A DNA stretch of 47,298 nt from Actinomycetota bacterium (GTDB taxonomy: Bacteria; Actinomycetota; Actinomycetes; Nanopelagicales; Nanopelagicaceae). The notes under the pieces are model-generated. The model worked only from the letters and a program-made list of their open reading frames with translations, was not told where the DNA came from and searched no databases. Of the stretch, positions 1 through 47,298 are shown one piece after another. Each line of letters starts with the position of its first letter. Within the stretch, counting starts at the first letter, position 1. The DNA lies in NCBI GenBank assembly GCA_026392935.1, contig JAPLBE010000007.1:1-47298 (forward strand). The letters are read 5' to 3'. The position numbers and the translations under genes are program-made.

Positions 1-1926
1 AGCTTTCGTCAATGCGATGGTTGAAGTGACTGGACCACCCTTACCAACACCAGCAGCGCAAGTTGGGCTTGGAATTCGAATCCATTGCGCATACAACGTC
101 GTAGAACTATTCAAAGTGATGGATGCACCAGGCGAATAACTGGTTCCTGTTCCATTTGCTGCTGTATTCCATCCATTGAAATCAAAACCTGTTAAAGAAA
201 ATCCAGATTCGTTAGGAGCTGAAATCGCTGAGCCATTTGCAGCAATTCCTGGGGCTTTAGTCCCGGTTCCAGAATTGGCATTAAATGTGAGATACGAGTA
301 GCCAGCTGACAATCCATATCGGATGATCACTACGCCGGTCCCACCGGCTTTTCCGTATGCACCACCGCCACCACGATTCGCAGCTGCATCAACACTTTGT
401 GTTGCAGCGCCACTTGGCGCTGTACCAGAACCGCCATTGTGGCCTGCACCGCCCGCGCCATAAAGAACTGAGCTTCCAGAAATATTTGATGTAACTCCTG
501 CGCCTCCCGCAAGAACATTGCCTGCCCCACCTGCACCACCACCGCCACCTGCACCGCAGCTTGCTGAACCGCAACCACTTCCATTTGTTCCGCCGAAACC
601 TCCGGCATTTCCATTTCCGCTGCTACCACCATAGGCACCTGCGTTATCAGCGAGAATATTTTTTGGAGTCTTTCCACCAGCCGCGATTACAGTGCCGAAA
701 CTTGAATAATCCCCATCATTTTCTTCAGAGTATCCAGAAGTCCCAGTTACCCCCGGTCCGATTCCACCTGCGCCAACATTTACTTGAAGTTGATCTCCAG
801 GGGTAGTGGTGACACTTGAGTTTGTAACAACGGCTCCACCACCACCGCCAGCCGGCCAATAGTAGTTACTAATTCCCTTGCTGCCGGCTCCACCGCCACC
901 AACAACTAGAGCTTCGATTGAAGAAACGCCGGTAGGGACTGTCCAATTACAAATGCTTACAGTTGAAAAAGTTAAAACGGTATAAGTATCAACAGTGCTT
1001 TGTGTGGGTGAACACGTTGCACCGCTCGTTTTATAGCGAATAACAACGAGGCCTGATCCACCTTTTTCACCACCACCACCACCGCCACCGGTGCCATCAA
1101 TGCCGGGATTTCCGTGACTAGTACCCGCACCTGTTCCTGAACCTGCTGATCCACCACCAAAAGCAGTCGCGCCGGTTCCACTTGCCCAACCGGCACCACC
1201 GCCGCCTATTGATAAGCCCCACAGGGTAACTCCGGTCCCGCCTGTTCTATTTGAGTTTGTACCACCAGCGCCAGCACCACCAGCACTCGTGCCGCTTCCT
1301 TGTGTTGAGCTATACCCATAACTATAAAAAGCTGAATAGCTATTTGTTATCGCAGAACCACTTCTGTTACTTAGGGCACCACCGCCGCCGCTACCGCCAC
1401 TCGCACCAGTGAGTCGAACATCGCCACCGCCGCTACCGCCACCAATTGCGTTGTATGAATTTGAAGCAATTGTGATAGTCGAAGTTTCACCATTCGTGCC
1501 GTTGGTCCAAAGAGTAGAACTTTGATAACCACCTGCACCACCGGCACCAACTTTCACACTGATCGAACTTCCTGATGAAACGGATAAAGGGGCCTTGGTC
1601 ATAAGTACTTGACCTGCGCCGCCACCGCCACCGTTACTACCAAAACCTGCACCGCCACCGCCACCGACCATCAAAACTTCAAGTAGAACATTTGATGAAT
1701 ATGTCGGCGCGGTCCAATCGCAACTCCCAACAGTCGAAAAAGTTACAACTGTGTATTCACCACTCGTGGTGGTTGTTGGCGAACAAGCTGCAGCATTCGC
1801 AGTTGAAGAAAGTGCCACCTGGCTAGGAATTGCGACAAAGAGTGAAAGAACTAAGACCCAGGAAATGGAGGTAGGCAGGGATTTGCGCAAAGTCGCATAT
1901 GTGCGGCGCAGAATCTCCAAGATCAC
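1..1926 (-). CDS. Secreted glycine-rich repeat protein (partial, C-terminus off window)
   Basis: This is an open frame of 642 codons running off the left edge. The start is GTG at 1926 behind AGAGG on the minus strand. Residues 1-45 form a signal peptide: basic start (LRR, RK), hydrophobic core WVLVLSLFVA and cleavage site ANA. Two glycine-rich modules follow, each opening with a TFSTVxxCxWTxP motif about 257 residues apart and then long Gly/Ala/Ser tracts with GGGGG runs ending in VVIRY or VVIIRY. Residues ~545-615 form a Listeria-Bacteroides (Flg_new/InlB-like) repeat with FNGWNTAANGTG and LYAQW. The modules resemble the Gly_rich_2 type family. It is probably an exported, surface-exposed or matrix protein. 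Its biological function is unknown and no catalytic motif is visible. The + strand ORFs over this region are shadows. Confidence 0.8.
   Translation of the reverse strand, partial: MILEILRRTYATLRKSLPTSISWVLVLSLFVAIPSQVALSSTANAAACSPTTTTSGEYTVVTFSTVGSCDWTAPTYSSNVLLEVLMVGGGGGAGFGSNGGGGGAGQVLMTKAPLSVSSGSSISVKVGAGGAGGYQSSTLWTNGTNGETSTITIASNSYNAIGGGSGGGDVRLTGASGGSGGGGALSNRSGSAITNSYSAFYSYGYSSTQGSGTSAGGAGAGGTNSNRTGGTGVTLWGLSIGGGGAGWASGTGATAFGGGSAGSGTGAGTSHGNPGIDGTGGGGGGGEKGGSGLVVIRYKTSGATCSPTQSTVDTYTVLTFSTVSICNWTVPTGVSSIEALVVGGGGAGSKGISNYYWPAGGGGGAVVTNSSVTTTPGDQLQVNVGAGGIGPGVTGTSGYSEENDGDYSSFGTVIAAGGKTPKNILADNAGAYGGSSGNGNAGGFGGTNGSGCGSASCGAGGGGGAGGAGNVLAGGAGVTSNISGSSVLYGAGGAGHNGGSGTAPSGAATQSVDAAANRGGGGAYGKAGGTGVVIIRYGLSAGYSYLTFNANSGTGTKAPGIAANGSAISAPNESGFSLTGFDFNGWNTAANGTGTSYSPGASITLNSSTTLYAQWIRIPSPTCAAGVGKGGPVTSTIALTKA
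941..1755 (-). repeat. Tandem glycine-rich module, ~771-bp period
   Basis: The segment encoding the TFSTVxxCxWTxP opening occurs twice on the minus strand. On the plus strand the two copies begin with GTCCAAT at 941 and 1712, which is 771 nt or 257 codons apart. Each is followed by GGT/GGC-rich coding sequence. The copies have diverged at the DNA level, so this is an old internal duplication rather than a recent tandem repeat. Confidence 0.6.
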
Positions 1927-1977
1927 TTTTACCTCTTAATTAGCATCGCTGAATCAGTATGTTCTAAGGGTAAAAGT

Positions 1978-2028
1978 GGGGTGATTTCATGCGTAGAGTA
2001 TTGGGGTGAAAAGGCCGTTTCTCACCCC
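1978..2028. promoter_or_regulatory. GGGGTGA repeat cluster upstream of the glycine-rich gene
   Basis: GGGGTGA occurs as direct copies at 1978-1984 and 2003-2009 and as the inverted copy TCACCCC at 2022-2028. The last two can form a stem around AAAGGCCGTTTC. There is no U-tract on either side, so this is not an ordinary terminator. Its position 50-100 bp upstream of the secreted-protein start suggests a regulatory role. Confidence 0.3.
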
Positions 2029-2041
2029 GAGATTTCACCTG

Positions 2042-2057
2042 TAAATACGCGTATTTA
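2042..2057. promoter_or_regulatory. 16-bp perfect palindrome, candidate operator
   Basis: TAAATACGCGTATTTA is a perfect 16-bp inverted repeat with no spacer. It lies in the 181-bp gap between tRNA-Arg and the glycine-rich secreted gene, about 115 bp upstream of that gene's start and beyond the tRNA terminator. A dimeric repressor site is plausible, but no regulator is identified. Confidence 0.35.
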
Positions 2058-2060
2058 GGG

Positions 2061-2099
2061 AAAAAGAAAAGCCTTCCGGTGTGAAAGGCACCGAAAGGC
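2061..2099 (-). terminator. Rho-independent terminator after tRNA-Arg
   Basis: Reading on the minus strand, an 11-bp stem with one mismatch (GCCTTTCGGTG paired with CACCGGAAGGC) and a short loop is followed by TTTTCTTTTT. It lies 8 nt past the 3' end of tRNA-Arg. Confidence 0.75.
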
Positions 2100-2107
2100 T
2101 CATCTCG

Positions 2108-2180
2108 TGCGCGCGAAGGGATTCGAACCCCTAACCTTCTGATCCGTAGTCAGATGCTCTATCCGTTGAGCTACGCACGC
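2108..2180 (-). tRNA. tRNA-Arg(ACG)
   Basis: This 73-nt cloverleaf has acceptor arm GCGTGCG pairing with CGCGCGC (one G-U) and discriminator A. The anticodon loop is CTACGGA, giving anticodon ACG, and the T-arm has GGTTCGAATCC. CCA is not encoded. Anticodon A34 is expected to be deaminated to inosine by TadA to read CGN codons. A hairpin terminator follows directly. Confidence 0.93.
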
Positions 2181-2264
2181 CTATGAAATTGTGTACTGCG
2201 AATCGGAATACTACCGGCTTTGTCTCGGAGTGAAAAATTCAGGATTTAAGGGGCAATCAGGCTC

Positions 2265-3704
<1,440 letters not shown>

Positions 3705-4979
3705 CTAAAGCCTACCGAGTTTTAACAGCTCTGCGCGAGTCACCGCCTTGCGACGCGGCTTGCCGAGCGGCTCTCCCGCGGCAATTTCTGCCTCGTTGAT
3801 GCTCTGCCAATGCTGCTGCGTGACCACCTTGTTATGTGTAATCACATCACTCACATCACCTGCATTCTTTGGGGAACCAAGATTATCTACTAACAATTTC
3901 ATGACATCTGCAGCGTCAGATTTATTCGTGCCAATTACTCCTGATGGCCCACGTTTGGCCCACCCGACAACGTACAGATTTTCACTTACATGTCCCTCAT
4001 TGTTTACGACTTTACCTTTTTGGTATGGAATCCCTTCAAGGGAAGCGGCTTCATAACCAATAGCGGTAATGACTAATCCACACTTAATGCTGAAAGTTTC
4101 ATCGGTGCCGGTCTTCTGAAATACAACTTCTTCGACTTTGCCGTTTCCCTTTATCTCTATTGGAGTTGCAAGGAATTGGAATTTCATCGTGCGCGCATGG
4201 GTAGTTGGTTCTTTATCGGCAATCAACAACATCGCATCAAGGTTGTTCTTCACATCTTTTTCGGGAGCATCGCCGGCGCGACCAATCGCCGCTTGGATAT
4301 CTGATTTATTCATAACCACATTGGTGTGCTCTAGCTTGGGTAATTCGCGAAGTTCTGGCGATGTGAATGCTGCATGCTCGGGTCCACGGCGCGCACTGAG
4401 AATCACTGTACGAACAGAACTATTCTTGAATTCCGCAATCGCATGGTCTGCGGTATCTGTTGGATCCAACTCAGCTGGTTCCAGAGCCAGCATGCGTGCG
4501 ACATCCATTGCAACATTTCCGGCACCGATTACAACAGCTGTCTCACAACTTAAATCAACGCTCTCATCTTTGAAATCCGGATGCGCGTTATACCAAGGTA
4601 CAAAAGTTGCAGCAGACATTGATCCTGCGAGTTCCTCGCCTGGAATTCCAAGTTTTTTCCCGAGTGCGGTTCCTGTAGCGATGACGACGGCGTCATACAT
4701 CTCTTTTAGCTGCTCGATTGTTATATCCGAACCAAGTTCAACGTTGGCAAATAATCGAAAGTCTGCTTCGTTCGCAACTTTCTCAAATACCTTTGAAACT
4801 GTTTTGATTTTTGGATGATCTGGAGCCACGCCGCTGCGAACCAATCCCCAGGGGGTAGGCAGACGTTCAATCATGTCCATTGAAAACTGCAATTCCTCGG
4901 TCTGAAGATTCTGCAGCGCCATCGCAGCAAAGTAGCCCGCAGGACCCGCGCCGACGATTGCTACTTTGTATTGAGGCAT
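3705..4979 (-). CDS. fprA: FprA-like ferredoxin/adrenodoxin-NADP+ reductase
   Basis: This 424-residue cytosolic flavoprotein opens with the FAD dinucleotide-binding motif VGAGPAGYFAA. The signature RLPTPWGLVRSGVAPDHPK of adrenodoxin-reductase-type enzymes follows. A second Rossmann motif, VIGAGNVAMDVAR, binds NADP(H), and the C-terminal GWAKRGPSGVIGTNKSDA is the conserved FAD-contact block. It transfers electrons between NADPH and ferredoxin. It is slightly shorter than mycobacterial FprA. It sits between an SDR gene (21-nt gap) and guaB1 (3-nt gap) on the same strand, so the three are probably one transcript. The ferredoxin partner is not in this window. Confidence 0.9.
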   Translation of the reverse strand: MPQYKVAIVGAGPAGYFAAMALQNLQTEELQFSMDMIERLPTPWGLVRSGVAPDHPKIKTVSKVFEKVANEADFRLFANVELGSDITIEQLKEMYDAVVIATGTALGKKLGIPGEELAGSMSAATFVPWYNAHPDFKDESVDLSCETAVVIGAGNVAMDVARMLALEPAELDPTDTADHAIAEFKNSSVRTVILSARRGPEHAAFTSPELRELPKLEHTNVVMNKSDIQAAIGRAGDAPEKDVKNNLDAMLLIADKEPTTHARTMKFQFLATPIEIKGNGKVEEVVFQKTGTDETFSIKCGLVITAIGYEAASLEGIPYQKGKVVNNEGHVSENLYVVGWAKRGPSGVIGTNKSDAADVMKLLVDNLGSPKNAGDVSDVITHNKVVTQQHWQSINEAEIAAGEPLGKPRRKAVTRAELLKLGRL

Positions 4980-5000
4980 TAATTCCGCGTTTCTTTGATG

Positions 5001-5759
5001 TTAATTCGCTAGGAAACCACCATCAACTGGCAAAACTACTCCAGTGATGTAATCCGAAGCTGGAGCAGAGAGAAAAATAGCTGCACCAGTGAGATCACTT
5101 GGCTGACCCCAGTGACCCATTGGAATCCGAGAAGTTATGGCAGCAGCGCGATCTGCATCATTATGGACAACTTTATTGATATCTGTCTTAATAAAGCCTG
5201 GTGCAATTGCGTTTACACGCACTCCAAGAGGTGCTAACTCATTTGAAATACCTCTTGTTAAGCCCGCTATCGCTGTTTTAGCAGCGGTATAACTTATTAC
5301 ATTCTGTCCACCCAAGAAGCTCCACATAGATCCTATGAAAATAATCTTCCCGTATTTTCTTTCTACCATCTGCTTAGTTACTGCTTTAGTAATCAAATAT
5401 GGTGCCGTTAAATCAGCTTCGATAGTTTCATCCCATTGCTTTTCGCTATGCTCAAGAAAACTAGCTCTATTGACTAGCCCTGAATTGTTAACGAGAATAT
5501 CAATTCGTTCTTCTTCAAGCTTTTTACATACATCAACGGTTTGCTCACGATTCTTGAAATCGCATTTATAGCTTTTGAATTTTCGACCAAGGGCAGTTAC
5601 CGCGAGTTCAATCTCACTGCCTGGCTCGATGGCAGAGCTGACTGTGATGATGTCAGCACCGTGTTCAGCTAAGCCGCGTGCAATAGCAAAACCGATACCG
5701 GTTCTAGCACCAGTAACTAAGGCAGTTTTCCCGGTTAAGTCAAAGAAATTACTAGTCAT
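5001..5759 (-). CDS. SDR-family oxidoreductase (KduD-like)
   Basis: This 252-residue classical short-chain dehydrogenase has the cofactor motif TGARTGIG near residue 17, NNSG near 92, the catalytic Ser in FIGSM, and YTAAK, then the PGFIKTD and PVDGGF endings usual for the fold. The overall pattern resembles 2-deoxy-D-gluconate or gluconate 3/5-dehydrogenases (KduD/IdnO type), but the substrate cannot be fixed from sequence. The start ATG follows GGGGA at a good distance. The gene begins 37 nt after the 3' end of tRNA-Ser(GCT) with no terminator between, so it may be co-transcribed with the tRNA and with fprA-guaB1 downstream. Confidence 0.82.
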   Translation of the reverse strand: MTSNFFDLTGKTALVTGARTGIGFAIARGLAEHGADIITVSSAIEPGSEIELAVTALGRKFKSYKCDFKNREQTVDVCKKLEEERIDILVNNSGLVNRASFLEHSEKQWDETIEADLTAPYLITKAVTKQMVERKYGKIIFIGSMWSFLGGQNVISYTAAKTAIAGLTRGISNELAPLGVRVNAIAPGFIKTDINKVVHNDADRAAAITSRIPMGHWGQPSDLTGAAIFLSAPASDYITGVVLPVDGGFLAN

Positions 5760-5796
5760 GTTTCCCCAACTTTCAACGGCATTTAACGTAATCTGG

Positions 5797-5885
5797 CGGA
5801 GACGAGGAGATTTGAACTCCTGAAGGGTTTAACCCCTTACCTCGTTAGCAGTGAGGCGCACTCGACCGGGCTATGCGACGTCTCC
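5797..5885 (-). tRNA. tRNA-Ser(GCT)
   Basis: This 89-nt type II tRNA has acceptor GGAGACG pairing with CGTCTCC and discriminator G as expected for serine tRNAs. The anticodon loop carries GCT. The long variable arm is GTAAGGGGTTAAACCCTT-like and can self-pair, and the T-loop is TTCAAAT. CCA is not fully encoded. It precedes the SDR-fprA-guaB1 genes on the same strand. Confidence 0.93.
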
Positions 5886-5962
5886 AAGTGTGTTTGAAGT
5901 TTACAGGGAAAAGCCTCGAACTGGTAAATCTCTGCGGATTAGAACAGGCGCGTAATAGCGCT

Positions 5963-6715
5963 TTAACGGCCCAGAATGAATCTCACCGTGAGAAGAAAGC
6001 CAAATCTCTTCGATGGTGGCTTTAGGATAAAAAGCAACCTCATGAATGGCGCCCATATTCCAAAGACACGTGTAAATATTTTTGATCGAGCTAATGCATC
6101 CGCTTTTGTATTGCGCAAATTCCCTGAACTCTCTGCAGGGTGTGTAGCAATAACAATCGGTAGAAATCGACCTTTTAATCCTGCACGAAGTCCATCAGCG
6201 ATAAAAATGTATTCATCACCCAGATAATTCTTTGCTCCAGCACCAAAATTCTCATCAAAATAAATGGATTTGCTCTTAAAATCTTCAACTCGGATAATCA
6301 TTTCGTATGTAGCGGCTTTAGCCGAATTAGTGAGCTTCAAATCGTGTGCCTTACTTGGATAACTCTTTCGAAGAACATTCTTCTCGTCTACTGTCTGTAA
6401 TAATAGGATTGAAATATCTGAATGCTTCTCAAGATACTGTATTGCTTTGTGAATTGAATGCTCATTGAATATGATGTCATCATCACCAAAAAGCAAGTAC
6501 TTTGTTTCTGTATTAGAAATCGCTGCGTTTCTACTTTTTGCAACACCTCTACTTGATAATTCAATTCTCTTGTACTTGCTTCTAAGCTGATTTGTGGCCA
6601 ACGAGGTCGAACTTTGAACAACCACTAGGTTCTTAAACTCCTCAAGGAACTTAATATTGTGCTCACGCTCGGCAAGCGTAGAGTAGCCAATCGTTAACAA
6701 AGTATTGCTACTCAC
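5963..6715 (-). CDS. Family 2-like glycosyltransferase
   Basis: This protein of about 250 residues has a GT-A-like layout: an N-terminal strand LLTIGYSTLAER, the stretch RGVAKSRNAAI, then the metal/nucleotide-sugar motif FGDDDIIF near residue 85, and later LGDEYIF as the acceptor-side acidic pair. It ends in a hydrophobic and basic tail that may touch the membrane. I chose GTG at 6715, whose reading overlaps the TAG stop of the upstream membrane gene; TTG at 6736 is an alternative giving 7 more residues. The sequence is visibly A+T-richer than the flanking housekeeping genes. Position beside CDP-alcohol phosphotransferases suggests it glycosylates a lipid or polymer. The substrate is unknown. 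Confidence 0.7.
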   Translation of the reverse strand: MSSNTLLTIGYSTLAEREHNIKFLEEFKNLVVVQSSTSLATNQLRSKYKRIELSSRGVAKSRNAAISNTETKYLLFGDDDIIFNEHSIHKAIQYLEKHSDISILLLQTVDEKNVLRKSYPSKAHDLKLTNSAKAATYEMIIRVEDFKSKSIYFDENFGAGAKNYLGDEYIFIADGLRAGLKGRFLPIVIATHPAESSGNLRNTKADALARSKIFTRVFGIWAPFMRLLFILKPPSKRFGFLLTVRFILGR

Positions 6716-7478
6716 TATGAGTAAGTGCCCTTGCAAATCTCATAAGCCCAGTAGAGATATTCGAAAAGTTCGAATTTTGCATTCTTAATCCAAAGAAAAG
6801 AACAATCGTATTTGACTGGCTAATGCCACCGGTATAGCTGAGATATATCAGTGCCGCAAGGAGAATCAACATCGCTAATCCAGAAATCAGAATTCCTGTC
6901 TCTCCTGATTTAATGCGAGTTGCGATACGCACCACATTTGCGACAGGTGTCTTATTCTTTCTAGCAACTACGAAGCCGCGTTGAGCCTCAATTTGGTGTT
7001 GAAACAACCTTCCATAGATTTGGAATATAGCGAGAACGATTAAAAGATTGATAAGCCCAAAACGCCAGTCCAAGTAGGTAAAGAATAGAAAGATCACACC
7101 AAGTTGAGTGCACGTGCTGAGGAGATTTGTAAGTTCGAAGGCGAGTGACCAGCGCCAGTTCTCTTTAGCGCCGACAACTTCAGAATTAGATGCTTTGAAT
7201 GCATTGTCAAATACTCGAACTCTGTAGATGCGCTGAAGAAAATGGCCTGCACGAGTAATTCCGAAGAAGAGAAAGAACCCGATGATGAAAAGTATGAACT
7301 TTGTTTGGCTCATTGTGTCTTCATCAAGAATTATTTTTGTAAACAACTTAGCTACGGCCAATTCTGATACAGAAATCATTGCCGCAATGAGCACAAGGCC
7401 AACCAATATCAATCGATATCTTGTAGTCGTGAACAATTGCTTGAAAGCAGCAGATAACTCTCTAATGACTACTAGCAT
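6708..7478 (-). CDS. Membrane protein resembling an ABC-exporter transmembrane domain, no ATPase
   Basis: This 256-residue protein has five or six hydrophobic segments, near residues 24-44, 63-83, 112-150 (two) and 195-235. Spacing and the cytoplasmic stretch between helices recall type-1 ABC exporter membrane domains. The C-terminus FGLRMQNSNFSNISTGLM resembles the last helix of such a domain. No Walker A, signature or Walker B motif follows in any frame; instead the glycosyltransferase begins. It starts 2 nt after the CDP-alcohol gene stop behind GAGGAA, so it is translated within this operon. It may pair with an ATPase encoded elsewhere or be a repurposed membrane subunit. Function is not assigned. 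Confidence 0.6.
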   Translation of the reverse strand: MLVVIRELSAAFKQLFTTTRYRLILVGLVLIAAMISVSELAVAKLFTKIILDEDTMSQTKFILFIIGFFLFFGITRAGHFLQRIYRVRVFDNAFKASNSEVVGAKENWRWSLAFELTNLLSTCTQLGVIFLFFTYLDWRFGLINLLIVLAIFQIYGRLFQHQIEAQRGFVVARKNKTPVANVVRIATRIKSGETGILISGLAMLILLAALIYLSYTGGISQSNTIVLFFGLRMQNSNFSNISTGLMRFARALTHSE

Positions 7479-7480
7479 TT

Positions 7481-8254
7481 CTAGTTATTCCTCAATTTGG
7501 ACGAAGTCACAATCGCTGTGATGTGTCCAAGAGTAACAAATGCTGCGATACCTAGCGCTACTTCAATAGACGCGCTGAAACTTCCAAAGAGCACCACAAA
7601 AAAAGTGAATTCAACTGAGTGAAACATTCTCTGCGCTGGTAGAAAGTTAAATGCCTTGCGGATGGATCTGAGTATGCCTTTTACCGGAAGATTGGCACCT
7701 TTCTTATCTTGAATTTTATTGAGTCCAGAGAAAGCTCTCGCTACATGAACTGCATCATTAAGCCCCTTGTTAATAATCACCAGGATCGCAAGTAGCGCAC
7801 CAAAATAGGGATAGATAGAGCTTGTCACAGATTCAGTAGGCCAATTAGCCAATCGCAGTCCTAAGCAAAGCGGCAATAAACATTCTGCTAAATAGTGCCC
7901 GAGTTTATCTAAGAAGATTCCCATTGGAGATTTTGTCTCTCGCCAACGAGCAACTTCACCATCGCAACAATCGATGAGCATTTGAAGTTGACTTAAGAAG
8001 AGTGCAAGTGCGATTCCAACCCAGCCTTGAATAAGAAGTGCTGGGCCTATTGACGCACCAGTAACAATCATCAACCAGGTGACGCCATTTGCAGAGATCG
8101 AAGTCTTAAGCAAGATTCGAGTCAGATATGGTGACAATCTACGTTGATAAAGATCAGCAATCCAGTGTTCAGAAGTTGATCGCCCAGTGACAGAAACTGG
8201 CTGCGAAATTTCGCGAATCTGGGCAATAGTGGGACGGGCAGGCCTATCAGACAT
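7481..8254 (-). CDS. CDP-alcohol phosphatidyltransferase family membrane protein
   Basis: This 257-residue integral membrane protein carries the family motif as DCCDGEVAR, then eight residues, G, three residues, D, three residues, H. The last aspartate of the consensus D-x2-DG-x2-AR-x8-G-x3-D-x3-D is therefore His here (sequence GIFLDKLGHY). That residue normally serves as the catalytic base. Hydrophobic helices surround the motif. The enzyme class condenses a CDP-linked alcohol with an acceptor alcohol, as in phosphatidylinositol-type lipid synthesis. The ATG follows GGAGG, 2 nt downstream of the 541-residue homologue's stop. The specific alcohol is unknown. The change to His may mark a subfamily rather than inactivity. 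Confidence 0.82.
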   Translation of the reverse strand: MSDRPARPTIAQIREISQPVSVTGRSTSEHWIADLYQRRLSPYLTRILLKTSISANGVTWLMIVTGASIGPALLIQGWVGIALALFLSQLQMLIDCCDGEVARWRETKSPMGIFLDKLGHYLAECLLPLCLGLRLANWPTESVTSSIYPYFGALLAILVIINKGLNDAVHVARAFSGLNKIQDKKGANLPVKGILRSIRKAFNFLPAQRMFHSVEFTFFVVLFGSFSASIEVALGIAAFVTLGHITAIVTSSKLRNN

Positions 8255-8256
8255 TT

Positions 8257-9882
8257 CTACTGTGCCTCCGTTTTCCGGCTAGCAATCCATTGCACCGAAG
8301 AAACTATAAAGAAAAGAATTCCTAAATAGTAGAGAAGGGGCAATAGTGAGAAGCCAGCCCAAATCATCGCTGCAAGAATTAGAAGTCGCCCTGCGATAAA
8401 TCCGCCTGCAATAGATAGCCATCGTGGTTTTGATTCAGACTGCAAGGCGCGATACATATTGTCATAGTGATTAAAAAGAATTGCGAATAGGAGCAAGAAC
8501 AAAACCGAACGGTCTAAATCGCTCAAGACAGCTAGCGCGATAAAGACAGCACCTTCTACCAGTCTCAAAATTGAAGGTTCAACCCAATCAAATCTATTGT
8601 TAGATTTCTTGTCACGGAAAGTATCTAATTGGTCATCAATAAGGTTCTTATTAACTCTTTCCTTAGGCCATGTAAGAGTCTTGCGAATTCGACCTCTAAA
8701 GACCAAGGCAATAGATATGAGTGCGAGTATCGGCATGATGGTGAAAGTAAAGGCGGCCCCACCAATCACTGATGAAGCACTGATAACTAACCACCGCTCA
8801 CCGATAGGGAATTGCACGGCTTTTTTGGACCAGTATTCAAAGCGAGTTTTCTTTTCGCGCTCAACACTCACAAATCCATCAGACTTAATATCGAAATCTA
8901 ATGGGGCCAACTGAGAGCTTCGGATTTTGTTAATTCTTGCAAAGTTGTAATCGGATAGATGTCTAAATGTTTGAAAAAGCATCATTCCCATCGCAGGAAT
9001 CCAAAGATCGCGACCATCTTTCGCTGCGCCATAGGCAAGTGCGAAGAAGACTAAATACTCTTTTATTCTGTCTGTAATCGCGTCTAACCATGCACCCAAT
9101 TGTGAGAATTGTCGGGTGTATCGCGCAAGTTCTCCATCAACACAATCGATGATAATGCTCAACTGTAATAGGACCGCTCCCGTAAAGATTGACCAAAAAT
9201 CCCCACGGCTAAATTCATAGGCTGACACGAGTCCGACTGCAAATGAAATAAGAGTTACTTGATTGGGAGTCATTTTCAAGCGAACTGCAAGCCATGTAAA
9301 TAACTTTGAAAATTTGCGGAGGAAGAAGACAGAGAAAAATCCATCATTTGTGCGATTAGCTAACTTAAGACGCAGCCGCGCATCATTAAGAGCAGCGATT
9401 TCTTTTCTGACTGTTTCTCGCTCGCTCGGATTAGCTGATCGAATATATGGAGCACCGGCAACTTCTGCCGGCGCAACCACTAGAGCTGCTCGCACTAGCG
9501 CTACAAGAACTAAATCAAGTGCGTGACCTGCATGATGGGTGTCCTTAACTTTTGACAAAACGTCAAGAATTTCGGATCTCTGAAACTGCGATAAGCGAAC
9601 TATCCCTAGAAAAGTACGATTCCCGTATCCAACTTCATGGAAGCCAGAACTAGCCCCCGTAATTCGACCTTGGCTAACTCGAGTTGATCCGCCCTTTAGT
9701 TTTGCAACCAAAGCAGTTGTAACGGTGCGTGGGTAATCAGTGAGTAATTCAAGATGTGGTTGGGAAACCACGGAGCTTTCATCAACAAGTAGTAGATCCT
9801 GATTAGTAGATTCAAATGCGAGCAGAATTTCAGCAATCTTGGTGTCCGGATGAACATCAAAAGTACGAAGATTTCCCGTCAT
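8257..9882 (-). CDS. Three-part CDP-alcohol phosphatidyltransferase fusion (DUF5941-like C-terminus)
   Basis: This 541-residue protein has three parts. Residues ~1-165 look like a degenerate nucleotidyltransferase (LLLVDESSVV, then TTALV and GNRTFLGIVRLS) lacking the LAAGxGxR loop. Residues ~195-400 are a CDP-alcohol phosphatidyltransferase with the intact motif DCVDGELAR and GAWLDAITDR. Residues ~440-540 are a helical membrane region like the DUF5941 domains attached to actinobacterial homologues. The product probably acts at the cytoplasmic membrane in phospholipid or phosphodiester-polymer synthesis. A TAGATT hexamer lies 7 nt before the ATG and no Shine-Dalgarno sequence is seen, so the transcript may be leaderless. 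It heads a minus-strand operon with the next three genes. Confidence 0.8.
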   Translation of the reverse strand: MTGNLRTFDVHPDTKIAEILLAFESTNQDLLLVDESSVVSQPHLELLTDYPRTVTTALVAKLKGGSTRVSQGRITGASSGFHEVGYGNRTFLGIVRLSQFQRSEILDVLSKVKDTHHAGHALDLVLVALVRAALVVAPAEVAGAPYIRSANPSERETVRKEIAALNDARLRLKLANRTNDGFFSVFFLRKFSKLFTWLAVRLKMTPNQVTLISFAVGLVSAYEFSRGDFWSIFTGAVLLQLSIIIDCVDGELARYTRQFSQLGAWLDAITDRIKEYLVFFALAYGAAKDGRDLWIPAMGMMLFQTFRHLSDYNFARINKIRSSQLAPLDFDIKSDGFVSVEREKKTRFEYWSKKAVQFPIGERWLVISASSVIGGAAFTFTIMPILALISIALVFRGRIRKTLTWPKERVNKNLIDDQLDTFRDKKSNNRFDWVEPSILRLVEGAVFIALAVLSDLDRSVLFLLLFAILFNHYDNMYRALQSESKPRWLSIAGGFIAGRLLILAAMIWAGFSLLPLLYYLGILFFIVSSVQWIASRKTEAQ

Positions 9883-9889
9883 AAGCGGT

Positions 9890-9895
9890 AATCTA
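9890..9895 (-). promoter_or_regulatory. Candidate -10 for a leaderless transcript of the 541-residue transferase
   Basis: TAGATT on the minus strand ends 7 nt before the ATG at 9882. No Shine-Dalgarno sequence precedes that ATG. The -35 region is not recognisable. Confidence 0.45.
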
Positions 9896-9943
9896 TCGTG
9901 CTTAAGCGGAATTTTCGGTCAAAGTTAGGTTTAGAAGGTAGAG

Positions 9944-10639
9944 ATGGCGATTCAAGTTGTAATTCTTGCAGCAGGTATGGGAACAAGGTTGGGAAAGCCA
10001 TGGCCGAAACCACTTACACCATTATCTGACGGCCGTTCCATCATGCAACAACAGATGGAGAATGTGACTAAAGTTTTTGGTGACAAAGCACGCATAACTG
10101 TAGTAGTTGGATTTAAATTGGAAATGATTATTGAAGCGCATCCAAATGCAAGTTTTGTCTATAACGAAATTTATGATCAGACAAATACATCTAAGAGTTT
10201 ACTAAAGGCACTCGTTGCAAGTCATGAACCTGGAGTGCTTTGGTTAAATGGCGATGTTGTCTTTGATGCGAAGGTTTTAGAGCGAGTTGCTTCTCGTATT
10301 GAATCTGAAAAATCATTTGTATGTGTAAATACTTCTGCAACCGCCGAAGAAGAAGTTAAGTACACGGTCGATGCGAATGGTTTCATCAAGGAACTCTCCA
10401 AGACTGTCAAAAATGCTCTAGGCGAAGCAGTCGGAATTAACTTTATCTCCGCAAGTGAGAAGGTGCATGTGATTGCGCAGCTTGATGCTTGTGGCGAGCA
10501 AGACTACTTTGAGCGTGGACTTGAGCTTGCGATCGAGAAGAACGGAATCAAGTTGGAACCTGTTGATATCTCAGATCTCTTTGCAGTAGAAGTTGATTTT
10601 CAAGCAGACCTTGATAGAGCAAATGAAGGTCTTAAGTAG
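9944..10639 (+). CDS. Sugar/polyol-phosphate nucleotidyltransferase
   Basis: This 231-residue NTP-transferase-fold protein has the signature LAAGMGTRLGKPWPKPL at residues 8-24, and WLNGDVVFD near 100 as the metal-binding acidic pair. The fold matches small cytidylyl- or nucleotidyltransferases acting on phosphocholine, inositol phosphate or sugar phosphates. A good AGAAGG sits 5 nt before the ATG. It is divergent (61 bp) from the CDP-alcohol transferase genes. This suggests it makes the CDP-activated alcohol they use and supplies the activity missing from the degenerate N-terminal domain of the 541-residue protein. The substrate is inferred only from context. Its TAG stop abuts the stop of the convergent gene with no gap. 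Confidence 0.78.
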   Translation: MAIQVVILAAGMGTRLGKPWPKPLTPLSDGRSIMQQQMENVTKVFGDKARITVVVGFKLEMIIEAHPNASFVYNEIYDQTNTSKSLLKALVASHEPGVLWLNGDVVFDAKVLERVASRIESEKSFVCVNTSATAEEEVKYTVDANGFIKELSKTVKNALGEAVGINFISASEKVHVIAQLDACGEQDYFERGLELAIEKNGIKLEPVDISDLFAVEVDFQADLDRANEGLK

Positions 10640-12481
10640 TTAAAGGCTGACTCTACGAAGTCCTTCTTTGATTGCCATTTCAACTTCTGAAATCTTTAGC
10701 TCTGGGATAGTGACAGTTTCGACCAAAGGTTCTATTTCGCTCCAATTAAGTTTGGGGTTAATTGGCGTTGGACTAATGACTTTTACATCTGCACCTAGGG
10801 CATAGTCGATATATTTAATTCCATCTCCGTGCACATATTCTTCAAATCCTTTAAAGACTACAAGGGCGCAGGGAATTCCATAGCTTTGGCATGTGATTAG
10901 TACGTGCATTGCGCTTGTTACAACGCAATCGTATTGAAGTAGATTCTCAATGAATTCCACAATGTCGTTTGGGTGCGAAACTTGCACTGATAACTCATCG
11001 AAATTCTCTGGAAGTTTTACAGGCGCCTGCAGGTGAGTGTGATGACGCACTAGTGCTACGCGGCCATTGGTTGTTCCACGAGTGAGCGGAAGAATTCTTG
11101 AGAGAACTACACCTGGGTCGCCAAAGGTTTCAATTTTCGGCCCACCTGACTGGATAAGTAGTTCGGCGGTGTGAGGTCCTCTCACTGACACGAAATCGGC
11201 TTTGGGATTAATTGCGTGCTTGAAGGAACTCACGCCAGTGCCAACAACAACTGAATTGCTTTTGATAAATCGTCCGACAGAACCAAGGCCCACTATATGT
11301 TTCTTGGGAGCTCGTGTTGTAAGGCCTTGGAAAATGATCTTACTCTCGGTGTAATGATTGAAGATGAATGGGGTTAACCAGTCTCCATAGTTTCCAGGGT
11401 ACGGATTTTCCCACCATGATAAATTCACTTTTGATTTGCTTGGTTTTGATGAATACGTCAAGAAACTTGATGCAACTCTAATTGCAGCACTTTCATATCT
11501 GTTTGGTAGCACTCTACGTTTGAAGATTGTAAGAGTGTCATTGAATTTCTTTACATCACCCGCTTTAGCTGCAATAACTAATTCGCGAACGGCTTCGCTA
11601 CTCAAGTTATTGTGTTTCTTTCCAGTTAAGAATCCGGTAATACCTGATGCATCGACTAGGAGGCGCAATTTTGTTGAGAGATTTTCAGGTAATTTCTCTT
11701 CAATTAGCTTGGCAAGCTGAAGAACTTCTCGCTTTGGGTTGAATTTTTTCTTAGCTTTACTGCCCTTATGTTGCTCAACTTTGTTTTTGAAGTTCTCAAC
11801 CTGGCCACTCGACCCGAATCGGAAGAAAACTTCGTGGCTTTCTAGAGTTCCGGCGCCTTTATCTACCGCGCAATTTGAAGGAATGATCTGGAATGTCATG
11901 TTTGGAGAGACCGCTCTCCACGCTTCTTCAAAAAAGAAATCATCGGTTGCTCGCACTGTTGCAGCAGCTTCGAAATCTGCAGCTGCTCTCACCATTTTTC
12001 TTGCTTGGGCGGTAGTGTTGATTCCCCAGAAACATGGCTCCCAAAAACGACCTCTGTTCTCATAACCAATCTTTGCTGGAGTGCTGAAGCCTCGCTGGAA
12101 ACCAATAATGTCCGCAGTTGAATTGAGAATGAAATCTGGTATTGAGAATATCTCGCAATCTACATCTATCCAGAAAACTTTCTTTCCTGGATTTGCTTCG
12201 CATACTTCTGCGATAAAGCCGACTTTCTTGCGGCAGATATCTGCCCAGTCTTCACCTGGGCGCTTAGTAATCTGTCGCAAATCGTAAGCAATTCCAAGTT
12301 CTTCTAGGTTTGCTTGAAGTCGCATTGCATGACTTCTGTAATAATCATCACCTGTGAAAAACGAGCAGACAATCGCGTTTTCAATTTCTAACTTCTTACT
12401 ATTTTTCAGCGATACTGGAGCCGTAAATTGCTCTTCTAGGGCAGCAAGGATGTCCTTGCCCTCAAAGTCGAGTGAACTCAT
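10640..12481 (-). CDS. Glycosyltransferase-polysaccharide pyruvyl transferase fusion
   Basis: This 613-residue protein has two domains. Residues ~35-240 resemble a GT-A glycosyltransferase: AIVCSFFTGDDYY, then FWIDVDCEIF with a DxD-type motif, and later ATDDFFFEEAW. Residues ~350-600 match the polysaccharide pyruvyl transferase fold (NYGDWLTPF, VVVGTGVSS, VRGPHTAELL, FGDPGVVLSR and SAMHVLITCQSYGIP). A helical linker of about 110 residues joins them. The combination suggests addition of a sugar and a ketal pyruvate to a surface glycan. No signal peptide or membrane segment is seen. TACCTT lies 6 nt before the ATG, compatible with leaderless expression. The role is inferred from domains. Confidence 0.72.
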   Translation of the reverse strand: MSSLDFEGKDILAALEEQFTAPVSLKNSKKLEIENAIVCSFFTGDDYYRSHAMRLQANLEELGIAYDLRQITKRPGEDWADICRKKVGFIAEVCEANPGKKVFWIDVDCEIFSIPDFILNSTADIIGFQRGFSTPAKIGYENRGRFWEPCFWGINTTAQARKMVRAAADFEAAATVRATDDFFFEEAWRAVSPNMTFQIIPSNCAVDKGAGTLESHEVFFRFGSSGQVENFKNKVEQHKGSKAKKKFNPKREVLQLAKLIEEKLPENLSTKLRLLVDASGITGFLTGKKHNNLSSEAVRELVIAAKAGDVKKFNDTLTIFKRRVLPNRYESAAIRVASSFLTYSSKPSKSKVNLSWWENPYPGNYGDWLTPFIFNHYTESKIIFQGLTTRAPKKHIVGLGSVGRFIKSNSVVVGTGVSSFKHAINPKADFVSVRGPHTAELLIQSGGPKIETFGDPGVVLSRILPLTRGTTNGRVALVRHHTHLQAPVKLPENFDELSVQVSHPNDIVEFIENLLQYDCVVTSAMHVLITCQSYGIPCALVVFKGFEEYVHGDGIKYIDYALGADVKVISPTPINPKLNWSEIEPLVETVTIPELKISEVEMAIKEGLRRVSL

Positions 12482-12487
12482 AAAATT

Positions 12488-12493
12488 AAGGTA
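12488..12493 (-). promoter_or_regulatory. Candidate -10 for the GT-pyruvyltransferase gene
   Basis: TACCTT on the minus strand lies 6 nt before the ATG at 12481, with no Shine-Dalgarno sequence. The rest of the 93-bp gap to the phosphodiesterase gene holds only a 6-bp stem (12512-12529, TTGCCG and CGGCAA) without a U-tract. Confidence 0.38.
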
Positions 12494-12574
12494 AGTGAGC
12501 GAGTTGAATACTTGCCGCTCTCACGGCAAATAGAAGTAATACTTTAGGTGAACAAAAGGTTGCGAATAGTTTTC

Positions 12575-13864
12575 TTAACGGCGGATTCTGCGCACTACGC
12601 GCCATAACAAAAGCGCTAGGAGTAGTAAGCCAATCCCTTGCCAGAATGAGATTGGGAATCGGTTGTGCTCATCTGGTGCCTGACTCACGAAAGAACCTTC
12701 GGCGGAGATGTTCAGAGAGGTAACTACTCCCGCATGATCGGTTCCATATGGCGGCTTTTGGCCAATGATTTTACTTGTAAGAACTTGAACTCCATTTTTC
12801 ACAAAGATGTAATCCAGGCGATCTGTATAACCGAAGGAGTTGCCCATCTTTTTTGCGGCAGATTCACGAACTGGGTCGGGACCTGTCAATAGAGCGTTCA
12901 TTCCCCATGTAAATGTTGTTGGTTCACTTGAGTCAGGACCTACATCTTCAAATCCGGCTTCTCTCATCACTCTGTACGCGCTACATAGCGATGAACCAGT
13001 TGGACATTTTTCACTTTCAACAGGCTGTTCTCCAGGGTTTGCTGAACTTTTTGGCCGCGGATCTCTTGGATCTGAATTGAAATCACCAATGATTACCACT
13101 GGGGATTTCGTATTCCTAAGATCATCTACAAGTTGACGAGCTTGTTCCGCGGCTTTTGGTACTTTGTTCTCATCCCATAATGATTCTAAGTGAGTGCTAA
13201 CAAAGCGCACATTTCTTCCTTGTACGGTGATGTCGGCCCATGTGTACCCACGATAAATCTCCATCAGTGTTGGAACTACCTTGTACACGGATTTGTATTC
13301 GGAATTTCCCACTTGATTTATGTATTGACGCAATTCTGCTTTCACTAAAAGTACATCGCCAATCTGAAAACCACAGGCTGCTGAATCTTGTGCGAATAAA
13401 GGCTGAAAAATCCTTGGGTCTTTTACACTCGTAAGGAATGGAATTGGCCCTATTGAATACCCAGGATTACTCGCTTCCTGGCCATTCTTTGCTGCAATGA
13501 TGTATTCACCATTTAGCTCTGCTAACAATTCTTTTGTGAAATTATATATTTCTGTTTTTTTGCTCCAGGGTTTAGCTTTGCAGTACCAGCTAGTTGCTTC
13601 CTGAATACCAATGACATCTGGTGATTCACTTCTAATTTCGGTAGCCAGTATTGATTTCCGCTGAGAAAAGTCAGTCGCTTGCACCTGCTCCCACATAAAT
13701 TGTGCGGCAGCGGGCAGGTTTGGAATTTTCTCAAGTGCGACTCCAACATCAGCGCCAAGGTAAAGATTGCGTGACATCACCTTTACTGGAGTCTCTTCTG
13801 CTGATGCAGGAAGCGCAGGCAAAATAAGCGCTCCTGCGAGTACCAACAGAAAAACTCTTTTCAT
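12575..13864 (-). CDS. Secreted, membrane-anchored endonuclease/exonuclease/phosphatase-family protein
   Basis: The protein has 429 residues from ATG 13864, chosen because AGGAG lies 5 nt upstream; a longer frame reaching 13894 would overlap putA. A signal peptide (KRVFLLVLAGALILPALPASA) precedes the EEP fold. Visible motifs are VIGIQEATSW (metal-binding Glu), FVSTHLESLW, VIIGDFNSDPRDPR and GTDHAGVVTSL (catalytic Asp-His). The C-terminus has one transmembrane helix, IGLLLLALLLWRVV, then RRIRR, with no LPXTG motif, so it is probably held on the outer face of the membrane. It may cleave extracellular nucleic acid or phosphoesters, scavenging phosphate. It is co-directional with putA, whose TAG stop forms part of this gene's ribosome site. 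Confidence 0.82.
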   Translation of the reverse strand: MKRVFLLVLAGALILPALPASAEETPVKVMSRNLYLGADVGVALEKIPNLPAAAQFMWEQVQATDFSQRKSILATEIRSESPDVIGIQEATSWYCKAKPWSKKTEIYNFTKELLAELNGEYIIAAKNGQEASNPGYSIGPIPFLTSVKDPRIFQPLFAQDSAACGFQIGDVLLVKAELRQYINQVGNSEYKSVYKVVPTLMEIYRGYTWADITVQGRNVRFVSTHLESLWDENKVPKAAEQARQLVDDLRNTKSPVVIIGDFNSDPRDPRPKSSANPGEQPVESEKCPTGSSLCSAYRVMREAGFEDVGPDSSEPTTFTWGMNALLTGPDPVRESAAKKMGNSFGYTDRLDYIFVKNGVQVLTSKIIGQKPPYGTDHAGVVTSLNISAEGSFVSQAPDEHNRFPISFWQGIGLLLLALLLWRVVRRIRR

Positions 13865-13872
13865 TTGCACTC

Positions 13873-16800
13873 CTATGAAGTTAAACCAGAACAATGTGGC
13901 TTTGGTCCCCCATTAGGGTTTCCATAGCGATGATAGGTAATTGAGACTGATTGTTCAATCAACCAACGGGGAGTTTCAATATCTCCGCGTTGAGCAATAG
14001 GGCGGTGATCCACTGAAATACCTTTTTGCAACTCTTCATAAATTGGAGGCTTACTTGATGCAAGCCAGCGCACTCTTGAATACTTTTCTTTCACATCGTG
14101 CAAATCAGTTGTGAAAATGACTTTCGCGCCGGTTCTTTCGCAGATGTGGTGAATAAGAGACTTTTCATCTTGAGTTGTTGCCTCATCAACTACGACAACA
14201 ATCGGTGCTACGTAATGTCGGTAGCGTTGGAAATTCTTCTCAACTAACAAACCAGATTTATCTATAGCTTGTGAACCAACTTTTGCCCACCACGTGTTCA
14301 CCCCAAAAATTGCAGCTTCTAAATTAGTAGTGCGCGGCCAATTGCGAAGGGTGTTTACATAATTGGCTCCACCCGCTTTCGCATTTGGTCCAACTGCAGA
14401 ACGTTTCCATCCACCAAATGGTTGGCGATTTACAATTGCGCCAGTGATTCCACGATTCACATATAGATTTCCCGCTTCGATGCGATTAATCCACTCTTCG
14501 CACTCTTTTTCGTCAAGCGACTGAATTCCTGCAGTGAGTCCAAAGTCGGTTTCGTTCTGCCATGTAATTGCTGTATCAAAATCTGGGGCTTCAATTATTG
14601 CTAATACTGGACCAAACCATTCGTTTCTATGTGACCAGGATTTTGGTTTGACTCCTAATTTAACTCCAGGACGCCACATCAAACCTGCTTGATCTAATTG
14701 CTTTGGCTGGACCAACCAAGTCTCACCCTCATCTAGTTGATTAAGTGCACGAGTAAGTGAGCTCTCCGAGGGACGAATGATCGGCCCAACGGTAGTTGAT
14801 AAATCCCATCCTGCCCCTACATGAAGAGATTCGACTGCATCTTTAAGCTGTCGTATAAATGCAGGATCGCGATAAATGTTCGTATCCACAATTGCAATCG
14901 ATGCAGCAGAACATTTCTGTCCAGCATGACCAAATGCAGATTGCACCAAATCTTTTACTGCTGCATCAATATCGGCACAGGCGCTGATAAGAACCGCATT
15001 TTTACCACTGGTCTCTGCCATCAGATTGATCTCCGGCCGCCACGAAGTAAACATGGATGCAGTATCAAATGATCCCGTAAGGATTAACCCATCGATATCC
15101 GAGTGGGTTACTAAATACCTTCCATTTTCATCATCTCTCATTGGTAGGAACTGCAAAACATCTCTTGGAACGCCTCCAGCCCACAGGTGACTTACGACTT
15201 CCCATGCTGTTGCAACAGTTTCTGGCGCTGGTTTAAGAATTACGGTATTTCCTGCAGCAAGTGCAGCGCACACGCCACCCATTGGAATGGCGTACGGGAA
15301 GTTCCAAGGTGGAATGACAAGAATTGTTCCGAGTGGAGTTGATTCACCAAAATTTTGCGCTGCTGTTGCATAGAAGCGAGCGAAGTCAATTGCCTCAGCG
15401 ACTTCAGGATCGGCCTCTGCAACAGTTTTTCCTGCGTCCCTAGACATCACGGCAATTGTTTCCACTGTTGAGCGCTGCATATCTTCTGCACCTTTGAGAA
15501 GAATTGCAGCTCTATCTTCAATCGAGAGAGAGCTCCACTTTTCTTGTGCTCGCTTGGCAGCTTGCACCGCCTTATCTACTTCCTTAGCTGATCCAACACT
15601 GTAGTGATACCAAACTTTGCCATTATCAGATGGGTCGGTTCCTGCTTCTAATTCTTGAGTGAAAACTTCTTTTCCATCGATAACGAGTGGAATCTCTTGA
15701 TCTTTAATTCCACGAACTTTCTTAATTGCTTTTGTAACGGCACCAACAAATTCAGGTTCTGTAGGATCGGCATTTCTTTCATTCTCAAACTGGCCCCCAG
15801 CGGAAACTACGTGCTCCACATGACGAAGTGATTGAGTTGTAATGCTATGGCGCTCTGAAATCGAATTGCGGAATCTCGTTTCTTGTTCTTTGAATTTTGA
15901 TGGATTTTTTGAGATTTCGAATGCTGCTTTGAGATAATTCTCATCTGAGGTGTTCTCATCTAGCCGGCGCACCAAGTACGCGACTGCTGCTGCAAAATCA
16001 TCTTTACGAGTAACCGGTGCATACAGCAGAACTGGTTGCCCCGCACGAGTTACGGCAAGTGCTTCAGCATTAGCCATTCCTTCCAGCATCTCAATATCTA
16101 TTTGATCAACCACTCCTCGAGATTTCGCAACTTCCAGTGCCCATGTCATATGAAAAAGATTGTGAGATGCAATTCCAATTCGTACTGCTTGTGAATGCTC
16201 TGGACGCAGAGCAGCATCAACCAGCCTTACATACGAAGCATCAACATCTGATTTTGAACGGTATGGAGCAGAACTCCATCCGTGAAGTTCCGCTTCTGCA
16301 CGTTCCATCGCAAGATTTGCACCTTTTACAAGCCGAACTTTAATGCTTCCACCACTGCGCAAATATCGTGCTTTAGACCAATGCACTAGCGCTGCAAAGA
16401 ATTTATGTGACTCGGGAAGATACGCTTGTAAAACAATTCCCGCTTTCATTTTTTCAAATTCAGGTTCATCTAGAACTCGCATGAATGCTGCAACGGTCAT
16501 GGGTAGGTCGCGGTACTCCTCCATATCAAGGTTTACAAATACACCATGTTGTTGTGCCTCGCGATAAAGAATTCGCATCTTCTCGGAAACTCTTTGTATT
16601 GAGCCTTCAATATCAATGATGATTAGCTGGGCAACTATTGAAGAGAGCTTTACTGATATGTAATTTACTTCTGAGCGTCGCATCATCCCTAAAATTGATT
16701 GGAAGCGAAGGTCGGCTTCGTGATCTCCGAGAACTGCTTCACCCAACACATTGATGTTAAGAGATATCCCCTTGGCTGTTCGTTTTGATAAATGTTTGGC

Positions 16801-17223
16801 AAGCTTTTCGGATTCTGATGCCAGGATTAAATCTTTAGACAACGCACGAACGCGTTGATGAACCGCTGCAACTACTGGGGCAGGCAATACATGAGAAAGT
16901 ATCCCGATTGCATGTAAACCCATACCGTTGATTGGGCCAAATCCAGTGATGCTGGCTTTCTTTGCAGCTCGCCTAAAAATTCGTGATGAGGATTTCACTG
17001 ATGAAATTCGCATGACTTCATCTGTCAAAGTAATCGTCGCTTCAATTGCTTTCGGGTCTTTAAACAACCTTGCTACGCGCTTACGATTGGCTTTCTCGCG
17101 GCGGTCGCGCAATTTATCGGACTGTTCCATCAACTCTTTTGTTCGCAAGACTGCAGTATCCGCGAGTTGATCGGCTTTGAAATCTGTCTCAAAAATTGAG
17201 GACATAACAGGGAGGCGCTCCAT
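13873..17223 (-). CDS. putA: Bifunctional proline dehydrogenase/L-glutamate gamma-semialdehyde dehydrogenase
   Basis: This 1116-residue fused enzyme oxidises proline to glutamate and passes electrons to FAD/quinone and NAD+. The N-terminal half is the proline dehydrogenase barrel (RLVKGANLAMERAE, GIASHNLFHM, DQIDIEMLEGMA, YLVRRLDENT). The C-terminal half is the aldehyde dehydrogenase: PWNFPYAIPMG, then ETSGKNAVLI and GQKCSAAS with catalytic Cys771, and FGGWKRSAVGP. There is no N-terminal ribbon-helix-helix DNA-binding domain, so it is not an autorepressor. Length fits fused actinobacterial PutA. The start is ATG at 17223 with AAGAAGG about 13 nt upstream; ATG at 17205 is less likely. It is divergent from the aminopeptidase P gene, which could supply proline from peptides. 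Confidence 0.93.
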   Translation of the reverse strand: MERLPVMSSIFETDFKADQLADTAVLRTKELMEQSDKLRDRREKANRKRVARLFKDPKAIEATITLTDEVMRISSVKSSSRIFRRAAKKASITGFGPINGMGLHAIGILSHVLPAPVVAAVHQRVRALSKDLILASESEKLAKHLSKRTAKGISLNINVLGEAVLGDHEADLRFQSILGMMRRSEVNYISVKLSSIVAQLIIIDIEGSIQRVSEKMRILYREAQQHGVFVNLDMEEYRDLPMTVAAFMRVLDEPEFEKMKAGIVLQAYLPESHKFFAALVHWSKARYLRSGGSIKVRLVKGANLAMERAEAELHGWSSAPYRSKSDVDASYVRLVDAALRPEHSQAVRIGIASHNLFHMTWALEVAKSRGVVDQIDIEMLEGMANAEALAVTRAGQPVLLYAPVTRKDDFAAAVAYLVRRLDENTSDENYLKAAFEISKNPSKFKEQETRFRNSISERHSITTQSLRHVEHVVSAGGQFENERNADPTEPEFVGAVTKAIKKVRGIKDQEIPLVIDGKEVFTQELEAGTDPSDNGKVWYHYSVGSAKEVDKAVQAAKRAQEKWSSLSIEDRAAILLKGAEDMQRSTVETIAVMSRDAGKTVAEADPEVAEAIDFARFYATAAQNFGESTPLGTILVIPPWNFPYAIPMGGVCAALAAGNTVILKPAPETVATAWEVVSHLWAGGVPRDVLQFLPMRDDENGRYLVTHSDIDGLILTGSFDTASMFTSWRPEINLMAETSGKNAVLISACADIDAAVKDLVQSAFGHAGQKCSAASIAIVDTNIYRDPAFIRQLKDAVESLHVGAGWDLSTTVGPIIRPSESSLTRALNQLDEGETWLVQPKQLDQAGLMWRPGVKLGVKPKSWSHRNEWFGPVLAIIEAPDFDTAITWQNETDFGLTAGIQSLDEKECEEWINRIEAGNLYVNRGITGAIVNRQPFGGWKRSAVGPNAKAGGANYVNTLRNWPRTTNLEAAIFGVNTWWAKVGSQAIDKSGLLVEKNFQRYRHYVAPIVVVVDEATTQDEKSLIHHICERTGAKVIFTTDLHDVKEKYSRVRWLASSKPPIYEELQKGISVDHRPIAQRGDIETPRWLIEQSVSITYHRYGNPNGGPKPHCSGLTS

Positions 17224-17305
17224 TTTCTTATCAAAACCTTCTTCCGCAAGGCTATCAAGCCTTTATCAACTCCGCTTAACCTAGAAAAATCATGCGCTAA
17301 AGGCT

Positions 17306-17311
17306 TAGGAT
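17306..17311 (+). promoter_or_regulatory. Candidate -10 or Shine-Dalgarno before pepP
   Basis: TAGGAT ends 6 nt before the ATG at 17318. It fits either a leaderless -10 or an AGGA ribosome site; the sequence alone does not decide. Confidence 0.3.
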
Positions 17312-17317
17312 TCAAAT

Positions 17318-18727
17318 ATGAATAACGAAAGTACAGAGCTTTCTGCAGATTCCTTACGTAGACCACATGACCAAGCTCCGTCAGATCTCTACAGTGAATT
17401 TATGAAGACTGGTTGGTTACCGACCGAGAGAGAAGATTTGCTGCCACTAGAAGTGGTTACATACGCATTTTCACGGAGGCAAGTTTTATCTTCTGCTTTT
17501 AAGGGAGTTCGGTTGGTGATTCATGCTGGAGGATTAAAAGTTCGTGCTTTTGATACAGATTACAACTACCGACCTGATAGCGCTTTTGTTTACTACAGCG
17601 GAGTTCAGGGTGCCGATTCAACTGCAGATGCTGTGCTTGTTCTTGAACCAAGCGGAGATTCGCATTTAACGTACTTGTATATGAACCCTCGATCAACGCG
17701 TGACACCGAAGCTTTTTACCGAGACACACGCTATGGAGAACTGTGGGTAGGTCGTCGCTTTACACTCAAAGAGGCAAGAGATACATATCAAATTGATACT
17801 CGCCATTTAGATGAACTCAAAAATCTGTTGAGTGACTCTACGAAAACTCTCACTCTGGATGATGAAGAACTCTCTGTTTTTACCTCAGAACAAAGGTTAT
17901 GCAAAGACGAATACGAAGCCCGAGAAATGCAACGCGCAGTAGATGCAACTGCCCTTGGTTTCTGCGATGTAATTAGTGCAATTCCTGCTGCTGTCGAGAC
18001 TCCTCGCGGCGAGCGAGTCCTTGATGCGGCTTTCTATGGGCGAGCAAGAATTCTGGGAAATGATCTTGGCTACAACACAATTGTTGGAGCAGGCTCTCAT
18101 GCCTGTGTGCTGCATTGGATTCGCAACGACGGTGAAGTCCGACGTGGTGACTTAGTACTTATTGACGCCGGCGTTGAATTGGAATCTTTCTATACAGCCG
18201 ACATCACTCGAACTTTTCCTATCAACGGAAAGTTTTCTCCCTCGCAGCGAGCTCTCTATATGTTGGTATATGAAGCACAGCTTGCAGGCTTCGCCGCAAT
18301 TAAACCTGGTGCGCTTTTTTCAGATATCAATAAAGCTGCTCAGGAAGTTCTTGCAAAAGGCTTGGTTGACATGGGAGTTCTCACAGTTTCTGCCGAGGAA
18401 TCTTTGCGTCCTGAAGTTGGCTTACACCGTCGATGGACTCTGCATGGCGTTAGTCATCACCTTGGATTAGATGTTCACGACTGCGGGAAAGCTCGAGTCG
18501 AGAATTATCGAGATGCGCAACTTCGAGAAGGAATGGTTCTTACGGTAGAACCTGGTCTATACATCCAACCGGATGATGAGTTATTTGCCCCTGAATATCG
18601 TGGAATCGGAATCCGCATTGAAGATGACGTAATGGTTACAGCCGATGGATATTTAAACTTGAGCGAAAACATCCCACGTCACCCAGATGACATTGAAAAA
18701 TGGATGAAACGAATTTTAGGAAGCTAA
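17318..18727 (+). CDS. pepP: Xaa-Pro aminopeptidase (aminopeptidase P)
   Basis: This 469-residue M24 metallopeptidase removes the N-terminal residue from peptides with proline in second position. Residues ~45-190 are the N-terminal creatinase-like domain. The C-terminal pita-bread domain shows all five metal ligands: LIDAGVE, TADITRTFP, HGVSHHLGLDVHD, TVEPGLY and IRIEDDV. It is cytosolic with no signal peptide. It is divergent from putA (94 bp apart). Liberation of proline-containing peptides next to proline oxidation suggests linked use of peptide carbon. Its last 12 nt overlap the 3' end of the convergent fluoride-channel gene. Confidence 0.92.
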   Translation: MNNESTELSADSLRRPHDQAPSDLYSEFMKTGWLPTEREDLLPLEVVTYAFSRRQVLSSAFKGVRLVIHAGGLKVRAFDTDYNYRPDSAFVYYSGVQGADSTADAVLVLEPSGDSHLTYLYMNPRSTRDTEAFYRDTRYGELWVGRRFTLKEARDTYQIDTRHLDELKNLLSDSTKTLTLDDEELSVFTSEQRLCKDEYEAREMQRAVDATALGFCDVISAIPAAVETPRGERVLDAAFYGRARILGNDLGYNTIVGAGSHACVLHWIRNDGEVRRGDLVLIDAGVELESFYTADITRTFPINGKFSPSQRALYMLVYEAQLAGFAAIKPGALFSDINKAAQEVLAKGLVDMGVLTVSAEESLRPEVGLHRRWTLHGVSHHLGLDVHDCGKARVENYRDAQLREGMVLTVEPGLYIQPDDELFAPEYRGIGIRIEDDVMVTADGYLNLSENIPRHPDDIEKWMKRILGS

Positions 18728-19030
18728 AGCAAACCCTGCAGCAACTGCTGCTATAGATAATCCGAATGTAAGAACAATGTTAAGTACAGTCCTTCTGCGG
18801 AAAGGTAGATTGCGGTCGACGTCTAACATAAATGCTGACCACGTTGTAAATGCACCGCAAAATCCCATAACAAAGTAGTTGTCTTGGGAATAGCCGAGTA
18901 TGAAAGATCCAATGACATTAACAATTAGGATTCCGGCAGGGAATACAAACTTGGCGCGAAAATATTTATCAATCAAATAGCGCAGAGGCGCTCCAAGTCC
19001 TGCTCCTAAAATAAAGGGGAGTAGTCTCAT
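18716..19030 (-). CDS. crcB: Fluoride channel subunit (Fluc/CrcB)
   Basis: This 104-residue protein has four hydrophobic helices. It has the conserved Asn in VNVIGSFILG and the pore segment GFCGAFTTWSAF, which corresponds to the family GGxTTFSTF with Trp in place of the first pore Phe. Fluc proteins export toxic fluoride as dual-topology dimers or paired subunits. It overlaps the second crcB gene by 4 nt (ATGA), so the pair is translationally coupled and probably forms a heterodimer. No fluoride riboswitch was recognised upstream. Confidence 0.9.
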   Translation of the reverse strand: MRLLPFILGAGLGAPLRYLIDKYFRAKFVFPAGILIVNVIGSFILGYSQDNYFVMGFCGAFTTWSAFMLDVDRNLPFRRRTVLNIVLTFGLSIAAVAAGFALAS

Positions 19031-19356
19031 GACTTCGCCTTGCCTTTAAGTAAATGTAAAATAATGATGCTTGTTGCAAGCGATATTGACGCATAAATTA
19101 ACCCGCTTGCAATATTTGACTCGTGAAGTATGAATGCAAGCGATGACAACGTTGTAAATCCTCCTGCAAAGCCTGTAATCCAGAAGGTCCGTTGGCTAAT
19201 TGTAGTTTTCATCCGGAATGCAACATATCCAGCTACAAATACTCCTAATTGGTTTACAAGAAATACTCCGAAAGAAAGCGTTGGAAGAACTTCGATTAAT
19301 TGCCAACGAAGCAGGGATCCAAGGATTCCACCTAGCGCAACCAGCAATATCTGCAA
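19027..19356 (-). CDS. crcB: Second fluoride channel subunit (Fluc/CrcB)
   Basis: This 109-residue four-helix protein shows VNQLGVFVAGYV and GFAGGFTTLSSLAF. The two Phe positions of the usual TTFSTF pore box read Leu here, so its own pore lining is degenerate compared with its partner. The start is TTG at 19356 with AGGGAA about 10 nt upstream, 25 nt after the sdhB stop. It may therefore belong to the tail of the sdh transcript. It pairs with the overlapping downstream crcB. Confidence 0.88.
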   Translation of the reverse strand: MQILLVALGGILGSLLRWQLIEVLPTLSFGVFLVNQLGVFVAGYVAFRMKTTISQRTFWITGFAGGFTTLSSLAFILHESNIASGLIYASISLATSIIILHLLKGKAKS

Positions 19357-19381
19357 AAGAATTACATTCCCTGCAGAATCA

Positions 19382-20140
19382 TTAGTTGCGCTTCTCTCGC
19401 TTTAAAAGTCCGGCAAACATGCGGGCTGGATCGTACTTAATATCAACTACGCGCTCTTTCATAGGAATAATTGCGTTGTCGGTAATACGAATATGTTCAG
19501 GGCACACTTCTGTACAGCACTTCGTGATGTTGCACATTCCAAGTCCGTGCTCTTCTTGTGCTGTGCGCTTGCGATTCTTCAATATATCAAGTGGGTGCAT
19601 ATCAAGTTCAGCAATGCGGATAAAGAATCTAGGACCGGCGAACGATTTCTTGTTTTCTTCGTGGTCGCGAATTACGTGGCACGTGTTCTGACATAAGAAG
19701 CACTCAATGCACTTACGGAACTCTTGGCTTCGTTCAACATCTATTTGTTCCATGCGCGCTTCACCAGGAGCAAGATTTTTTGGTGGTTCGTACGCTGGAA
19801 TTTCCATTGCCTTCTTATAGTTGAAAGAAACATCAGCCACCAAATCTTTAATGATTGGGAATGCACGAAGTGGTGTGATTGTGATGGTTTCGTTCTCATC
19901 AAATGATGCAACCTGTGTCATGCAAGCAAGGCGTGGCTTACCGTTGATCTCCATTGAACAAGATCCGCACTTACCAGCTTTGCAATTCCAGCGAACTGCA
20001 AGATCGCCCATCTGTGTAGCTTGGACACGGTGAATTACATCGAGGACGACCTCGCCCTCATTGACATCTACCTGAACATCTTTGAGGCCACCATCTGTCG
20101 AGTCGCCTCGCCAGATACGAAGATTGAGTTTGCGCGCCAT
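19382..20140 (-). CDS. sdhB: Succinate dehydrogenase iron-sulfur subunit
   Basis: This 252-residue subunit carries three iron-sulfur clusters. The N-terminal plant-type ferredoxin motif is CKAGKCGSCSMEINGKPRLA followed by Cys. The C-terminal [4Fe-4S]/[3Fe-4S] ligands are CIECFLCQNTCHV and MCNITKCCTEVCPEHI. It passes electrons from the FAD subunit to the membrane anchor. Length and layout match the mycobacterial Sdh1 iron-sulfur protein rather than the canonical SdhCDAB type. The ATG overlaps the sdhA stop (TAATG), indicating translational coupling. Confidence 0.93.
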   Translation of the reverse strand: MARKLNLRIWRGDSTDGGLKDVQVDVNEGEVVLDVIHRVQATQMGDLAVRWNCKAGKCGSCSMEINGKPRLACMTQVASFDENETITITPLRAFPIIKDLVADVSFNYKKAMEIPAYEPPKNLAPGEARMEQIDVERSQEFRKCIECFLCQNTCHVIRDHEENKKSFAGPRFFIRIAELDMHPLDILKNRKRTAQEEHGLGMCNITKCCTEVCPEHIRITDNAIIPMKERVVDIKYDPARMFAGLLKREKRN

Positions 20141-22032
20141 TAGTTGGATCCGCCTTTCGCAATTTCTTCCGGTGTCATGTACTTCTCGAGTTCGTGAATA
20201 TCAAATAAATCAAAGAGTTCTTTACGAATCGCAGGCAAGGCTTGCGACTTGATATTGACCTTATCTCCATCGAAAGATGCAATCTGGTTTAGTTGACGCC
20301 ACTTTGGATTCATTCCTGGGAAATCATCACGTGTATGCCCACCTCGTGACTCTTCACGAAGTAGCGCAGACTTTGCAGTGGATTCAGCAACTAATAACAT
20401 ATTGTCGAGATCGAATGCCAAGTGGAATCCCGGATTGAACTTACGTCCACCAGAGACAGCTACATTCTTACTACGAGCGCGAATGTCAGCAATCATCTCA
20501 ATCGCTTTTTCAAGTTCGACTCGTGTACGAATAATTCCGACTAGGTTATGTGTGACTTCTTGAAGTTCGGCGTGAAGGGAATATGAATTCTCTCCACCGG
20601 CGCGACTAAATGGAGCCTCAATACGATCTGCTGCCGACTTAATTGCAGCATCCGAAACAGGATTAGCACCGTTGTTCTTTACATACTCGGCTGCGCCAGC
20701 CCCTGCGCGACGGCCAAATACAAGTAAGTCGGTCAATGAATTTCCACCAAGTCGGTTTGAGCCGTGCATTCCACCAGCAACTTCGCCTGCTGCAAAAAGC
20801 CCTGGAACACCAATGGCTGCTGCTGAATCAGGATCAACTTCGACGCCACCCATTACGTAGTGACATGTTGGTCCAACTTCCATCGCTTCCTTCGTAATAT
20901 CTACGCCGGCTAATTCATAGAACTGGTGCCACATAGATGGCAGGCGCTTTTTAATAACTTCTGCTGGAATTCGCTTTGAGACATCAAGGAACACTCCGCC
21001 GTGTTCAGTTCCGCGCCCAGCTTTAACTTCAGAGTTAATCGCGCGCGCTACTTCATCGCGCGGGAGCAGTTCTGGTGGTCGGCGGTTATTGTCTTGATCT
21101 TCATACCAACGATCTGCTTCTGCTTCGTTATCGGCATACTTATCTTTAAACACATCTGGGATGTACTTAAACATAAAGCGTTCGCCCTCTGAGTTGGTAA
21201 GGATTCCGCCTTCGCCGCGAACAGATTCCGTTACAAGAATTCCACGTACTGACGGAGGCCAGACCATTCCTGTTGGGTGGAATTGCAAAAACTCCATATC
21301 AACAAGATTCGCGCCCGCCTTTAACGCGAGTGCGTGTCCATCGCCTGTTCCTTCCCAAGAGTTGGAAGTAATCTTAAAAGTTTTTCCTACGCCACCTGTA
21401 GCGATAACAACTGCTGGCGCTTCGAAGAGAACTTCTGCGCCGGTTTCACGCCAATAACCATACGCGCCTGAAATCTTTCCATTCTCTTTCAGAATTTCAG
21501 TAATCGTGCACTCTGCAAAGACTTTAATCTTTGCTTCCATATCTCCGAATTCGCGACCATCTTTCTGCTGCAACTGAACAATTTTCTGCTGCATGGTGCG
21601 GATGATTTCAAGTCCTGTGCGATCGCCCACGTGCGCAAGGCGTGGATACTCATGTCCACCGAAGTTACGTTGTGAAATCTTTCCTTCTTTTGTGCGATCA
21701 AAGAGAGCGCCCCACATTTCAAGCTCCCAAATACGATCTGGGGCTTCCTTCGCATGAAGTTCTGCCATGCGGTAGTGATTGAGGAATTTACCTCCACGCA
21801 TTGTGTCGCGGAAGTGAACCATCCAACTGTCATTGTCATTCACATTTCCCATTGACGCTGCAGCGCCACCTTCGGCCATAACGGTGTGTGCTTTACCAAA
21901 AAGTGATTTACAAATAATGGCTACGCTCAAGCCTGCTTCACGCGCTTCTACTGCAGCACGTAAACCTGCGCCACCTGCACCAATAATAAGGACGTCGTAC
22001 TTATGTCGTTCAAGAGTCACTGAAGAAGTCAT
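20140..22032 (-). CDS. sdhA: Succinate dehydrogenase/fumarate reductase flavoprotein subunit
   Basis: The protein has about 630 residues. The N-terminus has the FAD-binding motif [18 protein letters not shown]. It is followed by [12 protein letters not shown], containing the His for covalent FAD, then FHPTGM and the C-terminal [19 protein letters not shown]. It oxidises succinate to fumarate. I chose ATG 22032 because AAGGA lies 8 nt upstream; ATG 22041 would sit inside that ribosome site. The order sdhC-sdhA-sdhB with a single large anchor is the actinobacterial Sdh1 pattern. Confidence 0.94.
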
Positions 22033-22044
22033 CGGGGGCATCCT

Positions 22045-22845
22045 TTAGAAGAAGTAGAAATTGGTCCAGGCGCCAGTTGCAACTTGGCGAACGTAGATAT
22101 CTGCAAAAGCGACTCCAGCAAGTGAGTACCACGCAAATTGTTGATGCTTATGATTAAGAGCTGAGACCCAAGTCCAGAGTTTGTAACGCACTGGATGCGC
22201 AGAGAAGTGCTTCAATCTTCCGCCGATTGTGTGGCGACATGTATGACAAGAGAGCGAGTAAAACCAGAGCAGCGTTGAACTGACCAGAAGAACAACTGTT
22301 CCAACGCTCATATGTCCCCATTCACCTTCAACGCTCTTGAACGAGATGATGGCGTCATAGGTAAGGAAAACGTTAAAGACTAAACCTGCGTAGAAGAACC
22401 AGCGGTGCGCATTCTGCAAGATAAGTGGTGCGCGTGTTTCACCCGTGTACTTTGTATGTGGTTCGGCAACAGCACATGCTGGTGGTGATAACCAGAATGC
22501 ACGGTAGTAAGCCTTGCGGTAGTAGTAACACGTCATTCGGAAACCAAGAGGAAAGATCAAAATAATTAGCGCTGGAGAGAGTGCGAAGTTAAAAATCTGA
22601 GCGCTTACTGGTGTCCAGCCAAAGATAGTTGCTTCAGGAACACACGCTTCTGAAAGACATGGGGAATAAAAAGGTGAAATCAAGTGATCTTTATAGTAAT
22701 TCGCACCTTCGAATGCTCGAAATGTTGCATAGATAACGAATGAGAAAAGTACGCCAAAAGTAATTGCAGGTTCTAGCCACCATTTATCGGTGCGAAGTGT
22801 GCGCTCTTTAATGTTGGCGCGTGTTGGAGAAAAGACTCCGGACAT
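22045..22845 (-). CDS. sdhC: Succinate dehydrogenase membrane anchor subunit (Sdh1 type)
   Basis: This 266-residue membrane protein has about five helices (FGVLFSFVIYATF, FALSPALIILIFPLGF, FFYAGLVFNVFLTY, VGTVVLLVSSTLLWFYSL and a last one near 235-255). A periplasmic or loop segment carries paired cysteines (CLSEAC). The sequence CHTCRH at residues 200-205 is notable. Sdh1-type anchors in mycobacteria have been described as holding a membrane-embedded Rieske-like cluster, and this motif is a candidate ligand set. ATG follows AGGGGAG at 5 nt. This gene starts the sdhCAB operon, possibly continuing into the crcB pair. Confidence 0.88.
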   Translation of the reverse strand: MSGVFSPTRANIKERTLRTDKWWLEPAITFGVLFSFVIYATFRAFEGANYYKDHLISPFYSPCLSEACVPEATIFGWTPVSAQIFNFALSPALIILIFPLGFRMTCYYYRKAYYRAFWLSPPACAVAEPHTKYTGETRAPLILQNAHRWFFYAGLVFNVFLTYDAIISFKSVEGEWGHMSVGTVVLLVSSTLLWFYSLSCHTCRHTIGGRLKHFSAHPVRYKLWTWVSALNHKHQQFAWYSLAGVAFADIYVRQVATGAWTNFYFF

Positions 22846-22961
22846 TTGTTCTCCCCTTGGATATGAAGCTAATGAGAGAAGTGTGCGCTTACCTGCGCAA
22901 AGTCGCTAGGCGATGACCCTCGTAAAGCTTATGAAGTCAGCCACAACTCCAGTGAAAATGC

Positions 22962-22992
22962 GAAACCCGCCACAGTAAATGAGGCGGGTTTC
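22962..22992 (-). terminator. Hairpin terminator after tRNA-Ser(TGA)
   Basis: A perfect 10-bp stem GAAACCCGCC/GGCGGGTTTC has an 11-nt loop. It lies 10 nt past the 3' end of tRNA-Ser on the minus strand. The stem ends in GGGTTT, followed by CGCATTTTC. It separates the tRNA/serS transcript from the sdh promoter region. Confidence 0.65.
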
Positions 22993-23002
22993 AACGTAAG
23001 CG

Positions 23003-23085
23003 CGGAGGACGTGGGATTTGAACCCACGAAGGTTTCCCTTGCCGGTTTTCAAGACCGGTGCACTCGGCCGCTATGCGAGTCCTCC
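23003..23085 (-). tRNA. tRNA-Ser(TGA)
   Basis: This 83-nt type II tRNA has acceptor GGAGGAC pairing with GTCCTCC and discriminator G. The anticodon stem CCGGT/ACCGG encloses a loop with TGA. There is a long variable arm and the T-loop is TTCAAAT. It lies 48 nt downstream of the HAD gene that follows serS on the same strand, so the synthetase and a cognate tRNA may share a transcript. Confidence 0.93.
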
Positions 23086-23133
23086 GTGGGAGAGATTACC
23101 CGAAAGTGGCCTGCTTCAAAAATCGCAGATTAA

Positions 23134-23964
23134 TTACGCGGGAAGTTCCAATAGCTGCTCAATGATGATTGCTACACCATCTTCTTCGCATGGACCAGCA
23201 ATTCCTTTTGCATGCTCTGGACCTTCTGGATGTCCATCAACCATTGCAAAGGATCTTCCACACCATTCAAGCATTGAGAAATCATTTGGGTTATCTCCAA
23301 ATGAAACGCAATCAGATGCATCGATACCTAAACGTGCCGCCATCTTTGCAAGAGTCATTCCTTTTGAAACACCAAGTGCTGAGATTTCAAGTAGTGAATC
23401 ATTTGGGTTGGAGTGTGTCACGGTAGCTAATCCATCAAGCTCTACTTTTGCTATTGCAAGCATTTCATCAGAGGTCAGCTCTTGTTGCGAACATCGCGCC
23501 AAGACTTTAAGCGCTGGAGAAGTAAGCACTTCTTCAATCTTTTCAACGCCAACATTATCGAGTCCTACATCCCAGCGTGGAATATAGATCTTCTCGCGGT
23601 GAAAATAATTATGCGACTCAACAGCAAATGAAATTTCTGGAATTGCTGTACGCAAACGTTTCACGGCCTCAAATTGTGCATCGACAGGAATTAGCCATTC
23701 CTCAAGAACTTTGTCGTTATGCAGGTCGTAGAGCATTGCTCCATTTCCGCAAATGGCCCCTCCAATACCGAAAGCTTCTTTAATCTCAGGCATCCAGCGT
23801 GGTGGTCTTCCGGTCACAAAGAAAATTTCAACTCCCATAGAGTGGGCTTTACGAAAAGCATCAATAGTTCTCTGAGTGACATTGCCGTAATGAGCAACAA
23901 TCGTTCCATCAAGATCTGACGCAATTAATTTGGGGCGTCTTTCAAAGTTTTGGTGAACGCTCAC
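23134..23964 (-). CDS. HAD-superfamily phosphatase (Cof type)
   Basis: This 276-residue cytosolic hydrolase has motif I SDLDGTIV (nucleophile Asp), motif [11 protein letters not shown], a Lys in GVSKGMTL, and motif [14 protein letters not shown] Cof-type cap lies between motifs II and III. These enzymes dephosphorylate sugar phosphates, nucleotides or cofactors, and specificity cannot be read here. The start is GTG in GTGA overlapping the serS stop by 4 nt. It is the last gene of the glpQ-pheA-serS-HAD run. Confidence 0.85.
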
Positions 23965-25229
23965 GCAAGCTCAAATTTCTTCAGTCCAAGAAATGGCTGT
24001 AGCGCGGCAGGAACGTTGACAGTTCCATCCGAGTTTTGATGATTCTCCAAAATTGCAACAATCATGCGGGGAATAGCAACCAGAGTTCCGTTAAGAGTCG
24101 CCAGCGCTTTCGTGCCTTCTGAATCCTTGTAACGAATGTTCAGGCGGCGTGCCTGGAACTCAGTGCAATTAGATGTACTAGTTACTTCACGATACGCGCC
24201 TTGAGTAGGAATCCAAGCCTCGATATCGAATTTGCGAGTGGCAGAAGAGCCTAAATCACCTGAGGCAACATCAATAACTCTAAACGGAATTTCCATTGCA
24301 GTAAGAAAGTCTTTCTCCCATTGAAGAAGTCGCGCATGTTCTGCTTTAGCATCTTCTGGTTTACAAAATGTAAACATCTCTACTTTGTCGAATTGGTGAA
24401 CGCGAATGATTCCACGTGTATCTTTCCCATAGGTACCCGCTTCACGACGAAAGCAAGATGAATACCCTGCATAACGAAGTGGTAATTTCTCAGCAGGAAG
24501 AATTTCATCCATATGCATTGCAGCAAGAGGAACCTCTGAGGTTCCTACTAAATACACATCGTCTCGCTCGATTCGATATACATTCTCTGCTGCTTGACCC
24601 AGAAAGCCCGTGCCTTCCATTGCGGCTGGATTTACAAGTACCGGAGGAATAACGGGGGTGAATCCGTTTTTCAGTGCGCTTTGAATCGCGTAATTTACAA
24701 GTGCAAATTCAAGAAGTGCGCCGATGCCAGTGAGATAGTAAGAGCGAGATCCAGCTACTTTTGCTCCGCGCTCTGTATCAATTGCGCCCAATAGCTTTCC
24801 AAGTTCAACATGGTCTTTAGGTTCAAAGCCATCCTTAGCAAAATCTCGTGGGGTGCCAACGTGTTCGATGGTTACGAAATCCTCTTCGCCACCAATGGGC
24901 GCATCAGTGTCAAGTAAATTCGAGAGTTGAAGTAACAAAACTTTTGTCGCTTCTTCGACCTCAGAGCGCTTTGCATCTGCAGCTTTTACTTTATCCGCCA
25001 ATGTTTTTGCATTTGCCAGCAGAGCAGTCTTTTCATCACCTTTCGCAGAGCCAACGCTCTTAGAAAGCGTGTTCTGCTCTTGACGTAGCGCTTCAAATTC
25101 TGAAATTGCAGCTCTCTTCTTTTCATCGATTGCAATTATTTGATCTACTAATTCAACACTCTCACCGCGGCCTTTTTGAGAGGCGCGAACAACATCAGGA
25201 TTCTCACGAAGAAACTTGATATCAATCAT
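23961..25229 (-). CDS. serS: Seryl-tRNA synthetase
   Basis: This 422-residue class II synthetase charges tRNA-Ser (and tRNA-Sec where present). The N-terminal ~110 residues form the antiparallel coiled coil that grips the long variable arm. Catalytic motif 2 is [20 protein letters not shown]. Motif 3 and the serine-binding strand are [13 protein letters not shown] and ending [20 protein letters not shown]. It overlaps pheA by 4 nt (ATGA) and the HAD gene by 4 nt, so the three are translationally coupled. Confidence 0.95.
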
Positions 25230-26068
25230 GTGCGTGCCTCTCTTGGATAAGAACCTAAGAATCTAATGTCGTCACAAATCGTGCGCAGCTCTTCAACAGA
25301 CTTTCCAACTGGAGCATCTTTGATATGGCCTTCGACATCAATAATGAAATGGTAGTGACCAAGTTCGCGACCTGTTGGACGTGACTGAATAAATGTCAGG
25401 TTTACATTATTTTTTGCGAAAACCTGCAAGATTTCTAGGAGAGCTCCCGCATGATCGATATCAATAAAAACTGCCATTGAAGTGCGATCGTTTCCGGTGG
25501 GTTCAGGCATCCAACCTGGTTTCTGAGCAGCGATAAAACGTGTAACCGCACCAGAGTTGTCGCCAATATCTTCCGAAATAACGCTTAACTTAAAATGTTC
25601 CGCTGCAGCACTAGATGCAATTGCGGCATCGAGTTCACCTTTACTTACGGCTTCCGCCGCAGCGGATGTAGAACTTGTAGGCACGATTTCTGCATGCGGA
25701 TAATGTTTTGCGATAAATACCCGGCACTGTGCTTCGGCGTGTGGATGAGTGCCGATCCGAACAATCTCAGTTGTTCCAGGTTTAACCATCAAAGTAAAAG
25801 TGACGGGCAGAGTTACTTCTTGCGCAATAGTAAGTGGCTCTCCAGTTGCAAGTTCATCGAGTGTGCGTGCAACTACGCCCTCAACAGAATTTTCAATAGG
25901 TACAAGTGCAAAATCTGCTTCGCCAGAACGAACTGCATTTAGTGCTGCAGTTACATTGGCAAATGGAATTGTGATATCGGTATCGCACGTTAACTTCTTC
26001 AGAGCGGCCTGAGTAAATGTGCCAACTGGCCCAAGATAGGCGAATGTATGGCTCTCTGTGTTGCTCAC
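25226..26068 (-). CDS. pheA: Prephenate dehydratase
   Basis: This 280-residue enzyme converts prephenate to phenylpyruvate in phenylalanine synthesis. Residues ~8-185 form the dehydratase domain ([25 protein letters not shown] and the catalytic TRF within GAVTRFIA). The C-terminal ACT domain ([35 protein letters not shown]) gives feedback inhibition by phenylalanine. There is no chorismate mutase domain, as usual in Actinobacteria. It starts with GTG 3 nt after the phosphodiesterase stop; TATCCT lies 6 nt before the GTG. Confidence 0.94.
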
Positions 26069-26071
26069 TGA

Positions 26072-26767
26072 CTAAGGATACCGGAGTACTTCGCGAGCAT
26101 GCTCCGGCTTATTTGTGATGAGAATTTCGACCCCTAGTCTCTCGCATAGTTTGATATCCGCGTCATCATCAACGGTCCATACATTCAATGAGCGGCCCGA
26201 ATCTTTGATGCGAAGAGCTTTTATCGGCGCCGTTCGAAGTTCATCTATTTCGGGACCAATCGATGTTGCCGATGAATATTTGATTTGAAACCACGGGGTG
26301 AATTTATGGAGCAAAAAAGTTGACGAGATCTCTGGATTTAGCCTCTTGAGTTTTTCTACTGCACTCCAACTAAATGACATCACGGTCACAGGAATCTTCT
26401 GAAGCGCTTTCTTTTTATCAAGCATTTCGACAATTAGCTCTTCAACTCTATTTCCTGAGATCACTGGGTGTTTAGTCTCGATCAACATGCCTTTACGATT
26501 CTTCATAGCGAAATCAAGTAGCGCATCAAGTGTGAGAACTTGTGGATATGCACGAGCGACTTCTTCATATGTCATTTCTGCGATGATCCCGCGATTGCCA
26601 GCTCGCTCTAACATTGAAGAGTTGTGCCATAAGACCGGGATTTCATCTTTAGTTATTCGAACGTCACACTCAAATCCATCAGCCCCTTGTGAGACTGCAG
26701 CTTCGTAGGCCGCCATGGTGTGCTCGGGGAAATCGGCACTTGCCCCGCGGTGTGCGTAAATGAGCAT
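26072..26767 (-). CDS. Glycerophosphodiester phosphodiesterase
   Basis: This 231-residue TIM-barrel enzyme of the GlpQ/UgpQ family shows IYAHRGASADFPEHTMAAY (catalytic His and Glu), FECDVRITKD (metal Glu/Asp) and VLWHNSSM (second His). It ends with WTVDDDADIKLCERLGVE, the usual closing block. It lacks a signal peptide, so it is the cytosolic form that releases glycerol-3-phosphate from deacylated phospholipids. TAGTCT lies 7 nt before the ATG without a Shine-Dalgarno sequence. It is divergent from pstP, with only 36 bp between the starts. Confidence 0.88.
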   Translation of the reverse strand: MLIYAHRGASADFPEHTMAAYEAAVSQGADGFECDVRITKDEIPVLWHNSSMLERAGNRGIIAEMTYEEVARAYPQVLTLDALLDFAMKNRKGMLIETKHPVISGNRVEELIVEMLDKKKALQKIPVTVMSFSWSAVEKLKRLNPEISSTFLLHKFTPWFQIKYSSATSIGPEIDELRTAPIKALRIKDSGRSLNVWTVDDDADIKLCERLGVEILITNKPEHAREVLRYP

Positions 26768-26774
26768 GAGAGCG

Positions 26775-26780
26775 AGACTA
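26775..26780 (-). promoter_or_regulatory. Candidate -10 for the glycerophosphodiesterase operon
   Basis: TAGTCT on the minus strand ends 7 nt before ATG 26767. It is paired with a mirror-image -10 for pstP only 10 bp away, so the two promoters would interlock. Confidence 0.45.
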
Positions 26781-26790
26781 GCAAAGAGAT

Positions 26791-26796
26791 TACTCT
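26791..26796 (+). promoter_or_regulatory. Candidate -10 for pstP
   Basis: TACTCT ends 7 nt before ATG 26804, with no ribosome-binding sequence between. This predicts a leaderless pstP-pknB mRNA. Confidence 0.45.
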
Positions 26797-26803
26797 TAGC
26801 CCC

Positions 26804-27580
26804 ATGAGTCAGCTCCTTTTCGCAACATCAGCGCGGTCTGCTGTCGGTTTGGTTCGAAAAGGTAACGAAGATAGTGCTTTCACTTCTTCGCGAGTAATTG
26901 CAGTTGCAGACGGAATGGGCGGACATGCAGCTGGCGAAGTTGCATCTCGTATCGCAATTTCAAAACTAGCAGAGATTACCGAAGTGATAACTAACCCGGA
27001 GATTGATTCAGAATCAGCCGAAGATCTTTTCAGCGGCGCGCTTCATTCGATTGATTTGGAAATCAAAGAAGAGACTGAAGAGAATTCTCAACTTTCAGGA
27101 ATGGGTACAACTCTTACATCTCTATTCATTATCGATGAGAAGATTTCACTCATGCATATTGGAGATTCACGGGCGTACCGTCTCCGCGGGAATACTCTTG
27201 AACAACTTTCGCATGATCACACAGTTATTCAAGAGCTCTTGAACCAAGGAGCAATCTCGGAAGCCGATATCGCAACTCATCCGCAGCGTTCTGTGCTGAC
27301 ACAAGTCCTCATGGGAGACGGCGCACAAAGTGCTCCCTTGCTTATCGTGGACGGAAAAGTGAACGATAGATACCTCTTGTGCAGCGACGGATTAAGTTCA
27401 GTCCTCACCATAAAGGAAATCAAGAGCTTAATAAAGGGTAAGGATCGCCAACAAGCTGTTGATGGGCTAATTGATGCCACTTACATTAATGGTGCACCCG
27501 ATAACGTAACTGTAATCATTGCTGACGTCGTTGAAGAAGTTTCTGACAGTGCTCCGCAGAAGATTGGTGCCGCGCAATGA
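26804..27580 (+). CDS. pstP: PP2C-family Ser/Thr protein phosphatase (PstP-like, soluble)
   Basis: The protein has 258 residues from ATG 26804; the longer frame to 26720 would run into the divergent gene and has no homologous start. PP2C motifs are GLVRKGNEDS, VADGMGGHAAGE, GMGTTLTSLF, HIGDSRAYRLR, LCSDGLSSVL and DNVTVIIADV, carrying the metal-binding aspartates. It reverses phosphorylation by PknB and so tunes growth and cell-wall synthesis. Mycobacterial PstP has in addition a membrane helix and an external domain, which are both absent here. Its stop overlaps the pknB start (ATGA), coupling kinase and phosphatase. Confidence 0.9.
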   Translation: MSQLLFATSARSAVGLVRKGNEDSAFTSSRVIAVADGMGGHAAGEVASRIAISKLAEITEVITNPEIDSESAEDLFSGALHSIDLEIKEETEENSQLSGMGTTLTSLFIIDEKISLMHIGDSRAYRLRGNTLEQLSHDHTVIQELLNQGAISEADIATHPQRSVLTQVLMGDGAQSAPLLIVDGKVNDRYLLCSDGLSSVLTIKEIKSLIKGKDRQQAVDGLIDATYINGAPDNVTVIIADVVEEVSDSAPQKIGAAQ

Positions 27581-29136
27581 TGAATTCTCTCCTCGGCGGC
27601 CGCTACCTATTAGGCCAAATGATCGGCACAGGCGGAATGGCCGATGTATATATTGCACAAGACCAAAGATTGTCGCGCGAAGTTGCTATCAAAATTTTAA
27701 GAAGTGACCTGGCAAAAGACCCTTCTTTCGTTGCTCGGTTTAGAAAGGAAGCGAAAGCTGCCGCAGGGTTAAACCACCCTGGAATTGTCGCTGTGTACGA
27801 CTCTGGAGAAGATCCAGCTCCCTACATTGTTATGGAACTTGTTAACGGCGAAACTCTTCGTGAATTCATACGCGAATTAAAAGCTGAGAATACAAAACTT
27901 TCAGTTGAACGAGCACTAGAAATTTCAGAAGGCATCCTCGCAGCATTGGAATATTCGCATGCACGCGGAATCATCCATCGCGATATAAAACCGGCAAACG
28001 TAATGATCACAAATAGTGGCGATGTGAAAGTGATGGACTTTGGAATTGCTCGCGCAATGGATGATTTAGGTGCGACCTTAACCAGCACCTGGAACGTTGT
28101 TGGAACTGCGCAGTATTTATCTCCTGAACAAGCCGTGGGTGAACTCGCCGATTTACGCAGTGATATTTACTCAACCGGTTGCTTAATCTTCGAACTCCTT
28201 ACTGGAATCCCACCGTTTACTGGCGAAACGCCGGTATCGATTGCATTCCAACATGCATCAACGACCGCTCCACTCATTAGGAAAATAGATCCAGATTTGC
28301 CAGAAGGATTAGAGACAGTCCTTGCAGTTGCGCTTGCGAAGAAACCAGAGGATAGATATCAAAGTGCACAGGCGATGCTCGATGACATTGCACGTGTGCG
28401 TGCTGGAGAAAAAGTACTTACTAAAGTTGCTTCGGCGCCGGTCTTTACCAGAAAAGCGGCACTTGCTTACGGTGGTGCTTTTGTCGCCGCAATTGCCCTT
28501 GCGCTTACAGGGTTTTTGATAAGTGGGAATCCCGATAACAACCTTCCACAAATACCAAGTGTGGTCGGGTTAAGTGAAGAGAAAGCCCGTGCGCTACTTA
28601 CTGATTATGTAGTCACTGTAAAGCGCGCTCACGATGGTGCAGTTCCACGGGATCGAGTTGCCAGCCAATTACCGCTTGCCACAACTAGGGTGAAATTGGG
28701 ATCTTCTGTGGTTCTTACAGTTTCAGATGGTCCCGGTGAAGCAACTGTTCCCGATGACTTAATCGGAATGTCACTTATTAATGCTCGATCTGCGCTGACT
28801 TCTGTAGGTCTACTTGTTTCTCAAACTATTGCCGCGCCATCTGATCAGCGGCAAGGAACAGTCTTAGATGTATCGCCAGCCGTTGGTTCTGTTATTGAAG
28901 CTGGAAGTTCAGTGATTTTAACAATCGCAAGTGGTGAAATCACGGTCCCAAGTTTGATCGGTATTGAAGCAATTCAAGCCAAAACTTTGCTTATCCAAGC
29001 AGGATTCCTTATAAAAGAATTTTATGATTTAGATCCTGAACAACCTGCAGGTGTGGTTATTCGACAAGCACCGGAAGCTGGCTCCACTCAAACAATTGGT
29101 AAATCTGTAACGATAACAATTAATCAGCAGCCGTAA
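27577..29136 (+). CDS. pknB: PASTA-domain Ser/Thr protein kinase PknB
   Basis: This 519-residue transmembrane kinase has a glycine loop GTGGMADVY, the catalytic Lys39 in VAIK, HRDIKPANV with Asp136, DFGIA with Asp154 and the activation segment ending GTAQYLSPEQ. A single helix near 292-314 is followed by three extracellular PASTA domains beginning IPSVVGLS, VPDDLIGM and VPSLIGI; mycobacterial PknB has four. The PASTA region senses peptidoglycan fragments or lipid II. It is translationally coupled to pstP. It lacks the usual pknA, pbpA, rodA and FHA-domain neighbours. Its stop is 1 nt from the convergent pabA/trpG stop. Confidence 0.93.
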   Translation: MMNSLLGGRYLLGQMIGTGGMADVYIAQDQRLSREVAIKILRSDLAKDPSFVARFRKEAKAAAGLNHPGIVAVYDSGEDPAPYIVMELVNGETLREFIRELKAENTKLSVERALEISEGILAALEYSHARGIIHRDIKPANVMITNSGDVKVMDFGIARAMDDLGATLTSTWNVVGTAQYLSPEQAVGELADLRSDIYSTGCLIFELLTGIPPFTGETPVSIAFQHASTTAPLIRKIDPDLPEGLETVLAVALAKKPEDRYQSAQAMLDDIARVRAGEKVLTKVASAPVFTRKAALAYGGAFVAAIALALTGFLISGNPDNNLPQIPSVVGLSEEKARALLTDYVVTVKRAHDGAVPRDRVASQLPLATTRVKLGSSVVLTVSDGPGEATVPDDLIGMSLINARSALTSVGLLVSQTIAAPSDQRQGTVLDVSPAVGSVIEAGSSVILTIASGEITVPSLIGIEAIQAKTLLIQAGFLIKEFYDLDPEQPAGVVIRQAPEAGSTQTIGKSVTITINQQP

Positions 29137-29137
29137 A

Positions 29138-29767
29138 TTATTTTGGGCTTCCCACCACTGGTGAAAGACCTACCGAACGATTAAGTGCACCAGCATCACC
29201 GCATTGCGTTAACCAATTTGCAAGCATGTGGTGTCCGTGTTCGGTAAGTACAGATTCAGGATGGAATTGCACACCTTCGATAGGCAAGGTTTTGTGTCGC
29301 ATTGACATGACAACACCAGACTCGGTTGTTCCAGTTATTTCCAAAACTTCTGGGACTGTGTCACGTTCAACTGCAAGTGAGTGATACCTAGTCGCAGTAA
29401 ATGGTGACGGTACATCTGCAAGTACGCCTTTAGCGGTATGAATTACTTGTGAAGTTTTCCCATGTAACAACTCTGGTGCGCGAGAGACTGTTGCTCCAAA
29501 GGCCTCACCAATTGCTTGGTGACCAAGACACACACCAAATAATGGAATTGCATGTTCAGCGCAGTAATTGATCATTTCAATACTTACGCCAGCTTTATCT
29601 GGAGTGCCCGGTCCTGGAGAGATTAATACCCCGTCGTAGTGTGAAGCTTCATCCGCGCGGACCTCATCGTTTCGGACAACGGTGCATTCGGCCCCTAATT
29701 GCGCCAAATACTGAACGAGATTAAAGACGAAGGAGTCGTAGTTATCGATAACCAGGATTCGAGCCAT
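29138..29767 (-). CDS. trpG: Anthranilate/aminodeoxychorismate synthase glutamine amidotransferase subunit
   Basis: The protein has 209 residues from ATG 29767 (MARILVIDNYDSF is the family start; the frame extends to 29797 but those codons overlap the crgA promoter). It is a class I glutamine amidotransferase with oxyanion-hole LISPGPGTP, nucleophile Cys in GVCLGHQAIGE and the His-Glu pair in GVQFHPESVLTEHG. It supplies ammonia for anthranilate (tryptophan) and/or 4-amino-4-deoxychorismate (folate, PabA). The location beside crgA matches trpG/pabA in mycobacteria. The synthase partner is outside this window. Confidence 0.9.
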   Translation of the reverse strand: MARILVIDNYDSFVFNLVQYLAQLGAECTVVRNDEVRADEASHYDGVLISPGPGTPDKAGVSIEMINYCAEHAIPLFGVCLGHQAIGEAFGATVSRAPELLHGKTSQVIHTAKGVLADVPSPFTATRYHSLAVERDTVPEVLEITGTTESGVVMSMRHKTLPIEGVQFHPESVLTEHGHHMLANWLTQCGDAGALNRSVGLSPVVGSPK

Positions 29768-29782
29768 GCCGATATTGTGCTG

Positions 29783-29788
29783 TAACCT
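29783..29788 (+). promoter_or_regulatory. Candidate -10 for crgA
   Basis: TAACCT ends 7 nt before ATG 29796. A weaker -10 for trpG (CACAAT on the minus strand, 29774-29779) lies 3 bp away, so the two divergent promoters would share the same 28-bp gap. Confidence 0.42.
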
Positions 29789-29795
29789 TGGCCCC

Positions 29796-30062
29796 ATGCC
29801 AAAGTCGAAATTGCGTAAAAAGGTTCAGGAGCAACACGCTCACGAAGAACAACACCACATAGAAGAGGTATCGCCTCTTCTTGAGAGCCCAAGCTGGCTA
29901 GCTCCAGTCATGATTGCCAATTTCCTTATTGGCTTGTTCTGGATCGTGGTTTTTTATGTAAGCCAGACCAGCTACCCAATCCCAGGCATTGGCGCATGGA
30001 ACATGATCATCGGATTTAGCTTTATTGCAGTTGGTTTCTCTCTCGCGACCAAGTGGCGCTAA
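29796..30062 (+). CDS. crgA: Cell division protein CrgA
   Basis: This 88-residue small membrane protein starts MPKSKLRKKV, a family-typical basic start, with a hydrophilic His/Glu-rich stretch to ~35. Two transmembrane helices follow (APVMIANFLIGLFWIVVFYV and MIIGFSFIAVGFSLATKW) joined by the short external loop containing YPIPGIGAWN. CrgA helps recruit penicillin-binding proteins to the divisome and couples FtsZ to wall synthesis in Actinobacteria. I chose ATG 29796 over 29766, which would start inside the divergent gene. The gene order with trpG and pknB is conserved in this phylum. Confidence 0.9.
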   Translation: MPKSKLRKKVQEQHAHEEQHHIEEVSPLLESPSWLAPVMIANFLIGLFWIVVFYVSQTSYPIPGIGAWNMIIGFSFIAVGFSLATKWR

Positions 30063-30090
30063 CTAAGTTTTCTCTGAAACACTTTCCTCT

Positions 30091-31320
30091 ATGAGCAAAA
30101 ATGTAAGGCGTCAATTTCCTAAACCTTCTGAGCTCGCACCACTTCTCAAATTTTCACTACCTACTCTGCGTCGCAAAAAGCGCCGACTTGAGAATGCATA
30201 CACGATTTGGGATCTCCGCGAAATCGCAATGAAGAGAACTCCGAAGGGACCTTTCGATTACACAGATGGATCTGCGGAGAGCGAAGCAAGTCTTGAGCGC
30301 GCTCGTCAGGCTTATCGAGATCTTGAATTTATTCCAAGTATTTTAAGAGATGTTTCTACTGCTGATCTCACGCGCAAAAGTTTAGGTGAAACATTCTCGA
30401 TGCCGGTTGGAATTGCGCCCACGGGATTTACTCGCATGATGCAGACAGAAGGCGAAATTGCTGGAGCACGCGCAGCAGAAAAATTCGGAATTCCATTTAC
30501 CCTCTCGACTCTCGGCACTACAACTATTGAAGACGTTGTTGCCGCAGCGCCCGGTGGTCGTAATTGGTTCCAGCTATACATGTGGAAAGACCGCGAAGGA
30601 AGTATGGCTTTAGTAGAAAGAGCTAAGCGTGCGGGTGTAAAGAATCTCATGCTTACCGTCGATGTTCCTGCTGCAGGACAGCGAATTAGAGATTACCGAA
30701 ATGGTCTAACTGTTCCGCCACGATTAACTGCAGGAACAATTATTAATGCAATCCCAAGACCGGCTTGGTGGATGAATTTCTTGACTACACCTTCCATCGA
30801 ATTTGCCTCAATGAAGAATTGGGAAGGAACTGTTGGCGAACTTTTGGATTACATGTTTGACCCAACAATGACATGGGAAGATCTCAAGTGGATTCGTGAA
30901 CGATGGGATGGAACCTTGTCGGTAAAGGGTATTCAAAACCTGGAAGATGCAAAAAAAGCTGCAGAACTTGGAGCTGATTCAATTTTGCTCTCTAACCATG
31001 GTGGACGTCAATTAGATCGCGCGCCTGTAATGCTCCACTTGTTGAGTGATATCAAGAAGGAATTCAAGAAAGATTATGAGATCCACATCGATACAGGAAT
31101 CATGCATGGTGCTGACGTGCTTGCAGCCATCGCTCTTGGTGCGCAATTCACATATGTGGGAAGAGCATATTTATACGGATTGATGGCCGGTGGCCAAGAC
31201 GGAGTTGAACGCGCTCTTGAAATTATGCGCACTCAAATGGTCAGAAATATGAAATTGCTCGGAGTTAATTCATTAGATGAATTGACGCCCCAGCATGTGC
31301 GCTTCCTAAATCGCCAGTAA
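30091..31320 (+). CDS. lldD: FMN-dependent L-lactate dehydrogenase (LldD2-like alpha-hydroxyacid oxidase family)
   Basis: This 409-residue protein of the FMN-dependent alpha-hydroxyacid dehydrogenase family shows MPVGIAPTGF near the N-terminus, NWFQLYMW, LTVDVPAAGQRIRDYRNG, the catalytic His in LSNHGGRQLDRAP and the FMN-phosphate site IDTGIMHGADV and YVGRAYLYGL. The DTGIMxGAD variant is the one seen in actinobacterial LldD2. It lacks a cytochrome b2 domain, so electrons must leave through a membrane partner. The iron-sulfur oxidoreductase 17 nt downstream is an obvious candidate. It interrupts the otherwise conserved crgA-rhomboid-ppiA order. Confidence 0.88.
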   Translation: MSKNVRRQFPKPSELAPLLKFSLPTLRRKKRRLENAYTIWDLREIAMKRTPKGPFDYTDGSAESEASLERARQAYRDLEFIPSILRDVSTADLTRKSLGETFSMPVGIAPTGFTRMMQTEGEIAGARAAEKFGIPFTLSTLGTTTIEDVVAAAPGGRNWFQLYMWKDREGSMALVERAKRAGVKNLMLTVDVPAAGQRIRDYRNGLTVPPRLTAGTIINAIPRPAWWMNFLTTPSIEFASMKNWEGTVGELLDYMFDPTMTWEDLKWIRERWDGTLSVKGIQNLEDAKKAAELGADSILLSNHGGRQLDRAPVMLHLLSDIKKEFKKDYEIHIDTGIMHGADVLAAIALGAQFTYVGRAYLYGLMAGGQDGVERALEIMRTQMVRNMKLLGVNSLDELTPQHVRFLNRQ

Positions 31321-31324
31321 CGAT

Positions 31325-31330
31325 TACCCT
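31325..31330 (+). promoter_or_regulatory. Candidate -10 for the iron-sulfur oxidoreductase gene
   Basis: TACCCT ends 7 nt before ATG 31338, in the 17-bp gap after lldD. It may allow a separate leaderless transcript in addition to lldD read-through. Confidence 0.38.
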
Positions 31331-31337
31331 TGCGCTT

Positions 31338-33377
31338 ATGAAGTTTGCGCTGGCTGGAATCTCGTACCTCATCACCGTAATCGCACTGGTACTGCTATTC
31401 GTACGAGTCCGTCAACTTATTGCAATCTATAAGAAACAGCAGCCTGACCCAACTCGAAATAACGATAAGTCAGCACGGTTTAAGAATATGCTGAAAGAAG
31501 TTTTGGGGCATACGAAAATGCTCAACTTCACGGGAACTGGAATCGCTCACTGGTTTGTCATGATCGGTTTTGGTGCACTCTTTGGAACACTTGTCACTGC
31601 TTACGGTCAAGTCATAAAGCCAGATTTTGCTCTTCCAATCATTGGACATTTCGTTGGATACGAGTTCTTTGCAGAATTAATTGCAGCACTCACTGGTATT
31701 GGAATTGTCACGCTGATCGGGATTCGCCAAGTAACAAGATTTCGAATGCTCAACAGATTTAGCGGTTCTGGAATGGGCAAGGCTTATTACATCGAAGCAA
31801 CTATTTTGGCAATTGTCTTCTGTGTTATCGCTCTTCGCGGGTTAGAAGGAGCACTTGCTGGTGAAAAGGGATGGAATTGGCACTATGCAATTTCGTGGCC
31901 GGCGGTTCTTGCATTTAATTCGATGTCTGCCTCTTCGATAGAGAGTGCAATTGTTATCGTCGCATCATTAAAAATAGTTGTATCAATGGCATGGTTTATC
32001 GTGATCGCATCTAACTTCACTATGGGTATTGCATGGCACAGATTCTTGGCATTCTTCAATATTTTCTATAGCCGAAATATTGGTAAGCCCGCACTCGGCG
32101 CTCTACCTGAAATGCTTTCAAAAGGTAAACCGGTTAATTTTGAAGACCCCGCAGAAGATGATGTCTTCGGCTTGGGAACCCGCGGAGATATCTCCTGGAA
32201 GGGTTTATTGGATATGACTTCATGCACCGAGTGTGGCCGTTGCCAATCTCAGTGTCCTGCGTGGCATACAGATAAGCCGTTATCTCCAAAGTTATTAATC
32301 ATGGCGATGCGCGATCACGCTATGGCAAAGGTTGTAGAGACAGAGAACTTAGTTGGCGAAAATGCGCCAATTGATCTCGATGTTTTGTGGTCATGTACTT
32401 CTTGCGGCGCCTGCGTTGAGGAATGTCCTGTCGATATCGAACATGTGGATCACATCGTTAATATGCGCCGCTTCCAAGTTTTAGTTGAATCCGAATTCCC
32501 TGCAGAACTTGGTGGAACATTTAGAAATCTTGAGAAAACAGGCAACCCATGGGGTGCGAATAAACAAGATCGCGAAAGCTGGATTGCTGAATGCGACTTC
32601 CCTGTTCGCGTTGTAAGTGGTGAACTCCCTGAGGAAGTTGAATATTTATTCTGGGTGGGTTGCGCAGGCGCGTATGAAGATCGCGCTAAGAAAACAACAA
32701 AAGCTGTTGCAGAACTACTTCATATGGCTGGCGTGAATTTTGCAGTACTTGGCAAGAAGGAGACATGCACTGGAGATTCTGCGCGTCGCTCAGGCAATGA
32801 ATTTTTGTATCAAATACTCTCTCAAGAAAACATCGAAACTTTTAAAGAGACATTCGGTAATCGTGGTGTGAAGAAAGTTGTCGTAACCTGCCCTCACTGC
32901 TTCACAACGATTGGTAAGGATTACGCACAGAGCGGATATGAATTGCAAATGCTTCACCACACGCAACTTCTTAATACTTTGGTTAAAGAAGGAAAGTTAA
33001 AGACTTCACCACACAAGGCAGAACAAAAAATCACTTTCCACGATCCTTGTTATCTAGGCCGCCATAATCAAATTTACGCACCGCCTCGCGAACTTCTTGA
33101 AGCATCTGGATGCGACATCGAAGAGATGCCGCGTAACCAAGAGCGTTCTTTCTGCTGCGGTGGTGGCGGTGGACGCATGTGGGTGGAAGAGAAAATCGGA
33201 ACTCGCATCAATCTCAATCGCGTTGACGAAGCAATTGATACAGGTGTTGCCGAAGTTGCTGTTGCATGCCCATTTTGCAGAATCATGGTTGGCGATGGAA
33301 TGGTCGCGCGGCAATCAGATGTTGAAGTCCTTGATGTTGCCCAGGTGTTACTTAGAAGCGTGAAGGCTTCAGAGTAA
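31338..33377 (+). CDS. Membrane (Fe-S) oxidoreductase with CCG domains
   Basis: This 679-residue protein has an N-terminal membrane region (~1-240, about five helices, NarI-like). Two [4Fe-4S] ferredoxin motifs follow: CTECGRCQSQCPAW and CTSCGACVEECPVD. Two C-terminal cysteine-rich CCG domains (WVGCAGAYED with TCTGDSARRSG and CPHC, then HDPCYLGRHN with SFCCGGGGG) complete it. The layout matches the actinobacterial reductase family related to HdrD/GlpC (Rv0338c-like in mycobacteria). It is likely to pass electrons from a soluble dehydrogenase to menaquinone. The adjacent lldD suggests lactate as donor; this is inference. Its 3' end overlaps the convergent rhomboid gene by 26 nt. Confidence 0.86.
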   Translation: MKFALAGISYLITVIALVLLFVRVRQLIAIYKKQQPDPTRNNDKSARFKNMLKEVLGHTKMLNFTGTGIAHWFVMIGFGALFGTLVTAYGQVIKPDFALPIIGHFVGYEFFAELIAALTGIGIVTLIGIRQVTRFRMLNRFSGSGMGKAYYIEATILAIVFCVIALRGLEGALAGEKGWNWHYAISWPAVLAFNSMSASSIESAIVIVASLKIVVSMAWFIVIASNFTMGIAWHRFLAFFNIFYSRNIGKPALGALPEMLSKGKPVNFEDPAEDDVFGLGTRGDISWKGLLDMTSCTECGRCQSQCPAWHTDKPLSPKLLIMAMRDHAMAKVVETENLVGENAPIDLDVLWSCTSCGACVEECPVDIEHVDHIVNMRRFQVLVESEFPAELGGTFRNLEKTGNPWGANKQDRESWIAECDFPVRVVSGELPEEVEYLFWVGCAGAYEDRAKKTTKAVAELLHMAGVNFAVLGKKETCTGDSARRSGNEFLYQILSQENIETFKETFGNRGVKKVVVTCPHCFTTIGKDYAQSGYELQMLHHTQLLNTLVKEGKLKTSPHKAEQKITFHDPCYLGRHNQIYAPPRELLEASGCDIEEMPRNQERSFCCGGGGGRMWVEEKIGTRINLNRVDEAIDTGVAEVAVACPFCRIMVGDGMVARQSDVEVLDVAQVLLRSVKASE

Positions 33378-33909
33378 GTAATAGTTTTGTAATTACTGCC
33401 CCACCGATTAATCCACCAAGGTGAGCATGCCAGTCGACTCCGCCAATCGTAAAACCAAGTGCAAAGTTTAGAGCGATCAAGATAAGCATGCTCTTCATGT
33501 CAGCGCCCATGCGCTTTCCAATGACTACAAATGCGCCAAACAAACCAAAGACCGCACCAGATACACCAATTGAATATCCGTTATACCCAAGACTGAATGC
33601 TGAAAAAAGTGACCCTGTAATAAGTGATCCAAAGAAAATGATGAGGAATCTGCCGCGCCCTAAGCATCGTTCGACCGGAGTGCCCATTGAATGCAACGCC
33701 AACATGTTAAAAGCTAAATGAATCGGAATCGTATTTGAATTGTCGTGCACCAGTGCAACCGTAATGAGTCGGTACCACTGGTTTGTAGAATTAAGGAGTT
33801 CGATTCCGTAAAGCCCAAATGTCCCAATGAGCCCTGAATCAACTAATTCCCATAGATAAAAACCACAAATGATTGTGATTATTGTTATTACAGTTGAGCG
33901 CTGCTTCAT
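33352..33909 (-). CDS. Rhomboid-family intramembrane serine protease
   Basis: The protein has about 185 residues and six hydrophobic helices. Rhomboid signatures are HLAFNMLALHS in helix 2, the nucleophile Ser117 in GVSGAVFGLFGA and His163 in DWHAHLGGLIGG, forming the Ser-His dyad. It would cleave transmembrane substrates within the membrane; targets are unknown. I chose ATG 33909; TTG 33915 is a near alternative and neither has a strong ribosome site. It follows ppiA by 12 nt on the same strand, matching the mycobacterial neighbourhood. Confidence 0.87.
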   Translation of the reverse strand: MKQRSTVITIITIICGFYLWELVDSGLIGTFGLYGIELLNSTNQWYRLITVALVHDNSNTIPIHLAFNMLALHSMGTPVERCLGRGRFLIIFFGSLITGSLFSAFSLGYNGYSIGVSGAVFGLFGAFVVIGKRMGADMKSMLILIALNFALGFTIGGVDWHAHLGGLIGGAVITKLLLTLKPSRF

Positions 33910-33921
33910 GAGCAAAGCTAG

Positions 33922-34434
33922 TTAGGCGATAGTTACGCTATTGATTACAACAGGTGTAACAGGCTTATCTTGCGCACCTGTTGGTGTTGAACCAATCTTG
34001 TCGACCACAGCTTGTGATGCTGCATCTTTTACTTCACCGAAAATTGTGTGCTTACGGTTTAGCCATGTTGTCGGTGCGACTGTAATAAAGAACTGTGAAC
34101 CGTTTGTTCCCGGTCCAGAGTTTGCCATTGCAAGAATGTACGGGCGATCAAATTGAAGTTCGCCATGGAATTCATCAGCGAACTGATAACCAGGTCCGCC
34201 AAATCCCTGACCAAGTGGGTCTCCACCTTGAAGCATAAATCCGCTAATCACGCGGTGGAAAATTGTTCCGTCGTACAACTTCTCGTTTGATTTCTTTCCA
34301 GTGCGTGGATCAGTCCACTCTTTTGCACCCGTTGCAAGACCGACAAAATTTTCTACAGTCTTTGGTGCGTGGTTAGGAAAAAGTTCAATGACGATATCGC
34401 CAAGTGATGTATGAAGGGTTGCAGTCTGTGACAC
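33922..34434 (-). CDS. ppiA: Cyclophilin-type peptidyl-prolyl cis-trans isomerase
   Basis: This 170-residue cytosolic cyclophilin has FHRVISGFMLQGGDP, MANSGPGTNGSQFFIT, and WLNRKHTIFGEV with the active-site Arg, Gln, Phe and the usual loop. It assists proline-limited folding. The GTG start at 34434 matches the family N-terminus (TATLHTSLGDIVIELFP) and lies only 1 nt from the 3' discriminator base of tRNA-Ala. There is no room for a Shine-Dalgarno sequence and no TANNNT hexamer at the leaderless distance. The mRNA 5' end is therefore probably made by processing of the tRNA precursor. Confidence 0.93.
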   Translation of the reverse strand: MSQTATLHTSLGDIVIELFPNHAPKTVENFVGLATGAKEWTDPRTGKKSNEKLYDGTIFHRVISGFMLQGGDPLGQGFGGPGYQFADEFHGELQFDRPYILAMANSGPGTNGSQFFITVAPTTWLNRKHTIFGEVKDAASQAVVDKIGSTPTGAQDKPVTPVVINSVTIA

Positions 34435-34435
34435 G

Positions 34436-34508
34436 TGGAGACCAGGGGAATCGAACCCCTAACCCCCGCCTTGCAAAGGCGGTGCTCTACCAATTGAGCT
34501 AGGTCCCC
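34436..34508 (-). tRNA. tRNA-Ala(TGC)
   Basis: This 73-nt tRNA has acceptor GGGGACC pairing with GGTCTCC (one G-U) and discriminator A. The anticodon stem CCGCC/GGCGG has a loop with TGC, and the T-loop is TTCGATT. CCA is not encoded: the next bases are C then the ppiA GTG. It lies 13 nt after tRNA-Ile in the conserved gyrA-ileT-alaT order. Confidence 0.94.
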
Positions 34509-34521
34509 GTATTAGAACGGG

Positions 34522-34596
34522 TGGGCCCAGGTGGACTTGAACCACCGACCTCTTCCTTATCAGGGAAGCGCTCTAACCAGGCTGAGCTATGGGCCC
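34522..34596 (-). tRNA. tRNA-Ile(GAT)
   Basis: This 75-nt tRNA has acceptor GGGCCCA pairing perfectly with TGGGCCC and discriminator A. The anticodon loop CTGATAA gives GAT, and the T-arm is GGTGG/CCACC with TTCAAGT. It is downstream of gyrA by 96 nt, with no convincing terminator between. Confidence 0.94.
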
Positions 34597-34692
34597 GCTA
34601 GACGTACTTTCGTGCGTTTCGCAGAAGCGCTAGGTTACTTGAATTTCATCAAGTAGCCAAAACGGCGTCCATAACTACAGGCGTGAACCCTA

Positions 34693-37205
34693 CTACTTTT
34701 GCTCCGAAATCTCATCTTCGCTGTTGCGGGTCACAGATAAGAGGGTCGCACCTTCATCGAGGTTGACCAAGCGCACACCCATTGAATCACGGCCAGTTTG
34801 GCGCACTTCTGAAGCTGGTGTGCGCATAACAGTTCCGGCGGATGTAATCGCCAAAATTTCATCAGTGTTTTCAAGAACAAGTGCTGAGACAAGTGTGCCG
34901 CGTGAATCTTCATCGATCTTTGCAGCTTTAATTCCAATTCCACCGCGGCCTTGCAATCTATATTCATCAATCGGTGTTTTCTTTCCGTATCCACCATCGG
35001 TTGCAGTAAATACAAATGCACCTTGTGAAGATTGTGAATCAACGCGAGCCATAGTCAATAACTCATCGCCTGCGCGGAATTTCATTCCGATAACACCAGA
35101 TGTGGAACGTCCCATTGGGCGCAGTGAATCATCATCTGTAGTAAATCGAAGCGACATGGCTTTCTTGGAAACTAGTAGGAGCTCGTCAGCATTTCGAACT
35201 AGCGATGCAGAAACAACTTCATCGCCCGGCTTCAGTGAAATTGCAATCAGCCCACCGGTACGTGGAGAGTCATACTCTGACAGTGGAGTCTTCTTTACGA
35301 GCCCGCCTTTAGTTGCAAGAACTAGGAATGGCGCAGTGTTGTAATCCTTAAATGAAAGTACTTGCGCGATTTGCTCGTCTGGCTTGAAGGCCATCAGGTT
35401 TGCAACATGCTGACCACGTGCATCGCGACCCGCATCAGGAAGTTCGTGCACCTTTGCGCGGTATACGCGACCCTGGTTGGTAAAGAACAGAAGCCAATCG
35501 TGTGTTGAAGCCACAAAGAAATGGTCGACAACATCGTCTTGCTTCAGGGCTGCACCCTTTACGCCGCGGCCTCCACGTCGTTGAGATTTATACAAATCTG
35601 CACTCGTGCGCTTGGAATATCCACCGCGAGTAATGGTGACAACTACATCGTTATCAGGAATCAAATCTTCTGCAGAGAAATCACCTTCGCTTGCAACAAT
35701 TTGCGTGCGTCGCTCATCGCCATACTTGGCAATCAAATCTGAAAGCTCTGTCTTGATAATTTCGCGCTGCTTAGCTTCTGATGCCAAGATCGCATTGAGT
35801 TCAATGATGTCAGCCATCAAGCCGTCGTACTCATCATTAATCTTCTGGCGCTCCAACGCAGCGATGCGTCGCAGCTGCATATCGAGAATTGCATTTGCTT
35901 GAAGCTCATCGACATCAAGTAACTTCATCAATCCCGTGCGGGCCTCTTCGGGAGTCTTTGATGCACGAATAAGTGCAATCACCGCATCCAGAGCATCGAG
36001 TGCTTTGAGGTAACCCTTCAGAATATGTGCGCGCTTCTCTTTTTCGACTAGACGGAATTTTGTGCGACGGACAATGACTTCAACTTGGTGCTCGATGTAG
36101 TACTTAATGAATTCATCTAGGCGCAATGTGCGCGGGACTCCATCGACCAGGGCCAACATGTTTGCGCCAAAAGTATCTTGTAGCTGAGTCTGCTTATAAA
36201 GATTGTTCAGGATTACTTTTGGAATTGCAGAGCTCTGCAAGACAACAACAAGTCGTTGCCCAAGTCGCTCGTTGCCTTCATCGCGTACATCAGCAATACC
36301 CTTGATTTTCCCATCCTTAACGAGTTCAGCAATCTTCAGTGCTAAATTATCTGGGTTAACTTGGTATGGAAGTTCAGTAATAACTAAGCAAGTGCGCTTA
36401 TTGATTTCTTCAACGTTTACAACTGCTCGCATTGTGACTGATCCACGACCAGTGCGGTAGGCATCTTCAATTCCTCCGCGGCCAACAATGAGCGCCTTAG
36501 TTGGGAAATCTGGGCCTTTGACAATTGTGAGCAAGTGATTGAGTAGATCCGGAGCCGGCATATCCGGGTGTTCTAGCGAGTAAATAACCGCTTCACCGAT
36601 TTCGCGGAGATTGTGCGGTGGAATATTTGTTGCCATTCCCACTGCAATTCCAGCAGAACCATTGACTAGCAAATTCGGGAAACGTGCTGGCAATACATCT
36701 GGCTCTTGTGAGCGACCGTCATAGTTAGGAGAAAAATTAACGGTATCTTCATCGATATCGCGCATCATCTCCATCGCAATAGGAGCTAAACGCGCTTCTG
36801 TATAACGCATTGCAGCAGCTGGATCGTTACCGGGTGAACCAAAGTTTCCGTTTCCATCTACCAATGGATATCGAAGTGACCAGTGCTGCGCTAAACGAAC
36901 AACCGTGTCATAAATCGCGGTGTCACCGTGAGGGTGGTAATTACCCATGACATCACCGACGATGCGAGAAGATTTGTAATAACCCTTATCTGGTCGATAC
37001 CCAGCGTCGTACATTGCGTAAAGCACACGGCGGTGTACTGGCTTTAGCCCATCTCGAACATCAGGGAGTGCGCGACCAACAATGACTGACATCGCATAAT
37101 CGAGATAGCTTCGCGCCATCTCGACTTGTAGATCGACTTTTTCGATGCGATCGAAAGTTGATTCTTCTGTCGCCATATCCTCTGGAACTTTCTTATCTGG
37201 TGTCA

Positions 37206-37206
<1 letters not shown>
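34693..37206 (-). CDS. gyrA: DNA gyrase subunit A
   Basis: This 837-residue type IIA topoisomerase subunit cuts and rejoins DNA with the active-site Tyr135 in [11 protein letters not shown]. The quinolone-determining loop reads [10 protein letters not shown], with Thr96 where E. coli has Ser83 and M. tuberculosis has Ala90, and Asp100 at the Glu/Asp87 site. The C-terminal half is the beta-pinwheel with the GyrA box QRRGGRG near 545. The ATG overlaps the gyrB stop (TAATG), so the subunits are made from one coupled transcript. An internal ATG at 37176 is a less likely start. Confidence 0.97.
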
Positions 37207-39500
<2,294 letters not shown>

Positions 39501-40211
39501 ATGGCAACCGAAGCAACAGGGCAGCGCATTCTCGTCGTTGATGACGAGTCAAATATTAGTGATCTCATCGCAACAAGTTTGAAATTTGTTGGCTTTGATG
39601 TGCGCACAGCAGCAACTGGATCACAAGCGCTACTAGTCGCCGAAGAGTTTAAACCGCACGCGATGATTTTGGATGTGATGCTTCCTGATTTAGATGGCTT
39701 TGAAGTATGCCGACAAATTCGCAATGAAGGAATTGAAGTTGGCGTTTTATTTCTCTCCGCTAAAGATGAGATGAAAGATAAAGTCCAAGGTCTCACCATC
39801 GGCGGTGATGACTACATGACTAAGCCGTTTAGTCTCGAAGAGTTGGTTGCACGTTTGCGAGCGCTGCTGCGCAGAATTGGCGTTACTGAACATGTCGCCG
39901 ATAGCGAGAAAATTAGATTCGCTGATCTCGAATTAGATGAAGCTACACACGAAGTTCGTCGTGCAGGCAATTTGCTAGAGCTTTCCCCAACAGAATTTAC
40001 TCTCCTGCGTTACTTACTCATTAATTCTGATCGAGTTGTTTCTAAGGCACAGATTTTGGATCATGTTTGGGATTACGATTTCGGTGGAGATGCAGGAATT
40101 GTTGAGACATATATTTCATACTTGCGAAAGAAAATTGATATCTACGAACCTGCACTTATTCATACGGTGCGTGGTGTCGGATATAGGTTAAGAACGCCGG
40201 CGACAAAATAG
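39501..40211 (+). CDS. OmpR/PhoB-family response regulator
   Basis: The protein has 236 residues from ATG 39501 (AGAGGA about 10 nt upstream); ATG 39480 would add seven residues. The receiver domain shows the acidic pair VVDDES, phospho-acceptor Asp58 in LDVMLPDLDG, SAKD, and the Lys in TKPFSLEELVARL. The C-terminal winged-helix DNA-binding domain shows LSPTEFTLLRYLL and THVHTVRG-like ending HTVRGVGYRLR. It acts with the sensor kinase encoded 4 nt downstream. The targets are unknown. It resembles TrcR/TcrX-type actinobacterial regulators. Confidence 0.9.
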   Translation: MATEATGQRILVVDDESNISDLIATSLKFVGFDVRTAATGSQALLVAEEFKPHAMILDVMLPDLDGFEVCRQIRNEGIEVGVLFLSAKDEMKDKVQGLTIGGDDYMTKPFSLEELVARLRALLRRIGVTEHVADSEKIRFADLELDEATHEVRRAGNLLELSPTEFTLLRYLLINSDRVVSKAQILDHVWDYDFGGDAGIVETYISYLRKKIDIYEPALIHTVRGVGYRLRTPATK

Positions 40212-40215
40212 CGCC

Positions 40216-41688
40216 ATGAAGAGATCACTTGGTACCTGGAGCCTAAGAAGCAGAATTTCCTTAGGAGTTGTAATCCTTGCAGCACTTGGTTTCTTGGCAT
40301 CAGGCTTAGTTGCGCAAAGCGCACTTAAGGGTTATTTAACAACGCAAATCGACCATGAGCTTGAAGCAATCACGGGTGGCACGCTTCCGCGGATCGTAAG
40401 AGCGGGAATCACCAACGAGGCTTTGGAATCACGTGATCACGATGATGATGAAGATAGACCCGCTCGTAACGCTCCAGATTCACCACTGCAAAGGATTCCG
40501 ACAACAACATCTTTAACTTTGCTGGATGCATCAGGAAAAATCGTTGGTGGACTCGGCGGCGATCTCAATAAAGCTTCTATTAGTGACTATGTGCAAGGAC
40601 TATTGCCTACCGAGGTTGCTAACCACGGTGACAAACCGTTTTCAATTGAAGCCGATGGGGCGGATTTCCGAGCAATTGCTCGTGCGCTTCCAAATAATGG
40701 TGGAACTTTAGTGGCAGCCCAATCTTTAGAAGAGCTCGACAATACTGTCAGCAAATTAGGTTTCCTCTTTTTTTTCATCAGCCTTATTTTGTTAATCCTT
40801 ATGGCTGTGGCAGCTCGCGCAGTTGTCAAAGTTGGTCTACGACCTCTTGATGATGCTGAAACCACCGCTGGAGAAATTGCGGCAGGAAATCTTTCAGCAC
40901 GTATGCCAGAGGCATCTCCGAACACTGAAGTTGGCAGACTCGTCACAACTCTTAACACAATGCTTTCTCGCATTGAAGAAGCATTCGCGGTTCGCACTGA
41001 GAGCGAAAACAAACTTCGTAGATTTGTTGCCGATGCATCTCACGAATTGCGCACACCAATTACTGCCATCCGTGGATTCTCTGAATTACATAGGCAGGGC
41101 GCAGTTAAAGGCGAAGCGGAGACAAAAGAACTTATTGCCCGCATTGAAGGCGAATCAAAGCGGATGGGCTCGTTGGTAGAAGACTTATTGCTTCTCGCGC
41201 GTCTAGATCAGGCGCGTGAGATGGAATCAAAGCCTGTAGACATCGTAAAAGTAGTAGCCGACGCCGTTGCCTCTGCGCAGGTCTCAGGCCCTGGCCATCC
41301 AATTACTTTAAGTACACCCAATGAAGAGCTATTTATGTTGGGTGATGAAGTTCGAATCCATCAAGTGATTGCGAACTTGCTAGCGAATGCTCGCGCACAT
41401 ACCCCTGCTGGTACACCTATTGCAGTCATAATCACTTCTAGTGATTCAGAAGTATCAGTTTCAGTTGCAGATAAAGGGCCGGGACTTTCAGATGTTGACC
41501 AACAGCGAATCTTTGAACGCTTTTATCGAGCAGATGGATCGCGTTCAAGAACGGGCGACGATGGAAGTGGGCTTGGTCTTTCTATTGTTGATGCAGTGAT
41601 GCGTGCACATGGCGGAAAGGTTTCAGTTGAGTCTGAACTCGGTAAGGGTTCGAAATTTAGCCTTGTGTTTCCTCGTAAAGAATCTTAG
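40216..41688 (+). CDS. Sensor histidine kinase
   Basis: This 490-residue membrane kinase has one helix near 15-35 and a second near 178-200. Between them is an external sensor domain that contains an Asp/His-rich stretch, ESRDHDDDEDRPARN. Next come a HAMP domain (RPLDDAETTAGEIAAGNLS), the H-box FVADASHELRTPITAIRG with His276, the N-box HQVIANLLANARAHTP, and G-boxes VADKGPGL and DGSGLGLSIV. It phosphorylates the response regulator upstream. The acidic loop suggests a divalent metal or cationic signal, which is an inference. Its end overlaps htpX by 4 nt on the opposite strand. Confidence 0.9.
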   Translation: MKRSLGTWSLRSRISLGVVILAALGFLASGLVAQSALKGYLTTQIDHELEAITGGTLPRIVRAGITNEALESRDHDDDEDRPARNAPDSPLQRIPTTTSLTLLDASGKIVGGLGGDLNKASISDYVQGLLPTEVANHGDKPFSIEADGADFRAIARALPNNGGTLVAAQSLEELDNTVSKLGFLFFFISLILLILMAVAARAVVKVGLRPLDDAETTAGEIAAGNLSARMPEASPNTEVGRLVTTLNTMLSRIEEAFAVRTESENKLRRFVADASHELRTPITAIRGFSELHRQGAVKGEAETKELIARIEGESKRMGSLVEDLLLLARLDQAREMESKPVDIVKVVADAVASAQVSGPGHPITLSTPNEELFMLGDEVRIHQVIANLLANARAHTPAGTPIAVIITSSDSEVSVSVADKGPGLSDVDQQRIFERFYRADGSRSRTGDDGSGLGLSIVDAVMRAHGGKVSVESELGKGSKFSLVFPRKES

Positions 41689-42599
41689 TTCTCGTTCTGC
41701 CCTAGCGATTCCATAGCGCGCAGCGTTGCAATACGTTCTTGAATCGGCGGATGGGTACTGAACAATTTTGAAACAGTTTGTCCATCCAGAGGTGATTCGA
41801 TCCAGATATGTGCAACCGCATTTGATTTCTGTTGCACAACCGTTGTATCTGATGCTAAAACTTCTAGTGCTTTACGAAGACCTGCCGGGTTTCTTGTAAA
41901 CGAGACCGCAGTTGCATCAGCGAGAGACTCACGCTTACGTGAAATTGCTGATTTCAATAACATCGCTGCAATTGGAGCCAACATCAAAACAAGTGAAGAA
42001 ACTACGAGTGCTAGTGGATTCTGATTACGGTCTCGGCGTCCCCCACCAAAAAACATCATGCGGGTGAGGAAATCGCTCAAAATTGCAATTGCTCCCGCAG
42101 TTGTCGCGGCAACTGCTGACACCAATGTGTCGCGATTAGCTACGTGCGACATTTCGTGTGCAATAACACCTTGTAGTTCATCACGGTCCATTACTTCAAG
42201 TATGCGCGTGGTGAATGCAATCAACGCATGTTCAGGATTTCTGCCGGTTGCAAATGCATTCGGCGCGGAATCTTCGACAATTGCAACTTTAGGCATTGGC
42301 AAGCCACTGGCAATTACTACCTCTTCGATCACATTAAAGAGCTCTGGTGCATCTTCACGAGTGATGAGTTTTGCACCGGTCATTGTTAAAACCAATTTAT
42401 CTGAGCCGTAATATGAACCCCACACGCCGACAAGTGCAAAGCCAACAGCCACAGGAACGATTGTTGAAGTTGTTCCCGCTCCGAAATACGTAAGTGCTGC
42501 GTACGCAACTAACCAGGTGAGTGCACCCATCGATGCAAGTAAAAAATAAGTTTTGCCCTTATTCGCAGATTGCAGTGCCCTGAAGTTGTTTTCAGCCAT
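41685..42599 (-). CDS. htpX: HtpX-family zinc metalloprotease
   Basis: This 304-residue membrane protease has two N-terminal helices (residues ~18-60). The zinc motif HEMSH at 148-152 has a downstream Glu ligand in KRESLADATAV. Further helices lie at ~160-215. HtpX degrades misfolded membrane proteins from the cytoplasmic side. It follows lemA by 8 nt on the same strand, a pairing seen widely. The product is named from family match. Confidence 0.92.
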   Translation of the reverse strand: MAENNFRALQSANKGKTYFLLASMGALTWLVAYAALTYFGAGTTSTIVPVAVGFALVGVWGSYYGSDKLVLTMTGAKLITREDAPELFNVIEEVVIASGLPMPKVAIVEDSAPNAFATGRNPEHALIAFTTRILEVMDRDELQGVIAHEMSHVANRDTLVSAVAATTAGAIAILSDFLTRMMFFGGGRRDRNQNPLALVVSSLVLMLAPIAAMLLKSAISRKRESLADATAVSFTRNPAGLRKALEVLASDTTVVQQKSNAVAHIWIESPLDGQTVSKLFSTHPPIQERIATLRAMESLGQNEN

Positions 42600-42607
42600 A
42601 ACTTACT

Positions 42608-43156
42608 TTAAAACTTTACGTTTGGAACATTACGATCGGTTGGGTTTTCTACTTCGTAGAATTCACGAGCGCTTACCTTGGCAAAGCCTGCAAATGCACT
42701 GGTAGGAATTGTTTTCACAGCTGTATTTAGGTTGCGCACATTGTCGTTGTAGAACTGACGTGCAAATGAAACTTTATTCTCAGTTGTTGAAAGTTCTTCT
42801 TGCAAAGATAAAAAATTCGCTGACGCTTTTAAATCTGGGTATGCCTCTGCCACCGCAAGCAAACCTTTGAGTGCATTAGTGAGTGCACCATCTGCTGCTG
42901 CGACATCTGCAACAGTTGACGCTGATGTTGCTTTTGCGCGCGCTTGCACTACAGCATCAAATGTTCCTTGTTCGTGCGCTGCATATCCTTTTACTGTTTC
43001 GACAAGATTTGGAATGAGATCCGCACGTCGCTTAAGTTGAACTTCAATTTGCGCAAATGCCTCATCGACTGTGATGTTCAGGCGAATTAGGCGGTTGTAT
43101 TGAGCGATGAAAAAAAGTACGAGAAGTACGACTGCTGCAATGACTATATATTCCAT
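42608..43156 (-). CDS. lemA: LemA family protein
   Basis: This 182-residue protein has an N-terminal helix (YIVIAAVVLLVLFFIAQ) and then the LemA signature: YNRLIRLNITVDEAFAQIEV, LKRRADLIPNLVETVKGYA, ALTNALKGLLAVAEAYPDLK and ARQFYNDNVRNLNT. The remainder is helical and faces outside. Its biochemical role is not known. Linkage to htpX suggests a part in membrane-protein quality control. ATG is preceded by AAGG. Confidence 0.92.
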   Translation of the reverse strand: MEYIVIAAVVLLVLFFIAQYNRLIRLNITVDEAFAQIEVQLKRRADLIPNLVETVKGYAAHEQGTFDAVVQARAKATSASTVADVAAADGALTNALKGLLAVAEAYPDLKASANFLSLQEELSTTENKVSFARQFYNDNVRNLNTAVKTIPTSAFAGFAKVSAREFYEVENPTDRNVPNVKF

Positions 43157-43213
43157 GCCTTATTCAACCTCTTTTGCCTGAGTTGTATTCCCCAGATAGA
43201 AGGTATCTGCGAG

Positions 43214-43792
43214 TTACTTGATTTTACTCTGATGAAAATTCATAAAGGAACGGCTAGGCGTAGGCCCGCGCTGTCCTTGGTAGCGTGAAGCGTAAATTGC
43301 TGAACCGTATGGGTGCTCAGCGGGAGACGACAATTTAATCAAGCAGAGTTGACCGATTTTCATTCCAGGAAATAGCTTCACGGGTAAGTTGGCAACGTTT
43401 GAAAGTTCGAGAGTGATGTGGCCAGAAAATCCTGGGTCAATAAATCCGGCCGTGGAGTGTGTCAGCAAGCCCAGGCGACCGAGAGATGATTTACCTTCCA
43501 GGCGCCCAGCGATGTCATCTGAAAGAGTTATTACTTCGTAGGTACTGGCTAAGACGAATTCGCCGGGGTGCAAAATAAACGCCTCGCCATCCTCGGCAAC
43601 AACTTCCCGTGTGAGTTCTGCCTGCTCAATAGAAGGATCAATAACTGAATATTTGTGGTTTTCAAAGACGCGGAAGAATTTATCCAGGCGTACGTCGACA
43701 GAAGACGGTTGAATCATCGCCTCTTCAAAAGGGTCAACAGCTACGCGGCCAGCAGTTATTTCGGCGCGGATATCGCGATCACTAAGAAGCAC
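43214..43792 (-). CDS. dcd: dCTP deaminase (probably bifunctional, dUMP-forming)
   Basis: This 192-residue trimeric enzyme of the dUTPase/DCD fold has [22 protein letters not shown] with the catalytic Ser/Arg, [19 protein letters not shown] with the catalytic Glu, and the C-terminal lid [14 protein letters not shown]. Mycobacterial Dcd of this form both deaminates dCTP and hydrolyses the product to dUMP, feeding thymidylate synthesis. GTG start with TAGGCT 6 nt upstream and no ribosome site suggests a leaderless mRNA. It is divergent from fadE. Confidence 0.93.
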
Positions 43793-43798
43793 GGCGCG

Positions 43799-43814
43799 AG
43801 CCTACCTGCGCAGG
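43799..43814 (-). promoter_or_regulatory. Candidate dcd -10 with adjoining palindrome
   Basis: TAGGCT (43799-43804, minus strand) lies 6 nt before the dcd GTG. It is directly followed upstream by the 10-bp palindrome CCTGCGCAGG (43805-43814), which would fall in the promoter spacer and could be a repressor site. Confidence 0.35.
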
Positions 43815-43874
43815 CGCGAAAAAAAGACCTCCGGCGCGCTTGCGTAAGTTACTGACGGGTAGCACCATTACGCC

Positions 43875-45701
43875 ATGAGCCATTACACCGCCAACCTCCG
43901 TGACATCGAATTCTGCCTCTTTGACCTTTTGGGTCGCGACAAAGTTCTGGGAAGTTCTATCTACTCAGAACTTGATCGTGATACAGCGATGGGAATGTTA
44001 GAAGAGATGAAGCGACTAACCGAAAATGATTTAGCTGCCTCATTTGTTGAAGGTGATCGCATCGGTACAGATTTCAACAAAGCCACTGGAGATGTAAAAC
44101 TTCCAGAGAGTTTTAAGAAGTCTTACAAGGCATATGTCGATGGTGAGTGGTGGCGTCTTGATGCTCCGGTTGAACTTGGCGGAATGAAAGTTCCTGCATC
44201 TGTTCGTTGGGCGATTGCCGAGATGGTTCTGGGTTCGAATCCTGCAATTCACATTTATGCGTCTGGATATGCATTTGCTCATGTTGCATACGTTTTAGGT
44301 ACCGATGTTCAAAAAACAATGGCCAAGCACATGGTTGATCGTCATTGGGGCGCAACGATGCAACTTACTGAACCAGATGCAGGATCAGATGTTGGCGCAG
44401 GTCGCACAAAAGCTGTTGAACAAGCAGATGGAACGTGGCATATCACTGGCACAAAGCGATATATAACTTCAGGAGATGCTGATATTTATGACAACATCAT
44501 GCACTTCACCCTCGCACGTCGCGAAGGTGGTGGGCCAGGAACTAAGGGGCTTTCCCTATTCCTTATTCCAAAGTTTATGTTTGATCTTGAGACAGGCGAA
44601 CTCGGTAAGCGCAACGGTGTCTATGTCACAGGTGTAGAAAGCAAGATGGGCCTTAATGTTTCCGCTACCTGCGAGGTAAATCTTGGTGAGAAAGAGCCTG
44701 CAGTTGGCTATCTACTTGGCGATGTTCACCAAGGTATCGCACAGATGTTTAAGGTAATTGAATTCGCTCGCATGATGGTTGGTACTAAAGCGATTGCAAC
44801 ACTCTCAGCTGGATATCTACATGCACTTGCTTACGCAAAAACTCGCGTGCAAGGCGGAGACATGAAGGTAATGAACGATAAAGCGAGCCCACGTGTAACC
44901 ATCATCAAGCATCCGGATGTACGCCGTTCGCTTATGGTGCAAAAGGCTTACTCCGAAGGTATGCGCGCACTTGTGCTTTACACCGCTTCTATCCAAGATG
45001 AGATTGAGCTCGCCAAAGCTGCAGGAGATTCAGAAAAATTAGAGTCGATGGAGAAACTCAACGACTTGTTGCTTCCTGTTGTGAAAGGTTTTGGTTCCGA
45101 AAAATCATGGACGCTTCTTGGAACTGAATCACTTCAAACTTTTGGTGGCGCAGGATTTACTCAAGATTGGCCACTTGAACAATATGTCCGCGACGCAAAA
45201 ATCGACACTCTTTACGAAGGTACAACTGCTATCCAAGGACTGGACTTCTTCTTCCGTAAGGTTGTAAAAGATGGTGGGCGTGCACTTGGATTACTTGGAA
45301 AAGAAATTCAAGCATTTGCTGAAACCGGAGGTGTCCATGCAGCGGAGAAGCAAGCTCTTCTTAAAGCACTGGCAGATCTGAATGGAATTATTGGAGTTCT
45401 TGTTGGTCACGCAATGGCTTCACAAGAGAAAGCTGATGAAATCTACAAAGTTGGCCTCAGCACTTCTCGCGCATTAATGGCTGTGGGAGATGTCATCATC
45501 TCTTGGTTGCTTCTACGTCAAGCTGATATTGCTGCAGAAAAGTTGGCAGCGGGTGCTGGAAAAGATACCGATTTCTATACCGGCAAGATTGCATCAGCGA
45601 AGTTCTTCGTTGCAACCGTTCTTCCTCACATCACAGCAGATCGCAAGATAGTTGAAGCTACAGATTCAACGATTATGGAGATCCCGGAGTCCGCTTTCTA
45701 G
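43875..45701 (+). CDS. Acyl-CoA dehydrogenase (FadE5-like long form)
   Basis: This 608-residue flavoenzyme carries out the first step of beta-oxidation. The FAD-binding strand is MQLTEPDAGSDVGAG with WHITGTKRYITSGD. The catalytic Glu448 lies in TLYEGTTAIQGLD. The C-terminal ~120 residues are the extra helical domain of the long actinobacterial form. Length is close to mycobacterial FadE5, an enzyme with wide acyl-chain range. No Shine-Dalgarno sequence is evident upstream of the ATG. It is 82 bp from the divergent dcd. The acyl specificity is inferred from family resemblance. Confidence 0.9.
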   Translation: MSHYTANLRDIEFCLFDLLGRDKVLGSSIYSELDRDTAMGMLEEMKRLTENDLAASFVEGDRIGTDFNKATGDVKLPESFKKSYKAYVDGEWWRLDAPVELGGMKVPASVRWAIAEMVLGSNPAIHIYASGYAFAHVAYVLGTDVQKTMAKHMVDRHWGATMQLTEPDAGSDVGAGRTKAVEQADGTWHITGTKRYITSGDADIYDNIMHFTLARREGGGPGTKGLSLFLIPKFMFDLETGELGKRNGVYVTGVESKMGLNVSATCEVNLGEKEPAVGYLLGDVHQGIAQMFKVIEFARMMVGTKAIATLSAGYLHALAYAKTRVQGGDMKVMNDKASPRVTIIKHPDVRRSLMVQKAYSEGMRALVLYTASIQDEIELAKAAGDSEKLESMEKLNDLLLPVVKGFGSEKSWTLLGTESLQTFGGAGFTQDWPLEQYVRDAKIDTLYEGTTAIQGLDFFFRKVVKDGGRALGLLGKEIQAFAETGGVHAAEKQALLKALADLNGIIGVLVGHAMASQEKADEIYKVGLSTSRALMAVGDVIISWLLLRQADIAAEKLAAGAGKDTDFYTGKIASAKFFVATVLPHITADRKIVEATDSTIMEIPESAF

Positions 45702-45732
45702 CCCCAAAATCTTCTTTCTGGCTTATGTAAGA

Positions 45733-45738
45733 TAAACT
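45733..45738 (+). promoter_or_regulatory. Candidate -10 for the EamA transporter gene
   Basis: TAAACT ends 6 nt before ATG 45745 with no ribosome-binding sequence, predicting a leaderless mRNA starting independently of fadE. Confidence 0.4.
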
Positions 45739-45744
45739 CGCCTG

Positions 45745-46668
45745 ATGCTCTCAAAACATCGTGGTGAGTTTTTTCTTATTCTGGGAGCGTTTTTCTTCGC
45801 TTTAAGTGGAATTGTTGTCATTGTTGTGCTTAAACATTTGCCCGCATTTCGCTTAGCTGAATTTCGCTCAGTCACCGCCGTCGTCATTCTTGGCACGTTC
45901 GTATTACTTACTCGACCAGACTTGGTGAGAATCGTTCGCTCTGAGATCCCTAAATTGGGAGTCTACGGAGTTGTGGGTTTTGCCATGGTCAACTTCGGCT
46001 ATTTATTGGGTATCCAGCGCGGAGTGCCAATCGCATTGGTTTTAATCATTGAATTTACCGCTTCGATTTGGATTGCTTTATGGATCAAGTTTGTACGTAA
46101 AGCTTTCGTCGCCCGCGATATGTGGGTTGCAATTGCTCTATCCCTGCTTGGTTTAATTCTTGTTTCAAAGGCATGGAATGGATTCACTTTTGATTTGATT
46201 GGTATTGCGGGTGCGGTTGGAAGTGCTTTTGCACTTGCTGCATATTTCCTGATGAGCGAAAAGATTGGCAAAAAACGTGAACCTATCGCAATGCTCATCT
46301 TTGGAATGGGATTCGCCTCGATCTTCTGGCTGATAGTTCTTCCGCCATGGAGTTTTCCTTTTGAGATATTTACCATGAAGATGGATCTTGGCGGCATCAC
46401 TGCAGGAGTGTTAATTCCCGGTTGGGTGATGATGGCAGCCGCCGCACTTATTGGAACTGTGATTCCGTATCTCTGCGTGCTTACTGGAATGCGACTATTA
46501 ACTGCATCAACAAGTAGCGTTATTGGAATGATTGAACCAGTTTTAGCGGGAGCATTTGCATGGGTCTGGTTTGGACAGAGTTGGGATGCAATTCAATTAG
46601 TTGGCGCGGTTGTGGTTCTTTTCGGAATTTATCTAGCAGACCGCGCTAAATCTGTTACATCACAATAA
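45745..46668 (+). CDS. EamA/DMT-family transporter
   Basis: This 307-residue integral membrane protein has ten predicted helices in two EamA halves. The first half covers residues ~8-145 (FFLILGAFFFALSGIVVIV at the start). The second covers ~155-300 (GIAGAVGSAFALAAYFLM, later MIEPVLAGAFAWVWFGQS, which is the family's last-helix block). These carriers export or import amino acids, nucleosides or other metabolites. The substrate is unknown. It is separated by 43 nt from fadE and by 12 nt from the convergent dnaB stop. Confidence 0.88.
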   Translation: MLSKHRGEFFLILGAFFFALSGIVVIVVLKHLPAFRLAEFRSVTAVVILGTFVLLTRPDLVRIVRSEIPKLGVYGVVGFAMVNFGYLLGIQRGVPIALVLIIEFTASIWIALWIKFVRKAFVARDMWVAIALSLLGLILVSKAWNGFTFDLIGIAGAVGSAFALAAYFLMSEKIGKKREPIAMLIFGMGFASIFWLIVLPPWSFPFEIFTMKMDLGGITAGVLIPGWVMMAAAALIGTVIPYLCVLTGMRLLTASTSSVIGMIEPVLAGAFAWVWFGQSWDAIQLVGAVVVLFGIYLADRAKSVTSQ

Positions 46669-46680
46669 ATCAAAAAAGAA

Positions 46681-47298
46681 CTACTCGTTCCAGCCGCCAT
46701 CTCCGGGTGCTGAAGGTTGAATATCGGTTGCTGCAGATGTTGATTGTGTGAAGTCGCGGCCTGCGCCAACATTTGGAGCCATATCAAAGAATCGTGCAAA
46801 GTGAAGTTGTGCAGAAACGGTAATTGTTCGAGTTGGTCCGTTACGGTGCTTAGCAACAATGAAATCAGCTTCACCGGAGCGGTTCTGTGAATCGTACATA
46901 TCATCGCGGTGAAGCAAAATAACTAAGTCGGCATCTTGTTCGATAGAACCAGATTCACGAAGATCTGAAAGCATCGGGCGCTTATCGGTACGTTGTTCTG
47001 GACCACGGTTTAACTGTGAAATCGCAATTACCGGCACATTAAGTTCTTTAGCCATCAACTTTAGTTGACGTGAGAATTCGGAAACTTCTTGCTGGCGGTT
47101 CTCTACGCGCTTCCCTGAAGTCATCAGCTGTAAGTAGTCAATGACAACGAGTTTGAGATCGTGGCGCTGTTTAAGGCGTCGTGCCTTTGCGCGAATTTCC
47201 ATCATCGAAAGATTCGGTGAATCATCAATAAATAGTGGTGCATCAGAAATTTCACCCATGCGGCGAGCAAGCTTTGCCCACTCTTCATCACTGAGTTG
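46681..47298 (-). CDS. dnaB: Replicative DNA helicase DnaB (C-terminal part; 5' end outside window)
   Basis: An open frame of 206 codons reaches the right edge; the first Met seen (47259) is internal. RecA-fold motifs are KLVVIDYLQLM (Walker B), VPVIAISQLNRGPEQR and DLRESGSIEQDADLVILLHR, then FIVAKHRNGPTRTI. The Walker A and N-terminal domains lie beyond the window. It unwinds DNA at the replication fork. No intein signature is present in the visible part. The short acidic C-terminus ends GDGGWNE. Confidence 0.95.
   Translation of the reverse strand, partial: QLSDEEWAKLARRMGEISDAPLFIDDSPNLSMMEIRAKARRLKQRHDLKLVVIDYLQLMTSGKRVENRQQEVSEFSRQLKLMAKELNVPVIAISQLNRGPEQRTDKRPMLSDLRESGSIEQDADLVILLHRDDMYDSQNRSGEADFIVAKHRNGPTRTITVSAQLHFARFFDMAPNVGAGRDFTQSTSAATDIQPSAPGDGGWNE

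Follow-up and report, generated by a model that had tools for sequence, protein, structure and literature searches.

A degenerate nucleotidyltransferase domain fused to a CDP-alcohol phosphotransferase, and its separately encoded intact neighbour, in actinobacteria

The window analysed here (the whole stretch of 47,298 bp, from contig JAPLBE010000007.1 of a member of the Nanopelagicaceae) encodes a 541-amino acid (aa) protein in which a nucleotidyltransferase (NTase) domain without recognisable catalytic residues is fused to an intact CDP-alcohol phosphotransferase. A separate 231-aa NTase with intact active-site residues is encoded beside it. This conserved arrangement of freshwater actinobacteria probably builds a phosphate-linked group on the cell surface.

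The explanation preferred here, and held with moderate confidence, is a two-gene activation-and-transfer module within a surface-glycan cluster. The 231-aa enzyme would join CTP to a polar alcohol phosphate; from the resulting CDP-alcohol, the 541-aa membrane enzyme would pass the phospho-alcohol on to an acceptor, and this acceptor is probably a lipid or a glycan linked to a lipid. The N-terminal domain, its active site lost, would be kept as a docking or control element on the cytosolic side, where it may act on the active NTase or on the CDP-alcohol made by that enzyme; this is the weakest step of the scheme.

The gene pair and its surroundings

The fusion gene occupies positions 8257–9882 of the minus strand, and its coordinates and length were confirmed. 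A wrong start call was ruled out, as the open frame has 553 codons, just 12 extra. The pseudo-NTase domain comprises residues 1–169 (9376–9882, minus strand) and is supported by the model, by fold and profile matches and by column counts. The phosphotransferase core, residues 176–405 (8668–9357, minus strand), is supported by Pfam PF01066, invariant columns and a match to the archaeal protein AF2299, and the C-terminal membrane part with DUF5941, residues 406–541 (8260–8667, minus strand), by Pfam PF19365 and the helices of the model. The stand-alone NTase lies on the plus strand (9944–10639) and is a probable cytidylyltransferase by Pfam (PF12804), alignment and a PDB profile search. A divergent intergenic region of 61 bases (9883–9943) separates the two genes; the earlier note had described a separate, divergent NTase gene 61 bp away, and both the coordinates and the intact active-site residues bear this out.

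Pfam and locus comparison identify the surrounding genes, all on the minus strand. These encode a second CDP-alcohol phosphotransferase of 257 aa (7481–8254), a 256-aa membrane protein (6708–7478) that has no Pfam match and no convincing relative in a profile search (best 0.057), a family 2 glycosyltransferase of 257 aa (5963–6736; this length applies to a TTG start, and an ATG or GTG start gives 250 aa), and a 613-aa protein with a polysaccharide pyruvyl transferase domain at its C-terminus (10640–12481).

The pseudo-nucleotidyltransferase domain

The N-terminal domain is NTase-derived and has no recognisable catalytic residues. Residues 1–170 have no Pfam match (E up to 1). An AlphaFold2 model of the 541-aa protein, built from the window protein and 39 homologs (pLDDT 90.5, pTM 0.85), gives residues 1–169 an NTase fold, with matches to the Thermotoga maritima inositol-1-phosphate cytidylyltransferase 4jd0 (Z 11.4, 158 aligned residues, 3.9 Å), to PntC 6pd1 (Z 11.4, 155 aligned, 2.9 Å) and to 2xme (Z 10.0, 129 aligned, 2.7 Å). 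The earlier note had set beforehand an unrelated fold as an outcome that would refute its reading; structure prediction returned the NTase fold, and the matches of the model reject an unrelated one.

Profile comparison with hhalign points the same way when homologs are pooled. N-terminal stretches of 130 aa or more were obtained from 100 of the 108 loci examined, with the window counted as number 101. Ninety-one homologous N-termini align with 42 partner NTases over 187 columns (probability 91.2, E 1e-6), with a reversed control of 0.1. The 18 window-lineage N-termini alone score 0.3, under their own reversed control of 1.0, and the Streptomyces-type N-termini alone give no match (0.2). Intermediate relatives reach 61.7, homologs with long N-termini 58.9, and the window lineage combined with the intermediate relatives 79.7.

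With 169 aa, the domain is about 60–75 residues short of full NTases (231–245 aa), and the loop is part of the missing stretch, which lies in the N-terminal half. Homologs with long N-termini (e.g. loci L044 and L137) have extra sequence at this place, which, as judged by eye, is a decayed loop region. A loop-like motif (LAAGxGxR) is absent from the first 260 residues of the window protein and of all 105 distinct fusion homologs, some of which are N-terminally incomplete. A fused domain that is still catalytically active is therefore rejected on sequence. The two conserved Asp columns of the partner enzymes are occupied by Ser36 and Ala150 in the window protein, the second column being possibly off by one. 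The first column has Asp in 36 of 91 N-termini and the second in two, and a column adjoining the second has Asp in 31 of 91. Thus the NTase-like domain without LAAGxGxR that was originally proposed is upheld by the fold of the model, by the pooled profile match and by the absence of the motif.

On the preferred explanation, the relatives of this domain are the cytidylyltransferase domains that IPCT/DIPPS and AF2299 carry as fusions. At the sequence level, comparison of the domain with AF2299 or 4mnd gave no match or a non-significant one.

The membrane part

The Pfam CDP-OH_P_transf match covers residues 205–316 of the 541-aa protein (47.2 bits, cut-off 22). The signature of the core, D246xxD249G250xxA253R254...G263xxxD267xxxD271, is intact and is invariant in 40 aligned sequences, and the chemistry of phospho-alcohol transfer is assigned to the core for this reason. 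DUF5941 (PF19365) matches residues 429–509 with 34.4 bits (cut-off 27). Both an intact CDP-alcohol transferase and a DUF5941-like tail had been claimed from the sequence, and both readings were right.

In the model, the tail forms four helices (residues 432–453, 458–480, 495–509 and 514–540). Residues 177–541 superpose on the human enzymes CEPT1/CHPT1 (8gyw, 9uet) with Z 19.7, 296–300 aligned residues, 3.6–3.7 Å and 12% identity. A model of a Streptomyces homolog (pLDDT 86.9, pTM 0.84) gives Z 19.7–19.8, 310 aligned residues and 3.8–3.9 Å. The superposition spans the C-terminal helices in both whole-protein models, with the caveat that helical bundles align easily; the core alone matches PgsA1 over 190 residues (Z 14.6). 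CEPT1 is a class II enzyme with a polar donor and a lipophilic acceptor, and its TM7–10 form a dimerization domain, according to the available part of PMC10156783. Given this superposition, DUF5941 may be a CEPT1-like dimerization domain. The ease with which helical bundles superpose speaks against this, as does the absence here of a His that adjoins a motif Asp in CEPT1.

The stand-alone nucleotidyltransferase

The 231-aa protein belongs to NTP_transf_3 (Pfam, 66.8 bits). Its LAAGMGTR motif is at residues 8–15 (positions 9965–9988), and L8-A9-A10-G11-G13-R15, K22, D104 and D218 are invariant in 21 aligned NTase sequences. The LAAGxGxR loop, the Lys that follows and the two Asp are active-site features of LicC/PntC/IPCT-like cytidylyltransferases. 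In a profile search, the three best PDB relatives of the 231-aa family are PntC (1.1e-14), LicC (7.9e-14) and IPCT (1.5e-9), all CTP-using enzymes. We infer that the 231-aa enzyme makes a CDP-alcohol from CTP. The earlier note had the separate enzyme in this role; its nearest relatives and its conserved position as a neighbour are consistent with that, and the claim stands to this extent, as an indirect one.

Alternatively, the 231-aa NTase might act in a nucleotide-sugar reaction of the glycan cluster that has nothing to do with the phosphotransferase, which would then draw its CDP-alcohol from another source. The protein does match family models of sugar NTases such as Arch_glmU and AglF, all far below cut-off, and the window genome has four other NTP_transf_3 genes. 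However, at the top of the profile search stand CTP enzymes that act on alcohol phosphates or phosphonates, and the araM-like gene described below accompanies one NTase subtype only. We regard this alternative as improbable.

Conservation of the pair

Three scans supplied 8, 20 and 80 loci, in total 108 examined, of which 105 are distinct; the last was a scan of named genomes, and its 80 loci are a part of 568 candidates that encode relatives. Three loci are duplicates (L037/L112, L081/L116 and L088/L155), and the second of each pair is left out of distinct counts. A partner NTase is present in the available stretch of 71 of the 105 distinct loci, the window not being counted. The pairing of fusion and NTase is not chance, because it recurs in these 71 other loci. 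Sixty-six distinct loci have flanks of 6.5 kb or more to either side of the fusion; the partner is near in 50 of them and missing nearby in 16, and ten of these 16 fall in a single clade of 12 in the core tree. When duplicates are kept, there are 73 partners, 52 of 68 fusions have a partner nearby, and the araM-like gene is found in 34/34 loci of one subtype versus 0/39 of the other. LAAGxGxR is present in all 73 partner NTases (71 distinct).

The spacing of the two genes varies. In the window lineage they are mostly divergent with 19–63 bases between them, a distance that reaches 1.7 kb in L075 and L102. All 11 named Streptomyces records show a 4-bp overlap, the match to the NTase beginning within the final 4 bases of the fusion.

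Of the 296 class genomes searched, 79 have a DUF5941 match, 78 of them above cut-off. Its distribution inside the window's genus is patchy: among 36 genomes of this genus that were searched, a strong relative (72% identity) is present in G030 only, and the remaining matches are 1e-9 or weaker and within the common transferase domain. Another genome of this genus, G320, was added by the class-wide DUF5941 search. No relative was found in the viral contigs searched.

Two subtypes of the locus

The partner loci are of two subtypes. A Streptomyces-type NTase is present in 33 of the 71, and all 33 have an araM-like gene; the window-type NTase is present in the other 38, where no araM-like gene was found, several of these stretches being short. 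The araM-like protein is closest to glycerol-1-phosphate dehydrogenases (4rgq, 1.9e-42), and its best NCBIfam model, below cut-off, is also glycerol-1-phosphate dehydrogenase. A tree of the fusion core clusters by subtype, with four changes of the araM label versus 27.6 when shuffled; this is a quick tree with long branches that meet, and duplicates were kept, so that near-copies help the clustering. One araM-type locus, L091, sits among window-type rows.

Relatives of the second phosphotransferase are found in 38/38 window-type and 31/33 araM-type distinct loci. The 256-aa membrane protein and the family 2 glycosyltransferase are each kept in 16 of 38 window-type loci, and the 613-aa protein with the pyruvyl transferase domain is found in ten. 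Exporter, LCP, TagF-like and glycosyltransferase genes, which some of the loci carry, assign the module to the synthesis of surface glycans. Additional sulfate-activation and sulfotransferase-like genes (weak matches) are present in one relative from the genus of the window.

Candidate alcohols

The presence of a glycerol-1-phosphate-dehydrogenase-like gene in every Streptomyces-type locus suggests CDP-glycerol, made from glycerol-1-phosphate, as the donor of the araM subtype. Glycerol-1-phosphate is the stereoisomer typical of archaea. The simplest candidates for the window subtype would be glycerol-3-phosphate or inositol phosphate; nothing marks its head group as new, although the earlier note thought that it could be. 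The window genome has an inositol-1-phosphate synthase, which may serve phosphatidylinositol only. The genome is 95.92% complete (tool estimate), and gene absences are therefore provisional: a search for glycerol-1-phosphate dehydrogenase gave nothing above cut-off and two weak matches below it, and neither TagF-like nor TagD genes gave a match. Without a TagF-like gene, a teichoic-type polymer is unsupported in this genome.

Two other possibilities were considered and rejected. TagD-type supply of CDP-glycerol is above cut-off in 0/23 genomes, with weaker matches in 10/23; two of 14 control genomes are above cut-off. For a phosphonate substrate, the PEP mutase model is above cut-off in none of ten window-type genomes, and in none of the 14 controls as well; the window genome has no match. 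Five of the ten have weaker matches, all below cut-off, which include those of same-genus G320 (1.3e-34) and G101 (7.6e-43).

A wider picture can be drawn, although we give it little credence: a Kennedy-like actinobacterial pathway, in which the dead domain on a ten-helix, CEPT1-shaped phosphotransferase would recruit the free cytidylyltransferase and control it by feedback, and phospho-alcohols would be placed onto lipid-linked surface glycans. The alcohol would be glycerol-1-phosphate in Streptomyces and another, perhaps undescribed, in the window lineage.

The role of the retained domain

Relative to L095, dN/dS is lowest in the NTase (0.013), followed by the core (0.027), the N-terminal domain (0.032) and the tail (0.057). 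L095 forms the one pair of nine with a value in every segment; the eight other pairs have no value in at least one segment because synonymous sites are near or past saturation. The N-terminal domain thus looks constrained; the low ratio points to its being retained and is silent on its function, the role of scaffold or regulator put forward in the earlier note included. Its dN is 1.6 to 3.6 times that of the core in all nine pairs, and since the domain evolves faster than the core its role may be minor.

The domain could be a structural cap only, which orders or shields the cytosolic face and never touches the 231-aa enzyme; the genes would then be neighbours through a shared pathway. There is a precedent in AF2299, where, in the available part of PMC4634129, residues of the TM2–TM3 loop are buried in pockets on the surface of the same kind of domain. 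The faster evolution of the domain agrees with a cap, as do the 16 of 66 well-flanked loci that have no partner nearby. On the other hand, H82 is found in 70 of the 71 rows of the domain alignment that have a residue there, and R131 in 73 of 91, and this conservation could mean more than a cap; the 4-bp gene overlap in Streptomyces also speaks against it. A cap without contact to the NTase is a real but lesser possibility.

A regulator is plausible by analogy with GMPPA/GMPPB, in which an inactive NTase controls an active one. GMPPA, a non-catalytic NTase paralogue, binds the product and its active partner GMPPB, according to the accessible text of PMC11228364. The dead domain might likewise bind the CDP-alcohol, the active NTase or both, and feed back on synthesis. 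Conservation of the partner gene fits with this, but the domain of the window lineage is also shortened, and we consider feedback of this kind rather doubtful. A plain structural cap as in AF2299 and a regulator are about as likely. In the preferred reading, the dead domain would be retained for docking, for control or for a structural purpose.

Beyond what had been noted from the sequence at first, the analysis brought out the AF2299 precedent, the second phosphotransferase at 7481–8254, the broad conservation of the module as two subtypes and a membrane part that is CEPT1-like in shape, its DUF5941 tail included. DUF5941, a widespread domain of unknown function, gains a structural hypothesis, and a structurally solved archaeal enzyme is tied to a gene cluster of actinobacteria for which definite candidate substrates can be named. 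With the araM split (33/33 versus 0/38), the question of the Streptomyces donor becomes directly testable. A dead domain retained beside a live copy is also a clean case for the study of pseudoenzymes.

Comparison with known systems

AF2299 of Archaeoglobus fulgidus (4o6m, 4o6n, 4q7c) resembles the fusion in having a cytidylyltransferase-like N-terminal domain and a CDP-alcohol phosphotransferase core. Among PDB entries it gives the best sequence match (1.9e-15, over the core only), and it aligns with model residues 1–400 (Z 18.7, 295 aligned, 6.8 Å) and with the Streptomyces homolog model (Z 20.1, 300 aligned, 7.4 Å). A pocket of AF2299 holds the glycerol of CDP-glycerol, in the same partly available source (PMC4634129). 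The match stops at chain residue 341–344, corresponding to model residue 400–403. Past this point the window protein continues for about 136 residues, which contain DUF5941 and four more helices, and a separate active-looking NTase gene adjoins the fusion gene.

IPCT/DIPPS (4mnd, NF041135) has the same two-domain order and the phosphotransferase signature. By its PDB and NCBIfam name, both activities are in one chain, whereas the fused NTase of the window has neither LAAGxGxR nor an active site, and the intact NTase is a separate protein. NF041135 scores 75.8 bits (cut-off 580) on the membrane part of the fusion and, in a separate match, 30.1 bits on almost all of the 231-aa protein, both far below cut-off; a split version of the enzyme would be expected to give this pattern.

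The model of the window protein superposes on the class II enzymes CEPT1/CHPT1, but the protein does not have the His of CEPT1 that follows a motif Asp: the residues after D246, D249, D267 and D271 are C, G, A and R. In CEPT1 this His is one of two proposed bases (PMC10156783, available part). In the bacterial CDP-choline pathway, a separate NTase, LicC, produces a polar CDP-alcohol, and the Treponema denticola CPT, a protein with a CDP-alcohol phosphatidyltransferase domain, transfers to diacylglycerol (PMC6805115). The NTase is separate there, as it is here; the available part of that paper does not mention an NTase-like domain on the transferase.

A syntenic region of Streptomyces contains CDP-alcohol phosphatidyltransferase, GT2, tagG, tagH, araM and NTase clusters (PMC13118837), and is very probably the araM-type locus. 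The accessible part of that work reports the synteny and makes no mention of the dead domain or of the window subtype. The term DUF5941 was not found in the literature searched, which includes few of the subscription papers, nor was a description of a dead fused domain paired with a live free enzyme, of the two subtypes or of the CEPT1-like tail. The Streptomyces neighbourhood, the AF2299-type fusion and, from the CDP-choline pathway, a free NTase with a separate transferase are already known.

Twelve fusion genes form a single clade in the tree (those at L040, L139, L142, L143, L154, L156, L158, L160, L163, L165, L170 and L173), and the named members are from records of Planotetraspora, Nonomuraea, Microbispora and Microtetraspora. 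The separate partner nucleotidyltransferase was not found in the stretch examined around each of these fusions. In G052, the one genome looked at in this respect, the partnerless fusion of this clade is a second copy, and the other copy (L039) has a partner.

Four relatives' loci, L100, L102, L129 and L136, are in records that carry the title Bifidobacterium breve. These titles look wrong: gene order or close sequence matches those of uncultured Nanopelagicales-type metagenome-assembled genomes.

In genome G320, of the same genus as the window, an island adjoins the module (L075, positions 1009–6963). It contains PAPS_reduct-type, GTPase/APS kinase and TauE genes, together with two sulfotransferase-like genes, one with a Pfam match below the cut-off and the other with no match. 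This gene content points to a surface polymer that carries sulfate.

At the 5′ edge of the window, the reverse strand encodes a glycine-rich, secreted-looking protein (positions 1–1926), incomplete as the window's end cuts it. Its C-terminal repeat resembles bacterial surface repeats. Also on the reverse strand, near the module, is a 256-residue membrane protein (positions 6708–7478) that is conserved in 16 of the 38 window-type loci, i.e. distinct loci that have a partner similar to that of the window. A Pfam search gave no match for this protein, and the top match in a PDB profile search, to a lipid A flippase, is unconvincing (0.057). The protein resembles an ABC exporter's membrane half, with the ATPase absent.
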